64,000 nucleotides of DNA from Comamonas testosteroni TK102 (GTDB lineage: Bacteria > Pseudomonadota > Gammaproteobacteria > Burkholderiales > Burkholderiaceae_C): NCBI RefSeq assembly GCF_000739375.1, contig NZ_CP006704.1, forward strand, positions 5,208,001 through 5,272,000. Reading direction: 5' to 3'. Shown here piece by piece: positions 1 to 64,000 of this stretch (position 1 is its first letter; each line of letters starts with the position of its first letter). Under the pieces are notes generated by a model. The model made no database searches, had not been told where the DNA came from, and saw nothing but the letters and a program-made list of their open reading frames with translations. The translations under genes were made by a program, and so were the position numbers.

Positions 1-1721
1 GCCGCTTCAAGAAGGCCCCTGCGGAAATCCTGCAGCAAGCCCTGGCTGCCATCGAGAAGAAAAAGCAGATCCAGGCGCAGATCGATACCTGGGCCGAGGA
101 GCTGGGCCGCTGCGAGTGCCCGCAGGCGATTCGCGAGCAGCTCTACAAGATTCTGTTCAAGCCCGACAAGAACGCTCCCGAATACAAGGCCGTGGTCGAC
201 GCCAGCCGCGCCACCAAGCTGGCCCCGCTGGAGCTGCTGCACCGCGCAGGCGCCATCGACTCTTCCTACCAGTTCCACTGGAAGCGCTTCCTGTTCGACA
301 ACTTCCCCAAGGGCACGGGCTTCCCCGCCGTGCAGGCTCCCCAGCCGCCGGCCGATCTGCCCGTGGCCAATGTGCAGGCTTTCTCCATCGACGACTCGGC
401 CACCACCGAAATCGACGATGCGCTGTCCGTCACGGGCCTGGGCACGGGCACCGTCACCGTGGGCATCCACATTGCCGCTCCCGGTCTGGCCATCACGCCC
501 GGCGGCGAGCTCGACAAGCTGGGCCGCGCCCGCCTGTCCACGGTCTACATGCCCGGCTACAAGATCACCATGCTGCCCGACGACGTGGTGCATATCTACA
601 CGCTGGACGAGGGCCGCTCCAACCCAGCGGTCTCGCTCTATGTGCAGATCAACGAGGAAACGCTGGAGACCGTCTCCAGCGAAACCCGTCTCGAGCGCGT
701 GCCCGTGGAAGTCAACTTCCGCTACGACAAACTCGATCACATCGTCACCGAGGAATGGCTGACCGACTCCTCAATCCAGGTTGAAAACACGCCTGACTCC
801 TTGCAGGGAAAGCGCAAGGAGCTCACCTTTTTGCAGCGCTGGTCCAAATTCCTCAAGGCCAATCGCGAAGTGGTGCGCGGCAAGCCCGAGAACTTCAACC
901 GCCCGGACTACAACTTCCGCCTCGTCGGCAACGACGGCGCCGAGCCCAACGGCAGCGAGCAGGTGCAGATCACCGTGCGCAAGCGCGGCGCACCGCTGGA
1001 CCTGATCGTGGCCGAGGCCGCCATCGTGGCCAACAGCACCTGGGGCCTGATGCTGGCCGAGCACGGTGTGCCCGGCATCTACCGCAGCCAGGCCAGCCTG
1101 GCACCCGGCGTCAAGGTGCGCATGAGCACCAAGGCCTTGCCGCATGCAGGCATAGGCGTGAAGGCCTACTCCTGGGCCACCTCCCCGCTGCGCCGCTATG
1201 TGGATCTGGTCAATCAGTGGCAGATCATTGCCTGTGCCCGCCACGGCAAGACGGCGGCCCTGGCCGCCCCGTTCAAGCCCAAGGATGCCGAGCTGTTCGG
1301 CATCATCAGCAGCTTTGACGGCGCCTACAGCGCCTACAACGGCTATCAGGCCGGCATGGAGCGCTTCTGGACGCTCAAGTATCTGGAGCAGAACGGCATT
1401 ACCGAGCTCACGGCCAGCGTCTTCAAGGAAGGCCCCAACGGCTCCTTCCTGGTGCGCGCCGACAATCTGCCGCTGGTGCTGCCCGTGCTGGGTGCGCAGA
1501 ATCTCCCGCGCGCAGCCCATGTACGCGTCAGGCTCGGCGAGATCGACGAGATCTCGCTGGACATCTCGGGCACGCTGATCGAGCGCCTGGATGCAGATGC
1601 CGAGGCCGGGAACGACAGCGAGGACAGCGGCGAGGACGATGACGACACCGTGGCCGGCCCCATCTCCATTGCGGTGGACATGAACGACGCCGATCCCGCT
1701 GCAGACCAGCCAAAGTCCTGA
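1..1721 (+). CDS. RNB-family exoribonuclease (RNase II/R type), 5' end missing
   Basis: C-terminal part of a 3'-5' exoribonuclease that degrades RNA processively in the cytoplasm. The frame is open from base 3 to the TGA at 1719-1721, so the gene starts upstream of the window. The RNB catalytic signature is the stretch SIDDSATTEIDDAL, coded near 385-425. It keeps the Asp cluster of the Mg-binding site, with Glu where E. coli RNase II has Asp207 (my alignment). The motif around TSPLRRYVDLVNQWQ (near 1180) is the conserved substrate-contact region of RNB proteins. A small S1-like beta domain and a very acidic tail (NDSEDSGEDDDD) follow. The TonB-like gene begins 29 bp downstream on the same strand. 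RNase II versus RNase R cannot be settled without the N-terminus. Confidence 0.9.
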   Translation, partial: RFKKAPAEILQQALAAIEKKKQIQAQIDTWAEELGRCECPQAIREQLYKILFKPDKNAPEYKAVVDASRATKLAPLELLHRAGAIDSSYQFHWKRFLFDNFPKGTGFPAVQAPQPPADLPVANVQAFSIDDSATTEIDDALSVTGLGTGTVTVGIHIAAPGLAITPGGELDKLGRARLSTVYMPGYKITMLPDDVVHIYTLDEGRSNPAVSLYVQINEETLETVSSETRLERVPVEVNFRYDKLDHIVTEEWLTDSSIQVENTPDSLQGKRKELTFLQRWSKFLKANREVVRGKPENFNRPDYNFRLVGNDGAEPNGSEQVQITVRKRGAPLDLIVAEAAIVANSTWGLMLAEHGVPGIYRSQASLAPGVKVRMSTKALPHAGIGVKAYSWATSPLRRYVDLVNQWQIIACARHGKTAALAAPFKPKDAELFGIISSFDGAYSAYNGYQAGMERFWTLKYLEQNGITELTASVFKEGPNGSFLVRADNLPLVLPVLGAQNLPRAAHVRVRLGEIDEISLDISGTLIERLDADAEAGNDSEDSGEDDDDTVAGPISIAVDMNDADPAADQPKS

Positions 1722-1750
1722 TCTCCACACCTCATCGCCCTGACGCTGCC

Positions 1751-2611
1751 GTGAAACTGCCCACCTCTCTTCAACGACTGAGCACGCTGCAGCTGGCGCT
1801 GGGCGTGTCCATCGCCGTCCATGCCGTGTTGCTGACCATCCGGTTCGTGGATCCGGAAAGCTTCGAGCGCGTGTTTCAGGACACACCGCTGGAAGTGATT
1901 CTGGTCAACGCCCGCGCCAACGAGGTGCCGGACAAGGCGCAGGCCATCGCCCAGACCTCGCTGGCCGGAGGCGGCGATGCGGACCAGGGCCGGGCCACCA
2001 GCCCCATGCCCTACTCGGCCCTGACGGCCGTGGGCGACGACTTCGAGGAAAAGCAGCGCCAGCTCGATGCCATGCAGGAGCAGCAGCACCAGCTGCTGAC
2101 GCAGCTGCGCCAGCAGGTGGCCGCGCTGCCACCCATCGATCCTCGCCTGAGCGCCGACAACAAGGCCCTGGAAGCCCAGGAAGAAAAGCGCCTGCAGCTC
2201 ATCAAGCTGCTGGCCGAGATTGAAAAGCGCATCAACGAAGAAAACGCGCGGCCCAAGAAGCGCTATATCAGCCCAGCCACCAAGGAGGCCGTCTACGCCG
2301 TCTACTACGACGCGCTGCGCCGCAAGGTGGAAGACAAAGGCACGGAAAACTTTCCCGAAAACAAGGGCAAGAAGCTGTATGGCGAGCTGGTCATGATCCT
2401 GACCGTGAACCATGACGGCCGCGTGCTCTCCACCGAGGTCGTGCAGGGTTCGGGCAACCGCATGCTCGATACCCGTGCCGAGGCCATCGCCCGGGCCGCC
2501 GGCCCCTACGGCCACTTCGGCCCGGCCATGCGCACCAAGGCCGATCAGATCGCCGTCGTCTCGCGCTTCAGGTTCACACGCGAGCAGACACTGGAAACAG
2601 ACATAAGGTGA
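1751..2611 (+). CDS. TonB-like energy-transducer C-terminal domain protein
   Basis: A 286-residue protein with a GTG start. It has a short cytoplasmic N-terminus, one membrane anchor at about residues 14-31 (LALGVSIAVHAVLLTIRF), a charged coiled-coil-prone periplasmic stretch rich in Glu and Gln (about 95-175), and a C-terminal TonB-type domain (about 190-280, LYGELVMILTVNHDGRVLSTEVVQGSG). Such proteins link inner-membrane proton-motive-force complexes to outer-membrane partners. No exbB or exbD lies nearby, so its partner is unknown. It lies between the ribonuclease and aroE and was probably co-transcribed with the ribonuclease. The Shine-Dalgarno sequence is weak, so the exact start is uncertain. 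Confidence 0.75.
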   Translation: MKLPTSLQRLSTLQLALGVSIAVHAVLLTIRFVDPESFERVFQDTPLEVILVNARANEVPDKAQAIAQTSLAGGGDADQGRATSPMPYSALTAVGDDFEEKQRQLDAMQEQQHQLLTQLRQQVAALPPIDPRLSADNKALEAQEEKRLQLIKLLAEIEKRINEENARPKKRYISPATKEAVYAVYYDALRRKVEDKGTENFPENKGKKLYGELVMILTVNHDGRVLSTEVVQGSGNRMLDTRAEAIARAAGPYGHFGPAMRTKADQIAVVSRFRFTREQTLETDIR

Positions 2612-2776
2612 CCCCCTGTACCCCCTTCGACTTCTTTCCCCGCTCTCGCGCGGGGAGCGCAGCCAGTGCGCCGGGACGGCTCTTACACGGCTGCCTTGGC
2701 TTAGACTGCGTCGGTTTCGCAGGCCACTGACCCCAAGCGCACCCAACTCTGTTGAGCGATTTCTTTCAGCCTTTGT
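2612..2776. repeat. Intergenic region with a degenerate copy of the CCCCCTGAG 3'-end repeat
   Basis: The 165 bp between the TonB-like gene and aroE begin, right after the stop codon, with ACCCCCTG. They also contain a CCCCGC-TCTC-GCGGGG hairpin near 2639-2655 and a GGGACGGCTCTT stretch. These are the elements, in the same order, of the GC-rich repeat seen after mtgA, ftsZ, the Bug gene at 37482 and the SDR gene. The match is loose, so this copy is either degenerate or a distant relative. It may act as the transcription terminator of the upstream gene. Confidence 0.4.
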
Positions 2777-3646
2777 ATGACAAATACGCTTGATGCCTAC
2801 TGCGTCATGGGCAACCCCGTTGCCCATAGCCGCTCCCCCTGGATCCATGCCCGCTTTGCCGAGCTGACCGGCCAGCCCGTCAGCTACGAGCGCGCCCTGG
2901 TGCCGCTGGATGGCTTTGCCGATTTTGTGCGCGAGTTTGCCGCGCGCGGCGGCAAGGGCTGCAATGTGACCGTTCCCTTCAAGCTGCAGGCAGCCGAGCT
3001 GGCCACCAGCGCCAGCGAACGCGTGCGTCTGGCCGGTGCCGCCAATACCCTGGTATTCGGCAGCAACGGCATTCATGCCGACAACACCGACGGTCTGGGC
3101 ATCGTGGCCGACATCACCCGCAATGCCGGCGTGCCCATCACCGGGCGCAATGTGCTGCTGCTGGGTGCGGGTGGCGCAGCAGCCGGGGCACTCGGTTCGC
3201 TGATCGAGCAACAGCCGCAGCGCATCGTCGTCACCAACCGCACACAGGCCAAGGCCGTGGCGCTGATTGAGCAGCACGCGGCCATTGCCGCACTACATAA
3301 AGTAGAGCTGGCAGCACTTGAAAGACAAGTGCTTGAAACCGATTTGACCCAGAATTTCGACATCGTCATCAACGCCACGGCCAGCAGCCTGGCCGGGGCT
3401 GATGTGCCCGCCCCCGCCAGCGTTCTGCACGCACGCAGTCTGGCCTACGACATGATGTACGGCCCCGCCGCCCAGAATTTTCTGGACTGGGCCGGCAGCC
3501 ATGGCGCGCTGGCGCGTGATGGCCTGGGCATGCTGGTGGAGCAGGCCGCCGAGTCCTTTACGCTCTGGCGCGGCGTGCGTCCGCCGTCGGCACAAGTCTT
3601 GGCCGAGCTGCGCGCTATGCTGCACGCCGAAGCCACGCCACCATGA
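2777..3646 (+). CDS. aroE: Shikimate dehydrogenase (NADP+)
   Basis: Reduces 3-dehydroshikimate to shikimate in the aromatic amino acid pathway. The 289 residues are of usual length. The N-terminal substrate domain shows NPVAHSRSPWIHARF and the catalytic Lys of VTVPFK, followed by NTDG. The dinucleotide fold has GAGGAAAGAL and the NRTQAKA turn typical of NADP binding. The final helix contains EQAAESFTLWRG. The stop overlaps the mtgA start by 4 bp (ATGA), so the two are translationally coupled. Codons near 3313-3333 include a perfect stem (AGCACTTG-N5-CAAGTGCT). It resembles the interspersed palindromes of this genome and adds the residues LAALERQVLETDL in a variable region. Confidence 0.96.
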   Translation: MTNTLDAYCVMGNPVAHSRSPWIHARFAELTGQPVSYERALVPLDGFADFVREFAARGGKGCNVTVPFKLQAAELATSASERVRLAGAANTLVFGSNGIHADNTDGLGIVADITRNAGVPITGRNVLLLGAGGAAAGALGSLIEQQPQRIVVTNRTQAKAVALIEQHAAIAALHKVELAALERQVLETDLTQNFDIVINATASSLAGADVPAPASVLHARSLAYDMMYGPAAQNFLDWAGSHGALARDGLGMLVEQAAESFTLWRGVRPPSAQVLAELRAMLHAEATPP

Positions 3647-4356
3647 AAGCTCTCGGCCGACTGCTATTGCTGGTGCTTTGCGCCACCTTGCTGCTGCAAT
3701 TGTTTTTTGTGGCACGCATCGCAGTCATGGCCTGGCTGGATCCGGACTCCACCAGCTATCAGCGCTCCGAAGCCTGGCAGCTTGCGCACAGCAGCGAGGG
3801 CCTGCGCTGGCGCCAGCAATGGGTGAACTACGACCAGATCTCCGGCAACCTCAAGCGTGCGGTGATTGCCTCCGAGGACGCCGGCTTCATGGAGCATCAT
3901 GGCGTGGAATGGGATGCTGTTCAGAAGGCCTGGCAGCGCAATGCCAAAGCCGAGGCCAGAGCCGCCGGAAGCCACAGCAAGCCCGCCAAGATCTATGGCG
4001 GCTCCACCATCACCCAGCAGTTGGCCAAGAACCTGCTGCTGTCGGGCGAGCGCAACTTTCTGCGCAAGGGCCAGGAGCTGGTGCTGGCGCAATTGCTGGA
4101 GCTGATGCTGAGCAAGCAGCGCATTCTTGAGATCTACCTCAACAATGTGGAATGGGGCCAGGGCGTGTTCGGTGCCGAAGCCGCCGCACGGCACTACTTC
4201 CGCAAGAGTGCGGCCCAGCTCAATGCAGCTGAGGCGGCCAGACTGGCCGCCATGCTTCCGGCGCCCAAGCGCTTCGAGAAAATGCCGCAATCGCGTTATC
4301 TGGCGCAGCGCAGCCGCACAATTGCACGCTATATACCGATGGTGACAGCCCCCTGA
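3643..4356 (+). CDS. mtgA: Monofunctional biosynthetic peptidoglycan transglycosylase
   Basis: A GT51 glycosyltransferase that polymerises lipid II into glycan strands at the inner membrane. It has 237 residues, the usual length. An N-terminal membrane anchor (about 5-27, LLLLVLCATLLLQLFFVARIAV) is followed by the GT51 domain. The catalytic Glu lies in ASEDAGFMEHHG (about 74-85). The GGSTITQQLAKNL, KQRILEIYLNNVEWG and GAEAAARHYF motifs are all present. There is no transpeptidase domain, as expected for MtgA rather than a class A PBP. It overlaps aroE by 4 bp. Its stop codon is formed inside the repeat that follows (CCCTGA). Confidence 0.96.
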   Translation: MKALGRLLLLVLCATLLLQLFFVARIAVMAWLDPDSTSYQRSEAWQLAHSSEGLRWRQQWVNYDQISGNLKRAVIASEDAGFMEHHGVEWDAVQKAWQRNAKAEARAAGSHSKPAKIYGGSTITQQLAKNLLLSGERNFLRKGQELVLAQLLELMLSKQRILEIYLNNVEWGQGVFGAEAAARHYFRKSAAQLNAAEAARLAAMLPAPKRFEKMPQSRYLAQRSRTIARYIPMVTAP

Positions 4357-4440
4357 GGCGCTTCGCCTGGGCGGCCCGTGCCTTCGGCAGCATCGCCACG
4401 AGGCGGCTCTTGCTTGCTGCCACCCGCATGGAGCGTGAGG
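4349..4440 (+). repeat. GC-rich 3'-end repeat, copy after mtgA
   Basis: Begins CCCCCTGAGGCGCTTCGCC and ends near GCGGCTCTTGCTTG. It is in the same orientation relative to the upstream gene as the copies after ftsZ, after the Bug gene at 37482 and after the SDR gene. The mtgA stop codon lies inside the leading CCCCCTGAG. GGCGC-TTC-GCC can fold as a short stem and may help end transcription. Confidence 0.55.
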
Positions 4441-4466
4441 GTTTTGTACGTGGATAATCGACAGCC

Positions 4467-5015
4467 ATGCGAATTCTCGGAATCGACCCAGGCCTGCAGA
4501 CCACGGGTTTTGGCGTCATCGACATGGACGGTCAACGGCTGTCCTATGTGGCCAGCGGCACCATACGCACCAACAAGATGGAACTCGGCGACCTGCCGGG
4601 CCGTCTCAAGGTGCTGTTTGACGGCATCTCCGAAGTCGCCTCGCGCTACCAGCCCGAGGTGGCTGCCGTGGAAATCGTCTTCGTCAACGTCAACCCACAG
4701 TCCACGCTGCTGCTGGGCCAGGCCCGAGGCGCGGCGCTGACGGCCCTGGTCAACGCCAATCTCGCGGTTTCCGAGTACACCGCACTGCAGATGAAAAAAG
4801 CCGTGACCGGCCATGGTCGCGCGGCCAAGAATCAGATTCAGGAAATGGTCAAGCGCCTGCTGCAGCTGCCCGGCCTGCCCGGCACCGATGCCGCCGATGC
4901 GCTGGGACTGGCCATCACCCATGCCCATGCGGCGGCCGCCATGGGACTGATGGCCAAAGCCACCGATCTGCGCCGCAAGCAACATGCCATGTACCGGGGT
5001 GGACGGGTTTATTGA
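4467..5015 (+). CDS. ruvC: Crossover junction endodeoxyribonuclease RuvC
   Basis: Resolves Holliday junctions by paired nicking, together with RuvAB. It has 182 residues. The RNase-H-like acidic residues are visible: Asp in [14 protein letters not shown] (residue 7), Glu in [12 protein letters not shown] (about 68), and the Asp pair in [14 protein letters not shown] (about 140). The start ATG is 111 bp after mtgA, beyond a GC-rich repeat. The 3' end overlaps the convergent hydrolase gene by 7 bp, with no room for a terminator between them. ruvA and ruvB are not in the window. Confidence 0.97.
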
Positions 5016-5861
5016 GCCAGTGCGGACCTGAGCCTGATCCACTGCGCGATCCTGGGAAACACATCGGATTGCGCATTGCCGGACATCAGCAACCGACTGT
5101 GGCTATAGTCCTCCGCAAAGCCAGCAGCCCTGCCACACAGCACAAACTCCACATCTGCCCCACCGAAGGTCCTGGCCAGGGCTTCGCAGCCCCGCCAGGG
5201 AGCGATCACACGGTCCGCAGATCCTGCAAGTGCCAGAACGGGAATCCGAACCTGGGCCAGGCTGCTCGGGTAATCCATGCCGTCCTTGCCGACAAAGCTG
5301 CGGCGCAGGTTCCAATGGCACCACTGTCGCATCAGGCGGGCGCTTTCCCTCTCGGGCCCCACCATGGAGCTTGCGGCCAGCCATTGCCTACGGCCTATCC
5401 AGGCCCTGTACCCGTGGATTGCGATCCGCGCTGAAAAGGTGGCAGCTGCATGGGTCGTCTGGGCGGCCAGCAACACGAGACCGGCCAGATGCGCCTGCGC
5501 ATGCTCGGGCTGGCGCGCTGCCCAGATGGCCGCGGCAATGCCTCCACCACTATGCCCGATGAATACCATGGACCGACCTTGCTCCTGGCGGAGAATCTCT
5601 TGAAGAGCGCTGTCAACATCCTGCTCGGCCACGGTTTCAAGGTCGTAATCGTGGCTGACTGACTGATTCAGTCCATGTCCTCGCCAATCGAAAAGCCAGA
5701 CGCCAAAACCCTGCGCGGCGAGGAATCGACCCAGCCTCTGGCATGAAGAGGCGCTGGAAAACGTGCCGTGCGTCAAGACCACCACAGCCCCCCCCTGCGG
5801 GGCCGATGCGTGTCAGCACGATGGAATGCCCATCCCTGGTCGGCACCTCGACTCTTCGCAT
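5009..5861 (-). CDS. Alpha/beta hydrolase, frameshifted near the 5' end at a run of eight G
   Basis: Serine hydrolase of the alpha/beta fold, substrate unknown. Visible residues are the oxyanion-region HGTFSS, the nucleophile elbow GHSGGG, an acid in [10 protein letters not shown] and a late His in EDYSHSRLL. The continuous frame runs only from 5785 (a GTG inside the first core strand, VVVLTHG). The bases upstream, in another frame, code for a fitting N-terminus ([23 protein letters not shown]) from an ATG at 5861, with a GGAGGG ribosome site 10 nt before it. The break falls exactly on eight consecutive G (coding strand, 5788-5795). Seven G would join the frames. It may be a sequencing error, a mutation or a phase-variable switch. 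As read, only a version shortened by about 25 residues is translatable. Confidence 0.8.
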
Positions 5862-6031
5862 ATAAAGTCAACCCTCCGTGATCCGCTCCGGGTCTGCATT
5901 GCAGTGCGTCCGCAGAATGTTCGGCCAGATTCTGGAGATGGTCAATTGCATGACCCAAACTGAGCCTGCTTTACAGGACTTCCATACAAAACAGCCGCGG
6001 CAGGCCACGACTTTTCGAGGGGTGTCAGTGC

Positions 6032-6460
6032 TTAGTAATTGCCCAGCACCATGGAGGCAATCACACCGGTGGCAATGGCGACCAGCAGATAGTCGCCGCC
6101 GTTCTGGATCCAGTGATAGCCGCGCGGCGGGGCCGACAGGCGGTGGCCGCGCCAGTCATTCACCACATAGTGCTGGCTGCGGTATTGGGGCGGCACGCGG
6201 CTGCCCTTGTACCAGTTATGGTCGGGACCGCCGCCACGGCGGCCGTTGTCGTGGCGCTCGGCACGTCGGTCGTCGCGCCGGTCATAGCGCTGCTCATGCC
6301 GGCCACGGTCATCATGACGACCGCCATGGCGCATGTCCTGCGGCCCATGACCGTTGCCACGGCCCGGAGGTGGGCCGGGCTGCGCCTGTACGGCCAGACT
6401 GCCCAGACCCAGACAGGCGGCAACCGAGGCGGAAAGAATGCGGGTAGTCAAACGGGACAT
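6032..6460 (-). CDS. RcnB-family periplasmic protein
   Basis: 142 residues: a signal peptide (cleavage probably after VQA, about residue 27), a low-complexity His/Arg/Gly/Asp-rich segment (about 28-80), then the RcnB domain with VVNDWRGHRLSAPPRGYHWIQNGGDYLLV and a hydrophobic end. E. coli RcnB takes part in nickel and cobalt homeostasis in the periplasm. Many paralogues have no tested role. The start is supported by AAGGAG 6 nt before the ATG. It is a single gene with its own upstream region. The His-rich stretch would suit metal binding, but that is inference. Confidence 0.8.
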   Translation of the reverse strand: MSRLTTRILSASVAACLGLGSLAVQAQPGPPPGRGNGHGPQDMRHGGRHDDRGRHEQRYDRRDDRRAERHDNGRRGGGPDHNWYKGSRVPPQYRSQHYVVNDWRGHRLSAPPRGYHWIQNGGDYLLVAIATGVIASMVLGNY

Positions 6461-6475
6461 GGATACTCCTTTGTC

Positions 6476-6662
6476 GAATCGTTTCGGTCAACAAGCGGTG
6501 CGGCACGCCATGGCGACCGCAGGCGTTCCATCTTCGCCCCATTTCGGCAGTGCCTGACGTGAGCAAATGCCGATTTACCACTTTTTGCCGGACGTTTACA
6601 AAGCAGAAACCAATGCAACGCCTGTCCGGCTTGCGCAAGCAGCTATCAAAATGAATAGCTTC
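6476..6662. repeat. Intergenic region with an interspersed palindrome fragment
   Basis: Between the RcnB-like gene and the end of the dcw cluster. It holds GCTTGCGCAAGC (perfect 12-bp palindrome, 6629-6640), immediately followed by AGCTAT-N8-ATAGCT (6641-6660). The core GCTATCAAAATGNNTAGC occurs again inside murF at 19477-19494. A separate pair GCCGGAC/GTCCGGC lies at 6587-6593 and 6624-6630. The palindromes lie 3' of the small membrane protein gene and may end its transcript, although there is no clear T run. Confidence 0.5.
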
Positions 6663-6839
6663 TCAGACAATGCGCCCCACCAGCATCACGGCAAAAAAGG
6701 CCAGACCGGCGATCACCGTCCACTTGAACAGCAGGAAACCCAGACGCTTGTACTGGGCCTTGCCGGTTCCCAGATAGAAGGCAAAGCTCAGCGCCGAAGC
6801 CAGAATCAGCAGGCTGGCCAGCCAGCGAAAGATCAGCAT
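6663..6839 (-). CDS. Small two-helix membrane protein downstream of lpxC
   Basis: 58 residues from the ATG at 6839, with AGGAG 4 nt upstream. A GTG at 6854 that overlaps the lpxC stop (GTGA) would add five residues. There are two predicted membrane helices (LIFRWLASLLILASALSFAFYL and FKWTVIAGLAFFAVMLVGRIV) joined by a short basic loop. It is the last gene of the dcw transcript. I do not recognise a function. Similar short proteins next to lpxC are, to my recollection, common in Burkholderiales. Confidence 0.7.
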   Translation of the reverse strand: MLIFRWLASLLILASALSFAFYLGTGKAQYKRLGFLLFKWTVIAGLAFFAVMLVGRIV

Positions 6840-6850
6840 GGAGCTCCTGC

Positions 6851-7774
6851 TCACCAGGCCTGGGCAGGCATGGCAAAGCCCTGAGGAGCCTGGCGCTCGC
6901 TCTCGAAGGTCACCATCTCCCAGGTCTCGGGCTGCGCCACCATGGCGCGCAGCAGCTTGTTGTTGAGGCCGTGGCCCGAACGAAAGGCACTGTAGGCTCC
7001 GAGAATGGGCCTGCCGATCAGATACAGATCGCCGATCGCATCGAGGATCTTGTGCTTGGCAAACTCGTCGTCATAGCGCAGACCGTCGCTGTTCAGGACC
7101 TTGTAGTCATCCATGACGATGGCGTTGTCCAGCCCGCCGCCCAGTGCCAGGCCGTTGTTGCGCAGCATTTCCACATCCTTGGTGAAGCCGAAGGTGCGCG
7201 CGCGGGCGATATCGCGTGTGTAGTTGTCCAGACCCATGTCGAACTCCACGCACTGCCCCGTGGAGTCCACGGCGGGGTGAGCGAAGTCGATCTCGAAGCG
7301 CAGCTTGAAGCCATGGTAGGGATCAAAGCGCGCCCATTTGAGGTTATGGCCTTCGCCTTCGCGCACCTCGATCGGGCTCTTGATACGGATGAAGCGCTTG
7401 GGGGCCTTTTGCAGCTCGATTCCGGCGCTTTGCAGCAGGAACACGAACGAGGACGAGGAGCCATCGAGGATCGGCACCTCTTCGGCCGTGATGTCCACAT
7501 AGAGGTTGTCGATTCCCAGGCCGGCGATGGCCGACATCAGGTGCTCGACCGTATGCACCTTGGCACCGCCGCTGCCGATGGTGGAGGCCATGCGCGTATC
7601 GGTCACGGCCTCGGCGGAAATGGGGATATCCACAGGCTCGGGCAAGTCCACGCGACGGAACACGATGCCGGTATCAGGCTGGGCAGGGCGCAGCGTCAAC
7701 TCGACACGCTGGCCGCTGTGCAGGCCCACGCCTACGGCACGGGAAATGGTCTTGATGGTACGTTGCTGAAGCAT
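6851..7774 (-). CDS. lpxC: UDP-3-O-acyl-N-acetylglucosamine deacetylase
   Basis: Zinc amidase that carries out the first committed step of lipid A synthesis. It has 307 residues. The zinc ligands are in [17 protein letters not shown] (His79-type) and [15 protein letters not shown] (His and Asp). The general acid/base His is in [12 protein letters not shown]. It closes the dcw cluster after ftsZ, as in many proteobacteria. A 262-bp gap with a GC-rich repeat separates it from ftsZ. It may therefore have its own promoter. Confidence 0.97.
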
Positions 7775-7924
7775 CTCTGTATTTTAAATGGGACAACCCC
7801 GAGCCGGCTTACACCAACCCAGGGTTGTCTTAATCGCTGCGATACAGCGAACTGATGGGCCTTCAGTCCTTAACGAACCAAAGGCCTTTGCGGCTGACGA
7901 TCAAGCCCTGGCGTACTCGGAGGC

Positions 7925-8036
7925 AGCGACACCGAGGAAGGGCCTGGGCGGCCCCGCCGCCCCGCACCGAGGGGGTCGTCCCCCTCCGGCGCAAAGCGCC
8001 AGAGAGAGGGACGCGGCAAAGCCGCTCAGGGGGAGC
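7925..8036 (-). repeat. GC-rich 3'-end repeat, copy after ftsZ
   Basis: Read on the minus strand it starts right after the ftsZ stop as CCCCCTGAGCGGCTTTGCCGC. It continues with a purine/pyrimidine tract, a GGGGGACGACCCCCT stretch and GTGCGGGGCGGC. The GCGGC-TTT-GCCGC segment is a strong stem. The copies at 37391-37480 and 39692-39765 share this order of blocks. It probably terminates or attenuates the ftsZ message. Confidence 0.65.
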
Positions 8037-9230
8037 TCAATCAGCCTGCTTGCGCAGGAAGGCCGGGATCTCCACATCGTCCATGCCGCCAGAGGCCAGC
8101 GCGCTCACACGCTCGGAAGCCTGGGTGCGGTTGGTGCGCCAGACGCTGGGCACATTGGTGTTGGCCGTGCCGTATTCCATGCCGCCCAGGGGAGGCAGGC
8201 CCACGGCCACGTTGTCGGTACCGGTACGCAGGCCGCCTTGCACCACCTGGATGTTCTGGCGACGCACATTGGGACGCGACAGGCCGGTGGCCACCACGGT
8301 CACACGGATCTCGTCGCCCAGCGAGTCGTCATAGGCGGCGCCATAGATCACATGCGCATCGGGAGACGCGTAGGCGTTGATGGTGGACATGGCCAGACGC
8401 GACTCGGACAGCTTCAGGCTGCCCTTGGCGGCCGTCACCAGCACCAGCACGCCCTTGGCGCCGGACAGGTCGATGCCTTCCAGCAGCGGGCAGGCCACGG
8501 CCTGCTCGGCTGCGATGCGGGCACGGTCGGGACCGGCTGCCTTGGCCGTGCCCATCATGGCCTTGCCGGGCTCGCCCATCACGGTGCGCACGTCTTCGAA
8601 GTCGACGTTCACATGGCCGTACTCGTTGATGATTTCAGCAATGCCGCCCACGGCGTTCTTCAGAACATCGTTGGCATGGGCAAAAGCCTCGTCCTGGGAG
8701 ATATCGTCACCCAGCACATCGAGCAGCTTTTCGTTGAGCACAACGATCAGCGAGTCCACATTCGCTTCCAGCTCGGCCAGGCCGGCGTCAGCGTTCTGCA
8801 TGCGGCGACCGCCTTCCCACTCGAAAGGCTTGGTCACCACACCCACCGTCAGAATGCCCATTTCCTTGGCCACTCGTGCGATCACAGGCGATGCACCGGT
8901 ACCCGTACCACCACCCATGCCTGCCGTAATGAAGAGCATGTGCGCGCCTTCGATGGCAGCGCGAATATCTTCCACAGCAGCTTCCGCAGCGTCGCGGCCC
9001 TTGTCGGGCTTGCTGCCGGCACCCAGGCCGCTGCCACCCAGATGGATGGTGCGGTGAGCGCGGCTGCGCAACAGAGCTTGAGCATCGGTATTGGCCGTAA
9101 TGAATTCGACGCCCTGGACGCTGCGTTCGATCATGTGGTCGACGGCATTGCCGCCGCCACCGCCGACGCCGATCACCTTGATCTGCGTGCCTTGGTTGAA
9201 TTCTTCGGTTTCAATCATGTCGATAGGCAT
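8037..9230 (-). CDS. ftsZ: Cell division GTPase FtsZ
   Basis: Tubulin-like GTPase that forms the Z-ring. It has 397 residues. The nucleotide site shows GVGGGGGNAVDHM near residue 20 and the signature GGGTGTGASP (about 108-117). The T7 synergy loop is NVDFEDVRTVM. The flexible linker is followed by the conserved C-terminal peptide DDVEIPAFLRKQAD, which binds FtsA and ZipA-type partners. The start has AGGAG 7 nt upstream. A 146-bp gap to ftsA leaves room for an ftsZ promoter, but I could not pick one out. Confidence 0.98.
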   Translation of the reverse strand: MPIDMIETEEFNQGTQIKVIGVGGGGGNAVDHMIERSVQGVEFITANTDAQALLRSRAHRTIHLGGSGLGAGSKPDKGRDAAEAAVEDIRAAIEGAHMLFITAGMGGGTGTGASPVIARVAKEMGILTVGVVTKPFEWEGGRRMQNADAGLAELEANVDSLIVVLNEKLLDVLGDDISQDEAFAHANDVLKNAVGGIAEIINEYGHVNVDFEDVRTVMGEPGKAMMGTAKAAGPDRARIAAEQAVACPLLEGIDLSGAKGVLVLVTAAKGSLKLSESRLAMSTINAYASPDAHVIYGAAYDDSLGDEIRVTVVATGLSRPNVRRQNIQVVQGGLRTGTDNVAVGLPPLGGMEYGTANTNVPSVWRTNRTQASERVSALASGGMDDVEIPAFLRKQAD

Positions 9231-9376
9231 GGTGGTGCTCCTGTTCTCTAGTGGTGGTTTGTCGCTGCTGTGGAAAAGAAATTTCGAACTCTTGAGGTCT
9301 TCGCGGTCTTCGTCGTCGATGCCGCGAAAAATCCATCGTTGGTGGTCCGGTGATGAACATGCGATAGGTGCTCATA

Positions 9377-10606
9377 TCAGAAGTTCCCCACGATGAAGTC
9401 CTTGAACCGGCCGAAGGCGGTCTTCATGGAACCGCTCTTCTGGGCCACCTTGTAGCCACGCAGACGTGCCAGGCGCGCTTCATCGAGCAGGCCCATCACG
9501 GTGGCGGCACGGGGCTGGGCGACCATGTCGGCCAGCGCACCGGAATATTTGGGAAGACCGCGGCGCACGGGCTTGAGGAAGATGTCCTCGCCCAGCTCGA
9601 TCATTCCGGGCATGACGGCGCTGCCGCCCGTGAGCACGATGCCCGAGGACAGCACTTCTTCGTAGCCCGACTCGCGGATGACCTGCTGCACCAGCGAGAA
9701 GATCTCTTCCACGCGGGGCTCGATCACGCCGGCCAGGGCCTGCTTGCTGATCATGCGCGGGCTGCGGTCACCCAGGCCCGGCACTTCGACCTGGGCATCG
9801 GGGTCGGCCAGCAGCTGCTTGGCGTAGCCGCTCTCGACCTTGATGTCCTCGGCATCCTTGGTGGGAGTGCGCAGGGCCATGGCGATGTCGCTGGTGATCA
9901 GGTCGCCGGCAATCGGGATCACGGCCGTGTGGCGAATCGCACCGCCGGTGAAGATGGCCACATCGGTCGCGCCCGCGCCGATATCCACCACGGCCACGCC
10001 CAGCTCGCGCTCGTCGTCGGTCAGCACGGCCTGGGCCGATGCCAGCGGGTTGAGCAGCAGCTGCTCGACCTCCAGGCCGCAGCGGCGCACGCATTTGATG
10101 ATGTTCTCGGCCGCGCTCTGGGCACCGGTGACGATATGGATCTTGGCTTCAAGGCGAATGCCGCTCATGCCGATGGGCTCGCGCACCTCGTGCCCGTCGA
10201 TGACGAACTCCTGCGCCTCGACCAGCAGCAGGCGCTGGTCCGACGAGATATTGATGGCCTTGGCGGTTTCCATCACGCGCGCCATATCGGTGGACGAGAC
10301 CTCCTTGTCCTTGATGGCCACCATGCCGCTGGAATTCAGGCCGCGGATATGGCTGCCGGTAATGCCGGTGCACACGCGCTGAATCTTGCAGTCGGCCATC
10401 AGCTCGGCCTCCTTGAGCGCCTGCTGGATGCTCTGCACGGTCGCATCGATGTTCACGACCACGCCACGCTTCAAGCCGTTGCTGGGGGCAACGCCCAGGC
10501 CCGCCAGCTTCAGCTCGCCATTGGACATGACCTCGGCCACCACCGCCATGACCTTGGCCGTGCCGATATCCAGCCCAACAATCACATCCTTGTATTCTCT
10601 TGCCAT
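9377..10606 (-). CDS. ftsA: Cell division protein FtsA
   Basis: Actin-like ATPase that tethers FtsZ to the membrane. It has 409 residues. It starts MAREYKDVIVGLDIGTAKV, the phosphate-1 loop. The second phosphate region is AVVDIGAGATDVAIF and the adenosine motif is GIVLTGGSAVMPGM. It ends GRFKDFIVGNF, an amphipathic membrane-targeting helix typical of FtsA. It lies 72 bp after ftsQ and 146 bp before ftsZ. Confidence 0.98.
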   Translation of the reverse strand: MAREYKDVIVGLDIGTAKVMAVVAEVMSNGELKLAGLGVAPSNGLKRGVVVNIDATVQSIQQALKEAELMADCKIQRVCTGITGSHIRGLNSSGMVAIKDKEVSSTDMARVMETAKAINISSDQRLLLVEAQEFVIDGHEVREPIGMSGIRLEAKIHIVTGAQSAAENIIKCVRRCGLEVEQLLLNPLASAQAVLTDDERELGVAVVDIGAGATDVAIFTGGAIRHTAVIPIAGDLITSDIAMALRTPTKDAEDIKVESGYAKQLLADPDAQVEVPGLGDRSPRMISKQALAGVIEPRVEEIFSLVQQVIRESGYEEVLSSGIVLTGGSAVMPGMIELGEDIFLKPVRRGLPKYSGALADMVAQPRAATVMGLLDEARLARLRGYKVAQKSGSMKTAFGRFKDFIVGNF

Positions 10607-10678
10607 ATCAGCTTCCGCCCCCGGTAGGTTCTGTCTTGTCTTTGTGTGCGCCTTGCATGTCTGTTCTCCTGCTCCCGC

Positions 10679-11488
10679 TCATCGTCTGGCCCTGGCAGCA
10701 GCTGCCGGCGCGGAGGTTCCAGTGGTCACGCCCTTGAGTCGCAAGGCATAGCCGTCTTCGTAACGCAGGTCTGCAGACTCCACTGCTGCAGCCGAGCGCT
10801 TGTATTGAGAGGTGATCTGAGGCAGCGTGCGCACAAAGCGCTGCACACGCTGCAATATGTCTTCGGTGGTGCCACCGCCCAGTGTCAGCAATGCATCGTT
10901 GTCCAGCACGAGTTCCCAGCTGCCACGCGCATCCAGGGTCAGGCTGTCCAGCTCCACATCGAGTGGCTTCAGCGCCGGCGCCAGTGCGTGATACATCCGC
11001 AGCACACGCGGAGCCGAGCCCTCGGGGCCTTGCAGACGCGGCAGTCCTTCGCGGTCCAGCTCGCCCAGATTGGCTTCGAACACTTCGCCGGCCTTGTTGA
11101 CCAGGCCGGTGCCGGTCTCGGGGCCCCAGAAAGCCTCGGCCACATGCTCCTTGAGCGCCACGCGCAAGCCGTTCGGATACTCCCGGCGCACCTGCGCCTC
11201 CTGTACCCAGGGCACCTGCTCGAATGCGTGCTGCGCCGCCTTCAGGTCCACCGTGAAGAAATTGCCCTTGAGCACCGGTGCCACATTGGCACGCAGCGTC
11301 ACGGCGTTGTTATGCACCAGCTCGCCTTCCACCACGATGCGGCCGATATTGAAGGCCGGAGTTCGCATCAACCACCATCCCACGGCCATCACGCACGCCG
11401 TCAAGCACCCCATGAACATGACCGTGGCAGTGATGTTCATGAGCTTGACGTCGAACGGGACGACGGCTGTGGGCTGGCTGCGGTTCAT
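10679..11488 (-). CDS. ftsQ: Cell division protein FtsQ
   Basis: Bitopic divisome protein that connects early and late division proteins (FtsB/FtsL complex). It has 269 residues: a short cytoplasmic part, one membrane helix (about 18-38, [23 protein letters not shown]), then the POTRA domain starting [16 protein letters not shown] and the FtsQ beta domain. The ATG at 11488 is chosen because it overlaps the ddl stop by 4 bp (ATGA). The frame stays open farther upstream, but only as an overlap with ddl. Confidence 0.95.
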
Positions 11489-12456
11489 GGCTGCTCCGCT
11501 TCTCCATCCAGCGTGCTCATGGCCAGGATGCCAAGGCACAGGTTTTCGTAGCTCACGCCGGAGGCGCGCGCCGCCATGGGGACCAGAGAATGCCCGGTCA
11601 TGCCAGGTGAGGTGTTGATCTCCAGCAAGAAAGGCTTGCGGTCGCTGGCGCGGATCATGATGTCGGCACGCGCCCAGCCGCGGCAGCCCAGGGTGCGGAA
11701 GGCTTTCTCCACGATGCGCTGGATCTCGGCTTCCTCGGCAGCCGGCAGGCCGCTCGGGCAGTGGTACTGCGTCGTATCGGTGAAGTACTTGTTCTGATAG
11801 TCGTAGTTGCCTTCGGGCGCCACGATGCGGATCACCGGCAGCGCAGCGGCCTTCGCTCCCGTGCCCAGCACGGGGCAGGTGGTCTCGTCGCCGGCAATGA
11901 ACTGCTCGCACAGCACTTCTGCGTCGTACTGGGCCGCCAGCTCGTAGGCCCTGGCGCATTCGTCGGCATCCATCACCTTGGTCAGGCCGATGCTGGAGCC
12001 GTCGCGTGCAGGCTTGACGATCATGGGAGCACCCAGGGCCTGCAATGCGGCGCGGGTGGCTTCGGCCGAATCGACCATGCGCCAGTCCGGCGTGGGCAGA
12101 CCTTCAAAGCGCCAGATGCGCTTGGTCATGATCTTGTCCATGGCGATGCTGGAAGCCATCACACCCGAACCCGTGTAGGGGATGTCCAGCAACTCCAGCG
12201 CGCCCTGCACCGTGCCGTCCTCGCCATAGCGGCCATGCAGCGCGATGAAGCAGCGGTCAAAGCCTTGCGCCTTGAGCTGGTCCAGGCCCTGCTCGGCGGG
12301 GTCGAACTTGTGGGCATCGACTCCCTTGGACTGCAGCGCTGCCAGCACGCCGGTGCCGGACATCAGCGAGACCTCGCGCTCGGACGAGCGCCCCCCCATC
12401 AGCACTGCGACCTTGCCCAGTGCCTTCACGTCGATATTGGTACCAAACATGCTCAT
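11485..12456 (-). CDS. ddl: D-alanine--D-alanine ligase
   Basis: ATP-grasp enzyme that makes D-Ala-D-Ala for peptidoglycan. It has 323 residues. Motifs are [17 protein letters not shown] at the N-terminus, [17 protein letters not shown], the ATP-grasp loop [14 protein letters not shown], and the metal-binding [17 protein letters not shown]. It overlaps murC upstream and ftsQ downstream by 4 bp each. It is the DdlB-type ligase normally found in dcw clusters. Confidence 0.97.
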
Positions 12457-13886
12457 TGCGCGCTCCCTGCGGGCGCAGCCGGCTCTTGTTTCTGAAGCAT
12501 TTCAACCAGTTTCCCGGGCACGGCACCAATCGATCCCGCTCCCATGCACAGCAATACATCACCTGCTTGCGCATTGGCGGCGATGGCTGCCGGCATATCG
12601 GCAATGTTTTCCACAAATACAGGCTCGACTTTGCCGGCCACGCGCAAAGCGCGGGCCAGGGAGCGACCGTCGGCGGCCACGATGGGAGCCTCGCCTGCGG
12701 CATAGACCTCGGCCAGCAGCACGGAATCGGCGCTGCCTATGACTTTCACGAAGTCCTCGAAACAGTCGCGTGTGCGGCTGTAGCGATGCGGCTGAAAGGC
12801 CAGCACCAGGCGCTGGCCCGGGAAGGCGCCGCGTGCTGCAGCCAGCGTGGCGGCCATTTCCACAGGGTGGTGACCGTAGTCGTCGATGACGGTGAACATG
12901 CCGCCATCGGCAGCCGGCAGCTCGCCATAGCGCTGGAAGCGCCGTCCCACGCCCTTGAAGCCTTCCAGGGCACGCAGCAGCGCTTCATCGGAAATCTCGA
13001 GCTCCATGGCGACCGCCACGGCAGACAGGGCGTTGAGCACGTTGTGCTCGCCGGGCAGGCTCAGAACGACTTCGAGGTCGGGGTAGCTCTGTCCGTTCTG
13101 GCGTCGCACGGTAAAGCGCATGCGACCGGCTTCGGCACGCACGTTCACGGCACGCACCTGGGCATCTTCGGCAAAGCCGTAGGTCGTGACCGGGCGGGCC
13201 AGCCTGGGCAATATCTCGCGCACGGCAGGACTGTCGACGCAGAGAATGGCACGGCCGTAAAACGGCATGCGGTGCAGAAAGTCGACAAAGGCCTGCTTGA
13301 GACGGCCAAAGTCATGGCCGTAGGTTTCCATGTGGTCGGCGTCGATATTGGTGACGACGGCCATCACGGGCAGCAGGTTCAGGAAGGAAGCATCGGACTC
13401 GTCGGCCTCGACCACGATGTAGTCGCCCTGACCCAGCTTGGCATTCGCGCCAGCGCTATTGAGCTTGCCGCCGATCACGAAAGTAGGGTCCAGGCCCGCC
13501 TCGGCCAGCACGCTGGTCACCAGGCTGGTGGTGGTGGTCTTGCCATGCGCGCCGGCAATGGCGATGCCCTGCTTGAAGCGCATCAGCTCGGCCAGCATCA
13601 GGGCACGGGGAACCACCGGAATCTTTTTCTCGCGGGCCGCCAGAACCTCGGGGTTGTCGCCCTGCACGGCCGTGGAGGTCACCACGGCATCGGTGCCGGC
13701 GACGTTCTCGGCCGCATGACCGACAAAGGTCTTGATGCCCAGGCCGGCCAGGCGGCGCAGCGTGGCACTGTCAGCCAGGTCGGAACCTGAAATGGCGTAA
13801 CCCAGGTTGTGCAGAACCTCTGCAATACCGCTCATGCCGGCGCCGCCAATACCGACAAAGTGAATGTGATGAATGGCGTGTTTCAT
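12453..13886 (-). CDS. murC: UDP-N-acetylmuramate--L-alanine ligase
   Basis: Adds L-Ala to UDP-MurNAc. It has 477 residues. The UDP-binding Rossmann start is [19 protein letters not shown]. The ATP loop is [11 protein letters not shown], followed by [10 protein letters not shown] and the C-terminal [14 protein letters not shown]. It sits in the overlapping chain murG-murC-ddl with 4-bp overlaps on both sides, so translation is coupled. Confidence 0.98.
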
Positions 13887-14968
13887 GCTGCCAACTCCTC
13901 ACAAGCGGCGACCACCTTCGCGGTGGCATCAGTCTTTTGCATTTTCTTCGCGAGTTCAGCGCGCTCCAACAGCGTCGCACGCTGCATATTTTGTAGCATT
14001 TCCGCCAACCCTTGGGCGCTCAAAGTACTTTGAGGCTGTAACCAACCGCCACCGGCATCCACCAGGAAGCGGGCATTGCTGGTCTGGTGGTCATCCACCG
14101 CCGCCGGGAAGGGCACATAGACCGCTGCAGCCCCTACGGCAGCGATCTCGGTCACGGTGCTGGCACCGGCACGGCAGACCACGAGATCGGCATCGGCAAA
14201 AGCCTTGGCCGTGTCGTCGATGAAAGGAGTCAGCTCGGCCTGCACGCCGGCAGCCTGATAGTTGGCACGCAGCGCATCGATCTGGGCCGTACCGCTTTGG
14301 TGCAGCACCACGGGGCGCTGATCGGCAGGCATCAGGGCCAGAGCCTGGGGCACGATCTCATTGAGCGCCCTGGCTCCCAGGCTGCCGCCCACGACGAGCA
14401 GCTTCAGCGGGCCGCTGCGACCGGCAAAGCGCTGGGCCGGCTCGGCCTGCTCCAGAAAAGCCTGACGCAGCGGGTTGCCCACCCATTCGCCCTTGGCAAA
14501 CACCTTGGGGAAAGCCGTGAACACGCGCCTGGCCACCTTGGCCACGACCTTGTTGGCCATGCCGGCCACGGAGTTCTGCTCGTGCAGCACCACGGGCACG
14601 CCGGACAGCGCGGCCATCAGGCCTGCGGGCACGGTGAGATAACCGCCCAGGCCGATGACCACATCGGGCTGCACGCGCCTGATGACGCTGCGCGCCTGTG
14701 CAAAGGCCTTGCTCAGCTTGAAGGGCAGCTGCAGCAAAGTCTTGACGCCCTTGCCGCGCACGCCGCCGAACTCGATGGTCTCCAGTGCAAAGCCCTGCGG
14801 CGGCACGATGCGCGACTCCATGGAGCCCGGCGCGCCCAGCCAGTGCACATTCCAACCGCGTGCGCGCAGCTCCTGCGCCACGGCCAGCCCGGGGAAGATA
14901 TGGCCGCCGGTTCCGCCGGCGATCACCAGCGCGGTGCGCTGCCTGTTTTGCTCAACGGGAAGCGTCAT
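13883..14968 (-). CDS. murG: UDP-GlcNAc:lipid I N-acetylglucosaminyltransferase MurG
   Basis: Makes lipid II from lipid I on the inner face of the membrane. It has 361 residues, GT28 family. The N-terminal loop is [16 protein letters not shown], and the hydrophobic/basic patch for membrane contact follows. The donor-site motifs are [13 protein letters not shown] and [25 protein letters not shown]. Within the coding sequence near the C-terminus is a perfect 16-bp palindrome, CTCAAAGTACTTTGAG (14019-14034). The gene overlaps ftsW and murC by 4 bp each. Confidence 0.97.
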
Positions 14969-16236
14969 GCGTGACCTCCCTTCATCAGCAGCTTGTTTTC
15001 GTAATCGACTCGGAGCACCACAGCTATCGCAATCAAATTCATCAAAATGGCCGAACCGCCAAAACTCATCAACGGCAGAGTCAGGCCTTTGGTTGGCAGG
15101 GCGCCGAGATTCACGCCCATGTTGATAAAGGCCTGGAAGCCCATCCAGATCGCCACGCCCTCCGCCACCAGGCCCGCAAAGACACGGTCCAGCGCGATGG
15201 CCTGACGGCCGATCAGCATGATGCGGCGGGTCAGCCAGAAGAAGACTGCCGCAATCAGCAGCAGACCGACCAGACCGAATTCCTCGCCGATCACGGCCAG
15301 CAGGAAGTCGGTATGCGCTTCGGGCAGCCAGTGCAGCTTTTCCACGCTGCGGCCCAGGCCCACGCCAAAGATCTCGCCCCGCCCGATGGCGATCAGCGCA
15401 TGCGAGAGCTGATAGCCCTTGCCCAGCGCATGCTTTTCATCCCAGGGATCAAGGTAGGCAAAAATACGTTCGCGTCGCCACTCCGAGGTGGCGATGATCA
15501 TGCCGAAGGCCAGCACCACCAGCAGCGCGATGATGAAGAACATGCGCGCATTCACGCCGCCCAGGAACAGAATGCCCATGGAGATCACGACGATCACCAT
15601 GAAGGCCCCCATGTCGGGCTCGGCCAGCAGCAGCACCCCCACCACGACCACGGCCAGGCCCATGGGCAGCACGGCGCGGAAGAAGCGCTCCTTGACCTCC
15701 ATCTTGCGAACCATGTAGTCGGCCGCATAGATCAGGATGGAGAACTTGGCAAGCTCCGAAGGCTGGAAGTTCATGATGCCCAGCGACAGCCAGCGCCGCG
15801 CGCCGTTGACCACCGTGCCCACATGCGGAATCAGCACCGCCACCAGCAGCACGATGGAGATCAGGAACAGCTTGCGCGCCACCTTCTCCCAGACATTCAT
15901 GGGCACCTGGAAGGCCAGCAGCGCGGCCACAAAGGCCATGCCTATAGACATGGTGTGGCGCAGCAGGAAGTGATAGGGCTCGATCTTGCCGAAGCGCGGA
16001 TTGTCGGGCATCGCAATCGATGCCGAATACACCATGACCAGACTCCAGGACAGCAAGGCGATGACGACCCAGATCAGAGCCTGGTCCAGCCCCAGGACGC
16101 TGGCTGGCGTGCGGGTCGGACGGTCGTACACGGGCCCGCCTACACGCACCGGCAGCACGTCGATGGGCTTGTCCCCGACCGTGCGAAACCACGAGCGCAT
16201 GCGGCCGGAGAGGCTGGTCATGAAGGCGGCTGTCAT
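14965..16236 (-). CDS. ftsW: Lipid II glycan polymerase FtsW (SEDS family)
   Basis: Polytopic SEDS glycosyltransferase that works with FtsI at the septum. It has 423 residues with about ten membrane helices. After a cytoplasmic leader of about 45 residues come [20 protein letters not shown], a large periplasmic loop with [15 protein letters not shown] and [24 protein letters not shown], then [19 protein letters not shown] and the closing [17 protein letters not shown]. The loop Asp needed for SEDS catalysis lies in the [13 protein letters not shown] region. 4-bp overlaps with murD and murG. Confidence 0.97.
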
Positions 16237-18143
16237 GCGCCGTCCTCCAGTTGCTGGCCGGCTTCAAGTGCCAGCTCGCGCACCGCTTCCACAAACTGGT
16301 GGGCGCGGTCCGCGTAGTCCTTGAACATATCCATGCTTGCGCAGGCCGGCGAGAGCAGCACTGCATCGCCCGCATGGGCCAGACGCGCGGCCTGCTGCAC
16401 GGCGTCCTGCATGGAGGCGGCATCGACCAGGGTCACGCCGGTGTCGCCCAGGGCCTCGCGAATCTGCGGCGCGTCCTGACCGATCAGCACGGCCGCGCGC
16501 ACATAGCGCGAAACGGGAGCAGCCAGCGGCGTGAAGTCCTGGCCCTTGCCCAGACCGCCCAGAATCACCACGATGCGGTGGTCCGGCCCCAGGCCCATGA
16601 GGGCGGCCACGGTGGCACCCACATTCGTGCCCTTGCTGTCGTCAAAGTATTCGACATCGCCCACCCGGCCCACGGGCTGTACGCGGTGCGGCTCGCCCCG
16701 GTATTCGCGCAGGCCGTAGAGCAGCGGTGCCAGCGTGCATCCCGCGCCGGTCGCCAGCGCCAGGGCCGACAGCGCATTGATGGCGTTGTGGCGGCCGCGG
16801 ATGCGCAGCGCATCGGCGGGCATCAGGCGCACGATGTGCAGATCGTCGACGTTCTTGCCCTTGCTGGTTTCGTCGGCCTCGTGGGCGCGCACCAGCCAGG
16901 TCATGCCGTTGACCACCTCCAGACCGAAGTCGCCAGGGCGGCGCGGCATGTCGCCGCCAAAGGTGACATGGGCGCGCTGGAAAGTCTTGCCGCGCTTGCC
17001 GGGCACCGCCACAGGCGCGGGCAGCATGGCCATGACGACGGGATCTTCACGGTTGAGGACCATCAGAGCCTGCTCGCCAAAGACATGGGCCTTGGCGTCG
17101 GCATAGGCCTGCATGCCTCCATGCCAGTCGAGATGGTCCTGGGTGATATTGAGCACCGTGGCCGCCGTGGGCTCGAAGCCGCGGCAGTCATCGAGCTGGA
17201 AGCTGGACAGCTCCAGCACCCAGGCCTGGGGCAGCGTCTCGGCATCGATGCGCCCGGACAGGGTGTCGAGCAGCGTGGGACCGATATTTCCGGCCACGCC
17301 CACGCTCAATCCGCCATGCTCCAGCAGCTGACCGGTCAGCGAGGTGACCGTGGTCTTGCCGTTGGTGCCGGTAATGCCCAGCACCTTGGGCGCATAGCCA
17401 TGGGCTTCGCGCAGGCCCTTGAGCGCAAAGGCAAACAGATCGAGTTCGCCGCCCGTGGGCAGGCCGATGCTGCGCGCGGCATTGAAGACCGGCGCCACGC
17501 TGGCCGGGCTCAGGCCCGGCGAACGATAGACGGAGCTCAGGCTCTGGCCATCGACCAGGGCCGCCGTGAATGCGCCGGCGACAAAGCGCACGCCGGGCAG
17601 CTCGGTCTGCAGCGCAGACAGATAGGGCGGGACTTCGCGCGTGTCTGCCACCGTGACGTCGGCACCGGCACGCACGCACCAGCGGGCCATCGCAATACCC
17701 GAGATGCCCAGACCCAGAATCAGCACGCGCTGACCCTGCAGATGCTGGGCCGCGCCTTGCGGCCAATGCACGGGGACAGGCGGCAGTTCCACCGCCTCCT
17801 GCTGCTCGGCTTCGGGCTGCGGCTCGGCGGCAGTCACTTCGGCGTCGGCCGCGTCGGAGATGCTGGGATCGGCAAAGATCTGTGCCACAAAGGCGGCCGC
17901 ATCCCTGGCGGCCGTCAAGGTGGAGATATCGGGCACCGGCTCGGCATCCAGCGTCTTGGCGATGATGGCAGGCGCTTCCATTTCAGGAGCTTCTTGCGCT
18001 TGCTCCTGATTCATTTCAGACATATTTTCATCTGAAATGCTTTGCAGATCAGCGATAGGCGCTTGCGTTTGCATAGCATCCACTCCCGCATCCGTATCCG
18101 GCTGCAGAACCTGATCGTCGAGCTTGAGGTCTTCGTCTTGCAT
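16233..18143 (-). CDS. murD: UDP-MurNAc-L-Ala--D-Glu ligase with a long acidic N-terminal extension
   Basis: Adds D-Glu to UDP-MurNAc-L-Ala. The conserved enzyme begins only at [21 protein letters not shown] (about residue 135). The ATP loop [20 protein letters not shown] and the C-terminal [17 protein letters not shown] are normal. The preceding ~134 residues are Glu/Ala/Pro-rich and have no fold I recognise. The ATG at 18143, 5 nt after mraY with GAGGTAG upstream, gives 636 residues against about 450-500 for usual MurD. Bases 17985-18067, coding about residues 26-53, match the structure of an interspersed repeat found at 55079-55160. A GTG at 17792 behind AGGAGG would give a 505-residue enzyme, but its spacing is tight. 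Confidence 0.93.
17985..18067. repeat. Interspersed palindromic repeat embedded in the murD reading frame
   Basis: On the plus strand it starts AGGAGCTTCTTGCGCTTGC and contains perfect 9-bp arms CATTTCAGA (18012-18020) and TCTGAAATG (18031-18039) around a 10-nt loop. It ends near GATAGGCGCTTGC. The terminator-like repeat at 55079-55160 has the same order: AGGAGCT, CGCTT, ATTTCAGACA, a 10-nt loop, CTGAAAT, AGGCG. Here the unit is read through in frame. Confidence 0.65.
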
Positions 18144-18148
18144 GGCGA

Positions 18149-19327
18149 CTACCTCAGCTTCAGGGTGGACAGGCCCAGCAGGCACAGCAGCATGGTGATG
18201 ATCCAGAAGCGGATCACGACCTGGGTCTCCTTCCAGCCGCTCTTTTCAAAGTGGTGGTGCAGCGGTGCCATCTTCAGCAGGCGACGGCCCTCGCCATAGC
18301 GCTTCTTGGTGTACTTGAAGTAAGTCACCTGCAGCATCACCGAGATGGCTTCTGCCACAAAGATGCCGCCCATCACGGCCAGCACGATTTCCTGGCGCAC
18401 GATCACGGCGATCGTGCCCAGAGCGGCGCCCAGCGCCAGTGCGCCCACGTCGCCCATGAAGACCTGGGCGGGGTGTGCGTTGAACCAGAGAAAAGCCAGA
18501 CCGGCACCCGCCATGGCGCCGCAGAACACCATCAGTTCGCCCGTTCCGGGGATACTGGGAAACAGCAGATAGCGCGCATAGGTGGCATTGCCGGTCACAT
18601 AAGCAAAGATGCCCAGGGCCGTGCCGACCATGATGACGGGCATGATGGCCAGGCCATCGAGGCCGTCGGTCAGGTTCACGGCATTGCTGGCGCCCACGAT
18701 GACCAGATAGGTCATGACGATGAAGCCCAGCACGCCCAACGGGTAGCTGACCTCCTTGAAGAAGGGCACCATCAGGCCGGCCTTGGGGGGCAGGTCCATG
18801 GAAAAGCCCGACTGCACCCAGGAGATGAACAGGCCGAAAACCTCGGCGTTGTTGTTCTCGGAAATGCAGAACACCAGATACAGAGCGGCCAGCAGGCCGA
18901 TGACGGACTGCCAGAAATACTTCTCGCCCGAGCGCATGCCCTCGGGGTCCTTGTTGACGACCTTGCGCCAATCGTCCACCCAGCCAATCGCACCGAAGCC
19001 CAGCGTGACCAGCAGCACGATCCAGACAAAGCGGTTGGACAGGTCAAACCACAGCAGGGTGGAAACGGCAATCGAGAACAGAATCAGCACGCCGCCCATG
19101 GTGGGCGTGCCGCTTTTGACCAGATGGGTCTCCATGCCGTAGCCGCGCACGGGCTGACCGATCTTGAGTGCGGTCAGCATGCGAATCGCCCTGGGGCCGA
19201 CGATCAGGCCGATCAGCAAGGCGGTGACGGCGGCCAGCACGGCACGCAGCGTCAGGTATTGAAAGACGCGCAGAAAGCCGAAATCCGGCGAAAGCCCTTG
19301 CAGCCATTGAGCCAGCATCAGCAGCAT
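18149..19327 (-). CDS. mraY: Phospho-MurNAc-pentapeptide translocase MraY
   Basis: Integral membrane enzyme that joins phospho-MurNAc-pentapeptide to undecaprenyl phosphate to give lipid I. It has 392 residues and about ten helices. Signature motifs are [11 protein letters not shown], the Asp-containing [35 protein letters not shown], and [15 protein letters not shown] near the end. GGGGAGG lies just before the ATG at 19327, which overlaps the murF end by 10 bp. An ATG at 19318 would share one base with the murF stop. Confidence 0.97.
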
Positions 19328-20745
19328 GCGGCCTCCCCGCAGTTGCCCTGCTTGTTGTCTGCGCAGGCTTCAACGCTCTGCACCACTTGCTCCATCTTCA
19401 TGAACCGCGAACCCTTGACCAAAACGCTACCTACCTTGGGTAAAACTGCGCACACCGCCTGCTCAAGGGCGGCCATGCTATCAAAATGCCTAGCACCACT
19501 GCCGAAGGCAGAGGCCGCAAACGCGCTTTGCTCGCCCAGAGCAAAGACCTGGGCAATCCCGGACTGCCGCGCCAGTGCACCGGCTTCGGCATGGAACTGC
19601 GGGCCGTTGTCGCCGACCTCGCCCATATCGCCCAGCACCAGCAACTGCGGCGCAGGCAGCTCGGCGAGCACGGCAATGGCGGCGGCCACCGAATCGGGGT
19701 TGGCGTTGTAGCTGTCATCAACCACCGTGACGCCCTGGCCATTGACCTGCACGGCCAGCGCGCGCGAACGGCCGGTCACGGGCTCGAAGCCGGACAGTCC
19801 CTTCGCAATGGCCGCCAGAGACACACCGGCGGCATGGGCGCAGGCAGCCGCGGCCAGTGCGTTGCGCACGTTGTGGCGGCCGGCAATATGCAGCTGCACG
19901 GCTGCCACGCCTTGCGGCGTGTTCAGTGCAAAGCTCCAGGCGCCGTCGGCCCAGACCACATCGCTGGCAAAAACCTGGGCACCGGCAACGGCCTCGCCAA
20001 ACATCAGGCAGGAGCGGCCGGCGGCCAGCTCCGTCCACAGCGGGGTGTACGTATCGCCAGCGGGAAAGATGGCCACGCCGTCCCGGGGCAGAAAGCCCAG
20101 CACCGAGCCGTTTTCACGCGCCACGGCTTCCACCGTACCCATGAACTCCTGGTGTTCGCGCTGGGCATTGTTGACCAGGGCCACCGTGGGCTGGCCGATG
20201 GCGGCCAGCTCGGCAATCTCACCGGGGTGGTTCATGCCCATCTCCAGCACCGCAATACGATGCGCGCCCGTCATGCGCAGCAGGTTCAGCGGCATGCCGA
20301 TGGAGTTGTTGAAATTGCCGCGCGTGGCCAGCGCTGCCTCGCCCTGCGCGCCCACGTGCGCGCGCAGGACGGAGGCAATCATCTGCGTGACCGTGGTCTT
20401 GCCATTGCTGCCGGTCACGGCAATCAGCGGCAGATCGAACTGCGCACGCCAGGCCCGCGCCAGAGCACCCAGCGCCAGCAGGGTGTCCGGCACTTCGATG
20501 CCGGCCATGCCTGCGGTCCCCAGTCCGTGGCTGGCAACAGCAGCCACGGCACCTGCGGCCTGCGCCTGGGACAAAAAATCATGGGCGTCAAAACGCTCGC
20601 CCTTCAGTGCCACGAACAAGTCCCCGTCCTGCAGCGTGCGCGTATCGGTGTGCACGCGTGCCAGCTCCAGCTGGCCGTTGCCGACCAGGCGGGCTTGGGG
20701 GATATGCGTCTGGATCAGCTCCAGCGCTTTTGCCAGGGTCATCAT
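19318..20745 (-). CDS. murF: UDP-MurNAc-tripeptide--D-Ala-D-Ala ligase
   Basis: Adds D-Ala-D-Ala to complete the UDP-MurNAc-pentapeptide. It has 475 residues. Motifs are [20 protein letters not shown], the ATP loop [39 protein letters not shown], the late [15 protein letters not shown], and [11 protein letters not shown]. It has a 4-bp overlap with murE. Codons at 19476-19495 (ARHFDSMA) contain the palindromic core TGCTA-N10-TAGCA. This core is nearly the same as the intergenic palindrome at 6641-6660. Confidence 0.97.
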
Positions 20746-22247
20746 GACCGAATCTTTCCTTCGCGGGCTGCGAGCGCCTTGTGCGCCTCAGCCATGTCGG
20801 AGAACGGATGGCGCACGCCCTTCGTCTCCTGATAGTCCTCATGTCCCTTGCCGGCAATCAGCACCACATCGCGCGCATCGGCACGGGCAATGGCTTGGGC
20901 AATGGCCGCCGCGCGGTCGGCCTGAACATGCAATGTCTCGCCCGCCTGCATGCCGGCCAGAATCTGGTCGATGATGCTTTCGGGCACTTCACTGCGCGGG
21001 TTGTCGCTGGTGACGAAAACGCCGTCGGCATTCGCCTGGGCGGCCTGTCCCATCAACGGGCGCTTGCTGTTGTCCCTGTCACCGCCGCAGCCGAACACGC
21101 ACCACAGCTTGCCCTGGCGCTGCCGGGCGGCGGGCTGCAGGGCGCGCAAGGCCTTCTCCAGTGCATCGGGAGTATGGGCATAGTCCACGGCCACCAGAGG
21201 CTGGCCGGGCTTGACGATCTGCTGCATGCGACCGGGCACGGGTTCCAGATGGGCGCAGGCAGCCACAGCCTCTTCCAGCGTCAGGCCCAGGCAACGCAGG
21301 GCGGCCAGTACCCCGAGCAGGTTGGAGACGTTGTACTGACCGACCAGACGCGTATTCATGCGCAGGCTGTGCCCGGCTTCCAGCACGGTAAAGCTCAGAC
21401 CCTCGTCGCCCAGACCGATGTCCTTGGCCTGCAGGCGCGCCGGCCCCTGGATGGAGACACTCCACACATCCATTGCGCGGCCTTGCAGCCTGGCCCAGAG
21501 CCTGGCGCCGTGTGCGTCATCGATGTTGACCACGGCCGTCGGCAGGCCGGGCCAGTCGAACAGCTGGGCCTTGGCCTGCCAGTAGGCATCCATGCTGCCG
21601 TGGTAGTCCAGGTGGTCCTGCGTGAAATTGGTGAACAGCGCCACGCGAATCTTGCTGCCGTCCAGGCGGTGCTCGACGATGCCGATGGACGAAGCCTCGA
21701 TAGCGCAGGCCGCGAGGCCCTGGTCGGCGTAGCTGCGGAACGCACGCTGCAGCAGCACCGGATCCGGCGTGGTCATGCCCGTCGACTCCAATGCAGGCGG
21801 CACGCCCACACCCAGGGTGCCGACCAACGCACAACCGGTGCGCGTGTTCAACGTCACTTTCGAGAGCGCATGTGCCAGCCACCAGGCGGTGGTGGTCTTG
21901 CCATTGGTGCCGGTCACGGCCAGCACGTCGAGCTCGCCACTGGGATGCGCAAACCATTGGTCGGCAATCAGGCCCGTGGCGGCCTTCAGCCCCTTGAGCG
22001 CGGCAATGCGGTCGCCACTCAGATCAAAGGCCTGCAGGCCATCGGCCTCCACCAGCACGGCAGCGGCGCCCTGGGCCAGGGCCTGGCCCACATAGGCCCG
22101 GCCATCGGTGGCAGCACCGGGCCAGGCGACAAAGGCATCGCCGGCCTTGACCTTGCGGCTATCGGTCTGCAGCTCACCCTGCACGCGGCTGCGCAGCCAG
22201 GCGACGGCCTCGGCTGCATTGTTCAGGATTTGAATGGGGGTGCTCAT
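20742..22247 (-). CDS. murE: UDP-MurNAc-L-Ala-D-Glu--2,6-diaminopimelate ligase
   Basis: Adds the third amino acid to the peptidoglycan precursor. It has 501 residues. Motifs are DSRKVKAGDAFVAWPG, the ATP loop [28 protein letters not shown], and TSDNPRSEVPESIID. The DNPR sequence is the usual determinant for meso-diaminopimelate rather than lysine, as expected in a Gram-negative. The C-terminal GKGHEDYQETKGVRHPFSD is conserved. It has 4-bp overlaps with ftsI and murF. Confidence 0.98.
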   Translation of the reverse strand: MSTPIQILNNAAEAVAWLRSRVQGELQTDSRKVKAGDAFVAWPGAATDGRAYVGQALAQGAAAVLVEADGLQAFDLSGDRIAALKGLKAATGLIADQWFAHPSGELDVLAVTGTNGKTTTAWWLAHALSKVTLNTRTGCALVGTLGVGVPPALESTGMTTPDPVLLQRAFRSYADQGLAACAIEASSIGIVEHRLDGSKIRVALFTNFTQDHLDYHGSMDAYWQAKAQLFDWPGLPTAVVNIDDAHGARLWARLQGRAMDVWSVSIQGPARLQAKDIGLGDEGLSFTVLEAGHSLRMNTRLVGQYNVSNLLGVLAALRCLGLTLEEAVAACAHLEPVPGRMQQIVKPGQPLVAVDYAHTPDALEKALRALQPAARQRQGKLWCVFGCGGDRDNSKRPLMGQAAQANADGVFVTSDNPRSEVPESIIDQILAGMQAGETLHVQADRAAAIAQAIARADARDVVLIAGKGHEDYQETKGVRHPFSDMAEAHKALAAREGKIRS

Positions 22248-23992
22248 AGCACAGGCTCCTCAGCGGGTGCAGCCACGATCTGAGGCTTGACTTCCTTGTC
22301 GGGCTGAACGCCCATGAAACGCAATGTCTGCTGGACCACGTCCGCAAACACGGGACCGGCCACCGTGCCGCCGTAGTAGGAACCGGCCGTAGGCTCGTCC
22401 ACCATCACGGCCACGATAATGCGCGGCTTGTCGATGGGGGCGATGCCCGTGAACCAGGCACGGTACTTGCCCGCGGCATAGCTCTTGCCCACCTGCTTGC
22501 GGGCAGTGCCCGATTTGCCGCCGATGGTGTAGCCCTCGGCCTGGGCCTTCTGGCCGGTACCGCCAGGGCCTGCAGCCATGCGCAGCATGTGCAGCACCGC
22601 CTCGGCGTTTTCCTTGGAGATCACGCGCACTCCCACGGGAGGCTCGGTCGTTTTCAGAATCGTCGAGGGAATGACATTGCCCTCGTTGGAGAACACGGTA
22701 TAGGAGCGCGCCATCTGGAACAACGAGGCCGACAGGCCATAGCCATAGGACATGGTGGCCTGCTCGATGGGCTTCCAGGTCTTCCAGGCACGCAGACGCC
22801 CCGAGACCGCGCCCGGAAACTGAATCTGCGGCTTCTGGCCAAAGCCCAGAGCGCTGAAGTACTCCCACATCTCCTGGGGCGACAGCCTTTGCGCGACCTT
22901 GGTTGCACCCACGTTGCTGGACTTCTGGATCACGCCCTCCACCGTCAGCGCGCCGTAGTTGTGCGTGTCGGTGATGGTGGAACCCGTCACCGTATAGCGG
23001 CCGGGTGAGGTATCGATGATGGTGGACGGCTTGACGCGCCTGAGCTCCAGTGCCGTGGCAATGGTGATGGGCTTCATGGTCGAGCCAGGCTCGAAGGTGT
23101 CGGTCAGCGCGCGATTGCGCAGCTGCTCGCCCGTCAGGTTCTTGCGGTGGCCGGGGTCATAGCTGGGATAGTTCGCCAGGGCCAGCAGCTCGCCGGTGTG
23201 CGCATCCATCACCACGACGCTGCCGGCCTTGGCTTTTTGCGACTCCACCTGCTGCTTGAGCTTCTGGTAGGCGTAGTACTGCACCTTGCTGTCGATGGAC
23301 AGCTGAATGTCCTGGCCATCCTGGGGCGGCACCTCCTCGCCCACGCCTTCGACCACACGGCCCAGGCGGTCCTTGATCACGCGACGCGAACCGGGCCGCC
23401 CCGCCAGTTCCTTGTCAAAGGCCAGCTCCATGCCTTCCTGACCATGGTCTTCCACATTGGTGAAGCCCACGATATGCGCAGCCGACTCTCCTTCGGGATA
23501 CTGGCGCTTGTATTCCTTGCGGTTGTAGATGCCCTTGATATTGAGCGCCACGATCTTCTGGCCCACGTCCCAGTCCAGCTGACGCTTGACCCAGACGAAG
23601 GTCTTGTCCTCGACATCCAGCTTCTCCATCAGGGAGCGCAGCGGCATGTCCATGAGACGCGCCACCTCCTTGAGCTTTTGCTGCACGTCGGGATCCTTCA
23701 GATCCACATCTTCCGGAATGGCCCAGATGCTGGCCGCCGGCACGCTGGATGCCAGGATCAGGCCGTTGCGATCCAGCAAACGGCCACGGTTGGCCGGCAG
23801 CTCCAGGGTACGCGCAAAGCGCACCAGACCCTGGCGCTTGAAGAAGTCGTTGCCGAACACCTGCACATAGGCGGCACGCGCGCCCAGGCCCACAAAGCCC
23901 AGCGCCAGCGCAGCCACGATGAACTTGCTGCGCCACAGCGGCGTCTTGGAGGCCAGCAGTGGACTGGTGGTGTAGAGCACGCTGCGTGTCAT
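22244..23992 (-). CDS. ftsI: Septal peptidoglycan transpeptidase (PBP3)
   Basis: Class B penicillin-binding protein that cross-links septal peptidoglycan with FtsW. It has 582 residues: a short cytoplasmic start, one membrane helix (about 24-43, FIVAALALGFVGLGARAAYVQ), the pedestal domain from RTLELPANRGRLLDRNG, then the transpeptidase domain. Active-site motifs are the Ser-x-x-Lys in FEPGSTMKPITIA, Ser-x-Asn in QKSSNVGATKV and Lys-Ser-Gly in GGKSGTARK. It has 4-bp overlaps with ftsL and murE. Confidence 0.98.
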   Translation of the reverse strand: MTRSVLYTTSPLLASKTPLWRSKFIVAALALGFVGLGARAAYVQVFGNDFFKRQGLVRFARTLELPANRGRLLDRNGLILASSVPAASIWAIPEDVDLKDPDVQQKLKEVARLMDMPLRSLMEKLDVEDKTFVWVKRQLDWDVGQKIVALNIKGIYNRKEYKRQYPEGESAAHIVGFTNVEDHGQEGMELAFDKELAGRPGSRRVIKDRLGRVVEGVGEEVPPQDGQDIQLSIDSKVQYYAYQKLKQQVESQKAKAGSVVVMDAHTGELLALANYPSYDPGHRKNLTGEQLRNRALTDTFEPGSTMKPITIATALELRRVKPSTIIDTSPGRYTVTGSTITDTHNYGALTVEGVIQKSSNVGATKVAQRLSPQEMWEYFSALGFGQKPQIQFPGAVSGRLRAWKTWKPIEQATMSYGYGLSASLFQMARSYTVFSNEGNVIPSTILKTTEPPVGVRVISKENAEAVLHMLRMAAGPGGTGQKAQAEGYTIGGKSGTARKQVGKSYAAGKYRAWFTGIAPIDKPRIIVAVMVDEPTAGSYYGGTVAGPVFADVVQQTLRFMGVQPDKEVKPQIVAAPAEEPVL

Positions 23993-24270
23993 CGCGCCGC
24001 TCCCGCAGCAGATTCCTGCACATACTGGGTGATCGCGGGCGAAGCGGGCTTCATCTGCAGCTTTTCGCGCGCCAAGGTCTCGATGCGCTGAGGCGTGGCC
24101 TGAGCACGCTTTTCCACCTGCAGGCGCAGTTGGTCGGTCGCCAGACGACGCGCCTCTGCCTCGGCGCGGTCCAGCTCGGTGAACAGGCGACGCGACTCAT
24201 ACTGGGTATGCACCAGAAAAATGGCGCTGGTCATGACCGCCAGCAGCAGCAGCAGGTTTATGCGCAGCAT
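23989..24270 (-). CDS. ftsL: Cell division protein FtsL
   Basis: Small bitopic divisome protein that activates FtsWI in complex with FtsB and FtsQ. It has 93 residues: an N-terminal helix (LLLLLAVMTSAIFLVHTQY) followed by a periplasmic coiled coil (RRLFTELDRAEAEARRLATDQLRLQVEKRAQ). GGGAGG precedes the ATG. It sits in the canonical place between rsmH and ftsI and overlaps ftsI by 4 bp. Identity rests on position and architecture, because sequence conservation in this family is low. Confidence 0.92.
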   Translation of the reverse strand: MLRINLLLLLAVMTSAIFLVHTQYESRRLFTELDRAEAEARRLATDQLRLQVEKRAQATPQRIETLAREKLQMKPASPAITQYVQESAAGAAR

Positions 24271-24313
24271 GGCAGCCCTCCCGCAGCCATGCTCGAGGCG
24301 GCATGGCGATGCA

Positions 24314-25243
24314 TCATGCAGGCACCTCGGTGCGCTCGGCGACGCGCATCACAGCAGAGCGCGAGCGCGGATTGGCAGCCACCTCGGCAGCACTGGGCTT
24401 GATGCGCTCCAGCGCCTTCAGCCGCATCGGTGTAGGGGGAGCAAACGGCGCACGGCGGTCGTAGACTTCCTTGGAATGCTTGGCAATGAACTGCTTGACG
24501 ATGCGATCTTCCAGCGAGTGGAAGCTGATCACGGCCAAGCGTCCGCCTGGCGCCAGCACGCGCAGACTGGCTTCTAGCGCCTGCTCAAGCTCCTGAAGTT
24601 CGGCATTGATGAAAATCCGAAGAGCCTGGAAGGTCCGTGTTGCCGGGTTCTGCCCAGCCTCGCGGGTCTTGACCGCGCCAGCCACGAGTTGGGCCAGCTC
24701 GGCAGTGGTGCGTAATGGGCCCTGGCTTTCGCGCCTAGCAACAATCGCCTTTGCAATGGGGCCAGCAAACCGTTCTTCGCCGTAGTCACGTATCACCTCC
24801 GCAATCTGCTGCACTTCCGCGTCTTCAAGCCACTCGGCAACGCTTTGACCACGCGTGGTGTCCATGCGCATGTCGAGGGGGCCATCAAAGCGGAAGCTGA
24901 AGCCCCGGTCCGGGTTGTCGATCTGGGGCGAGCTCACGCCCAGGTCCATCAACACCCCTTGCACACTGCCTTCGGGCAGCTCGCTCAGATGGCGAAATCC
25001 TTCATGCCGAATCGAAAAACGCGCATCGGTGATGCGCGCCGCCTCAGCAATTGCGTCCGGGTCTTTGTCGAACGCAATCAGACGCCCGTCCGGCCCCAGC
25101 CTTCGCAAAATGAGCCGAGAATGACCGCCCCGACCGAACGTCGCATCGACCCACTGGCCGGCAGGCGGCTCAGCGGCACCACCCAGCAGGGCGTCCACTG
25201 CCTCGTCCAGCAAGACGGTGATATGTTGCAACGGCTGATTCAC
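24314..25243 (-). CDS. rsmH: 16S rRNA (cytosine1402-N4)-methyltransferase
   Basis: SAM-dependent methyltransferase (MraW) that modifies C1402 of 16S rRNA in the P-site. It has 309 residues. Motifs are [13 protein letters not shown], the SAM loop [56 protein letters not shown] (seen as three adjacent blocks), and [15 protein letters not shown]. The GTG at 25243 is preferred because the AGGA ribosome site stands 7 nt before it. A GTG at 25249 would be only 1 nt from that site. Confidence 0.96.
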
Positions 25244-25252
25244 AAGCACTTC

Positions 25253-25681
25253 CTACAAAACAAAATCCTGGAAAGCCGCCGGCATCGGTTGCTGGCGCGC
25301 TTCCGCTTCGCGCATTTCATAAGTGGCCTTGTCCCAGACCTCGAAATGCGCCCCCATGCCCAGCATCAAGACCTCTTTGGTCAGACCTGTGGCCTCACGC
25401 AACTCGGGCGAAATCAGCAGCCGACCGGTTGCATCCATCTCCGCATCCATGGCATTGCCCAGAAAAATCCGCTTCCACCACTGAGCCGTAATGGGCAGTT
25501 GCGCGACACGCTCGCGAAACTGCAGCCACTCGGGGCGCGGAAACAGCAACAGACAGCCATCGGGATGCTTGGTGAAAGTGACCTGCCCCTCAGCCAAGGA
25601 CAAAAGGGCGTCACGATGCCGGGTCGGCACTGAAAGCCGCCCCTTTCCATCGAGATTCAGCGAAGACGCCCCTTGAAACAC
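25253..25681 (-). CDS. mraZ: Transcriptional regulator MraZ
   Basis: First gene of the dcw cluster. MraZ is a double AbrB-like-fold protein that binds its own promoter and, in E. coli, represses the cluster. It has 142 residues. The two repeats each carry the DxxGR-type motif: [16 protein letters not shown] (about 9-24) and [19 protein letters not shown] (about 84-102). The start is GTG, with GGAG 9 nt upstream. The upstream AGTG boxes (25745-25771) are the expected binding sites. Confidence 0.96.
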
Positions 25682-25744
25682 GGCTGGTTACTCCGGTCAT
25701 CTGGAGCCACTCACTCCCCAGAAATAGGGCGCGAGGGCAGCTTT

Positions 25745-25797
25745 CACCACTTAATTGCACTTTTTTGCACTGTAGCAGCAATTTCAGGTGATTCCAA
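25745..25797 (-). promoter_or_regulatory. dcw-cluster promoter with three MraZ-type boxes
   Basis: Read on the minus strand, TTGGAA (25792-25797), a 17-nt spacer and TACAGT (25769-25774) form a plausible sigma-70 promoter. From the -10 onwards come three AGTG boxes at exact 10-bp steps (plus-strand CACT at 25768, 25758 and 25748), with the sequences AGTGCAAAAA, AGTGCAATTA and AGTGGTGAAA. MraZ is known to bind short direct repeats with 10-bp period (TGGGN in E. coli, AAAGTG-type in mollicutes). Further AAGTGC motifs lie upstream at 25831-25836 and 25884-25889. Boxes over the start site suggest repression. Confidence 0.6.
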
Positions 25798-25994
25798 ACC
25801 CGAAGGAACAATTATTTGCAATGAAATCAAGCACTTAGAGAGAAAAAGAAAAGCCTTATTCCGAAAATACCTTTCCTTTACAAGCACTTAGCAAAGTCAA
25901 TGCAAGTGGACTCTCATTAGGTGGCGTCAATTGCAACCATTCAATTCAATGGAAAGAACTGATTGAAGTCTCGACCTTCTCCTACAAATGCAAA
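25798..25994. other. AT-rich intergenic stretch between the dcw promoter and hslU
   Basis: About 200 bp, clearly richer in A and T than its surroundings. It has no reading frame I would defend. It contains two copies of CAAGCACTTAG (25828-25838 and 25881-25891), 53 bp apart. Each includes the complement of an AAGTGC box like those in the mraZ operator. It may hold upstream promoter or regulator sites for the dcw cluster. Confidence 0.4.
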
Positions 25995-26014
25995 CTGCCC
26001 GCACAGGCGGGCAG
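25985..26014 (-). terminator. Likely rho-independent terminator of hslVU
   Basis: Perfect 8-bp stem CTGCCCGC (25995-26002) and GCGGGCAG (26007-26014) with a 4-nt loop. On the minus strand it is followed by TTTGCATTTG, a moderate T-rich tract. It lies 23 bp after the hslU stop. Confidence 0.6.
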
Positions 26015-26036
26015 CTGGTTTCAAGCGCTGCGCTCC

Positions 26037-27356
26037 TCAAAGAATGAAGCGCGACAGATCCTCATCCTTGCTCAGCACCTGCAGGCGCTGATCGACATAG
26101 GCCGCATCGATGACCACGGTCTGGCCCGAAAGCTTGGCCGCATCGAAGCTGACTTCGTCAAGCAGACGCTCCATCACGGTCGACAGGCGCCGCGCACCGA
26201 TGTTCTCGGTACTCTCGTTGACGTCAAAGGCAATCGTCGCCAGACGCGTAATGCCCTCGGGCTTGAACTCCAGGGTCACGCCTTCGGTCGCCAGCAGCGC
26301 CTGGTATTGCTTGACCAGGGAGGCGTGAGTCTGCATGAGAATCGCCTCGAAGTCCTGAACCGACAGAGATTCCAGTTCCACGCGAATGGGAAAGCGTCCC
26401 TGCAGCTCGGGAATCAGGTCGCTGGGCTTGGACAGATGGAAAGCGCCCGAAGCGATGAACAGAATGTGGTCTGTCTTGACCACCCCGTACTTGGTCGAGA
26501 CGCTGGTGCCCTCGACCAGCGGCAGCAGGTCGCGCTGCACGCCCTGGCGCGAGACGTCGGAGCCGCTGGTTTCCTGGCGCGTCGCCACCTTGTCGATTTC
26601 ATCGATGAAGACGATGCCGTTTTGCTCGGCATTGGCGATGGCACGGGTCTTGACGTCTTCCTCGTTGACCATCTTGGCCGCCTCCTCATCGGTCAGCAGC
26701 TTCAAGGCCTCGGCGATCTTGAGCTTGCGCGTCTTGCGCTTTTCCTGGCCCATATGGCTGAACATGCCGCGCAACTGCTCGGCCATCTCCTCCATGCCCT
26801 GGGGTCCCATGATCTGAACCTGGGGCATCTGCTCGGCGATGTCGATCTCGATTTCCTTGTCGTCAAGCTGACCTTCGCGCAGCTTCTTGCGGAAAACCTG
26901 GCGCGCCGTGTTGTCGGCCGGCACTTCGCCGGTGCGGGCCTGCGGGATCAGCACATCGAGAATGCGCTCCTCGGCGGCATCCTCAGCGCGGGCACGCATC
27001 TTCTTCATGTCCGACTCGCGCGTCTGCTTGACGGCAACCTCGGCCAGATCACGGATGATCGCGTCCACATCCTTGCCCACATAGCCCACCTCGGTGAACT
27101 TGGTTGCTTCGACCTTGATGAAGGGCGCATCGGCGAGCTTTGCAAGGCGGCGGGCGATCTCCGTCTTGCCGACGCCCGTGGGGCCGATCATCAGAATGTT
27201 CTTGGGCGTGATTTCCTGGCGCAGGCCCTCGGGCACCTGCTGGCGGCGCCAGCGATTGCGCAAGGCAATCGACACCGCGCGCTTGGCACCGTGCTGGCCG
27301 ACGATGTGCTTGTCCAGCTCGGAGACGATCTCCTGGGGAGTCATGGCAGAAGACAT
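26037..27356 (-). CDS. hslU: ATP-dependent protease ATPase subunit HslU (ClpY)
   Basis: AAA+ unfoldase that feeds substrates to the HslV peptidase. It has 439 residues. It starts with [23 protein letters not shown]. Walker A is [15 protein letters not shown]. The inserted I-domain is about 110-240. Walker B is [12 protein letters not shown], and sensor 2 lies in [15 protein letters not shown]. It follows hslV by 77 bp, a gap with part of an interspersed palindrome (CTATC-N6-GATAG, 27409-27424). A second ATG at 27344 is possible. Confidence 0.97.
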
Positions 27357-27433
27357 GTGAATTCTCAGTCAAATATGCCTCTAGCGCCCATCCATAAAGC
27401 GCCAGCAGCTATCAATTCGGATAGTCGAGGTGC

Positions 27434-27979
27434 TTACAGCGTCTCGATCGTGTGATTCATATTGGTGTAGATGCACAGCTCGCCGGCAATCGCCAGGGAT
27501 TTGCGCACCACATCCTCAGCCGACAGCTCGGTATTGTTCAGCAAGGCCTTGGCGGCGGAATGCGCATAGGCACCGCCGGAGCCGATGGCCACGATGCCCT
27601 GCTCGGGCTCCAGAACGTCGCCATTGCCGGTGATGATGAGCGAGGTCGTTGCATCGGCAACTGCCAGCATGGCTTCGAGCTTGCGCAGCACACGGTCGGT
27701 ACGCCACTCCTTGGTCAGCTCGATCGCGGCGCGGGTCAGATTGCCCTGGTGCTTTTCCAGCTTGGCCTCGAAGCGCTCGAACAGCGTGAAGGCATCTGCG
27801 GTGGCCCCCGCAAAACCCGCCAGCACCTTGCCGTGATAGAGCTTGCGCACCTTGCGCGCCGTGCCCTTGATGACGATGTTGCCCAATGTGACCTGACCAT
27901 CACCGCCGATGGCGACTTGCACGCCCTCGGGAGTCTGGCGGCGCACGCTCAAAATGGTGGTGCCGTGAAACTGTTCCAT
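27434..27979 (-). CDS. hslV: ATP-dependent protease peptidase subunit HslV (ClpQ)
   Basis: Proteasome-beta-like threonine peptidase. It has 181 residues from [14 protein letters not shown]; removal of the first six exposes the catalytic Thr of [34 protein letters not shown] and [21 protein letters not shown] are conserved. The frame is open upstream, but the MEQFHGTT start is typical of betaproteobacterial HslV. There is no clear ribosome site. A sigma-32-like promoter ends 7 nt before this ATG. Confidence 0.96.
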
Positions 27980-27986
27980 CCGCCGC

Positions 27987-28015
27987 AGATGGGGGCTGCC
28001 TGCGGCAACCTCAAG
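27987..28015 (-). promoter_or_regulatory. Possible sigma-32 heat-shock promoter of hslVU
   Basis: On the minus strand CTTGAG (28010-28015) and CCCCATCT (27987-27994) are separated by 15 nt. This is close to the heat-shock consensus CTTGAAA-N14-CCCCATNT. hslVU is a classic heat-shock operon. The -10 lies only 7 nt before the hslV ATG, so a transcript from here would be almost leaderless. That is unusual and lowers the confidence. Confidence 0.4.
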
Positions 28016-28077
28016 AGCGTCAGCAAAAGAAATTGCAGGCGCGCAAGCACGGAGCGCTGCAAGGCGGCTCAAGCCGA

Positions 28078-29805
28078 CTAATCCCGCCTTGGAAGTACCT
28101 GGGCGTGCTCCTGAATGCCCACGACATTGAAGAACACCGCCAGCAGCTGATGCAGCTGGCTGAACTGCAGCACATGACCCAGCTCCTGCATCTGAGCCGA
28201 CCAGTTCAGCACCGAGCCGGCTGCCGCAAAGTCCATGCGCACCAGACGCATACAGTCAATCGCGATGGCTTCGCCAAGCTTGGCCTTCTCCTGCACTTCG
28301 GCCAGCCAGGGCAAGGCGTCGCCGTCGATCACGCCCTGCAGCGCAAAACGTGGCTTGTGCTCTTTCCACAGCATGCCGGGCTGAAGCGTATCCGGCCCCA
28401 GAAGCCGGCTGTCCTGCGGGCGCTGGTTCTGCGCCTGCCCTTCATTCGCATACGCGCACAGCGGATCTTCCCATGAGGGGGGCGACAACTCGTAGGTCAC
28501 GCAGTAGTCAAGCGCCGTCAGCTCAAATTCGTCCTGCAGATGCATCAGACGCTGCATGGCCAGACGCAAATACCACCAGTCCTGATCGACAGAGCGGTCA
28601 CCGGACGGGGTGTGCTTGCTGAGCACCGCCAGCAATCTCTCGTGACCGGCAAAAACCAGAGATCCTTTTTCGCCAGCCCAGCGCTGCGCCGCATCCAGCA
28701 GCGGTTTCTGGACGCCGGAGCCAAAGCCTTCCAGAGCGCTCCAGTCCATGACTGCACCGCCGACGCTGCGCGCCTTGTTGGCCAGCAAGGCCTTGAAGCC
28801 GGATTCATCCAGCTGCACCGGCGCCTGCCAGCGCAGGCCTGTCGACGCTGCAGCGGCATCCGACGGGGTTTCGCTGAGTCGGCCTGCCTGCTGCGGCATC
28901 ACAAACCACTGCGGGGCCGAGCGCCCGAAGCGCGCCACAAAGTCCATGGCCGCGTCTTCGAAACGGGCCTGCATGCCAGCCGCACGGTACATATCCAGCA
29001 AGGCCAGCCAGACCTGCAACTGCGCTGGCGTATCCTGGGCGCGCTCGGCAATCAAGGCCTTGAGACAGGCCTCTGCCGCAGCGTTATCACCGCTGGCAAA
29101 CACAATCGCGGCATCCTCCAGCGCGGCGTCGTGCTCGAAGCGCGCAAAGGATGGCGGCACCATATTGATATCGGTCGGGGCTGAAACTTCGGTCGTCGCA
29201 AACCCCGGGGAAAAATCCGTCTCGCCACGCAGGCCAGGCATGCCCACCGGATGGCCCTGCCCGCCCGACGGCGGCAGCTTGATGTCGCTGGGCAACACAT
29301 CCTGCAGCAAAGGCAGGGTGCTGATCGAAGGCGGCTGGGTTTTGAACACCGAAGGCATGGTGTTCCCCTCCTCGGGCAGCTGCAACGGCATGGTCGCGGC
29401 ATCGGCGGCCTGCTTGCCGCGCCACCATTGCTGGGCCATCTGCGCTTCGATCTCGTCGATCTTCTTGATGGTCTCCGCGCGCTCGCCGGGGACGGAGCTT
29501 TGGGCGGTATGCAAAAAAGAGGACGCCGCCAGCGGTGTGGGCGTATCGAGGGGAGCCCTGGCGCTCAGCGCCGCCTTGGACAACTGGGCCTGACGCAGCT
29601 TGCGCAGCTGCTCAAACTCGCGCTTGCGCACAAAGTCGTTCTGGCGCTTGCGCTCCAGCATTTCCTTGAGCGCCTGCTTGCTGTACTGGCTTTCCTCGCT
29701 GTCCTGGTTGAGATTCTCCAAATCGGACCAGTTCACGGTCGGGTGACGCACAAAACGCGCCACCTTGGACAGCAGCCCTCCCGATTTGTTTTCTTCTTTC
29801 ACCAT
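28078..29805 (-). CDS. STAS-domain protein with a long variable N-terminal region
   Basis: 575 residues, function unknown. A basic N-terminal region with coiled-coil character ([36 protein letters not shown] seen in parts, about 42-77) is followed by a Pro/Ser-rich linker and an alpha-helical middle part (about 225-300, [27 protein letters not shown]). That part resembles tetratricopeptide-type helices. The last ~90 residues look like a STAS domain ([19 protein letters not shown], then [17 protein letters not shown]). STAS domains bind partners or phospholipid-transport components rather than catalyse. It lies upstream of hslV in the same direction. I know of no characterised homologue. Confidence 0.65.
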
Positions 29806-29851
29806 GGTCCTCTAGTTTGCTGCCTGCTGCCCCACCAACACCTGACGCAGA

Positions 29852-30595
29852 TCAATCGCCGTACATCTTCTGCTTGAGCTCACGGCGCTGCTGGGCTTCC
29901 AGCGACAGTGTAGCCGTGGGACGCGCCAGCAGTCGACCGACGCCGATGGGCTCGCCGGTTTCATCGCAGTAGCCGTAGTCGCCGGCATCAATGCGGGCGA
30001 TGGACTGGTCGATCTTCTTGAGCAGCTTGCGCTCGCGGTCGCGGGTGCGCAGCTCGAGAGCATGCTCTTCCTCGATGGTGGCGCGATCGGCGGGATCGGG
30101 CACCACCACGGTGTCTTCACGCAGGTTTTCTGCGGTTTCACCGGCATTCACATGCATGTCGTTCTTGAGCGCGACCAGCTTGCGACGGAAGTACGCCAGC
30201 TGTGCGTCGTTCATGTAATCGTCATCGGACATGGCCAGCACTTCAGCATCGGTCAGCTCCTCTACCGACTTGGTCTTCCAGGCGTTGGCCAGCTTGGGGT
30301 CTTTCTTGGGCACAGCTTGCTTTGTGTTGGTCATTGCTTTCGTATCTCTCATGGTTGCCGCTGCCTTGGCTGCCGAAGCGGCCACGAGCGGAACATCTGT
30401 TTCAGGCTGCCGCGCAGGAGGCGATGCAGAACGCTTGGATCTGGACGATTTGGAAGAGTTTTCCGTTGCTGCAGGTGCCAGCACCGGGTTGTCCAACGCG
30501 GCGTCCACCAAAGAGGTCTCGACGCTGCGGGTGTGCACAGCCTCTGCCGCAGTCCTGACTGCAGCCTTGGGCGGTTTACTTTTCACAGCGGTCAC
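29852..30595 (-). CDS. dksA: DksA-family RNA polymerase secondary-channel factor lacking the zinc cysteines
   Basis: Binds the RNA polymerase secondary channel and works with ppGpp on stringent promoters. The coiled coil carries the tip DPADRATIEEE. The globular end reads YCDETGEPIGVGRLLARP then TATLSLEAQQRREL. The four zinc cysteines of E. coli DksA are here Cys-x2-Thr-x17-Ser-x2-Ala, so zinc cannot be held in the usual way. The GTG start has AGGAG 7 nt upstream and gives 247 residues, including ~90 that are Ala/Ser/Lys-rich and absent from E. coli DksA. Internal ATGs at 30352 and 30334 would give a normal-length protein. It lies downstream of the COG0523 gene. Confidence 0.9.
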   Translation of the reverse strand: MTAVKSKPPKAAVRTAAEAVHTRSVETSLVDAALDNPVLAPAATENSSKSSRSKRSASPPARQPETDVPLVAASAAKAAATMRDTKAMTNTKQAVPKKDPKLANAWKTKSVEELTDAEVLAMSDDDYMNDAQLAYFRRKLVALKNDMHVNAGETAENLREDTVVVPDPADRATIEEEHALELRTRDRERKLLKKIDQSIARIDAGDYGYCDETGEPIGVGRLLARPTATLSLEAQQRRELKQKMYGD

Positions 30596-30848
30596 GTCCT
30601 GTCTCCTTACAGTACAGAGCCCTTGCCGGGCCGGATTGCTCCAACACCCTCTTTAGGGGCGGCATTGTAGCCACGCAAGTCACCCCTGCCCGTCTCCGTT
30701 GCACATACCCCACAATTTGCAACAAAGCCTGCGCCTGTTTCGAGCAGTTTGCGAGAAATAACAGACAAAAAAACGGCCTGCTTGGCAGGCCGTCAGTGAT
30801 TGTCAGCAACCCGTTAGCTTTCGCCAAAACGGCAGGCAAACTCAGGGT

Positions 30849-31970
30849 TTACACCAGACATTGGTCCAGTCCCTGGCGGAGGATGTCCTGGGGTAGATCG
30901 ATACCGATGAAGACCATTTTGCTTACACGCTTTTCGTCGGCTTCCCACTCCGGGCCCAGATCGCTGCCCATGAGCTGGTGCACGCCCTGGAAGATGACCT
31001 TGCGGCTGGTGCCCTTCATGTCAAGCACGCCCTTGTAGCGCAGCATCTTGGGGCCGTAGATATTGACGATGGCGCCCAGGAAGTCTTCCAGCTTGGCGGG
31101 GTCGAACGCGCGATCGGCGCGGTAGACGAAGCTCTTCACATCATCGTCGTGGTGATGGTGGTGCGGGTGATTGCAGTGTTCGCCATGTTCGTGGTCATGG
31201 TGGTCGTGGCCGCAATGCTCGTCATGCTGGTGTCCATGGTCATGATCGTGCTCGCATTGGCCATGGTCATGGTCGCAGGCACTGTGGTCATGATGATCGT
31301 GCTCGTGACCCTCTTCCTTGAGAAAGTCGGGGTCGATATCCAGCTTGGCGTTCAGGTTGAAGCCACGCAGGTCGAACACTTCGCTCAGGGGCACATCGCC
31401 AAAATGTACGGCGCGAATAGGCGCGCGCGGGTTCATGTGCTTGAGGCGATGGATCAGAGCCTCTTTTTCCGCGTCCGTCACCAGATCGGTCTTGGACAGG
31501 AACATCTGGTCGGCAAAGCCCACCTGGCGGCGCGCTTCCTGACGATCGTCGAGCTGCTGGTTGGAATGCTTGGCATCCACCAGAGTGATGATGGAGTCGA
31601 TCAGATAGGTCTCTGCGATCTCGTCATCCATGAAGAAGGTCTGGGCCACGGGACCGGGATCGGCCAGACCGGTGGTCTCGATCACGATGCGGTCGAAGTC
31701 CACCTGTCCCTTGCGGCGCTTGGCGGCCAGCAGTTGCAAGGCCTCGCGCAGATCTTCACGGATGGTGCAGCAGATGCAGCCGTTGCTCATCTGCAGAATC
31801 TGTTCTTTCGACTCGGTCTTGAGAATATCGGTGTCGATGTTCTCCTCACCGAATTCGTTCTCGATCACGGCAATCTTCATGCCGTGGGATTCGTGCAGCA
31901 CGCGCTTGAGCAGCGTGGTCTTGCCCGAGCCCAGAAAGCCCGTGAGGATGGTGACTGGAATGAGAGCCAT
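30849..31970 (-). CDS. COG0523 (CobW/ZNG1-type) metal-chaperone GTPase with His-rich loop
   Basis: G3E-family P-loop GTPase. It has 373 residues. Walker A is GFLGSGKTTLLKRVL, the metal motif is NGCICC (CxCC), Walker B-side is IVIETTGLADPGPV, and the guanine motif is SKTDL. Between about 228 and 280 is a stretch dominated by His, Asp and Glu, then the C-terminal CobW domain. Such loops bind zinc or nickel. This architecture fits zinc-allocation chaperones better than cobalamin enzymes, and no cob genes are near. The ATG at 31970 is chosen over an upstream one at 32024 because it directly precedes the conserved IPVTILTGF. Confidence 0.88.
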   Translation of the reverse strand: MALIPVTILTGFLGSGKTTLLKRVLHESHGMKIAVIENEFGEENIDTDILKTESKEQILQMSNGCICCTIREDLREALQLLAAKRRKGQVDFDRIVIETTGLADPGPVAQTFFMDDEIAETYLIDSIITLVDAKHSNQQLDDRQEARRQVGFADQMFLSKTDLVTDAEKEALIHRLKHMNPRAPIRAVHFGDVPLSEVFDLRGFNLNAKLDIDPDFLKEEGHEHDHHDHSACDHDHGQCEHDHDHGHQHDEHCGHDHHDHEHGEHCNHPHHHHHDDDVKSFVYRADRAFDPAKLEDFLGAIVNIYGPKMLRYKGVLDMKGTSRKVIFQGVHQLMGSDLGPEWEADEKRVSKMVFIGIDLPQDILRQGLDQCLV

Positions 31971-32117
31971 GCGTTGAAACCTCTTGCTGCGGCCAGCCGC
32001 CACATGCGGCTGTCCAAAAAACACCTGGGCGGCGCATCCCTATGCGCGCTCCGGTGATAACAGCTGGGGAGTGTAGCGGCGCTTTCAAGCGCGCACGGTC
32101 AGCAGGGGCGGCATATA

Positions 32118-32134
32118 TTTCATTAAAAATGAAA
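32118..32134. promoter_or_regulatory. AT-rich inverted repeat between xerC and the COG0523 gene
   Basis: TTTCAT-N5-ATGAAA, perfect 6-bp arms, in the 212 bp between the xerC stop and the COG0523 start. It could be an operator or a weak terminator for xerC. It does not match a Zur-type GTTATAATATAAC site. Confidence 0.3.
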
Positions 32135-32182
32135 CTCAAACGCTTCCCCAATAACCGCTTCAAGCTATCAAAAAATGACTTC

Positions 32183-33241
32183 TCAATCCTTCTCCTTGTC
32201 CTCGGGCTTGCGTCGCGCCCCGGGCTTCTCGGCTGCGCTGCTGCGCTGGGCACGCGGGTGGGCTTTTTCATAGGCCTGGGCCAGGTGCTGAAAATCCAGG
32301 CGCGTGTAGATCTGCGTGGTGGCGATGCTGGCATGCCCGAGCAACTCCTGCACGGCACGCAGATCGCCACTGGACTGCAGCATATGACTGGCAAAGGAGT
32401 GACGCAGCACATGCGGATGTACGCCCGAGGCCAGCCCCGCCCGCTGGCCGCGCTGCTTGAGCCGTGACCAGACCGAATGGCCGCCGAGCCGTTCGCCGCG
32501 ACGACCGATAAACAAGGCCGTCTCATCCTGCGCCTTGAACTGTGCCGCCCCCGTCAGCGCGCTGCTGCGCAGCGCCAGCCAGCGCTGCAAGGCCTCGATC
32601 GCCATGCGCCCCACGGGCACGATGCGGCGCTTGCTGCCCTTGCCCTGCACATGGGCGTCGCCCGCCTCCAGGTCGATCCAGCCTCTGCCTTGCTGCAGGC
32701 TTTGCTGGTCCGGCCGCAGGTCCAGCCCCACCAGCTCGGCCACACGCAGCCCGCAGCTGTAGAGCAGCTCGGTCATGGCAACGTCGCGCGCCTCTATCCA
32801 CGGGTCTGCATCGGGGATCTGAAAGCTGGCCAGTTGCACGGCGTCGTCCACGGCCAGCGCCTTGGGCAGTGGCTTGGCAGCCTTGGGGCCGCGCACCCCC
32901 TCCACGGGATTGAACGGCACCAGCTCCCGCTGGGCCGCCCAGCGGAAAAAGCTGCGCCAGCCCGAAAGAATCAGTGCGATGCCGCGTGCGCTGCGGCCGG
33001 CACTGTGCATTTGTGCAGCAAAGCGGCGGATATGCGCCGGCTGCAGCGTCAAGAGCTCCTGGTCTGCGGCCTGCGCCAAGCTCTGCAGCTTGATCAGGTC
33101 CAGGGCATACAGCGTATGCGTGCGGTCGGCCAGACGCTTTTGCACCCGCACATGCTCCAGATAGCTGTGGACAACTTCCGGCAGCTGCGCGTACTGCTCC
33201 TCAAAAGAGAGCTGCTCGCGCTCTGGCATCAATGTCTGCAA
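32183..33241 (-). CDS. xerC: Tyrosine recombinase XerC
   Basis: Resolves chromosome dimers at dif together with XerD. It has 352 residues. The N-terminal SAM-like core-binding domain is about 20-115. The catalytic set is complete: Arg in SCGLRVAELVG, Lys in GKGSKRRIVPVG, His-x-x-Arg in HVLRHSFASHML, His in LLGHASIATTQIYTR and the nucleophile Tyr in the same motif. The Lys/Arg/Glu-rich tail of about 25 residues is longer than in E. coli. It belongs to the conserved order dapF-DUF484-xerC, so the Xer role is favoured over a mobile integrase. Confidence 0.95.
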   Translation of the reverse strand: MQTLMPEREQLSFEEQYAQLPEVVHSYLEHVRVQKRLADRTHTLYALDLIKLQSLAQAADQELLTLQPAHIRRFAAQMHSAGRSARGIALILSGWRSFFRWAAQRELVPFNPVEGVRGPKAAKPLPKALAVDDAVQLASFQIPDADPWIEARDVAMTELLYSCGLRVAELVGLDLRPDQQSLQQGRGWIDLEAGDAHVQGKGSKRRIVPVGRMAIEALQRWLALRSSALTGAAQFKAQDETALFIGRRGERLGGHSVWSRLKQRGQRAGLASGVHPHVLRHSFASHMLQSSGDLRAVQELLGHASIATTQIYTRLDFQHLAQAYEKAHPRAQRSSAAEKPGARRKPEDKEKD

Positions 33242-33253
33242 CCTTTTGCTGCG

Positions 33254-33967
33254 TCAGCCGTGCGCCAGCGTCAGCGTCGGAGCACGCATGCGCGAGAGCG
33301 AGGCACTGGCCAGCTCGGAGATGCGCGAGAGAAACTCCAGCCCCATGGTGGCATCGAAGCGCAGCGGGTCGGGCGAGCCCAGCACCAGCATGCCGAAGGC
33401 ATTGGAGGTGCTGTCCATGGCGCCGTCATGCAGGGTCAGCAGCGCCACCGACTGCACCGCATTCGGATTGGGCAGCCAGGTCACGGGCTCGAAGCCCATA
33501 TTGGGACCGCAAAACGGCATCGTGAGCGACGAGGCAAAGGCCTTGGCATCATCGCTCACTCCCATCGTGTAGACGGTGCCGCTGTGAGCGCCCGCCACAT
33601 TCCACAGACGCAGCGCGACCTGTGGCACATCAAAGGTGTGCTGCAGGCTGGCGGTGAGCGCATGGGGCAGCTCGCGCAGGTCCTGCACCTTGACCAGGGC
33701 ATGGGTCCACTGGTGAATCTTGTTGGCGATGGAGGCGTTTTCGCTGCCATGGCGCACCATGTCCATGATGCGATGCTCCAGACCCTTGATCTTTTCGCGC
33801 AGCATCTCTGCCTGACGCTCCTGCAGGCTGACGGCACGCGGGCCGTGGCCGCTGATCAAGCGCACGCTCGTCAACATTTCGGCATGGCGCTCGAAGAAGT
33901 CGGGATTTTCCTGAAGATAGTCGGCAATCGACTCTTCAGTCATGGCGGTGTCGGTCAAGCTGTTCAT
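33254..33967 (-). CDS. DUF484 family protein (GAF-like)
   Basis: 237 residues. The N-terminus [23 protein letters not shown] is the DUF484 hallmark. A coiled coil ([21 protein letters not shown]) and a GAF-like domain follow. It overlaps dapF by 4 bp and precedes xerC by 12 bp, as E. coli yigA does between dapF and xerC. Its biochemical role is not known. Confidence 0.9.
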
Positions 33968-34842
33968 AAGGTATCAGGTATGTCGATCTGGCCTTCAAAA
34001 ACAAATTCGGCTGGGCCTGTCATGCGCACGCGATCCTGCGCTGCGCCGGCCCATTCAATGGTCAGCAGACCGCCTCGGGTATGCACATCCACGCGCTGGT
34101 CCAGCAGACCCCAGCCAATGCCTGCCACCACAGCGGCGCAGGCCCCTGTGCCGCAGGCCAGGGTCTCGCCGGCACCGCGTTCATAGACGCGCAAATTGAC
34201 TTCGCCGCGGTTGACGATCTGCATGAAGCCCGCGTTCACGCGCTGAGGGAAACGGACATGGCTCTCGATCAGCGGTCCGTGGACCTCCACCGCAGCGGCA
34301 TTCACGTCGTCCACCAGTTGCACCGCGTGCGGGTTGCCCATGGAAACAGGCGCTATCCAGACTGTAGCTGGCTGGACAGGCGTATCAAGCGTGAGCGGCC
34401 ATTTTTGCGCTGAACCCAAAGTTTCGGCCTGCAGACCCTCGGTCGAGAAAGGCACCTTGACCGGGTCCAGCTGGGGCGCACCCATATCGACCGTGACGCG
34501 GCCATTGGCATGAATTTCTGGAGCGATGACGCCTGAGAGCGTCTGCACGCGGATCACGCTCTTGTCGGTCAGGCCCCTGTCATGCACATAGCGCGCAAAG
34601 CAGCGCGCGCCGTTACCGCATTGCTCGACCTCTCCCCCATCGGCGTTGTGGATGACATATTCAAAGTCCACGCCCTCCGAGGGCGCCGGGCGCACGGTCA
34701 GGATCTGGTCGGCGCCTACGCCAAAGTGACGGTTGGCCAGGTAGCGGTACTGGGCGGCACTCAGGCCCAGACGAGCCTGGGTCTCGTCGAGCACGACAAA
34801 GTCGTTGCCTGCGCCTTGCATCTTGGTAAAGCGAATCTGCAT
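33964..34842 (-). CDS. dapF: Diaminopimelate epimerase
   Basis: Converts LL- to meso-diaminopimelate for lysine and for MurE. It has 292 residues from [19 protein letters not shown]. The two catalytic Cys are in [13 protein letters not shown] and [14 protein letters not shown]. An ATG four codons upstream (34854) is possible, but the family normally starts close to the first strand. It overlaps DUF484 by 4 bp. The pathway link to murE in the dcw cluster is direct. Confidence 0.96.
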
Positions 34843-34892
34843 GATGCCGCACATTATCGCGCCGGGCGCAGGATCTGCGCCATGCCACGAGA

Positions 34893-35453
34893 TCAGCGGT
34901 ACAGCTTTTGCAACAACTCCATGAGCTGCGCCTGCTCGGTCGCACTCAGATGCGCGATGGAGCGGGCCTCGCTGCTCTTGAGTTCGGGCTCGGCGGTGTC
35001 CACCAGTTCGCCCCCTGCGGCGGTCAGATACAGCCCTGTGGCACGCCCGTCACGCGGATGCGGACGCCGCTCCAGAAAACCGCGTTTGCCCAGCACATCG
35101 ATCATGCCCACCATATTGGGCGGCAGCACGGCCAGTTGCTGGCAGAGCTGGCGCGAGGTGATGCCCGGATTGCTGCCCACCAGCGACAGCACGGAGAACT
35201 CGACGATCTTGAGGTCAAAACGCTCCATGCAGCGCATGAAGACCCCCACCAGCGACAGCGAGGCACGCCTGGCGTTGTAGCCCAGCAGCGACTCCAGAAA
35301 GCTGGCGTCGACCCGATCGACCGCAAAGACCTCGACAGCGCCGCTGGACTCGTTCTCCGGGACCGAACCCGCCGCCTCGGCCTCTCTGGAGCGAGAACTA
35401 CGCGCAGGGCGCACAGGTTTGGAGTCTGATTCGGCGGTCTTGTGAGCGAGCAT
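34893..35453 (-). CDS. MarR-family transcriptional regulator
   Basis: 186 residues from the ATG at 35453 (a TTG at 35477 is an alternative; neither has a good ribosome site). The winged-helix core is [55 protein letters not shown], quoted here only as a location (about 90-145), with the wing arginines of RRPHPRDGR. It lies at the end of the CoA-dependent catabolic cluster on the same strand. Related regulators of hydroxycinnamate genes release DNA on binding the acyl-CoA. A palindrome in the promoter of the cluster (43343-43357) is a plausible target. Confidence 0.88.
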
Positions 35454-35549
35454 TGGGGATGTCAACTTCGATGGCAAAAGAGCAATCCGGGAGCGCGATG
35501 AGAAGACTGCAATTGTGCCGGTCTTGCCTGCATCTTGCAGCCTTTTTGG

Positions 35550-37313
35550 TCAGTGAGCAGGGCTGAACAGCTGGTTGCCGTGTACGACGGAAGCCTGCGC
35601 CCACTGCGCCTTCATCAGACCCAGACGCCAGTCCATCTCGGGCAGAATGCGCTGCTGCACCTGCTTGCATGGACCTTGCCAGCGCTCGCCGTCGCCACCC
35701 TCGGTGGCCGCGATACGTGCCCAGGACCAGCCCAGCAACACCACGGCCACACTGCGCAGATAGTCATCGGCCACGCGCCAGGCCAGGGTGTCATCCTCCT
35801 TGCAAGCCTGCGCCAGCACCGTGGTGAAGTAGCGCAGTTGGGCCAGGCAGCGCAGCACCTCTGCATCCAGCGCCCGGCCTGCATCCAGGCTTTTGCGCAG
35901 GCCCAGCAGCCATTGCCCCATGGCCTGGCCGCCATCGGGCAAGACCTTGCGCACCAGCAGGTCGATGGCCTGAATCTCGTTGGTGCCCTCGTAAATCATG
36001 GCCACGCGCGAATCGCGCACGATCTGCTCTATGCCCCACTCGCGGATGTAGCCGTGACCGCCAAATACCTGCAGACAGGCGCTGGCCCCCTCGAAAGCCT
36101 GCTGGGTCCAGGCGGACTTGAGTATGGGCGTGATCAGGCTGCACCACTGCTGGGCCTGCTCGCGCTCACGGGCGCTTTCGGCATGTCGCGCCACATCGAG
36201 ATAGATACCGGTCTGGTAGGCCAGCACGCGCCCGCCATCCACCCAGGCACGCTGCAGATCGAGCGTACGGCGAATGGCCGGGTGCTCGATGATCAAATCT
36301 GCTGCATCGCCAGCACCACGCGAGGCAGGCACCGCCCCTGGAGCACGCATCTGGCGGCGCTCCAGAGCATAGGCATGAGCCTTCTGCCATGCTGCATCCA
36401 GCAGACCCATGCCCTGCAGTGCCACATGCAGACGCGCGGCATTCATCATGACGAACATGGCGTTCAGACCCGCGCCGGGCTGACCGATCAGCCACCCCTG
36501 AGCCGCCTCAAAACGCATCACGCAGGTGGGGCTGCCATGCAGGCCCATCTTCTCCTCGATACGCTCGCAGACCACGCCGTTGCGCTCGCCACCCGGCAGC
36601 AGCTTGGGCACGAGAAACAGCGACAGGCCCCTGGGCCCTGCCGGAGCTCCGGGCAGACGCGCCAGCACCAGGTGCACGATATTCGCGCTCAGGTCATGCT
36701 CACCGCCGGAAATGAAAATCTTGCTGCCACTGATCTCGAAGCGCTCGCCCAGTTCGGACGCGCCAGCCGGCACAGCCTGGGTGCGAACCTGTCCCAGATC
36801 GCTGCCCGCATGGGCCTCCGTCAGGCACATGGTTGCCAGCCATTCGCCGCTGGCCACATTGGGCAGATAGGCACTCTTCAAGGCCTCGCTGCCATGGTGC
36901 TTGAGACACTCATAAGCGCCATGCAGCAAGCCCGGAGCCATGGTCCAGCCATGGTTGGCGGCACTCAGCCATTCATAGAGCACACCTTCCAGCACCCAGG
37001 GCAGCCCCTGACCACCGTCCTCCTCGGCACAGGCCAGCGCAGGCCAGCCCGCCTGCCAGAAGTCCTGATAGGCCGCCGCAAAACCGGGTGGCGTAGCGAC
37101 TTGACCGCCCTCAAACCTGGCTCCGGTCTCGTCGCCAGAACGTGACAGCGGAGCCACCACCTCGCCCACCCATTTGCCGGACTCCTCCAGCACTTGCTGC
37201 ATCAGCCCCCGGTCCGTTGCCGCATGCGCCGGCAGGCGCTGCAACTGCTCATCGGCCCTGAGCACATCAAATAGAAGAAACGCGTTATCGGCAATGGCAG
37301 GCAAATAAGACAT
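35550..37313 (-). CDS. Acyl-CoA dehydrogenase, long (DmdC/AidB-like) type
   Basis: Flavoprotein that introduces a 2,3-double bond into acyl-CoA. It has 587 residues, longer than the ~380 of classic enzymes because of a C-terminal helical extension. Motifs are MCLTEAHAGSDLGQV for FAD binding, EEKMGLHGSPTCVM, VFGGHGYIREWGIEQIVRDSRVAMIYEGTNEIQAIDL (as adjacent blocks; the Glu of YEGTNEIQ is the usual base region), and a late PEMDWRLGLMKAQW. The ATG at 37313 (MSYLPAIADNAF) matches the family start. It is probably a member of the operon that starts at the crotonase gene. The substrate is likely a phenylpropanoyl or short-chain acyl-CoA (inference). Confidence 0.9.
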   Translation of the reverse strand: MSYLPAIADNAFLLFDVLRADEQLQRLPAHAATDRGLMQQVLEESGKWVGEVVAPLSRSGDETGARFEGGQVATPPGFAAAYQDFWQAGWPALACAEEDGGQGLPWVLEGVLYEWLSAANHGWTMAPGLLHGAYECLKHHGSEALKSAYLPNVASGEWLATMCLTEAHAGSDLGQVRTQAVPAGASELGERFEISGSKIFISGGEHDLSANIVHLVLARLPGAPAGPRGLSLFLVPKLLPGGERNGVVCERIEEKMGLHGSPTCVMRFEAAQGWLIGQPGAGLNAMFVMMNAARLHVALQGMGLLDAAWQKAHAYALERRQMRAPGAVPASRGAGDAADLIIEHPAIRRTLDLQRAWVDGGRVLAYQTGIYLDVARHAESAREREQAQQWCSLITPILKSAWTQQAFEGASACLQVFGGHGYIREWGIEQIVRDSRVAMIYEGTNEIQAIDLLVRKVLPDGGQAMGQWLLGLRKSLDAGRALDAEVLRCLAQLRYFTTVLAQACKEDDTLAWRVADDYLRSVAVVLLGWSWARIAATEGGDGERWQGPCKQVQQRILPEMDWRLGLMKAQWAQASVVHGNQLFSPAH

Positions 37314-37390
37314 ACAAAACCGGCTGCCAAGCAGCAAATAAAAATCTCTAGAGGCTGCCCCATTCATGCCGGAGCGCGGCCCAAGCCAGG

Positions 37391-37480
37391 GATGCCAAGC
37401 AAGGGCCGCCCCGCAGCGAGGGCATCGTCCCCCTCCCGTGCAGCGAGAGAGGGGGAAGCCGCAAAGCGGCTCAGGGGGTG
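37391..37480 (-). repeat. GC-rich 3'-end repeat, copy after the first Bug gene
   Basis: On the minus strand it starts just after the stop codon: CCCCCTGAGCCGCTTTGCGGC, then TTCCCCCTCTCTCGC, GGGAGGGGGACGATGCCCTCG, and ends GCTGCGGGGCGGCCCTTGC (blocks quoted separately). GCCGC-TTT-GCGGC forms a stem, and CCCCCTC can pair with GAGGGGG. It is the best-preserved copy in the window together with that at 39692-39765. Confidence 0.65.
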
Positions 37481-37481
37481 A

Positions 37482-38489
37482 TCAGGTATCAGCAGTAAAG
37501 CCGATCTGCTTGACCAGCGGCCCCCAGCGCTCGAACTCCGCCTGCTGCGAACGGGCCATCTCCTCGGGCGTGGAGCTGGTGGCAATCAGGCCGACCACAC
37601 CCACGCTTTCCTTGAGAGCCTCGCTCTTGAGCGCAGCCGTGATGGCCGCATGGGCGCGTGCACGCACATCGGCGGGCGTCTTGGCATTGGCATAAAAGCC
37701 AAACCATTCCTCGGCCGTCAGATCGGCAAAACCCTGCTCGGCAAACGTGGGCACATTGGGCAGATAGGGGTTGCGCTGCGGGCCGCTGGTGGCCAGCACG
37801 CGCAGCTTGCCGGCCTTGTAGTAACTCAGGAAGTCGCCGCTGGGGCCCATCACGGCAGCAATCTGGCCACCGGCCAGATCAGACACGGCAGGGGCCGTGC
37901 CGCGATAAGGTACATGGCTGAGCTTGATGCCCGAACGCAGGCTGAGCAGGGAGCCGATCAGATGCGGCTGGGTGCCCGCACCGGGGCTGCCGAAGCTGGC
38001 CTTGTCGGGGTTGTTCTTGCACCAGGCCAGGAAGTCCTTGAGCGTCTTGACCTCGGCCGGCACGGCGGGGCCAACCGCCAGACCGTGGTGCATGATGGCG
38101 CCGATGGAAATCGGCTCGAAGTCCTTGGCCTGATAGGTCAGCTTGCTGTAGATATGCGGGTAGATGGAGAACGCCGAGACCTGGGACAGCACGATGACCG
38201 AGCCATCGCCCACGGAGTTGCGCAGATTCTCCAGCGCGATGCGGCCACCGGCACCGGGCTTGTTCTCCACCAGGCCCATGTTCTTGGAGTAGCTGGTGCC
38301 GCCGATCTTTTCCGCCACGCGGCGGGCTACCGAGTCCCCGGCGCTGCCTGCGGGAAAGCCGTACAGAATGCGCACCTGCTCCAGCGGGCCGCTGCCCTGG
38401 GCATAGGCGCTGCGACTGGTGAGGCCCCCGAATGCGGCGAGGGCGGCACCAGCGCCCAGGCCTTTGACGAAATTGCGACGATCTTGCAT
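37482..38489 (-). CDS. Bug/TctC-family periplasmic solute-binding receptor, copy 1
   Basis: 335 residues. The N-terminus MQDRRNFVKGLGAGAALAAFGG carries a twin-arginine signal (RRNFVK), then a cut near AYAQ. The Bug fold is marked by VRILYGFPAGSAGDSVARRV and VENKPGAGGRIALENL. GAGGAG precedes the ATG. Bug proteins capture carboxylates or aromatic acids for tripartite TctAB transporters or for sensing. No TctA or TctB is present here. It is about 90 percent identical by eye to the neighbour at 38579. The C-terminal third is almost unchanged, so this is a recent tandem duplication. Confidence 0.93.
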   Translation of the reverse strand: MQDRRNFVKGLGAGAALAAFGGLTSRSAYAQGSGPLEQVRILYGFPAGSAGDSVARRVAEKIGGTSYSKNMGLVENKPGAGGRIALENLRNSVGDGSVIVLSQVSAFSIYPHIYSKLTYQAKDFEPISIGAIMHHGLAVGPAVPAEVKTLKDFLAWCKNNPDKASFGSPGAGTQPHLIGSLLSLRSGIKLSHVPYRGTAPAVSDLAGGQIAAVMGPSGDFLSYYKAGKLRVLATSGPQRNPYLPNVPTFAEQGFADLTAEEWFGFYANAKTPADVRARAHAAITAALKSEALKESVGVVGLIATSSTPEEMARSQQAEFERWGPLVKQIGFTADT

Positions 38490-38578
38490 GTTTGTCTCCT
38501 CTATTGTTCGATCACTATGTGCAGGCTTGAGCCTGTCTGAAAAATCTCGACTCGAATGCTATTCGATACTGCGGGCCA

Positions 38579-39586
38579 TCAGGAGTCCCCCGTGAAACCG
38601 ATCTGTTTGACCAGGGGGCCCCAGCGCTCGAACTCGGCCTGCTGCGAACGGGCCATTTCCTCGGGCGTGGAGCTGGTGGCAATCAGGCCGACCACGCCCA
38701 GGCTTTCCTTGAGCGCATCGCTCTTGAGCGCTGTCGTGATGGCCGCATGGGCGCGTGCGCGCACATCGGCGGGCGTCTTGGCATTGGCATAGAAGCCAAA
38801 CCACTCTTCAGCCGTCAGATCGGCAAAACCCTGCTCGGCAAATGTGGGCACATTGGGCAGATAGGGATTGCGCTGCGGCCCGCTGGTGGCCAGCACGCGC
38901 AGCTTGCCGGCCTTGTAATAGCTCAGATAGTCGCCGCAAGTGCCCATGATGGCGGCAATCTGGCCGCCCACGACGTCCGAGACGCCGGGAGCCATGCCGC
39001 GATAAGGCGCATGGCTGAGCCTGACGCCCGAGCGCAGGCTGAGCAGGGCCCCCAGCAGATGCGGCTGACTGCCGGCACCGGGGCTGCCGAAGCTGGCCTT
39101 GTCGGGGTTGCTCTTGCACCAGGCCAGAAAATCCTTGAGCGTCTTGACCTCGGCCGGCACGGCGGGGCCGACGGCCAGACCGTGGTGCATGATGGCTCCG
39201 ATGGAGATCGGCTCGAAATCCTTGGCCTGATAGGTCAGCTTGTTATAGATATGCGGGTAGATGGAGAAAGCCGAGACCTGGGACAGCGCAATCACCGAGC
39301 CATCGCCCACGGAGTTGCGCAGATTCTCCAGCGCGATGCGGCCACCGGCACCGGGCTTGTTTTCCACCACGCCCATATTTCTGGTGTAGCTGCTGCCGCC
39401 CATTTTTTCGGCCACACGGCGGGCCACCGAGTCACCAGCACTGCCTGCGGGAAAACCGTACAGAATGCGCACCTGCTCCAACGGCCCGCTGCCCTGGGCA
39501 TAGGCGCCGCGGCTGGCGATGCCGCCGAATGCGGCCAGCGCTGCGCCAGCGCCCATGCCTTTGACGAAATTGCGACGACCTTGCAT
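38579..39586 (-). CDS. Bug/TctC-family periplasmic solute-binding receptor, copy 2
   Basis: 335 residues, the same length as copy 1. The Tat-type signal is MQGRRNFVKGMGAGAALAAF. The start at 39586 has AGGAG 8 nt upstream; the open frame before it has no such site. Differences from copy 1 cluster between about residues 165 and 215: SQPHLLGALLSLRSGVRLSHAPYRGMAPGV, as neighbouring blocks, against TQPHLIGSLLSLRSGIKLSHVPYRGTAPAV. This part of Bug proteins contributes to the ligand pocket. An 89-bp gap to copy 1 holds two small stems (38522-38535 and 38552-38566). The two receptors may take related but different aromatic acids. Confidence 0.92.
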   Translation of the reverse strand: MQGRRNFVKGMGAGAALAAFGGIASRGAYAQGSGPLEQVRILYGFPAGSAGDSVARRVAEKMGGSSYTRNMGVVENKPGAGGRIALENLRNSVGDGSVIALSQVSAFSIYPHIYNKLTYQAKDFEPISIGAIMHHGLAVGPAVPAEVKTLKDFLAWCKSNPDKASFGSPGAGSQPHLLGALLSLRSGVRLSHAPYRGMAPGVSDVVGGQIAAIMGTCGDYLSYYKAGKLRVLATSGPQRNPYLPNVPTFAEQGFADLTAEEWFGFYANAKTPADVRARAHAAITTALKSDALKESLGVVGLIATSSTPEEMARSQQAEFERWGPLVKQIGFTGDS

Positions 39587-39691
39587 GACTTGTCTCCTGC
39601 TTGAAATACGGACTCTTCGGTCCTGTGGAATCCATACACGTCTCAATCTTTGGCACTGAGCTGGCTCTGGCACTCTCCAAGCCAGAGACAT

Positions 39692-39765
39692 CGAGCAAGG
39701 GCAGCCCCGCAGCGATGGTGTCGTCCCCCTTGGGGGAAGGCGCAAAGTGCCTCAGGGGGTGACAC
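39692..39765 (-). repeat. GC-rich 3'-end repeat, copy after the SDR gene
   Basis: On the minus strand it starts with CCCCCTGAGGCACTTTGCGCC, then CTTCCCCC-AA-GGGGGACGA (a 5-bp stem with 2-nt loop), and ends ATCGCTGCGGGGCTGCCCTTGC. It follows the SDR stop codon within a few bases and lies before the second Bug gene. It shares block order and end sequence with the copy at 37391-37480. Confidence 0.65.
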
Positions 39766-40533
39766 TTACCGCGGAGCCATGCGCAGCGCACCATCCAGGC
39801 GAATCACCTCGCCATTGAGATGATCGTTGTGCACGATATGCACGGCCAGATCGGCAAACTCCGAAGGCTTGCCCAGGCGCGAAGGAAAGGGAATGGACGC
39901 CGCCAGCGACTGCTGGACCGGCTCGGGCAGTTCCTTCATCAACGGCGTGGCGAACAGGCCTGGCGCCACGGTACAGACGCGAATGCCATGCTGGGCCAGA
40001 TCACGCGCCATGGGCAGCGTCATGCCGACCAGTCCGCCCTTGGATGCGCTGTAGGCCTGCTGGCCCACCTGACCGTCAAAGGCTGCCACCGAGGCGGTAT
40101 AGAGAATCACGCCACGGGCGCCATCCTCCAGCGCCGCCAACTTGGCGCAGCGTGCGGCAAACAGCCGCGTCATGTTGTAGCTGCCAATGAGGTTGACGCG
40201 AATCACGCGCTCAAAGTCTTCCAGCGGTGCGGGCTCGCCATCGCGGCCGATCACGCGCTTGGCCGTCCCGATGCCGGCCACATTCATGAGAATGCGTGCA
40301 TCGCCGCCCCATTGCTCGCGAACGGAATCCAGCGCAGCCGTGACGCTGGCCGCATCGCAGATATCGCACTCCAGCGCCAGTCCGCCGATATCGGCAGCCA
40401 CCGCCTTGGCCTTGTCGATCTGACGATCCAGCACCGCAACCCTGGCCCCTGCGGCAGCCAGCGCACGCGCCGTGGCTTCGCCCAGGCCCGAGGCTCCCCC
40501 GGTCACGATGGCAATCTGATCCTGAACTTGCAT
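39766..40533 (-). CDS. Short-chain dehydrogenase, type 2 3-hydroxyacyl-CoA dehydrogenase-like
   Basis: 255 residues. The NAD loop is VTGGASGLGEATARAL, Asp in VAVLDR favours NAD, NVAGIG is present, and the catalytic Tyr and Lys are in YSASKGGLVGM with the Ser in TASVAAF. The closest well-known relatives are HSD10-type enzymes that oxidise 3-hydroxyacyl-CoA. AAGGA stands 8 nt before the ATG. In this cluster it would follow the crotonase in side-chain breakdown of a CoA ester. The exact substrate is unknown. Confidence 0.9.
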   Translation of the reverse strand: MQVQDQIAIVTGGASGLGEATARALAAAGARVAVLDRQIDKAKAVAADIGGLALECDICDAASVTAALDSVREQWGGDARILMNVAGIGTAKRVIGRDGEPAPLEDFERVIRVNLIGSYNMTRLFAARCAKLAALEDGARGVILYTASVAAFDGQVGQQAYSASKGGLVGMTLPMARDLAQHGIRVCTVAPGLFATPLMKELPEPVQQSLAASIPFPSRLGKPSEFADLAVHIVHNDHLNGEVIRLDGALRMAPR

Positions 40534-40593
40534 ATCACTATCCTTTCAAAAGCTGCTTGTGCTTTCTGTTGTCGGGCTCAAGCCGGTACGGGC

Positions 40594-42498
40594 TCAGAGA
40601 TTCGGCTTCAGGATCAGGGCCAGCGTTTCGTCATACAGGCCGCTCACCACATCGGCACGGTGCTGGAGCACGGCACGCTGGTTGATGGAGCCCTTGTCCG
40701 TGACTTCGCCCAGATCCAGCGATGGCGGCTTGATCGCCACCACTGCACGCGCAATGCGGGTGGCACTGCCGGTTGCCGTCTGCGCCAGCTCGTTAAGAAC
40801 CGCCTGCAGATGCTGCTGCACCGGCTCGCTGTGCATGATCTGCTCCAGCGTCGCTCCCGCGGCCAGGCCGCTTAAGGCCGCACAGGCCGGGGTCCCGAAA
40901 ACGATGGCACCGACCTCCTTGCGATCCAGGCCGGTCAGCACCACGTCCTGGATATAGGGCGCGCCTGCGTGAATGATCTTCGCGCGCAGCGGCCCCACGT
41001 TGACGAATGTGCCCGTGGCCAGCTTGAAGTCTTCGGCAATGCGGCCATCGAAGCGCAGACCCTGGTCTCTATCCTGCGGGTCGCGCCACTGCACGGCGTC
41101 GCCGGTGCGGAAGAATCCGTCCTCGTCAAATGCCTCTGCCGTGGCTTCGGGCGCGCGCCAGTAGCCGGGCGTGACGTTCGGCCCGCGATAGCGGACCTCC
41201 AGCTTGCCATCCACGGGCGCCAGCTTTAGCTCCAGACCCGGCACCGGTACGCCCAGGTCTCCGGAGTGCACATCGGGACGGTTGATGAACAGGGCCGATG
41301 GCGAGGACTCGGTCATGCCCAGGCCGGTTCCCATCACGATGCGCTCGCCGCACTCGGCCTCCTGCGTGCGGTGCAGGCTATCCCAGACGGGCTGCGCCAG
41401 AGAGGCTCCGGCATAGAAGAACAGCTTGACGCGCTTGAGCAGGCTGCGGCGCAGCTGCGCATCGCTCTCCATGGCGCGGGCGATGTATTCAAAGCCGGTG
41501 GGTACGTTGAAGTAAACGGTGGGTGAGAGCTCGCGCAGATTGCGCAGCGTCTCGGCAATGCCCGTCGCCGTCGGCTTGCCTTCGTCGATGTAGACCGTGC
41601 CGCCATGGTAGAGCGCGAGGCCGATGTTCTTGTTGCCGCCAAAAGTGTGGTTCCAGGGCAGCCAGTCCACCAGCACGGGCGGGCCTTGGACCATATCGGG
41701 CATGGTCTGGGCAATCTGCTGCTGGTTGGCGCACCACATTCCGTGGGTGTTGATGACGGCCTTGGGCAGCTTGGTCGATCCCGAGGTGAACAGGAACTTG
41801 GTGATGGTGTCGGGCCCGGTGGCCTGCATGGCCACATCCACTGCAGTTGTGGGCTCGGTCGCCAGCAGGTCGGCAAACAAGGTGCAGCTCGCGGCCTCGA
41901 CGGCCGGCTTGCGGTACACCACCTCACAGCCCTCGGGCAGCACGGCGCGTACCGCCTTGTCATAGCGCGCCGCATCGGCCGCAAAGATCAGGCCGGGCGT
42001 GAGCGTATCGACCACATGGCGTAGCTTGGCGTAATCGGTGCTGACCAGGGAGTAGGCCGTGGAGACCGAGCAATAGGGCACGCCCGCATAGAGGCAGCCC
42101 ATGGCCAGCATGGCATGGTCCAGGTCGTTCTCGCTAAGGATGATGACGGGACGCTCTGCCGAGAGTCTTCTGTCCGCCAGTGCCTGCGCAATGCCGCGTG
42201 CCGCAGCCAGCGTCTGGGCATAGCTGATGCGTTGCCAGTCTCCTGTGCTGCCGTCCGCCAATCGCTGCCGCTGGGCGATGAAGGTCTGCTGCGGCGTGGT
42301 CTGCGCCCAGTGCACCAGCCTGTCCGTCATGCGCGCTGCATGCCCTGCCAGCTCCTGATCGGAGCGCACGTAGAAAGTGCCGTCGCCCGCTTCCCTGACC
42401 CGGATGCTGCGCACGCCGAACTCCAGCTCGCGGTAGCGGGGCCTGCCCCCCTCTGCCACCTGGCCCAGAGCCTGCATGGCTGTGTCTGTCTCCTGCAT
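40594..42498 (-). CDS. Feruloyl-CoA-synthetase-like AMP-forming ligase
   Basis: 634 residues. The ANL-superfamily motifs are FTSGSTKLPKAVINTHGMW (P-loop), YFNVPTGFEYIA, GTGLGMTESSP, and the hinge Asp in YRGPNVTPGYW then DGFFRTGDAV and LRFDGRIAEDFKLATGTFVNVG. These match the feruloyl-CoA synthetase subgroup. It activates a carboxylic acid to its CoA ester using ATP. The ATG at 42498 has GGAG 9 nt upstream; a GTG at 42513 is also open. It is second in the operon after the crotonase gene. Hydroxycinnamates are the likely substrates, but that is inference. Confidence 0.88.
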   Translation of the reverse strand: MQETDTAMQALGQVAEGGRPRYRELEFGVRSIRVREAGDGTFYVRSDQELAGHAARMTDRLVHWAQTTPQQTFIAQRQRLADGSTGDWQRISYAQTLAAARGIAQALADRRLSAERPVIILSENDLDHAMLAMGCLYAGVPYCSVSTAYSLVSTDYAKLRHVVDTLTPGLIFAADAARYDKAVRAVLPEGCEVVYRKPAVEAASCTLFADLLATEPTTAVDVAMQATGPDTITKFLFTSGSTKLPKAVINTHGMWCANQQQIAQTMPDMVQGPPVLVDWLPWNHTFGGNKNIGLALYHGGTVYIDEGKPTATGIAETLRNLRELSPTVYFNVPTGFEYIARAMESDAQLRRSLLKRVKLFFYAGASLAQPVWDSLHRTQEAECGERIVMGTGLGMTESSPSALFINRPDVHSGDLGVPVPGLELKLAPVDGKLEVRYRGPNVTPGYWRAPEATAEAFDEDGFFRTGDAVQWRDPQDRDQGLRFDGRIAEDFKLATGTFVNVGPLRAKIIHAGAPYIQDVVLTGLDRKEVGAIVFGTPACAALSGLAAGATLEQIMHSEPVQQHLQAVLNELAQTATGSATRIARAVVAIKPPSLDLGEVTDKGSINQRAVLQHRADVVSGLYDETLALILKPNL

Positions 42499-42535
42499 TG
42501 TCTTTGTCTCCACAGCGTTGTTTTTTGGCTTGCCT

Positions 42536-43318
42536 TCAGTCCTTGCTGACCTTGGCGGCCCGCCCGGACAGAAATTCCTGCAAACGGAACTTGGCTTCTG
42601 GCGCGCTCTGCGCCACGGCGGCCATCAGAGCTTCGGTCATCAGACCCTGATCGGCGGGCTGATCGGCAATCCGGGGCAGCGCATGCATGAGCGCGTAATT
42701 GGTCATGGGGGCGTTTTCGGCAATGCGCAGCGCCAGCTCCACAGCCTTGTCCAGCGCATGTCCTTCTGGCACCAGATACTGCGACAGACCCACGCGCTCG
42801 CCTTCTTCGGCCTTGTACACACGGCCCGTGAACATCATGTCTGCCATGCGCGCCGCGCCGATCAGGCGCGGGATGCGCACCGAGCCGCCGCCGCCGACAA
42901 AAATGCCGCGCGAGCCTTCAGGCAAGGCATAGAAGGTGCTGCTGTCGGCCACACGGATATGACAGGCACTGGCCAGCTCCAGACCGCCGCCCACCACGGC
43001 GCCATGCAGGGCGGCGACCACGGGCACCGCGCCAAACTGCACCTGACGCAAGGCCTCATGCCACATGCGCGAATGCAGAACGCCCTGGGCCGCATCGCGC
43101 TCGCTGAGCTCGCTCAGGTCCAGGCCGGCGCAGAAATGCGGGCCATCGCCATCCACCACCGCCGCGCGCACGCTGGCGGGCAGATTCATGAACACATCGC
43201 GCAGACCCAGCACCAGTCCATCGGACAAGGCATTGCGCTTGGCAGCGCGCATCAGGCGAATGACGGCAACCTGTTCGGCTTCGCCACGGAATTCCACTGC
43301 AATTTCTTTATGAGTCAT
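42536..43318 (-). CDS. Crotonase-family enoyl-CoA hydratase/isomerase
   Basis: 260 residues. The oxyanion-hole motif is HFCAGLDLSEL, and HGAVVGGGLELASACHIRVA and FYALPEGSRGIFVGGGGS carry the two Glu positions of hydratases. AGGA stands 6 nt before the ATG at 43318, so this start is preferred over 43324, which would leave no spacer. It is the first gene of the catabolic operon. It hydrates an enoyl-CoA. Whether it also cleaves the product, like vanillin-forming Ech, cannot be told from the sequence. Confidence 0.9.
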   Translation of the reverse strand: MTHKEIAVEFRGEAEQVAVIRLMRAAKRNALSDGLVLGLRDVFMNLPASVRAAVVDGDGPHFCAGLDLSELSERDAAQGVLHSRMWHEALRQVQFGAVPVVAALHGAVVGGGLELASACHIRVADSSTFYALPEGSRGIFVGGGGSVRIPRLIGAARMADMMFTGRVYKAEEGERVGLSQYLVPEGHALDKAVELALRIAENAPMTNYALMHALPRIADQPADQGLMTEALMAAVAQSAPEAKFRLQEFLSGRAAKVSKD

Positions 43319-43336
43319 AACCATTCCTTTTGCATC

Positions 43337-43366
43337 ATTATTGTTATTTCAAATAACTAAATGCAA
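43337..43366 (-). promoter_or_regulatory. Promoter of the CoA-ligase operon with an operator-like palindrome in the spacer
   Basis: On the minus strand TTGCAT (43361-43366) and AATAAT (43337-43342) are 18 nt apart. The perfect palindrome GTTATTT-c-AAATAAC (43343-43357) fills the spacer. Outer TGCAT/ATGCA arms (43331-43335 and 43361-43365) extend the symmetry. A dimeric regulator bound here would block RNA polymerase. The MarR protein encoded at 34893 is the obvious candidate. Confidence 0.5.
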
Positions 43367-43476
43367 GACATCCTCAGGTGTTTGCTCTCAGTGCTTTCCC
43401 CGATTCGGGTGCTGTAGTGCACAACTAGTCCGGGCGTGACAGGCACGAAGCCTGCGACTTCGCATAATGTGACCTC

Positions 43477-45171
43477 ATGACATCAACCAGCCAGCCCCGT
43501 CCCAGCCAGCTCCTTCTGCCCCAGCGCGAACCGGTGCCCACGCGTGACGCCTCGACCTTGCTGTTGCTGCGCGATTGCGCCGACGGCAACGGTTTCGAAG
43601 TGCTGATGACGCGGCGCGCCGATCAGGGTATTTTTGCCAATGCCTATGTGTTCCCCGGCGGAGGCCTCGAGGATCAGGACGCGACCCCTGCCAACCATGC
43701 GCTGGCGCGGGTTCGTCCATCCATGGCGGAGATTGCCGGCACCGGCCGCATCACACAGGCATTGGCAGGCATTCGCGAAACGTTTGAGGAGCTGGGCATC
43801 CTGCTGGCCTATGACCAGGCCGGCCGGCCCGTGCCTGCGGCCGAAGTCGAGCAGCTGGACCGCAAGGCATCGCTGTACGAGCAATGCCGCGCGCGCGGCT
43901 GGAGCCTGGCCGTGGATCAGCTCTGGTATCTGGCCCACTGGACGGCGCCGCTGAACCTGGCAAAGCGCTTCAACGTGCCGTTTTTCGTGGCCCGCATGCC
44001 CGAGGGCCAAACAGCGGTGGCCGATGAGACCGAGCAGTTCGAGCCCACCTGGATCCGCCCCCAGCAAGCCCTGCAGCGCTTCGAGGAAAAGGAATTGTTC
44101 ATCCTCTTCCCCACCCAGCGCACCTTGCAGCGCCTGACGGGCTATGCCGACACACAAGCCGTGCTGGATGCCCTGCAGGGTGAAAAGCCGCTATGGCACG
44201 CCCACCCTCGTGCGGGCTATCTCAAGGGGCAGGACACAAGACAGCTGGAAACCGATACGGCTTACGGCGAACTGGAGATGGTCCACCCCGACGGCCAGGC
44301 TGCCCACCATCTCGACTGGCAGTTTGAAAAAGCCGTGCCGCTGCGCAAGAACCTGATGCGTCTGACGGCCCCCAACCCCGGCATGATGACCGGCCCCGGC
44401 ACCAACAGCTATCTGGTCGGCGATGCGCACACCGGCTATATCGCCATCGACCCCGGACCGAACGATGCCGAACATCTGCAGCGCCTGCACGATGCCGCCG
44501 GCGGCGATATCCGCTACATCGTGTGCACCCATTCCCACCCCGATCACTCGCCGGGTGCCGCGCCGCTGCAGGCCATGGTCCTGCTCTCCGGCCATGCCAG
44601 CCCCCCCATCATGGGCCTGCCGTCTGCGCCCACGGCACGTGCCAACAGCCGCTTCCGACCCGAGGTGACGCTGCAGGACGGAGAGCGCATCACACTTAGC
44701 GGGCAAGGAGAAGAAGGCGAAATCACGCATACGCTGCAAGCCGTCTTCACGCCCGGCCACGCGGCCAACCACCTGTGCTTTGTGCTGGAGGAGGACGCAC
44801 TGCTATTCAGCGGCGATCACATCCTCAATGGCAGCACCACCGTCATCAGCCCGCCGGACGGCAATATGATCGATTACCTCGATTCGCTGGACCGGCTGCA
44901 CTCCCTGTGTCTGGCGTACGACATTCGCTACATCCTGCCCGCCCACGGCTACGTGCTGGGCTTTGCTGCGCACCAGATCACCCGCCTCAAGGCCCACCGC
45001 CTGGCGCGCGAGGCCAAGGTGCATCAGGCCATGCGCACCAAGCCGGACGGCAGCATTCAGGACTGGGTGGCGATTGCCTATGCCGACACGCCGCAAGCGC
45101 TGTGGCCCGTGGCCGAGCAATCGCTGCTGGCGCATGTGGAACGCATCCAGAAGCTCTGCCTGGGCCGATAG
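43477..45171 (+). CDS. NUDIX hydrolase fused to a metallo-beta-lactamase-fold hydrolase
   Basis: 564 residues. Residues ~25-235 form a NUDIX domain of the NUDT19-like type: FPGGGLEDQD, a long insert, then ALAGIRETFEELGILLAY. This suggests hydrolysis of a CoA ester or another nucleotide-diphosphate. Residues ~290-480 are a metallo-beta-lactamase fold with THSHPDHSPG and FSGDHILNGSTTV. The end is a small winged-helix-like domain as in LACTB2. The two domains usually occur as separate proteins. It is divergent from the acyl-CoA operon, so a role in recycling or clearing CoA derivatives is plausible. That is inference. Confidence 0.88.
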   Translation: MTSTSQPRPSQLLLPQREPVPTRDASTLLLLRDCADGNGFEVLMTRRADQGIFANAYVFPGGGLEDQDATPANHALARVRPSMAEIAGTGRITQALAGIRETFEELGILLAYDQAGRPVPAAEVEQLDRKASLYEQCRARGWSLAVDQLWYLAHWTAPLNLAKRFNVPFFVARMPEGQTAVADETEQFEPTWIRPQQALQRFEEKELFILFPTQRTLQRLTGYADTQAVLDALQGEKPLWHAHPRAGYLKGQDTRQLETDTAYGELEMVHPDGQAAHHLDWQFEKAVPLRKNLMRLTAPNPGMMTGPGTNSYLVGDAHTGYIAIDPGPNDAEHLQRLHDAAGGDIRYIVCTHSHPDHSPGAAPLQAMVLLSGHASPPIMGLPSAPTARANSRFRPEVTLQDGERITLSGQGEEGEITHTLQAVFTPGHAANHLCFVLEEDALLFSGDHILNGSTTVISPPDGNMIDYLDSLDRLHSLCLAYDIRYILPAHGYVLGFAAHQITRLKAHRLAREAKVHQAMRTKPDGSIQDWVAIAYADTPQALWPVAEQSLLAHVERIQKLCLGR

Positions 45172-45237
45172 CGCGCCGCAAGCGCCGCGCTAGACCTGTG
45201 GACAACTAGGACATGGCCGGAGCATTAAGCTCTTGCC

Positions 45238-46005
45238 ATGTCTGAATCCCTGCCTGAACAAGAAAGCATCCGCCTGGCCAAGCGCCTGGCAGAGCAAGAA
45301 CAATGCTCGCGCCGCGAGGCCGAGCTCCATATCGTCGCGGGCAATGTCCAGGTGGACGGCAAAGTGGTGCAAGTGCCCGAAACCCGTGTGCGCCCCGACC
45401 AGGTGGTGATCCTGCGCAAGGATGCCAAGCCTGAAGCCATTCCGCCCGTCACCATCCTGATGAACAAGCCCGCGGGCATGACCCAGGGCCCGGCCTATGG
45501 CCGCGTGCGCAGCGCGCATTCGCTGCTGAGCGAGGACACCAAGGCCAAGCTGGACACGCCCATGCCCCAGCTGGTGCTGGACCATCACTTCAGGAATCTG
45601 GAGTCGTTTCTGACGATTCCGCTGCCTGCCAGCGGTCTCATCGTCTACACCCAGGACAAGCGCGTGGCACGCAAGCTGGCCGAGGAAGGCATCTGGCTGG
45701 AGCAGGAAATCATCGTCGGCGTGGAGGGCCAGATCATTGAAGATGGCCTGGAGATCCTGTACGAAGGTCTGCCCATTCCCGGTGGCAACGGCCATCGCCG
45801 CATGCCTCCCTGCCATGTCAGCTGGCAAAGCGACAACCATCTGCGCTTCGCTCTCAAGGGCATTGCGCCCGAAGAGATCGAGAAAATGTGCGCCGCCATC
45901 GGCCTGACGGTGGTCAGCATGCGCCGGCTGCGCCTTGGCCGCGTCTCGCTGGCCAAGGTACCCGAGGGTCAGTGGCGCTATCTGATGCCCTGGGAAAGGT
46001 TCTGA
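45238..46005 (+). CDS. RluF-like pseudouridine-synthase-fold protein lacking the catalytic Asp
   Basis: 255 residues. The N-terminal S4 RNA-binding domain (RLAKRLAEQEQCSRREAELHI, about 11-60) and the NKPAGM motif are intact. Where RluF has GRLDKDSQGLI, this protein reads LTIPLPASGLI, so the catalytic Asp is Pro. The later R-Q-I-R-R-M block is EIEKM. By homology it should bind rRNA but not make pseudouridine. It may be an RNA chaperone or assembly factor, or a divergent enzyme. Degeneration with a long intact frame suggests a retained function. It stands 66 bp after the NUDIX fusion. Confidence 0.82.
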   Translation: MSESLPEQESIRLAKRLAEQEQCSRREAELHIVAGNVQVDGKVVQVPETRVRPDQVVILRKDAKPEAIPPVTILMNKPAGMTQGPAYGRVRSAHSLLSEDTKAKLDTPMPQLVLDHHFRNLESFLTIPLPASGLIVYTQDKRVARKLAEEGIWLEQEIIVGVEGQIIEDGLEILYEGLPIPGGNGHRRMPPCHVSWQSDNHLRFALKGIAPEEIEKMCAAIGLTVVSMRRLRLGRVSLAKVPEGQWRYLMPWERF

Positions 46006-46062
46006 GCGGAACGGCCTTCGCGTGCCGCCAACCGGACTCGGCCGCGGCACGCGCCGGTCCGC

Positions 46063-47064
46063 TCAATCCGCCTTGAAGCCCGTCGCAGCCACTGCCTTGC
46101 CCCATTTGACGGTATCGGCAGCAATGATGTCGGCAAACTGCTGCGCACTGGTGCCCGTGACCCTGAAGCCTGCCTCCTGCAGCCGCGCCCTGCCGTCGCC
46201 CGATTGCAGGACCTTGAGCAGATCGGCATTGAGCTTGCTCACCACGTCCGCGGGTGTCCTGGCGGGCGCCACGATGCCGAACCAGGAGCTGAACTCCAGG
46301 TTGCCAAAGCCCTGCTCCTTCATGGTCGGCAACTCGAGCAACTGCTCCACACGCGCGCTGCCCGTGCTTCCCAGGGCCACCAGCTTGCCGGCGCGCACCT
46401 GCGGGATCGCCATGCCGGAGGAAGCGAACACCCCCTGCACATCGCCGCTGAAAATGCCGCTCAAGGCATCCGAAGTGCTCTTGTAGTGCACCACCTCGGG
46501 TTTGGACTGCACGGCATCGCCAAACATATAGGCCCCGAAATGCCCCGGCGTGCCCGCTCCGAAAGTGGCCATGAACAAGCCGTTTTGCTGCCGGGTCCAG
46601 GCCACAAAGTCCCTGACGTTGCGCGCCTTGACCTTTTCGGGATTGACCAGCAGCACGAAGTCGGAACTCACCACCTGGCTGACGGGGGCGAAATCCTTGC
46701 GCGGTTGGTAGGCAAGTCGTTGGTAGGTATTGGGTGCAATGCTGAGCTGTCCGGTCTCGGCCAGCATGATGGTGTAGCCGTCGGCCGGTGCACGCGCCGC
46801 CTCGCTGGCTGCGATCAGGCCGGCGGCACCGGGCTTGTTGTCCACCACCACGCCCACGCCGCCCCATGCTTCGGAAAGCTTCTGTGCCAGCAGCCGGGCC
46901 ACTACATCGGGTCCCGTGCCCGCCGGAAAGCCCACGATCATGCGCACCGTCTTGCTCGGATAAGCCGTCTGGGCCTGAGCGACGCCCAGGGCTGCACTGC
47001 CGCCGGCCAGCAGTGCCAGGGCCAGCAGCCGACGTCGCCAGGCCCGTGCTAAGAACGTGTTCAC
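46063..47064 (-). CDS. Bug/TctC-family periplasmic solute-binding receptor, copy 3
   Basis: 333 residues from a GTG at 47064 with GAGG 5 nt upstream. The signal peptide is basic: ARAWRRRLLALALLAGGSAALGVAQAQ. The Bug fold is seen in VRMIVGFPAGTGPDVVARLL and VVVDNKPGAAGLIAAS. It is clearly different from the pair at 37482-39586. The GTG lies inside the terminal repeat of the element at 47052-47320. The frame is also open through that element to an ATG at 47361 behind GGAG, which would add 99 odd residues before the signal peptide. The shorter form fits secretion. It is downstream of the DUF3237 gene, probably co-transcribed. Confidence 0.85.
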   Translation of the reverse strand: MNTFLARAWRRRLLALALLAGGSAALGVAQAQTAYPSKTVRMIVGFPAGTGPDVVARLLAQKLSEAWGGVGVVVDNKPGAAGLIAASEAARAPADGYTIMLAETGQLSIAPNTYQRLAYQPRKDFAPVSQVVSSDFVLLVNPEKVKARNVRDFVAWTRQQNGLFMATFGAGTPGHFGAYMFGDAVQSKPEVVHYKSTSDALSGIFSGDVQGVFASSGMAIPQVRAGKLVALGSTGSARVEQLLELPTMKEQGFGNLEFSSWFGIVAPARTPADVVSKLNADLLKVLQSGDGRARLQEAGFRVTGTSAQQFADIIAADTVKWGKAVAATGFKAD

Positions 47065-47320
47065 GATTTCCTCGTGCCGCGACAGAGGCTTTGCGGGATG
47101 GGATGCAAGGCGCGATACCGCAGCAATAGCCGCGCTATTGCGAGGATTCGCAACGCCGCAGACCGCCCGCAAAGCCGCTGTCCCGCAGGGTTGGAGCGCA
47201 ATCGGGCGATTTGCTGCGCGCTGACTCTTGCTTGCACCCCGGTGCAAGCGGCGAGCCATCGCTTCGAACTCATCCCGATTGCGCTCCAACGCGGCTGCGT
47301 AGAGATCGTGAACACGTTCT
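47052..47320. mobile_element. 269-bp MITE-like element with perfect terminal inverted repeats
   Basis: Terminal repeats AGAACGTGTTCACGAT (47052-47067) and its exact complement (47305-47320), 16 bp each. If the ends are taken one base in, TTA flanks both sides on the minus strand, a possible 3-bp target duplication. Inside are three more perfect inverted pairs: GGCTTTGCGGG (47087-47097) with 47166-47176, enclosing GCAATAGC-cgc-GCTATTGC (47123-47141); GTTGGAGCGCAATCGGG (47190-47206) with 47274-47290, enclosing GCTTGCACC-cc-GGTGCAAGC (47230-47249). No transposase is encoded. One minus-strand frame is open throughout. Confidence 0.7.
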
Positions 47321-47361
47321 AAAGCGGGTCCAGGCAGGTTCTGGGCTTGCAGTACTTTCAT
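47065..47361 (-). CDS. Possible 99-codon upstream frame across the inverted-repeat element
   Basis: From the ATG at 47361, with GGAG 8 nt upstream, a frame starts MKVLQAQNLPGPALERVHDLY. It passes through the whole element (NRDEFEAMARRLHRG, then IALQPCGTAALRAVCG, then ASHPAKPLSRHEEIVNTF) and continues in frame into the Bug receptor. The good ribosome site 28 bp after the DUF3237 stop suggests that it was the original receptor start, or that a separate peptide is made. Most of the protein sequence derives from the element, so this is a weak gene call. Confidence 0.3.
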
Positions 47362-47389
47362 GTTTTTGTCTCCTTGTTGCGATGCTGTT

Positions 47390-47875
47390 TCACAGCACTT
47401 CGAAAAATCGCATGACGACCTGCTCCGGAAAGCGCGCTCCCGCACCCACGAACAGGCGCTGCCCCAGCCAGGCAAAGCGCTTGGAGGCCGTTTCAAAGCG
47501 AGGCGCACAGCGAAAGTAGATCGCCGAGGGATCGACGCTCTCGCCGCGGCGCAGACGCTGCATGAGCTCGGCCGGCCCGGTGCGCAAGGCATGGTTGCTC
47601 ACATAGATCAGATCGCCGCCGTCGGTTTCGATGACATAGCGCGCGTCCAGCTCGGCCACTTCCTCGCTGACCAGCAGCTGGAAGTCGGCCCCGCCCGGCA
47701 GCACACGCGCCGACCAGTCCTCTCCCTGCACCTGGCCGCCGACGATGGGAATCACACGCCGCAAGCCGCGTGTCGTTTCGCCCACCTCCTGCGCCGGCCC
47801 TACCTGCACGCGAAATTCGGCAAAGTGGCGCAGCCCTGGAGCGACAATCTGGAAATCATGGTTTGGCGACAGCAT
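47390..47875 (-). CDS. DUF3237 family protein
   Basis: 161 residues from the ATG at 47875, with AGGAG 4 nt upstream; the frame before it lies in the regulator gene region and is not favoured. The DUF3237 pattern is seen in FRVQVGPAQEVGETTRGLRRVIPIVGG, then WSARVLPGGADFQLL, YVIETDGGDLIYVSN and YFRCAPRFETAS (separate blocks). The family is a small beta-barrel of unknown activity, often next to catabolic genes. It is divergent from a LuxR-type regulator (31 bp between starts) and followed by a Bug receptor. Confidence 0.85.
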   Translation of the reverse strand: MLSPNHDFQIVAPGLRHFAEFRVQVGPAQEVGETTRGLRRVIPIVGGQVQGEDWSARVLPGGADFQLLVSEEVAELDARYVIETDGGDLIYVSNHALRTGPAELMQRLRRGESVDPSAIYFRCAPRFETASKRFAWLGQRLFVGAGARFPEQVVMRFFEVL

Positions 47876-47906
47876 TGCTCTCCTTGCGATGTCTAGGCAC
47901 AGGGAC

Positions 47907-48794
47907 ATGAGCGTAAGCACTGTTGAAGATTTCGCTGTCCCCCAAGAAGATGACAGCCCACGCCAAGACACACCGATGAGAACCTGGAAGCTACCTTCGA
48001 CGACTGACGCCATGCCGGCCAGTGATATGGCCCAGGCCAGCGGCATGGCCCAGGCCAGCGCCTTGCTGGCCGGTCTGGTGGAGCATCTGGGACAGAGCTG
48101 TTTTGCCCAGACCGCGCTGGAGCAGCTGAGCGCCATCGCGCCCACGGCCTCGCTCTCGGTGTATCGCATCGGCAGCTACCGGCCGCGGCTGTTTCTCTCG
48201 GCCTCCCAAGGCATTGCGGACACCACGCGCCAGTGCTGGAGCGCCTATCTCTCGGGACCCCAGCACGAGGACAGAAGCTGGGGCCAGGAATGGCCCGGAC
48301 ATATGCATACGCCAGGCGCCCGCAATCTGGTCCATGTGCAGGCCAACGAGGTCACGCCCTTGCATCGCCAGTGCGTGTATGACGCGCATGGCGTGGCTGA
48401 GCGCATCTCGATTGCCGAGCCCGGTGCCGACGGCTCGGTGTTTGCCGTCAACCTCTATCGCCATGCGCACCAGAAGCCCTTTGCCGACCGGCATCTGAGC
48501 GACTTCGCGGACCTGTCCAGCGCCCTGATGGCTCTGACGCACAAGCACCTGGCGCTGACGGCGGACATGGCTGCCGGAGATGAGAGATGGCCGGCTCGAC
48601 TGCGCGAGCTGGCACCGGGTCTGACGGCGCGTGAACTCGAGGTCTGCCTGCGCCTGCTGCGCGGCATGACCCAGGACGGCATTGCGGCCGATCTCGGGCT
48701 GAGCGCAGCCACCGTGAAGACCTATCGCAACCGCGCCTTTGCGCGGCTCGATATCCACCACCGCCACCAGTTGTTCGCGCTGATGGTGGAGTGA
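47907..48794 (+). CDS. LuxR-type transcriptional regulator
   Basis: 295 residues from the ATG at 47907; ATGs at 47892 and 47976 are alternatives, and no start has a strong ribosome site. The N-terminal ~200 residues show no sensor domain I can name. The C-terminal winged-type HTH is standard: LTARELEVCLRLLRGMTQDGIAADLGLSAATVKTY, given as a location (about 235-270), then RNRAFARLDIHHRHQLFALM. It is divergently placed to DUF3237-Bug, so it most likely controls those genes. Confidence 0.85.
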   Translation: MSVSTVEDFAVPQEDDSPRQDTPMRTWKLPSTTDAMPASDMAQASGMAQASALLAGLVEHLGQSCFAQTALEQLSAIAPTASLSVYRIGSYRPRLFLSASQGIADTTRQCWSAYLSGPQHEDRSWGQEWPGHMHTPGARNLVHVQANEVTPLHRQCVYDAHGVAERISIAEPGADGSVFAVNLYRHAHQKPFADRHLSDFADLSSALMALTHKHLALTADMAAGDERWPARLRELAPGLTARELEVCLRLLRGMTQDGIAADLGLSAATVKTYRNRAFARLDIHHRHQLFALMVE

Positions 48795-48840
48795 ATGCCG
48801 GGGATTCGCCGGTGCTGTGCCCGGCCGAGGAAGAAAGTGT

Positions 48841-49199
48841 GAAGTGCGCCGATAAGCCGGATTCTGTGCACAACGGTTGCCCGCCATGTGACCGCCATTA
48901 ATCTTGGCCATCAGTCGCCTGATGGCTCGGTGCTACCTACCCGCACACTCCGGGGGCCCCGTCAACGTGTGCCTACTTGGTATTGCTGCGCGTAGAGATT
49001 GCCCGTTTCACCCTGGTTGGTCTGCCTTGCGGCACTCCTGCCAGACTCGTCTCTGTTGCTCTGATCCTCACCTCACGGTGGACAGCTGTTAGCTGCTACG
49101 CCGCCCTATGCAGTCCGGACGTTCCTCCAGTACGGTCTTTCGACCCAACGCAAGCGTTGGCCTTTCGGCTAGTACCAGCGGCGGTCTGGCGCACTTCAC
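48841..49199 (-). ncRNA. rnpB: RNase P RNA (class A)
   Basis: RNA component of the tRNA 5'-processing ribozyme. On the minus strand it begins GUGAAGUGCGCC, whose GAAGUGCGCC pairs with GGCGCACUUC at the 3' end (helix P1; 49188-49197 with 48841-48850). The conserved GGAGGAACGUCCGGACUGC near the 5' end and ACAGAAUCCGGCUUAU near the 3' end are the P4 and J-region hallmarks. GGUAGGUAGCACCGAGCC lies in the middle. No protein gene competes for this stretch. Exact ends are approximate. Confidence 0.93.
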
Positions 49200-49218
49200 G
49201 GCGCGCATTATCCCGCGT

Positions 49219-50043
49219 TCAGAAAGAACTTGCACAGAACTCGCGCCTGAACTGCTCGGGCGGCAGGCCTGATTCGCGCTGGAACATCGCAATAAAGGCC
49301 GATGGCGTGCTGTAACCCATGTCATAGGCGATGCGCTGCACGGTGTGGCCGGCCTCCAGCGCGTCGATCGCCTGCAGATAGCGCATGCGCTGGCGCCATT
49401 CCCCCAGACTCATGCCCAGCTCGCGCTGGCAGTGGCGGGCCAGGGTTCGTTCCGTCATGTGCACGGTCTCGGCCCATTCGGCCAGGCTACGGTGGTCGTC
49501 GGGGCGCGACTGCATGGCGTCCAGCACCTGCACCAGCGCGGGATGCCGGGCCACGGGCAGAAAGCTCAGCTCCAGCGGCGTGGCTCGCAACTGGTCATGC
49601 ACCACCCGGGCCAGCCGCAGATCGGCGTCCGTCACCGGGATCTGCACGCCCCTGGCACCAAAGTCCGCCAGCACGGCTTTGACGATAGGTCCCAGGCGCA
49701 TGCAGCCCGCCGTCTGCGGCAGGTCCGCACACAGATCGGGGGCCAGATAGACGGAGCGGTACTGCACCGCATGCTGCAGATAGCAGCTGTGCACCACGCC
49801 AGGCGGAATCCACACCCCATGCTGCGGCGGGCACAGGATATGACCGCTGGGCACATCCATGTTCAGGCTGCCGTGGGCCGCATAGTTCAGATGCCCCCAG
49901 CGGTGGCTGTGCGACGGGGCCTCGCTGTGTTCGCCGAACTCGTCATAGCGGAAGTAATAGCTGCCAGGCACTTTGTCGGTGTCCAGTATCTGTACGGCAT
50001 ACCGCTTGGCGGCCGGGCCGGGAGTCGGGGCAGAGGCGGGCAT
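49219..50043 (-). CDS. AraC-family transcriptional regulator
   Basis: 274 residues. The N-terminal cupin-like sensor is about 20-110 (HSHRWGHLNYAAHGSLNMDV, PPQHGVWIPPGVVHSC). The C-terminal double HTH is about 180-270 (SLAEWAETVHMTERTLARHCQRELGMSLGEWRQRMR region, then VQRIAYDMGYSTPSAFIAMFQRESGLPPEQFRRE). It is divergent from the EamA exporter gene 91 bp away. Pairs of this kind usually mean that the regulator controls the exporter. Confidence 0.92.
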   Translation of the reverse strand: MPASAPTPGPAAKRYAVQILDTDKVPGSYYFRYDEFGEHSEAPSHSHRWGHLNYAAHGSLNMDVPSGHILCPPQHGVWIPPGVVHSCYLQHAVQYRSVYLAPDLCADLPQTAGCMRLGPIVKAVLADFGARGVQIPVTDADLRLARVVHDQLRATPLELSFLPVARHPALVQVLDAMQSRPDDHRSLAEWAETVHMTERTLARHCQRELGMSLGEWRQRMRYLQAIDALEAGHTVQRIAYDMGYSTPSAFIAMFQRESGLPPEQFRREFCASSF

Positions 50044-50134
50044 GGGTTCGTCCGGCTTGAGTTATGAAATGTCTGAAATCAGCAATGCGCTTCAAATACG
50101 TCAAGCGCATCATAAGCACCTCAAGGAGTTTCAT

Positions 50135-51049
50135 ATGGGTGCATACCTATTACCACTGGGCGCGGTACTGATCTGGTCGGTCAACACCGTGGTCAGCAAG
50201 CTGGCCGCAGACAGCATCAGCGCGGCCGAGATCGGGTTCTTCCGCTGGCTGGTGGCGGCCGTGCTTTTCACGCCCTTCGTCCTGCCCTCGATCTGGCGCC
50301 AGCGCGCCGACATCAAGCCCCTGCTGCCACGGATCGTCGTGCTGGGCGTGCTGGGCATGGTCATCTACCAAAGCCTGGCCTACTACGCCGCCCACTTCAC
50401 CACGGCCACGCACATGGGCATCATCGGCTCGCTCACGCCCATGCTGGTGCTGGCCCTGGCCGTGTTCATGCTGGGCCAGCCGCTGACGCATGGCGGCATC
50501 TGGGGTTCGTTGCTGGCCATTGTGGGAGTCGCGCTGGTGGTTTCATCGGGCCGGCTCAGCCATCTGGCTTCCGAGGGCCTGAACCTGGGTGACGCCATGA
50601 TGTTCCTGGCCATGCTGGCCTATGCGGTCTACAACATCCTGCTCAAGCGCTGGCCCATGCCGCGCCTGGCCACGGTGCAGCTGCTGTATCTGCAGGTGCT
50701 GGTTGCCGTGGTCGTGCAGTTCCCGCTGTATCTCTTCTCGCCCAAGACCGGGCTTGACGCCAGCAACCTGCCGCTGGTGGGCTACGCCGGCATCATGGCC
50801 TCCATCGCCGCGCCGCTGCTGTGGATGAAGGCGGTGCAGACGCTGGGGCCCGGGCGATCGAGCATGTTCTTCAATCTGATCCCGGTCTTCACCGCCCTGA
50901 TCGCGGCATTCACCCTGAACGAGCCCCTGGCGGGCTACCACGCGGTGGGCGGCATCATGACGATTGCCGGTCTGCTGCTGGCCGAGCTCTGGAAGGCCCC
51001 GCTGCGCGCGCGGCCTTCCCTGGCCTGCGGTGCTAAAGCAGCAGATTGA
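50135..51049 (+). CDS. EamA-family (DMT superfamily) transporter
   Basis: 304 residues with ten membrane helices in two EamA repeats. It starts MGAYLLPLGAVLIWSVNTVVSKLAAD, with AGGAG 6 nt before the ATG at 50135. The second repeat begins near LGDAMMFLAMLAYAVYNILLKRW and ends with FTLNEPLAGYHAVGGIMTIAG. DMT proteins export amino acids or other small metabolites. The substrate is unknown. It is controlled probably by the divergent AraC regulator. Its last 17 bp overlap the convergent small membrane gene. Confidence 0.9.
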   Translation: MGAYLLPLGAVLIWSVNTVVSKLAADSISAAEIGFFRWLVAAVLFTPFVLPSIWRQRADIKPLLPRIVVLGVLGMVIYQSLAYYAAHFTTATHMGIIGSLTPMLVLALAVFMLGQPLTHGGIWGSLLAIVGVALVVSSGRLSHLASEGLNLGDAMMFLAMLAYAVYNILLKRWPMPRLATVQLLYLQVLVAVVVQFPLYLFSPKTGLDASNLPLVGYAGIMASIAAPLLWMKAVQTLGPGRSSMFFNLIPVFTALIAAFTLNEPLAGYHAVGGIMTIAGLLLAELWKAPLRARPSLACGAKAAD

Positions 51050-51230
51050 GAATCGCGTAGCTCATCAGCGACAGCAGACTCACCACGAACACCAGCATGA
51101 CCCAGGGGCCCCAGCGCTGCTCGCGCCAGGAAAAGCCGACCAGCAGGCCTACGCAACAGACCCCCAGCAGCACCAGAATTGTGTTGAACGTGAGCAAGAG
51201 CAGTCCTCCCTCAAACAGACTTTGCCCCAT
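51033..51230 (-). CDS. Small two-helix membrane protein, FNR-type box upstream
   Basis: 65 residues from the ATG at 51230, preceded by GGGA. There are two membrane segments: LLLLTFNTILVLLGVCCVGLLVGF and WVMLVFVVSLLSLMSYAILNLLL. A longer frame to 51296 would run through the FNR-type box, so the short form is preferred. It is convergent with and overlaps the EamA gene end by 17 bp. No family is recognised. The upstream box suggests production under low oxygen. Confidence 0.6.
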   Translation of the reverse strand: MGQSLFEGGLLLLTFNTILVLLGVCCVGLLVGFSWREQRWGPWVMLVFVVSLLSLMSYAILNLLL

Positions 51231-51275
51231 TGTTCCCGATTGCAGGCCCAAGGGGAAACACCATCTCCCCAGGAC

Positions 51276-51289
51276 TTGATGTGAATCAA
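51276..51289. promoter_or_regulatory. Perfect FNR/ANR-type box
   Basis: TTGAT-GTGA-ATCAA matches the FNR consensus TTGAT-N4-ATCAA exactly. Its centre is about 52 nt upstream of the small membrane gene start on the minus strand. This suits activation with a start site near 51241, although I see no good -10 there. It is 330 bp from the MFS gene on the plus strand and could also serve that side. Confidence 0.5.
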
Positions 51290-51610
51290 TCAGCAATCTC
51301 CGGCACCAGGCGCCGACCGGGGTTTTGAGCGGCCCGGCAGCGCGATCCGGCGCGCATAGAGCCTAGGGTTTTCCCGCGCCTTATCGGTGCACGCCTGCCT
51401 CATGCCGGTGCACAGCCCGCACCACCTCTGCTCATAAGAATTTGCATTCAGGGCCGCTCAGAATTTCTTGTTGGACAGCCCCTCGCTGCCTTTCGATACT
51501 GCCGCCACAGGAACACCGGCCCGCGCCGCATTCCAATGTTCCAAGACACACAGGAGCGCCAGCAAAAGCGCCCCATGTGCCCGCTGCACTTTCGCATACA
51601 GGAGACTCCC
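51290..51610. other. Upstream region of the MFS-DUF2848-amidase operon
   Basis: No gene is seen. Two copies of CGGTGCAC (51385-51392 and 51406-51413) stand 21 bp apart, two helical turns, which would suit a regulator binding one face of the DNA. The end of the region carries the AGGAG ribosome site of the MFS gene. No convincing promoter hexamers were found. Confidence 0.35.
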
Positions 51611-52930
51611 ATGAGCAGCCCGGCTTCCGCCACCCACCCTCTTGCCGGCCATGCCGGTGCGCACGTGCACCCCGACATGGACGCCACCTACCGCAAGATC
51701 ACCTGGCGCCTGATCCCCTTTCTGGTCTTTCTCTTTGTCCTGGCCTGGATAGACCGCGTCAACGTCGGCTTCGCCAAGCTGCAGATGCTGCAGGACCTGC
51801 AGTTCAGCGAGGCTGTCTACGGCCTGGGCGCCGGCATCTTCTTCATCGGCTACTTCCTGTTCGAAGTGCCCAGCAACCTGCTGCTGGAGAAGATCGGCGC
51901 ACGCAAGACACTGGCGCGCATCACCATCCTCTGGGGCGTGGCGTCCATGGCCATGGCCTATGTGACCACGCCCACCATGTTCTATGTGCTGCGCTTCATC
52001 CTGGGCGTGGTCGAGGCGGGCTTCTTCCCCGGTGTGGTGCTGTATCTGACCTACTGGTTCCCGGCCCGCCACCGTGCCCGCATCAACGGCCTGTTCATGA
52101 CCTCGTTCGCCATCGCCGGCGCCGTGGGCGGCCCGATCGCAGGCGCCATCATGAACGGCATGCAGGACGTGGGCCATCTGGCCAACTGGCAATGGCTGTT
52201 CATCCTTGAAGGCATTCCCTCGGTGATCGCCGGCTTCTTCGTGCTGGCCTGGCTGCCCGAGAAACCCGAGAACGCCAAGTGGCTGAGCGCAGCCGAGCAG
52301 CGCGCCGTCAGCGCCGCCGTGGCCGAGGAAAGCCAGCAAGGCCACAAGCAGCATTCCTTCGCCGATGCCTGCCGCAACTACCGCGTCTGGCTGTGCGCCG
52401 CCGTGTACTTCTGCATCGTCAGCGGCAACGCCACGATCGCCTTCTGGTCGCCGTCCATCATCAAGGAGATCGGCATCCAGAACAATCTGCAGATCGGCCT
52501 GATCTCGGCCATTCCCTTTCTCGCAGGCACGCTGGCCATGGTCTGGAACGGCATGCATTCGGACAAGACCGGCGAGCGCCGCATGCACAGCGCCATCGCC
52601 GCCTTGATCGCCGCAGCAGGCCTGATCCTGACCGGCATGTTCCTGCACAACGCCGTGCTGGCCCTGTGCGCGCTGACGCTGGCCTCCGTCGGCATCCTCG
52701 CCGCCTTCCCCGTGTTCTGGTCCATTCCCTCGGCCTTTCTGGCCGGCACGGCGGCCGCCGGCGGCATCGCCCTCATCAACTCCGTTGGCAACCTGGCCGG
52801 CTTTGTGGCGCCCTACATGATCGGCGCGCTCAAGACCAGCACCGGCTCGCTGTCCTCGGGGCTGTACTTCGTGGCCGCGCTGGAGTTCCTCGCCGCCTTC
52901 CTAGTCGTGCTCTTCGTCAAGAAGCAGTGA
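51611..52930 (+). CDS. MFS transporter, anion:cation symporter (ACS) type
   Basis: 439 residues with 12 membrane helices. The ATG at 51611 has AGGAG 6 nt upstream. The first helix begins LIPFLVFLFVLAWIDRVNVGFAK, a typical ACS start for uptake of organic anions. The loop 2-3 motif is around LLEKIGARKTLARI. It is the first gene of an operon with DUF2848 and an amidase. The three probably import and hydrolyse an amide- or carboxylate-containing nutrient; the compound is unknown. Confidence 0.92.
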   Translation: MSSPASATHPLAGHAGAHVHPDMDATYRKITWRLIPFLVFLFVLAWIDRVNVGFAKLQMLQDLQFSEAVYGLGAGIFFIGYFLFEVPSNLLLEKIGARKTLARITILWGVASMAMAYVTTPTMFYVLRFILGVVEAGFFPGVVLYLTYWFPARHRARINGLFMTSFAIAGAVGGPIAGAIMNGMQDVGHLANWQWLFILEGIPSVIAGFFVLAWLPEKPENAKWLSAAEQRAVSAAVAEESQQGHKQHSFADACRNYRVWLCAAVYFCIVSGNATIAFWSPSIIKEIGIQNNLQIGLISAIPFLAGTLAMVWNGMHSDKTGERRMHSAIAALIAAAGLILTGMFLHNAVLALCALTLASVGILAAFPVFWSIPSAFLAGTAAAGGIALINSVGNLAGFVAPYMIGALKTSTGSLSSGLYFVAALEFLAAFLVVLFVKKQ

Positions 52931-53004
52931 CTTCCTGACGCTGCCTGCGCAGCGCCGCCATGCGGGGCCCAAGGCCCCGCTCTCTCCTTTTTGAGCTTTC
53001 CGCC

Positions 53005-53682
53005 ATGCAACTGCAATTCACCACCCCCGAAGGCCAGACCCTGGCCCCCATCTTCGACACCCTGATCGTCGCCGGCTGGGCCGGACGCGACCATGCGGCC
53101 ATCGAGCACCACATCGAGGAGCTGGCCGCGCTCGGCATTCCGCGCCCCAGCGCCGTGCCGCTGTACTACCGCATCGCCAGCAACCAGCTGAGCCAGAGCA
53201 GCACGCTGCAGGTACTCGGCCCGGACTCCTCGGGCGAGGCCGAGGTCTTCGTCTTCAGCCATGACGGCGAGATGTTCGTGAGCCTGGCCTCGGACCACAC
53301 CGACCGCAAGCTCGAAGCCTATAGCGTTGCCTTCTCCAAGCAGGCCTGCATCAAGCCCGTGGCCACTCAGGCCTGGCGCTTCGCCGATGTGGCCGGCCAC
53401 TGGGACGAGCTGATCCTGCGCTCGTGGATCGTGGAGGACGGCCGCGAAGTGCTGTACCAGGAAGGCACGCTGGCCAGCCTGCGCACGCCCCAGGACCTGA
53501 TCGCGGGCTACACCGGCGGCCAGAGCCAGTTGCCCGAAGGCAGTGGCATGACCTGCGGCACCATGGCCGCCATCGGCGGCATACGCCCTGCCACGCAGTT
53601 CGCCATGGAGCTGTACGACCCGCGCAGCCAGCGCAGCATCCGCCACCGCTACCGCAGCGAGCTGCTGGACATCGTCGCCTGA
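53005..53682 (+). CDS. DUF2848 family protein
   Basis: 225 residues from the ATG at 53005 (MQLQFTTPEGQTL). Conserved-looking blocks are LIVAGWAGRDHAAIEHHIEEL, YYRIASNQLSQSSTLQVLG, GSDHTDR-like ASDHTDRKLEAY and SGMTCGTMAAIGGI. This pattern has some likeness to fumarylacetoacetate-hydrolase-fold proteins, but I would not assign an activity. It lies between the transporter and the amidase with short gaps (74 and 14 bp), so it takes part in the same pathway. Confidence 0.82.
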   Translation: MQLQFTTPEGQTLAPIFDTLIVAGWAGRDHAAIEHHIEELAALGIPRPSAVPLYYRIASNQLSQSSTLQVLGPDSSGEAEVFVFSHDGEMFVSLASDHTDRKLEAYSVAFSKQACIKPVATQAWRFADVAGHWDELILRSWIVEDGREVLYQEGTLASLRTPQDLIAGYTGGQSQLPEGSGMTCGTMAAIGGIRPATQFAMELYDPRSQRSIRHRYRSELLDIVA

Positions 53683-53696
53683 ACACGGAGCTACCC

Positions 53697-55061
53697 ATGA
53701 CGTCAGTCTCTCCCCGCCTGGACCAGGTCTCCGAGCGCCTGGCCCAAGGCCAGACCAGCGCCGTGCAACTGGCCGAGCAGGCACTGGAGCGCGCCACGCA
53801 AGGCGAAGGCCCGCGCGTGTTCACCCGCGTGCTGCCCGAGCAGGCCCTGGCGGAAGCCCGCGCCAGCGATGCGCTGCGCTCGGCTGGCCTGGCACGCTCG
53901 CCCCTCGAAGGCCTGCCCATCTCGGTCAAGGATCTGTTCGACATCGCGGGCCACCCCACGCTGGGCGGCTCCAGGCTGCTGGCCGATGCCGCACCCGCCA
54001 CGCAGACGGCCGAAGTCGTGCAGCGCCTGCGCCGCGCGGGCGCGGTCATCGTGGGCACGACCAATATGACCGAGTTCGCCTACTCGGGCCTGGGGCTGAA
54101 TCCGCACTACGGCACGCCGCGCAATCCCTGGCAGCGGGAAAACGACGGCGGCCGCATTCCCGGCGGCTCGTCCTCCGGCGCGGCCATCTCGGTGACCGAC
54201 GGCATGGCGCTGGCCGCCATCGGCTCGGACACCGGCGGCTCGGTGCGCATTCCCTCGGCGCTGTGCGGCCTGACCGGCTTCAAGCCCACGGCGCGCCGCG
54301 TGCCCATGCAGGGCGTGCTGCCGCTGTCTGCCAATCTGGACTCCATCGGACCGCTGGCGCCCAGCGTGCGCTGCTGCGCCGCGCTGGACGCGGTGCTGTC
54401 GGGCGAATCGCAGGGCGAACTGCGCGCGGCCTCGCTGCAGGGCCTGCGCCTGCTGACGCCCACGAATGTGGTGCTGGACGGCATGGACAGCGCCGTGGCC
54501 GCGGCCTGGCAGCGTGCGCTGTCGCTGCTGTACGCGGCCGGCGTGCAGATCACCGAGGCCGTGGTGCCGCCCTTCTCCGAGCTTGCGCAGATCAATGCCA
54601 AGGGCGGCTTCACCGCCGCCGAGGCCTGGGCCTGGCACCGCAGCCATATCGACGGCGCCGGCCGCCTGGCCGACTACGATCCGCGCGTGGGCACGCGCAT
54701 TCTGCGCGGCAAGGACATCAGCGCGGCCGACTATATCGAGCTCCTGGCGCGCCGCCAGCAGTGGATTGCCCGCGTCCAGGCGCAGATGGCCGATCACGAC
54801 CTGATGCTCATGCCCACGGTGCCCGTGATCGCGCCCAAGATTGCCGAGCTTGAGGCCAGCGACGAAGCCTATTTCGCGGCCAACGGGCTGATGCTGCGCA
54901 ATCCCACGCTGATCAACTTCCTCGACGGCTGCGCGGTGTCCCTGCCCTGCCACCGCCCGGGCGAAGCGCCCGTGGGCCTGAGCCTGGCCGGCACGGCCGC
55001 TCAGGACCAACGCCTGCTGTCGGTGGCACTGGCCGTCGAGGCCTTGCTCGCCCAAGCCTGA
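53697..55061 (+). CDS. Amidase (amidase-signature family)
   Basis: 454 residues. The Ser-cis-Ser-Lys triad is complete: Lys in LPISVKDLFDIAG, cis-Ser in GGRIPGGSSSGAAISV, nucleophile Ser in GSDTGGSVRIPSALCG. GGAG stands 6 nt before the ATG at 53697, 14 bp after DUF2848. It is a hydrolytic amidase rather than GatA, because no gatB or gatC is near and it is embedded with a transporter. Substrate unknown. Confidence 0.93.
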   Translation: MTSVSPRLDQVSERLAQGQTSAVQLAEQALERATQGEGPRVFTRVLPEQALAEARASDALRSAGLARSPLEGLPISVKDLFDIAGHPTLGGSRLLADAAPATQTAEVVQRLRRAGAVIVGTTNMTEFAYSGLGLNPHYGTPRNPWQRENDGGRIPGGSSSGAAISVTDGMALAAIGSDTGGSVRIPSALCGLTGFKPTARRVPMQGVLPLSANLDSIGPLAPSVRCCAALDAVLSGESQGELRAASLQGLRLLTPTNVVLDGMDSAVAAAWQRALSLLYAAGVQITEAVVPPFSELAQINAKGGFTAAEAWAWHRSHIDGAGRLADYDPRVGTRILRGKDISAADYIELLARRQQWIARVQAQMADHDLMLMPTVPVIAPKIAELEASDEAYFAANGLMLRNPTLINFLDGCAVSLPCHRPGEAPVGLSLAGTAAQDQRLLSVALAVEALLAQA

Positions 55062-55078
55062 TTGCCGATCAAAAAATA

Positions 55079-55166
55079 GGAGCTGCTAACGCTTTACTGC
55101 AAACGATTTCAGACAGAAAACACTCTGAAATCTATATGCAACAGGCGGTAGCAGCTCCTTTTTTAT
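55079..55166 (+). terminator. Terminator formed by a nested interspersed repeat
   Basis: Outer arms AGGAGCTGCTA (55079-55089) and TAGCAGCTCCT (55150-55160), perfect over 11 bp, are followed by a T run to 55166. Inside, GATTTCAGA (55106-55114) and TCTGAAATC (55125-55133) form a second perfect stem with a 10-nt loop. It ends the amidase operon. The same unit, read through in frame, occurs in murD (17985-18067). Confidence 0.75.
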
Positions 55167-55236
55167 TCAGTATGAGGCCCCCCCCCCAGGCTCGGCAGGC
55201 ATTGGTGCCAGCACCAGCTGTGCCTGCTCCTGCGCT

Positions 55237-56178
55237 TTAAGCGTCCCCTGCCAGACGGGCGCCCGGCAGCCGCGCCACGGCCTGGCCGTGGTTCAGCGCA
55301 AACGCCGTGGCCACCTCTTCGGCGGCGCGCACCACGGTTTCAGCCAGCGGGTTCTGGTGATCGTTGCGCCAGCAGGCCACCAGCGGCAGCGAGGGGAACT
55401 CGCGATCCACGCGCAGCAGGCGCAGGCGCTGCTCGGCCAGCTCACGCTGGATGATGGCCGGCGGCACGGCCGCCACGCCCAGGCCGTCGCAGACCACGCG
55501 GATCATGGTCGCCACCGAGGCAATGCAGTTCATGTGCGGCGAGGCGTTGCCTTCGGCGCTGAACAGCTGCTCGATCACCGCATACGGCTCGGAGCCGCGC
55601 GCAAAGCTCATGATGGGAAAAGCCGCCAGCTCGGCCAGGCTCAGGGTCTCGTCGCCTATGCCCAGCTTGGGGCTGCCCACCCAGGCCATGGCGAACTCGC
55701 CCAGCGACAGATTGGCAATGGCACCGCCGGACACGGGCTTGGCCTGCAGCGAGACATCGAGCTGGCCCTTGAGCAGTTGCTCCGACATATGGATGGTGGT
55801 GTCGCAGGCGATCTCCACCTGCAGGCGCGGATAGCGCTGCTGCAGCAGTGCGAGAAAGTCGGGGAACCAGCTGTGCACGATGGATTCGATGGCGCCGATG
55901 CGGATCACGCCCGCATAGGCCTGCTTGTCCAGCATGTCCTCGCGCATCTCGCGCATCAGCCTGAGCATGCGCTCGGCATGCACCAGGGCCTTGGCGCCGT
56001 CGGCCGTGAGCGTGACCTCGCGCACGCCGCGGTCGAACAGGCGCACGCCGAACTCCTGCTCCAGCGTGGCGATGCGACTGGAGACGGCAGCCTGTGTGGT
56101 GAACAGCCGCTCGGCCGTCATGCGGAAGTTGCGCAGCTCGGCCAGCAGCACAAAGGTTTCCAGAAACCGTAGATTCAT
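55237..56178 (-). CDS. LysR-family transcriptional regulator
   Basis: 313 residues. The HTH is at the N-terminus: [40 protein letters not shown], as a location (1-40), followed by the linker helix and the periplasmic-binding-like sensor domain. It is convergent with the amidase operon and divergent from cysK (156 bp). An ATATCGATAT palindrome lies at 56225-56234 in that gap. It may control cysK, the amidase operon or itself. It is not the classic CysB, judging by its start. Confidence 0.92.
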
Positions 56179-56224
56179 GGGGCGATGTTAATCACCGCCC
56201 GCTGCCTTGCCCACTTTTCGGGTC

Positions 56225-56234
56225 ATATCGATAT
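56225..56234. promoter_or_regulatory. Palindrome in the LysR-cysK gap
   Basis: ATATCGATAT, a perfect 10-bp palindrome 47 bp upstream of the LysR start and about 100 bp upstream of cysK. The position suits autoregulation by a LysR protein, but no T-N11-A motif stands out clearly. Confidence 0.3.
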
Positions 56235-56334
56235 AGCCCATTCGCAGAACGCTTGCGTGCACAATGCTCTGTGTCTGCGCAGACATCCTGCGCTGCGATC
56301 CACTGTCCCACCACCCCTTATTCGCGGAGGTCCG

Positions 56335-57255
56335 ATGAGAGCTGACAACATTCTGCAAACGATTGGCGACACGCCCGTCATTCACATCAACCGTCTGTTC
56401 GGCAGCAATACCAACGTCTGGATCAAGTCCGAGCGCAGCAACCCAGGTGGCTCCATCAAGGATCGTATTGCGCTGTCCATGGTGGAAGACGCCGAGAGAT
56501 CCGGCGCGCTCAAACCCGGTGGTGTCATCATCGAGCCCACCAGCGGCAACACCGGTGTGGGCCTGGCCCTGGTCGCAGCCGTCAAGGGCTACAAGCTGGT
56601 CCTGGTCATGCCCGAGAGCATGAGCATCGAGCGCCGCCGCCTGATGCTGGCCTATGGCGCATCCTTTGACCTGACTCCCAAGGAAAAAGGCATGAAGGGC
56701 GCCATCGCCCGCGCCCAGGAACTGGCCGCCCAGACGCCCGGAGCCTGGATTCCCCAGCAATTCGAGAACCCCGCCAACGTGGCCGTGCATGAGGCCACCA
56801 CGGCCCAGGAAATCCTGCGCGACTTCCCCGACGGCCTCGACGCCTTCATCACCGGCGTGGGCACGGGCGGTCACCTGTCCGGCGTGGCCAAGGTGCTCAA
56901 GGCCAAGTTTCCCAACCTCAAGGTCTATGCGGTGGAGCCCGCGGCATCGCCCGTGATCTCCGGCGGTCAGCCCGCGCCCCACCCCATCCAGGGTATTGGC
57001 GCCGGCTTTGTGCCCAAGAATCTGGACGTCAGCCTGCTCGACGGCGTGATCCAGGTGGAAGCCGAGCCCGCACGCGAATACGCGCGCCGCGCCGCTCGCG
57101 AGGAAGGCCTGCTGGTCGGCATCTCCTCGGGCGCCACGCTGGCCGCCATTGCCCAGAAGCTGCCCGAGCTGCCGCCCAGCGCCAGGGTGCTGGGCTTTGC
57201 CTACGACACGGGCGAGCGCTATCTGTCGGTGGAAGGCTTCCTGCCCAACGCCTGA
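56335..57255 (+). CDS. cysK: O-acetylserine sulfhydrylase (cysteine synthase)
   Basis: PLP enzyme that makes cysteine from O-acetylserine and sulfide. It has 306 residues. The PLP Lys is in [12 protein letters not shown]. The substrate loop is [31 protein letters not shown] is conserved, and the phosphate loop is [20 protein letters not shown] stands 5 nt before the [13 protein letters not shown] and the loop [12 protein letters not shown] favour CysK over CysM. It is followed by a clear terminator. Confidence 0.95.
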
Positions 57256-57277
57256 TCGCGCCGCGCGCTTTCCTGCC

Positions 57278-57302
57278 ACGCCGCACAAGATGCGGCGTTT
57301 TT
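57278..57302 (+). terminator. Rho-independent terminator of cysK
   Basis: ACGCCGCA (57278-57285), 5-nt loop, TGCGGCGT (57291-57298), then a T run to 57302. It lies 23 bp after the cysK stop. Confidence 0.85.
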
Positions 57303-57471
57303 CATGCCCGCCGCACACCTCGCGCATAGCCCGAGTTCGCCGCGCGCTCATCGACCCATGCCAATGGCCCATGGGACAAGCGGTCATCGAGTCCGCTTGA
57401 CACCAAACCAGGGCACTCCCCTACCATGGGGACAAGATATGCCACAAGCATGACACGGGAGTATTTCCATC

Positions 57472-59316
57472 TTGTTCCGATTTTTTGAAAAACAGGTAGC
57501 CCCCTATCCCGGCCAGGAGCCCAAGGTTCCGCCCAAGGGATTCTTTGCCTTTGTCTGGGCCTGTACCCAGGGCATGCGCGGCTGGATTGGCCTGATGACC
57601 CTTACCTCGGCCCTGCTGGCCGCCTATGAAGCCGTACTGTTCGCCATCATGGGCCGCGTGGTGGACTGGCTGGGCACGGTCTCGCCCGCCAACTTCTGGG
57701 CCGAACAGCAGGCCACGGTGCAGGGCATTGCCGCCATCCTGCTCGGCAGCGTGGCGCTGCTGGCCCTGCACACCACCGTGATGCACCAGGTACTGGCCAT
57801 CAACTTCCCCATGCGGCTGCGCTGGGTGTTCCACAAGCTGATGCTGGGCCAGAGCATGTCCTTCTATGCGGACGAGTTTGCCGGCCGCATCACCACCAAG
57901 ATCATGCAGACCGCGCTGTCGGTGCGGGAAGTGGTGTTCATGGTGGTGGACGTGTTTGTGGGCGTGGGCGTCTACATGATCGGCATTCTGATCCTGGCCG
58001 CCAGCTTCGAGTGGCGGCTGATGATTCCGTTTGCGCTGTGGTTCGTCGCCTATGCCGCTGCCTGCTTCTATTTCGTGCCACGCCTGGGCCAGATCGGCAA
58101 GGAGCAGGCCGATGCGCGCTCCATGATGACGGGCCGCGTCACCGATGCCTATACCAATATCGCCACCGTCAAGCTGTTTGCCCACACGCGCCGCGAAGCC
58201 GAATATGCGCGCAATGCCATGGAGGCCTTCAAGGCCACGGGCTATGCGCAGATGCGTCTGGTCAGCCTGTTCGAAATCACCAACCACCTGATGATTGCCC
58301 TGCTGCTGCTGGGCAGCGGCGGCACGGCGCTCTATCTGTGGACGCAAGGTCAGGCCTCCGCCGGCGTGGTGGCGGCCGTGATTGCCATGGCGCTGCGGCT
58401 GATGGGTTACTCGCACTGGGTGATGTGGCAGATGACGGGCCTGTTCGAGAACGTGGGCACCATCCAGGACGGCATCACCACGCTGACCAAGCCGCGCACC
58501 ATCGTCGATGCACCCGACGCCAAGCCGCTGCAGGTCACGCGAGGAGCGATTGCCTTCGAGGATGTGAGCTTTGGCTACAAGGCGGGCGGCAAAAAGGTGC
58601 TGGACCATCTGAACCTGCACATCCGCCCCGGCGAGCGCATCGGCCTGATCGGACGCTCGGGCGCTGGCAAGTCCACGCTGGTCAATCTGCTGCTGCGCTT
58701 TCACGAGCCGCAAAGCGGGCGCATCACCATCGACGGCCAGGACATCCGCGGCGTGACGCAGGACAGCCTGCGCAGCGCCATCGGCATGGTGACGCAGGAC
58801 ACCTCGCTGCTGCACCGATCCATGCGCGACAACATCCTCTACGGTCGCCCCGACGCCAGCGAAGCCGACATGCACGCCGCTGCCGACAAGGCCGAGGCTT
58901 CGGACTTCATCGCCACGCTGACCGACCTCAAGGGCCGCAGCGGCTACGACGCCCAGGTCGGCGAGCGCGGCATCAAGCTCTCGGGCGGCCAGCGCCAGCG
59001 CGTGGCGATTGCACGCGTGATGCTCAAGGACGCGCCCATCTTGCTGCTCGACGAAGCCACCAGCGCGCTGGACAGCGAGGTGGAAGCCGCCATCCAGGAA
59101 AGCCTGGACTCGCTGATGGACGGCAAGACCGTGATCGCCATTGCCCACCGCCTGTCCACCATCGCGGCCATGGATCGCCTGATCGTGATGAACGAAGGCC
59201 ATATCGTGGAGGAAGGCACGCACCAGCAACTGCTGCAGCACGGCGGCATCTACGCCAAGCTCTGGGCACACCAGAGCGGCGGCTTTCTGGCCGACCAGGA
59301 CGAGGCCGTGCAATAG
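57472..59316 (+). CDS. ABC exporter, fused membrane and ATPase domains
   Basis: 614 residues from a TTG start; GGGAG is about 10 nt upstream. The membrane domain has six helices (about 38-320). The ATPase domain has Walker A in GLIGRSGAGKSTLVNLLLRF, the Q-loop MVTQDTSLLHRSMRDNI, the signature LSGGQRQRVAIARVM, Walker B ILLLDEATSALDSEVE and the H-loop AIAHRLSTIA. The half-transporter works as a dimer and exports a lipid or drug-like molecule across the inner membrane. It stands alone with its own terminator. Substrate unknown. Confidence 0.94.
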   Translation: MFRFFEKQVAPYPGQEPKVPPKGFFAFVWACTQGMRGWIGLMTLTSALLAAYEAVLFAIMGRVVDWLGTVSPANFWAEQQATVQGIAAILLGSVALLALHTTVMHQVLAINFPMRLRWVFHKLMLGQSMSFYADEFAGRITTKIMQTALSVREVVFMVVDVFVGVGVYMIGILILAASFEWRLMIPFALWFVAYAAACFYFVPRLGQIGKEQADARSMMTGRVTDAYTNIATVKLFAHTRREAEYARNAMEAFKATGYAQMRLVSLFEITNHLMIALLLLGSGGTALYLWTQGQASAGVVAAVIAMALRLMGYSHWVMWQMTGLFENVGTIQDGITTLTKPRTIVDAPDAKPLQVTRGAIAFEDVSFGYKAGGKKVLDHLNLHIRPGERIGLIGRSGAGKSTLVNLLLRFHEPQSGRITIDGQDIRGVTQDSLRSAIGMVTQDTSLLHRSMRDNILYGRPDASEADMHAAADKAEASDFIATLTDLKGRSGYDAQVGERGIKLSGGQRQRVAIARVMLKDAPILLLDEATSALDSEVEAAIQESLDSLMDGKTVIAIAHRLSTIAAMDRLIVMNEGHIVEEGTHQQLLQHGGIYAKLWAHQSGGFLADQDEAVQ

Positions 59317-59393
59317 ACCGGCCCAGCCGGCATGGCTTGCAGCGCTTGATATGCGGCGCATTCGGCTCTTTTCATAAGGGCACCGGCAATTCG

Positions 59394-59419
59394 AAGGGGA
59401 GCTTGGCTCCCCTTTTTTT
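59394..59419 (+). terminator. Rho-independent terminator of the ABC exporter
   Basis: AAGGGGAGC (59394-59402), loop TTG, GCTCCCCTT (59406-59414), then a T run to 59419. It lies 78 bp after the stop. Confidence 0.88.
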
Positions 59420-59591
59420 GACTGCGCTGCAGCAGCCATGCAATGGCCGGCACGACACCATGCTCTCGAGCCTCAGCCATCGCTGCAGGCGCTGCTGCGG
59501 ATGGCCCTGCCCGCTGAAAGGCCGGCCGTTTATCGGCGGGATGTCTAATCCTGATCAATGGATTGCGCTGTTGCACCGAAAGTCGCAGCGC

Positions 59592-59597
59592 TACAAT
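59592..59597 (+). promoter_or_regulatory. -10-like TACAAT just upstream of the metal-efflux genes
   Basis: TACAAT matches the -10 consensus at five of six bases and ends 7 bp before the ATG at 59605. A possible -35, TTGCAC at 59571-59576, is only 15 nt away, which is short. If used, the transcript would start close to the ATG. MerR-type activators use altered spacers, but the expected 19-20 nt is not seen. Confidence 0.35.
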
Positions 59598-59604
59598 CGA
59601 CCGC

Positions 59605-60054
59605 ATGTCGCGTGCCATCCAGAGACTTTCTCTGCGGAGCGCATTGCTGCTGCTGATCATGGCAGCGCAACTGCTGATTCCGCTGCTGCACGGCCACTTC
59701 GGGACTCCGAATCAATCTGGCCTGCACGTGCACACGACGCCCTCCAGAATTGCTGATTCTCATTTCCATCTGTTCACCGGACACGACTCTCGCAGCGACC
59801 ACCCTGCCCCTCAGGCTCAAGCCGAGCCCTTTGAAGTGGATGTGCAGAACGCATTGCAACCGCTGGATCTGCTGGCGGTTCCGCTGCTGGCCATCATTGG
59901 CCTGGCTCTGCTGACTTGGGGTCTGCGTGCGTCGCGCATGCGTTGCATTGCCGCCAGACCCGTACCGCGCCCGAAACCCGTGCACAGGCTTTGGCCTTGG
60001 CGCGGTCGCATCATCCGGCCGTCTCCGGCCCAAGCTCCGCCTCAATTTTCCTGA
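59605..60054 (+). CDS. His-rich membrane-anchored protein of the metal-efflux operon
   Basis: 149 residues from the ATG at 59605; an in-frame ATG at 59563 is less likely. The first membrane segment is ALLLLIMAAQLLIPLLHGHF. A soluble segment with clustered His follows (HGHF, HVHTT, DSHFHLFTGHD, about 28-72), then a second hydrophobic segment LLAVPLLAIIGLALLTWGL and a very basic Pro-rich tail. The His clusters suggest periplasmic metal binding. It lies 78 bp before the RND adaptor gene. I know no characterised relative. Confidence 0.7.
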   Translation: MSRAIQRLSLRSALLLLIMAAQLLIPLLHGHFGTPNQSGLHVHTTPSRIADSHFHLFTGHDSRSDHPAPQAQAEPFEVDVQNALQPLDLLAVPLLAIIGLALLTWGLRASRMRCIAARPVPRPKPVHRLWPWRGRIIRPSPAQAPPQFS

Positions 60055-60132
60055 GCTCCCAAGCCTTTCACAGGCTGGTCAGCATCCGTGCCTGCGCATG
60101 GATGCATGTCTTTTCCTTTTCCGGAGTCAGGA

Positions 60133-61200
60133 ATGTACTTGTACCAATGGCTGTTGGCTGGCGCACTTGCGCTGCCAGTCACAGGCATGGCCGCCGAGGC
60201 CGTGCCCCTATCCCCCGAGCAGGCGCGTACCTTGGGCGTGCGCTTTCAATCCATCAAGAGTTCTGGCGAACTCAATGTTTCGGCCCATGCGCGTGTGCTG
60301 CTGAGACCCGATGCCCAGGTCGTGGTTGCAGCTCCCTATGCCGGCATGCTGCCGCGCGTGCTGGTCGCGGTGGGACAGTCCGTGCGAGCCGGCCAGCCCG
60401 TGGCGACATTTGCCAGTCCACAGCTCTATGAAGCGCGTCGCGCAGTGGCGCAAGCCGAGTCGCAGTCGCGGCTGGCGCAGCAGGCCCTGACGCGCGACCG
60501 GATGCTCCATGACGACGGCATCATCGCCGCCAGCCGCTGGCAGACAACCCAGGCGCACGCTGTCGAAGCGGCGGCCATGGCCCAGGCCAGACGCGCCGAA
60601 CTGGCTGCCAGCGGCGTGAAGATGGATGGCAAGGAGGCACAGTTGCTGGCGCCGCGCGCGGGCATTGTGACCGAAGTCATGGTCCAGCCCGGCACGCGCG
60701 TCGAGGCTTCGGCAGCGCTGGTGCGAGTGGCTGACCCCAAGGCGCTGGAACTGGATCTGCTGCTCGGTCGCGAGGTTCCGCTGCCCGCTGTGGGCGACCG
60801 TGTGCAGGTTGCCACGCGCGCCGCCACAGGCCGTGTCGAGGGCATTGCGCCCGTGGGGGACGGCAGCGCGGGGATGCGCGTGCGCGTGGCGCTGAGCAAC
60901 AACGGCGATCTGCGTCTGGGCGAGAGTGTCACGGCCATGCTGACGCTCAAGGAGTCTGGCACGGGCAAGGCGCAGGCCAATGCCGCAGACCGTCTGCGCA
61001 TCCCGGCGGCGGCACTGGTGTACTGGCAAGGCCAGAGCGGTGTATTCATAGAAACAGGACAGAGCGTGCGCTTCACGGCCTTGTCGGTGGAGACCCGGGA
61101 CGAGGCGACTGCCGTGGTGCGCGGCAGGCTGCCGGCCGGGGCGCAGATTGCGGTGGCAGGCATCGCTGCACTCAAAAGCCTGCTGTCCGGAGGTGAGTAG
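60133..61200 (+). CDS. RND efflux periplasmic adaptor (CzcB/CusB-like)
   Basis: 355 residues from the ATG at 60133, with GGAG 6 nt upstream. The signal peptide is YQWLLAGALALPVTGMAAEA. The lipoyl-like half-motifs are VVVAAPYAGMLPRVLVAVGQSVRAGQ and LLAPRAGIVTEVMVQPGTRVE, around a helical hairpin. The beta-barrel and membrane-proximal domains follow. Adaptors link the RND pump to the outer-membrane channel. The pump gene overlaps its end by one base, which indicates a tight complex. No CzcC-type channel gene is in the window; it may follow the pump. Confidence 0.92.
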   Translation: MYLYQWLLAGALALPVTGMAAEAVPLSPEQARTLGVRFQSIKSSGELNVSAHARVLLRPDAQVVVAAPYAGMLPRVLVAVGQSVRAGQPVATFASPQLYEARRAVAQAESQSRLAQQALTRDRMLHDDGIIAASRWQTTQAHAVEAAAMAQARRAELAASGVKMDGKEAQLLAPRAGIVTEVMVQPGTRVEASAALVRVADPKALELDLLLGREVPLPAVGDRVQVATRAATGRVEGIAPVGDGSAGMRVRVALSNNGDLRLGESVTAMLTLKESGTGKAQANAADRLRIPAAALVYWQGQSGVFIETGQSVRFTALSVETRDEATAVVRGRLPAGAQIAVAGIAALKSLLSGGE

Positions 61201-64000
61201 TGCTGGCCAAGCTGATCGATTTCTCGTTGCGCCAGCGCGCTCTGGTGCTGCTCGCTGCAGCGGCCCTGGCGCTCGCTGGCGCCTGGGCCTATGTGCAACT
61301 TCCCATTGATGCCTTTCCCGATATCTCGCCCACCCAGGTGAAGGTGATCCTCAAGGTGCCGGGCATGACGCCCGAGGAGGTAGAGCAGCGCGTCTCCACG
61401 CCCGTAGAGCAGGAACTGCTGGGCCTGCCGCACAAGACCATCGTGCGCTCGGTCTCCAAGTACGGCATCAGCGACGTGACCGTGGACTTCTCGGAAGGCA
61501 CGGATGTGTACTGGGCACGCCAGCAGGTGTCCGAGCGCCTGGCCGGCCTGCAGCGTGATCTGCCCGCCACGGCCGAAGGGGGGCTGGCTCCCATCACCAC
61601 GCCGCTGGGCGAGATGTTCATGTTCACCATTGACAGCGAGAGCCACTCGCTGGCCGAACGCCGCTATGTGCTCGATTGGGTGATACGACCGGCACTGCGC
61701 ACTGTTGCGGGCGTTGCCGACGTGAATGCCCTGGGCGGCGTGGTGCGCGGCTACGAGGTGATTCCGGACGCGGCGCGGCTGCGCGCGCGCGGCGTGACGC
61801 TGGATCAGCTGCGTCAGGCGCTAGAGGCCAACAACCGCAACGACGGAGCAGGCCGGCTGGATCGTGGCGAGGAACATTGGGTGGTGCGCGTGGAGGGAGG
61901 GGTCCGCGGGCTCGACGATTTGCGTGCAGTGGTGGTCGTGCCGGCCAGCAATGCACAGGCGGCCGCCACGGTAGGTGATGTGGCCACTGTGCGCCTGGGC
62001 GAGGCCACGCGCAATGGGGCCGTGAGCCGCGACGGGCAGGGCGAGGCGGTACAGGGACTGGTGCTGGGCCTGCGCGGCGTGGATGCTCGCCGCCTGGTCG
62101 ACGCCGTGCAGGCCAGACTCGACGAACTGGCGCCGCGCCTGCCCGAGGGAATGAGCACCCAGGTGTTCTACAACCGCGGCGAGCTGGTCTCGCGCGCCGC
62201 TGGCACCGTCATGCGCGCCTTGGTCGAAGCCAGTGTGCTGGTGGTCGTCATCCTCTATCTGTTTCTCGGTGGCCTGCGTGCTGCGCTGGTGGTGGCGGCT
62301 ACGCTTCCGCTGTCCATGCTGAGCACATTCTTGCTCATGCACTATGTGGGCCTGACAGCCAATCTGATGAGCCTGGGTGGTCTGGCGATTGCCTTGGGCA
62401 TGTTGGTGGACGCCTCGGTGGTGGTGGTGGAGAACATTGAGACCGCACTGGCTCAGCGGCAGGAAGACGGATCTGCGGCAACAGCCGAGGACCGCTTCGC
62501 CTTGATTCGGGATGCAGTGTCGGCCGTGTCGGCTCCCATGCTGGCGGGCGTTTCCATCATCGCCATTGTTTTCCTGCCGCTGCTGTCGCTGCAAGGCCTG
62601 GAAGGCAAGCTGTTTGCGCCGGTTGCGCTGACCATCGTCCTGGCCCTGGGTGCTTCTGTACTCATTGCATTTACCGTCGTTCCGGCGCTGGCTTCATTGG
62701 TATTGCGCTCACATGCCGACGATGCGCCCTGGCTGATGCGAAGGCTGGCAGGCGGCTTTGCGCGGATGCAGGCCTGGAGCCTCGCGCACCGAAGCACGGT
62801 ACTCGGTCTCGCGGTAGCGACGCTCGCCGGCGCGGCGGCCCTGTATCTGTCCGTGGGGAAGACCTTCATGCCGACCATGGACGAAGGCGATCTCATCGTG
62901 CAGTTGCAGAAAGCTCCGTCGATTTCGCTTCCCGCATCGCTGGATATGGATCAGCGCGTGCAGCAAGCGCTGCTCGAAGGCGTTCCGGAAATCCGCTCCA
63001 TCGTGGCGCGCACGGGCTCGGACGATCTGGGGCTGGACCCCATGGGTCTCAACGAGACCGACACCTTTCTGGTGCTCAAGCCTCGCGCCGAATGGCGCGG
63101 CAGCAAGGAGGACATCGCCGATTCCATCCGCCGCGTGATGGAGGGTTTTCCAGGCCTGATCTACGGCTTCACACAACCCATCGAGATGCGCGTATCCGAG
63201 ATGCTGACCGGTGCGCGCGGCGACGTGGCCATCAAGATCTTCGGCGCCGACCTGGCCAGGATAGACGCCGCCGCCCAGGCGATTGCGGCGCGCATGCGCA
63301 GCATCCCCGGCGCCTCCGAAGTGATTGCACCCAGCAACAGCGGCGTGCAATACCTGCAGGTCGTGCTCAATCGCGCAGCACTCGGTCAGTCCGGTTTCTC
63401 CGGTGATGCCCTGCAGGCCCAGCTACGTGCACTGGTAGAGGGCGAGCGTATCGGCATCGTGCCCGAAGGCATGGCGCGCACGCCGCTGCTGCTGCGTGGT
63501 CCAGCAGCGCTGCGGCAGTCACCGGAAGGCCTGACAAGCCTGCTGGTGACCGCACCCGACGGCACGGTCTGGCCAGTCACCTCTCTCGCGACACTCTCCC
63601 CTCAGGACGGTCCGGTACGTATCGACCATGAGGACGGAGCACGCTTTGCCGTGGTCCAGGTGAATGTCGAGGGGCGCGATCTCGCAGGCTTTGTACGCGA
63701 GGCCCAGGCCTTGGTGAATGCCGACCCCGACCTCAAGAATCTGCGCATTGTCTGGGGCGGCCAGTTCGAAAACCAGCAACGCGCGGCCGCACGTCTGGCC
63801 TTGGTCGTGCCTGTGGCGCTCTCGGCCATCTTCGTGTTACTGGTTCTCACCTTCCGTTCGACGCGACAAGCCTTGCTTGTCATCGCCAACATCCCGTTCG
63901 CGCTGGTGGGCGGCATGGCCGCTTTACGCCTTAGTGGCGAATATCTGTCGGTCCCCGCCTCCGTGGGCTTTATTGCACTGCTGGGCATTGCCGTGCTCAA
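61200..64000 (+). CDS. Heavy-metal RND efflux pump (CzcA/CusA family), 3' end missing
   Basis: Proton-driven inner-membrane trimer that expels metal ions. It starts at a GTG that shares its G with the adaptor stop (TAGTG), with GGAGG 5-8 nt upstream, and stays open for 933 codons to the window end. The N-terminus AKLIDFSLRQRALVLLAAAALALAGAW is a first membrane helix, followed by LPIDAFPDISPTQVKV and TPVEQELLGLPHKTIVRSVSKYG. The helix-4 motif GGLAIALGMLVDASVVVVEN differs from the DFGxxxDGAxxxVEN of the zinc/cobalt/cadmium class, so the metal cannot be assigned. A full-length pump would have about 1040 residues. Confidence 0.93.
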   Translation, partial: MLAKLIDFSLRQRALVLLAAAALALAGAWAYVQLPIDAFPDISPTQVKVILKVPGMTPEEVEQRVSTPVEQELLGLPHKTIVRSVSKYGISDVTVDFSEGTDVYWARQQVSERLAGLQRDLPATAEGGLAPITTPLGEMFMFTIDSESHSLAERRYVLDWVIRPALRTVAGVADVNALGGVVRGYEVIPDAARLRARGVTLDQLRQALEANNRNDGAGRLDRGEEHWVVRVEGGVRGLDDLRAVVVVPASNAQAAATVGDVATVRLGEATRNGAVSRDGQGEAVQGLVLGLRGVDARRLVDAVQARLDELAPRLPEGMSTQVFYNRGELVSRAAGTVMRALVEASVLVVVILYLFLGGLRAALVVAATLPLSMLSTFLLMHYVGLTANLMSLGGLAIALGMLVDASVVVVENIETALAQRQEDGSAATAEDRFALIRDAVSAVSAPMLAGVSIIAIVFLPLLSLQGLEGKLFAPVALTIVLALGASVLIAFTVVPALASLVLRSHADDAPWLMRRLAGGFARMQAWSLAHRSTVLGLAVATLAGAAALYLSVGKTFMPTMDEGDLIVQLQKAPSISLPASLDMDQRVQQALLEGVPEIRSIVARTGSDDLGLDPMGLNETDTFLVLKPRAEWRGSKEDIADSIRRVMEGFPGLIYGFTQPIEMRVSEMLTGARGDVAIKIFGADLARIDAAAQAIAARMRSIPGASEVIAPSNSGVQYLQVVLNRAALGQSGFSGDALQAQLRALVEGERIGIVPEGMARTPLLLRGPAALRQSPEGLTSLLVTAPDGTVWPVTSLATLSPQDGPVRIDHEDGARFAVVQVNVEGRDLAGFVREAQALVNADPDLKNLRIVWGGQFENQQRAAARLALVVPVALSAIFVLLVLTFRSTRQALLVIANIPFALVGGMAALRLSGEYLSVPASVGFIALLGIAVL

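Follow-up and report, generated by a model that had tools for sequence, protein, structure and literature searches.

The window analysed here, a stretch of 64,000 nucleotides from Comamonas testosteroni TK102 (contig NZ_CP006704.1, positions 5,208,001 to 5,272,000), carries on its minus strand a gene for a Bug/TctC receptor preceded by a DUF3237 gene in the same direction, and the early part of the receptor gene holds a short, highly structured insertion that is almost certainly a MITE. The features of the locus, in window coordinates, are as follows.

46063..47361, minus strand: Bug/TctC receptor gene with in-frame insertion, 432 codons plus stop (Pfam PF03401)
47050..47052, no strand: left copy of the target duplication, TAA on plus and TTA on minus (single TTA at the empty site of genome G013, locus L019)
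47053..47319, no strand: whole element (MITE), 267 bp (copies, empty sites, fold)
47053..47070, plus strand: left terminal inverted repeat, type GAACGTGTTNACGATCTC (repeat analysis, copy alignment)
47062..47073, minus strand: possible internal start, GAGG, 5 nt, GTG, which would give MNTFLARAWRRRLLALALL... (sequence only)
47078..47185, no strand: arm A hairpin, closed by an outer stem of 47078-47097 paired to 47166-47185 (inverted-repeat analysis)
47095..47168, plus strand: arm A, conserved hairpin core, 74 nt (covariance model R2, 92.3 bits, E 7e-23 in a 291-base stretch)
47185..47295, no strand: arm B hairpin, closed by an outer stem of 47185-47206 paired to 47274-47295 (inverted-repeat analysis)
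47204..47276, minus strand: arm B, putative diverged core in inverted orientation (R2, 21.5 bits)
47302..47319, minus strand: right terminal inverted repeat (repeat analysis, copy alignment)
47320..47322, no strand: right copy of the target duplication (empty-site comparison)
47369..47375, minus strand: the receptor's own ribosome site AAGGAGA, which lies upstream of the element (sequence, empty-site relatives)
47390..47896, minus strand: upstream DUF3237 gene, start provisional (Pfam PF11578)

A preliminary description of this DNA had placed the element at 47052..47320; the element itself stands, while each edge moves inward by one base, because that span takes in one base of each TAA duplicate. 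The outer inverted pair with its nested inner pairs and the perfect 16-bp ends were found as described (L172 being the window's own place in our collection), and the TTA observed on both sides is a 3-bp target duplication, as the single TTA at the G013 empty site indicates. The RNA is predicted to fold at -164.7 kcal/mol on the minus strand (z -11.1) and -170.1 kcal/mol on the plus strand (z -12.7), and on either strand none of 200 dinucleotide shuffles folded as well as the element. At 267 bp, with 18-bp terminal inverted repeats, no transposase and no Pfam match in two translations, it has the anatomy of a MITE. Each arm is a copy of a hairpin core of about 74 nt: arm A was one of the sequences used to build R2, which limits what its own score conveys, and arm B matches the model at E 3.4e-5 in 291 bases with filters off and at 0.0075 across the whole window. 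Since the model finds two inverted cores, the element is best read as end - core - inverted core - end. The sole match at the Rfam gathering level in the window is Bacterial RNase P class A RNA, at 48837-49197 on the minus strand.

The earlier suggestion of a non-autonomous mobile element is borne out by many copies, the 3-bp duplication, empty orthologous sites and congeneric IS5-family elements with equal ends. The host genome (6.06 Mb, a single contig) gave 13 near-full alignments, the window's included, one half copy and smaller pieces. A remnant in this genome (L014, G000:C1:475829-475884) keeps both ends with almost nothing between them, as if internally deleted. At least partial matches at E<=1e-5 were obtained in 29/61 genomes, namely 27/37 of the genus (own included) and 2/24 outside it; in several genomes, e.g., G012 and G005, the listed matches span one arm only. 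A family-level search at E<=1e-30 was positive in 13/299 genomes (own included) and 9/141 genera, and a core 24-mer retrieved 32 stretches from named public records, 30 of them Comamonas and two from a MAG labelled Acidovorax. Altogether 106 places were collected, of which 100 are full copies distinct by their 30-base flanks, a rule under which a few pairs (e.g., L008/L124, L039/L138, L024/L111) seem to be one site shared between related genomes; a copy truncated by a contig end (L131) was dropped from the counts of ends and pairs, leaving 99. The commonest length is 266 bp. Identical 3-mers flank 53 of the 100 copies, 15 more have TNA on both sides and 32 have neither. The copies are thus dispersed and numerous in the host and its relatives, and the outcome named beforehand as speaking against a mobile element, a lone copy confined to one orthologous site and showing substitutions of the coding type, was looked for and not seen. 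Phage sequences gave no match to the element. Two plasmid records match it, six match a typed core query and two carry a third end type. A 30-base end query returned 69 records, mostly at chance-level E, among them Xanthomonas records matching 21/23 bases (E 2), several of which are annotated as IS5-family transposase.

The candidate source of transposase lies in the congeners. A protein search returned P0002, in which the frame of an IS5-type transposase continues into the element, and the transposase part has relatives at E<=1e-10 in 9/53 genus genomes. The partner insertion sequences are 841-848 bp long, belong to the IS5 family and carry either of the two MITE end types (GARCGTGTTNRCGATCTY-like or GARCSTGTTCAAAGTCTY), so that the ends of the MITE are also those of autonomous elements; TNA duplications are exact in 8 of the 11 tabulated, and of the four with the window's end type one has an exact duplication. 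MITE and insertion sequence have 15-17 terminal bases in common, and their best internal match is 24 bases at E 0.020. The partner frames match NCBIfam NF033580 and Pfam DUF4096 and DDE_Tnp_1, the last two in overlapping frames; the second frame (from L066) scores 156.1 bits against an NF033580 cut-off of 110, which identifies an IS5-type DDE transposase, and the first frame (from L065) alone scores 93.8, under the cut-off. By length, by their ends of about 18 bp and by the overlapping DUF4096/DDE frames, the partners resemble the IS427 group (IS1248, ISPaes and others), for which the rows and passages of the source that concern this group give 832-865 bp, inverted repeats of about 13-21 bp and, in some members, two overlapping ORFs with a frameshift motif (PMC3281130). 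They differ in the duplication, TNA of 3 bp here vs 2 bp in most of those rows and 4 in one (PMC3281130), and the window element has only the ends in common with the group and no transposase. The host genome gave no match to the first partner transposase query at E<=1e-10, and the best full-length match to the second is 34% identical; because no close partner transposase is present there, its copies may be old and immobile. Ten DUF4096 loci of the host genome were considered as partners, and none has these ends within 3 substitutions. In G032, a partner insertion sequence adjoins a MITE with a CTNAG junction in common (L074, L087, L088, L090), as if one target attracts the next.

Five of the 23 genus genomes compared have the DUF3237 locus; two of them, G021 and G013 (about 95% identical), hold the receptor gene without the element, reading CCCGCT-TTG-GCACA and CCCGCT-TTA-GCACG, respectively, where the window has TTA-element-TTA. 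G006, G023 and G036 (70-74% identical) lack the element as well, since their sequence between the flanking matches falls 272-273 bp short of the window's. Both empty-site relatives have a receptor of 342 codons whose start ATG is preceded by AAGGAGA. In the window the insertion follows codon 14, by inspection in the n-region of the signal peptide, and since 267 bp plus the 3-bp duplication make 270 bp, exactly 90 codons are added, without a stop, and the frame survives; one strand is indeed open throughout the element and joined to the Bug frame, as first described, giving 432 codons from the ATG at 47361. The GTG in the terminal repeat had been taken for the likely receptor start, which does not hold, because the likely native start, the ATG at 47361 (minus) with its ribosome site, lies upstream and is where both relatives start. 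The GTG at 47064-47062 is nevertheless a possible internal start created by the element: read outward, the left end gives GAGGAAATC-GTG and then MNTFLARAWRRRLLALALLAGG..., by inspection a good beginning for a signal peptide. Whether a GTG is present is decided by end position 10, which is C at both ends in 36/99 copies, and the GTG is therefore a chance product of one variant of the end, of use at this site at most. Of the roles the preliminary description had offered, the supply of translation signals (GAGG, 5 nt, GTG) is possible alongside the native ones retained upstream, and the hiding of such signals in RNA structure is plausible from the predicted fold. The addition of a peptide is formally correct, with 90 in-frame codons, and does not extend to the element being a general peptide donor, as neither a clear synonymous excess nor more than 2 proteins at E<=0.01 among 62 candidates (scored on residues 14-103) was found.

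Genes around the copies were predicted with a home-made model trained on 37 ORFs of the window, and three of the 100 copies, with flanks too short, were left out. Twenty of the remaining 97 lie inside a predicted ORF (18 or 20 under slightly different rules), 11 of these 20 within 60 bp of the predicted ORF start; 42 lie between co-directional genes, 17 between divergent and 16 between convergent ones, and 2 are of unknown context. Targeting of stop codons was also considered: 18 of 79 non-coding copies are at a stop codon vs 16.0 expected from non-coding TNA sites (P 0.30), so no such preference is shown.

The interior of the element has a far wider distribution than the element as a whole. 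At E<=1e-6, a covariance model built from 15 cores (R1) was positive in 45/300 genomes and 27/134 genera of the order, and R2, built from 57 cores, in 87/369 genomes and 64/271 genera of the class and in 58/398 genomes and 41/212 genera of the phylum; 25 of the 58 phylum-wide positives are outside the window's class, 19 of them in a single family (f247). These E-values are rough, given a short calibration, and the fixed layout of the elements therefore serves as an independent check. Apart from the window, bounding inverted repeats with a score of at least 13 were found at 52 of the 59 loci with a core, a score reached at 1 of 192 random positions of such loci; the other seven are L015, L173, L200, L205, L206, L210 and L214, some of which are at contig ends. 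The 54 elements of those 52 loci form three size groups, of 152-196 bp (20 elements), 239-281 bp (30) and 299-367 bp (4). The core, positioned in model coordinates, starts 40-50 bp (about 44) from one element end in 53 of them and at 32 bp in the remaining one (L225). Of six loci from other classes (L238 and L240-L244, all f247), five keep the layout, the exception (L244) being near a contig end. Two inverted cores with starts about 105 nt apart occur in 19 of 60 sources, a scan that omitted at least 16 of the core loci (L003, L034, L038, L039, L068, L141, L158, L163, L166, L169, L181, L182, L184, L187, L190 and L197). Some elements, of about 160-170 bp, hold arm A by itself; those at L164-L167 and L068 have the window's end type, and those at L161-L163 and on a Cupriavidus conjugative plasmid (L017) have GGGAYSCTCTGCACGAATC-like ends. 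On that plasmid the single-arm element is near an IS481-family transposase gene. The host genome has two further cores without the window's end type, one (L229, G000:C1:6018045-6018116) inside weak 267-bp ends that start with TAGGGTCTGTTGATATT and score 11, the other (L015, G000:C1:859286-859358) with no ends found.

The ends around the core fall, by eye, into at least eight mutually dissimilar classes, e.g., GAACGTGTTCACGATC, GGGCTCGTTAATGAAT, GGGAACCTCTGCACGAATC, TACTCTTTCAAGGTAA, TGTACTGCGCC, ATCCTAAAAGCGGCAG, TACTAACCCGAACACTGG and AGTCCACTGAATCATTG, some of which may be related to one another, GAACGTGTTCACGATC and GGGCTCGTTAATGAAT perhaps as distant relatives. Under a strict rule, exact duplications in the 54 elements are 3 bp, TNA, in 11, and 4 bp in 9, with none in 34; eight of the 4-bp cases are palindromic CTAG, which is indistinguishable from part of the end, so that only CTTG (L163) and CTAA (L199) support a 4-bp class. 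If there are two duplication lengths, no fewer than two classes of transposase would be involved, which is likely and not proven. Judged by these sequence comparisons, the core is common to small elements with several dissimilar ends, in this class and at least one other of the phylum. A search of ten core loci against Rfam at E<=1 gave six matches, of which one was above its gathering score, a fluoride riboswitch beside an element; a chance-level match to Histone3 (E 0.84) touches the second arm of L180, and on this search the core reaches the gathering score of no Rfam family. The riboswitch (L193:1363-1461) is near an element with GTGTAGTGTTTCG ends.

Conservation of the core extends to its pairing. 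In an alignment of 82 rows (A4), pairing holds in 94.3% of cells, both sides have changed in 412 cells vs 113 +- 14 after shuffling, and covariation is 0.641 vs 0.178 shuffled and 0.07-0.11 with the partners slid. The structure model guided alignments A2 to A4; when 53 cores were aligned by sequence only, 90-92% was paired vs 66-69% after shuffling. On the 5' side the letters gCaAGGCGC stay constant, and on the 3' side GCAAC. Cells with G.U outnumber those with A.C by 42 to 3 in 52 representatives (those of the 82 rows below 85% mutual identity, omitting pair 5-80, mostly a constant U.G, and the loop-closing pair 40-46) and by 63 to 8 when all 82 rows are counted. The A2 set, an earlier one, gave 18 to 7 after dropping the reverse-strand L164, L165 and L173, which are palindromic self-matches and do not appear in A3; a later step excluded L163 and L197. 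The sequence-only alignments gave 50/6, 37/6 and 49/7, omitting pairs in which a wobble is commonest or which are paired in under half of the rows. Because G.U is far above A.C, the counts point to the core strand as a folded single strand, and we infer that the core probably acts as such, whether as RNA or as single-stranded DNA in replication or transposition. Covariance models tolerate G.U better than A.C, and the excess is seen only in rows gathered by such models; still, the few bits at stake per A.C seem to us too little to explain it.

Several other accounts of the element at this locus have to be weighed. That it serves the DUF3237-Bug operon as a fixed regulatory RNA or as a terminator, as a fold of such strength might invite one to think, is scarcely credible, being already contradicted by the dispersed copies and by the empty sites, with the element missing in all five relatives that have the locus; the window, moreover, has no Rfam gathering match except RNase P. 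A peptide donor comparable to the Rickettsia palindromic element, able to spread into genes thanks to a frame that does no harm in proteins, would be in keeping with the 90-codon insertion in the receptor and with a length divisible by 3 in 6/20 intra-ORF copies vs 9/77 others (a hand count). We regard it as quite improbable, given that the commonest length, 266 bp, breaks the frame once the duplication is added, that 77 of 97 copies lie outside predicted ORFs, and that one of the only two proteins detected is the window's own family. In addition, no frame of the 99 aligned copies has a clear synonymous excess, the largest figure over the whole element being 0.31 observed vs 0.27 expected in one plus-strand frame (0.36 vs 0.28 in the 3' half for the same frame), so a coding function is unsupported; neither a conserved peptide nor frequent in-frame insertion was found. 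It is also unlikely, if less so, that the insertion blocks secretion of the receptor by setting a long leader before the signal peptide, the gene being a pseudogene in the making. The signal peptide would indeed not be N-terminal if the native ATG is used, but the gene has neither stop nor frameshift, and dN/dS over its whole length is 0.10-0.17 (0.171 and 0.104 vs the two empty-site relatives, 0.157 between these), values that mostly reflect time that may predate the insertion. The insertion is also found in the protein cluster P0001, for which 8 member sequences and 1 contig are listed; by eye, the representative of this cluster and the window protein differ in three residues. With purifying selection across the gene, the receptor is most likely still made.

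A different question is whether the core does anything for the element. It is possible, though on the doubtful side, that this is an ordinary MITE whose core is old filler without function, the arms being alike through mutual repair templating of the hairpins. Within Comamonas, the two ends of a copy change together, with perfect 18-bp ends in 40/99 copies against a shuffled mean of 8.5 and maximum of 17, and mean end mismatches of 0.90 vs 2.96 shuffled; a second Watson-Crick type is present in three or more copies at 14 of 65 stem pairs. Over all stems of these BLAST-gathered copies G.T and A.C are nearly equal (87 vs 80 cells), as a process at the DNA level would lead one to expect, and this set alone has no G.U excess. 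Filler would not account, however, for a core that keeps its unpaired letters and its pairing across many genera while the ends differ, nor does the core have a convincing counterpart in the 11 partner insertion sequences, as the internal match at E 0.020 is the best available. The alternative that we put forward tentatively, as a real possibility somewhat short of an even chance, is that the core is an exchangeable structured RNA or single-stranded DNA domain, carried for a very long time by non-autonomous transposons that depend on different classes of transposase, in this bacterial class and in at least one other of the phylum, much as SINE domains are, and kept because it offers what the ends do not, for example access to a host factor.

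Taken together, a MITE with an IS427-like partner acting in trans, inserted in frame in a receptor that is still made, and with a conserved core, is in our judgement quite likely as a joint reading. An IS427-like transposase of the IS5 family would recognise the 18-bp ends in trans and insert the element at TNA with a 3-bp duplication, here after receptor codon 14. Translation from the native ATG would yield a receptor with a long leader, and translation from the GTG of the left end would restore an N-terminal signal peptide, which fits export better; ribosomes arriving from the ATG may open the stem that would otherwise hide the GTG start. The interior consists of two inverted conserved cores and not of transposase debris, and the core may help the elements persist or move, whichever transposase serves them.

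Among known systems, the sources on ERIC/RU, RUP and Correia/NEMIS describe, in the sections dealing with these bacterial MITEs, elements alike in being short, with terminal inverted repeats, target duplication, strong fold, dispersed copies and occasional copies in genes (PMC10969869, PMC2759123). The Rickettsia palindromic elements, and RU in enterobacterial genes, are alike in their in-frame insertion into coding genes, according to the same sections (PMC10969869, PMC2759123); unlike the former, the window element lacks a conserved peptide, nor do its copies hint at selection to keep the frame. To our knowledge, the sharing of a core between elements with dissimilar ends, which here extends across many genera and sets the element apart from ERIC/RU, RUP and Correia/NEMIS, is not known for those families. 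A further likeness is offered by the highly conserved domains of SINEs and the V domain of the MITE MER6, where, in the part of the source devoted to them, one module is likewise found in non-autonomous elements of different origin and the reason for its conservation is debated (PMC6887750). The SINE domains are eukaryotic, and the likeness is in the way of working, with no relation of sequence claimed. In a mostly open-access literature, ISfinder being outside its scope, we recognised no prior description of element or core, which may exist; a conserved structured core across differently ended small elements is apparently new.

Bacterial MITEs are usually seen as decayed insertion sequences whose ends define them. 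In the present case it is the inside, one or two hairpins in a fixed layout, that is conserved in many genera, and the ends vary, which reverses the usual view. The covariance model can be used to annotate small elements that are liable to be mistaken for ORFs by gene callers, and it becomes testable why an element without a transposase of its own would keep a structured core. In C. testosteroni itself, the window copy offers a clear-cut natural example of an insertion that preserves the reading frame and may re-create the beginning of an exported protein.
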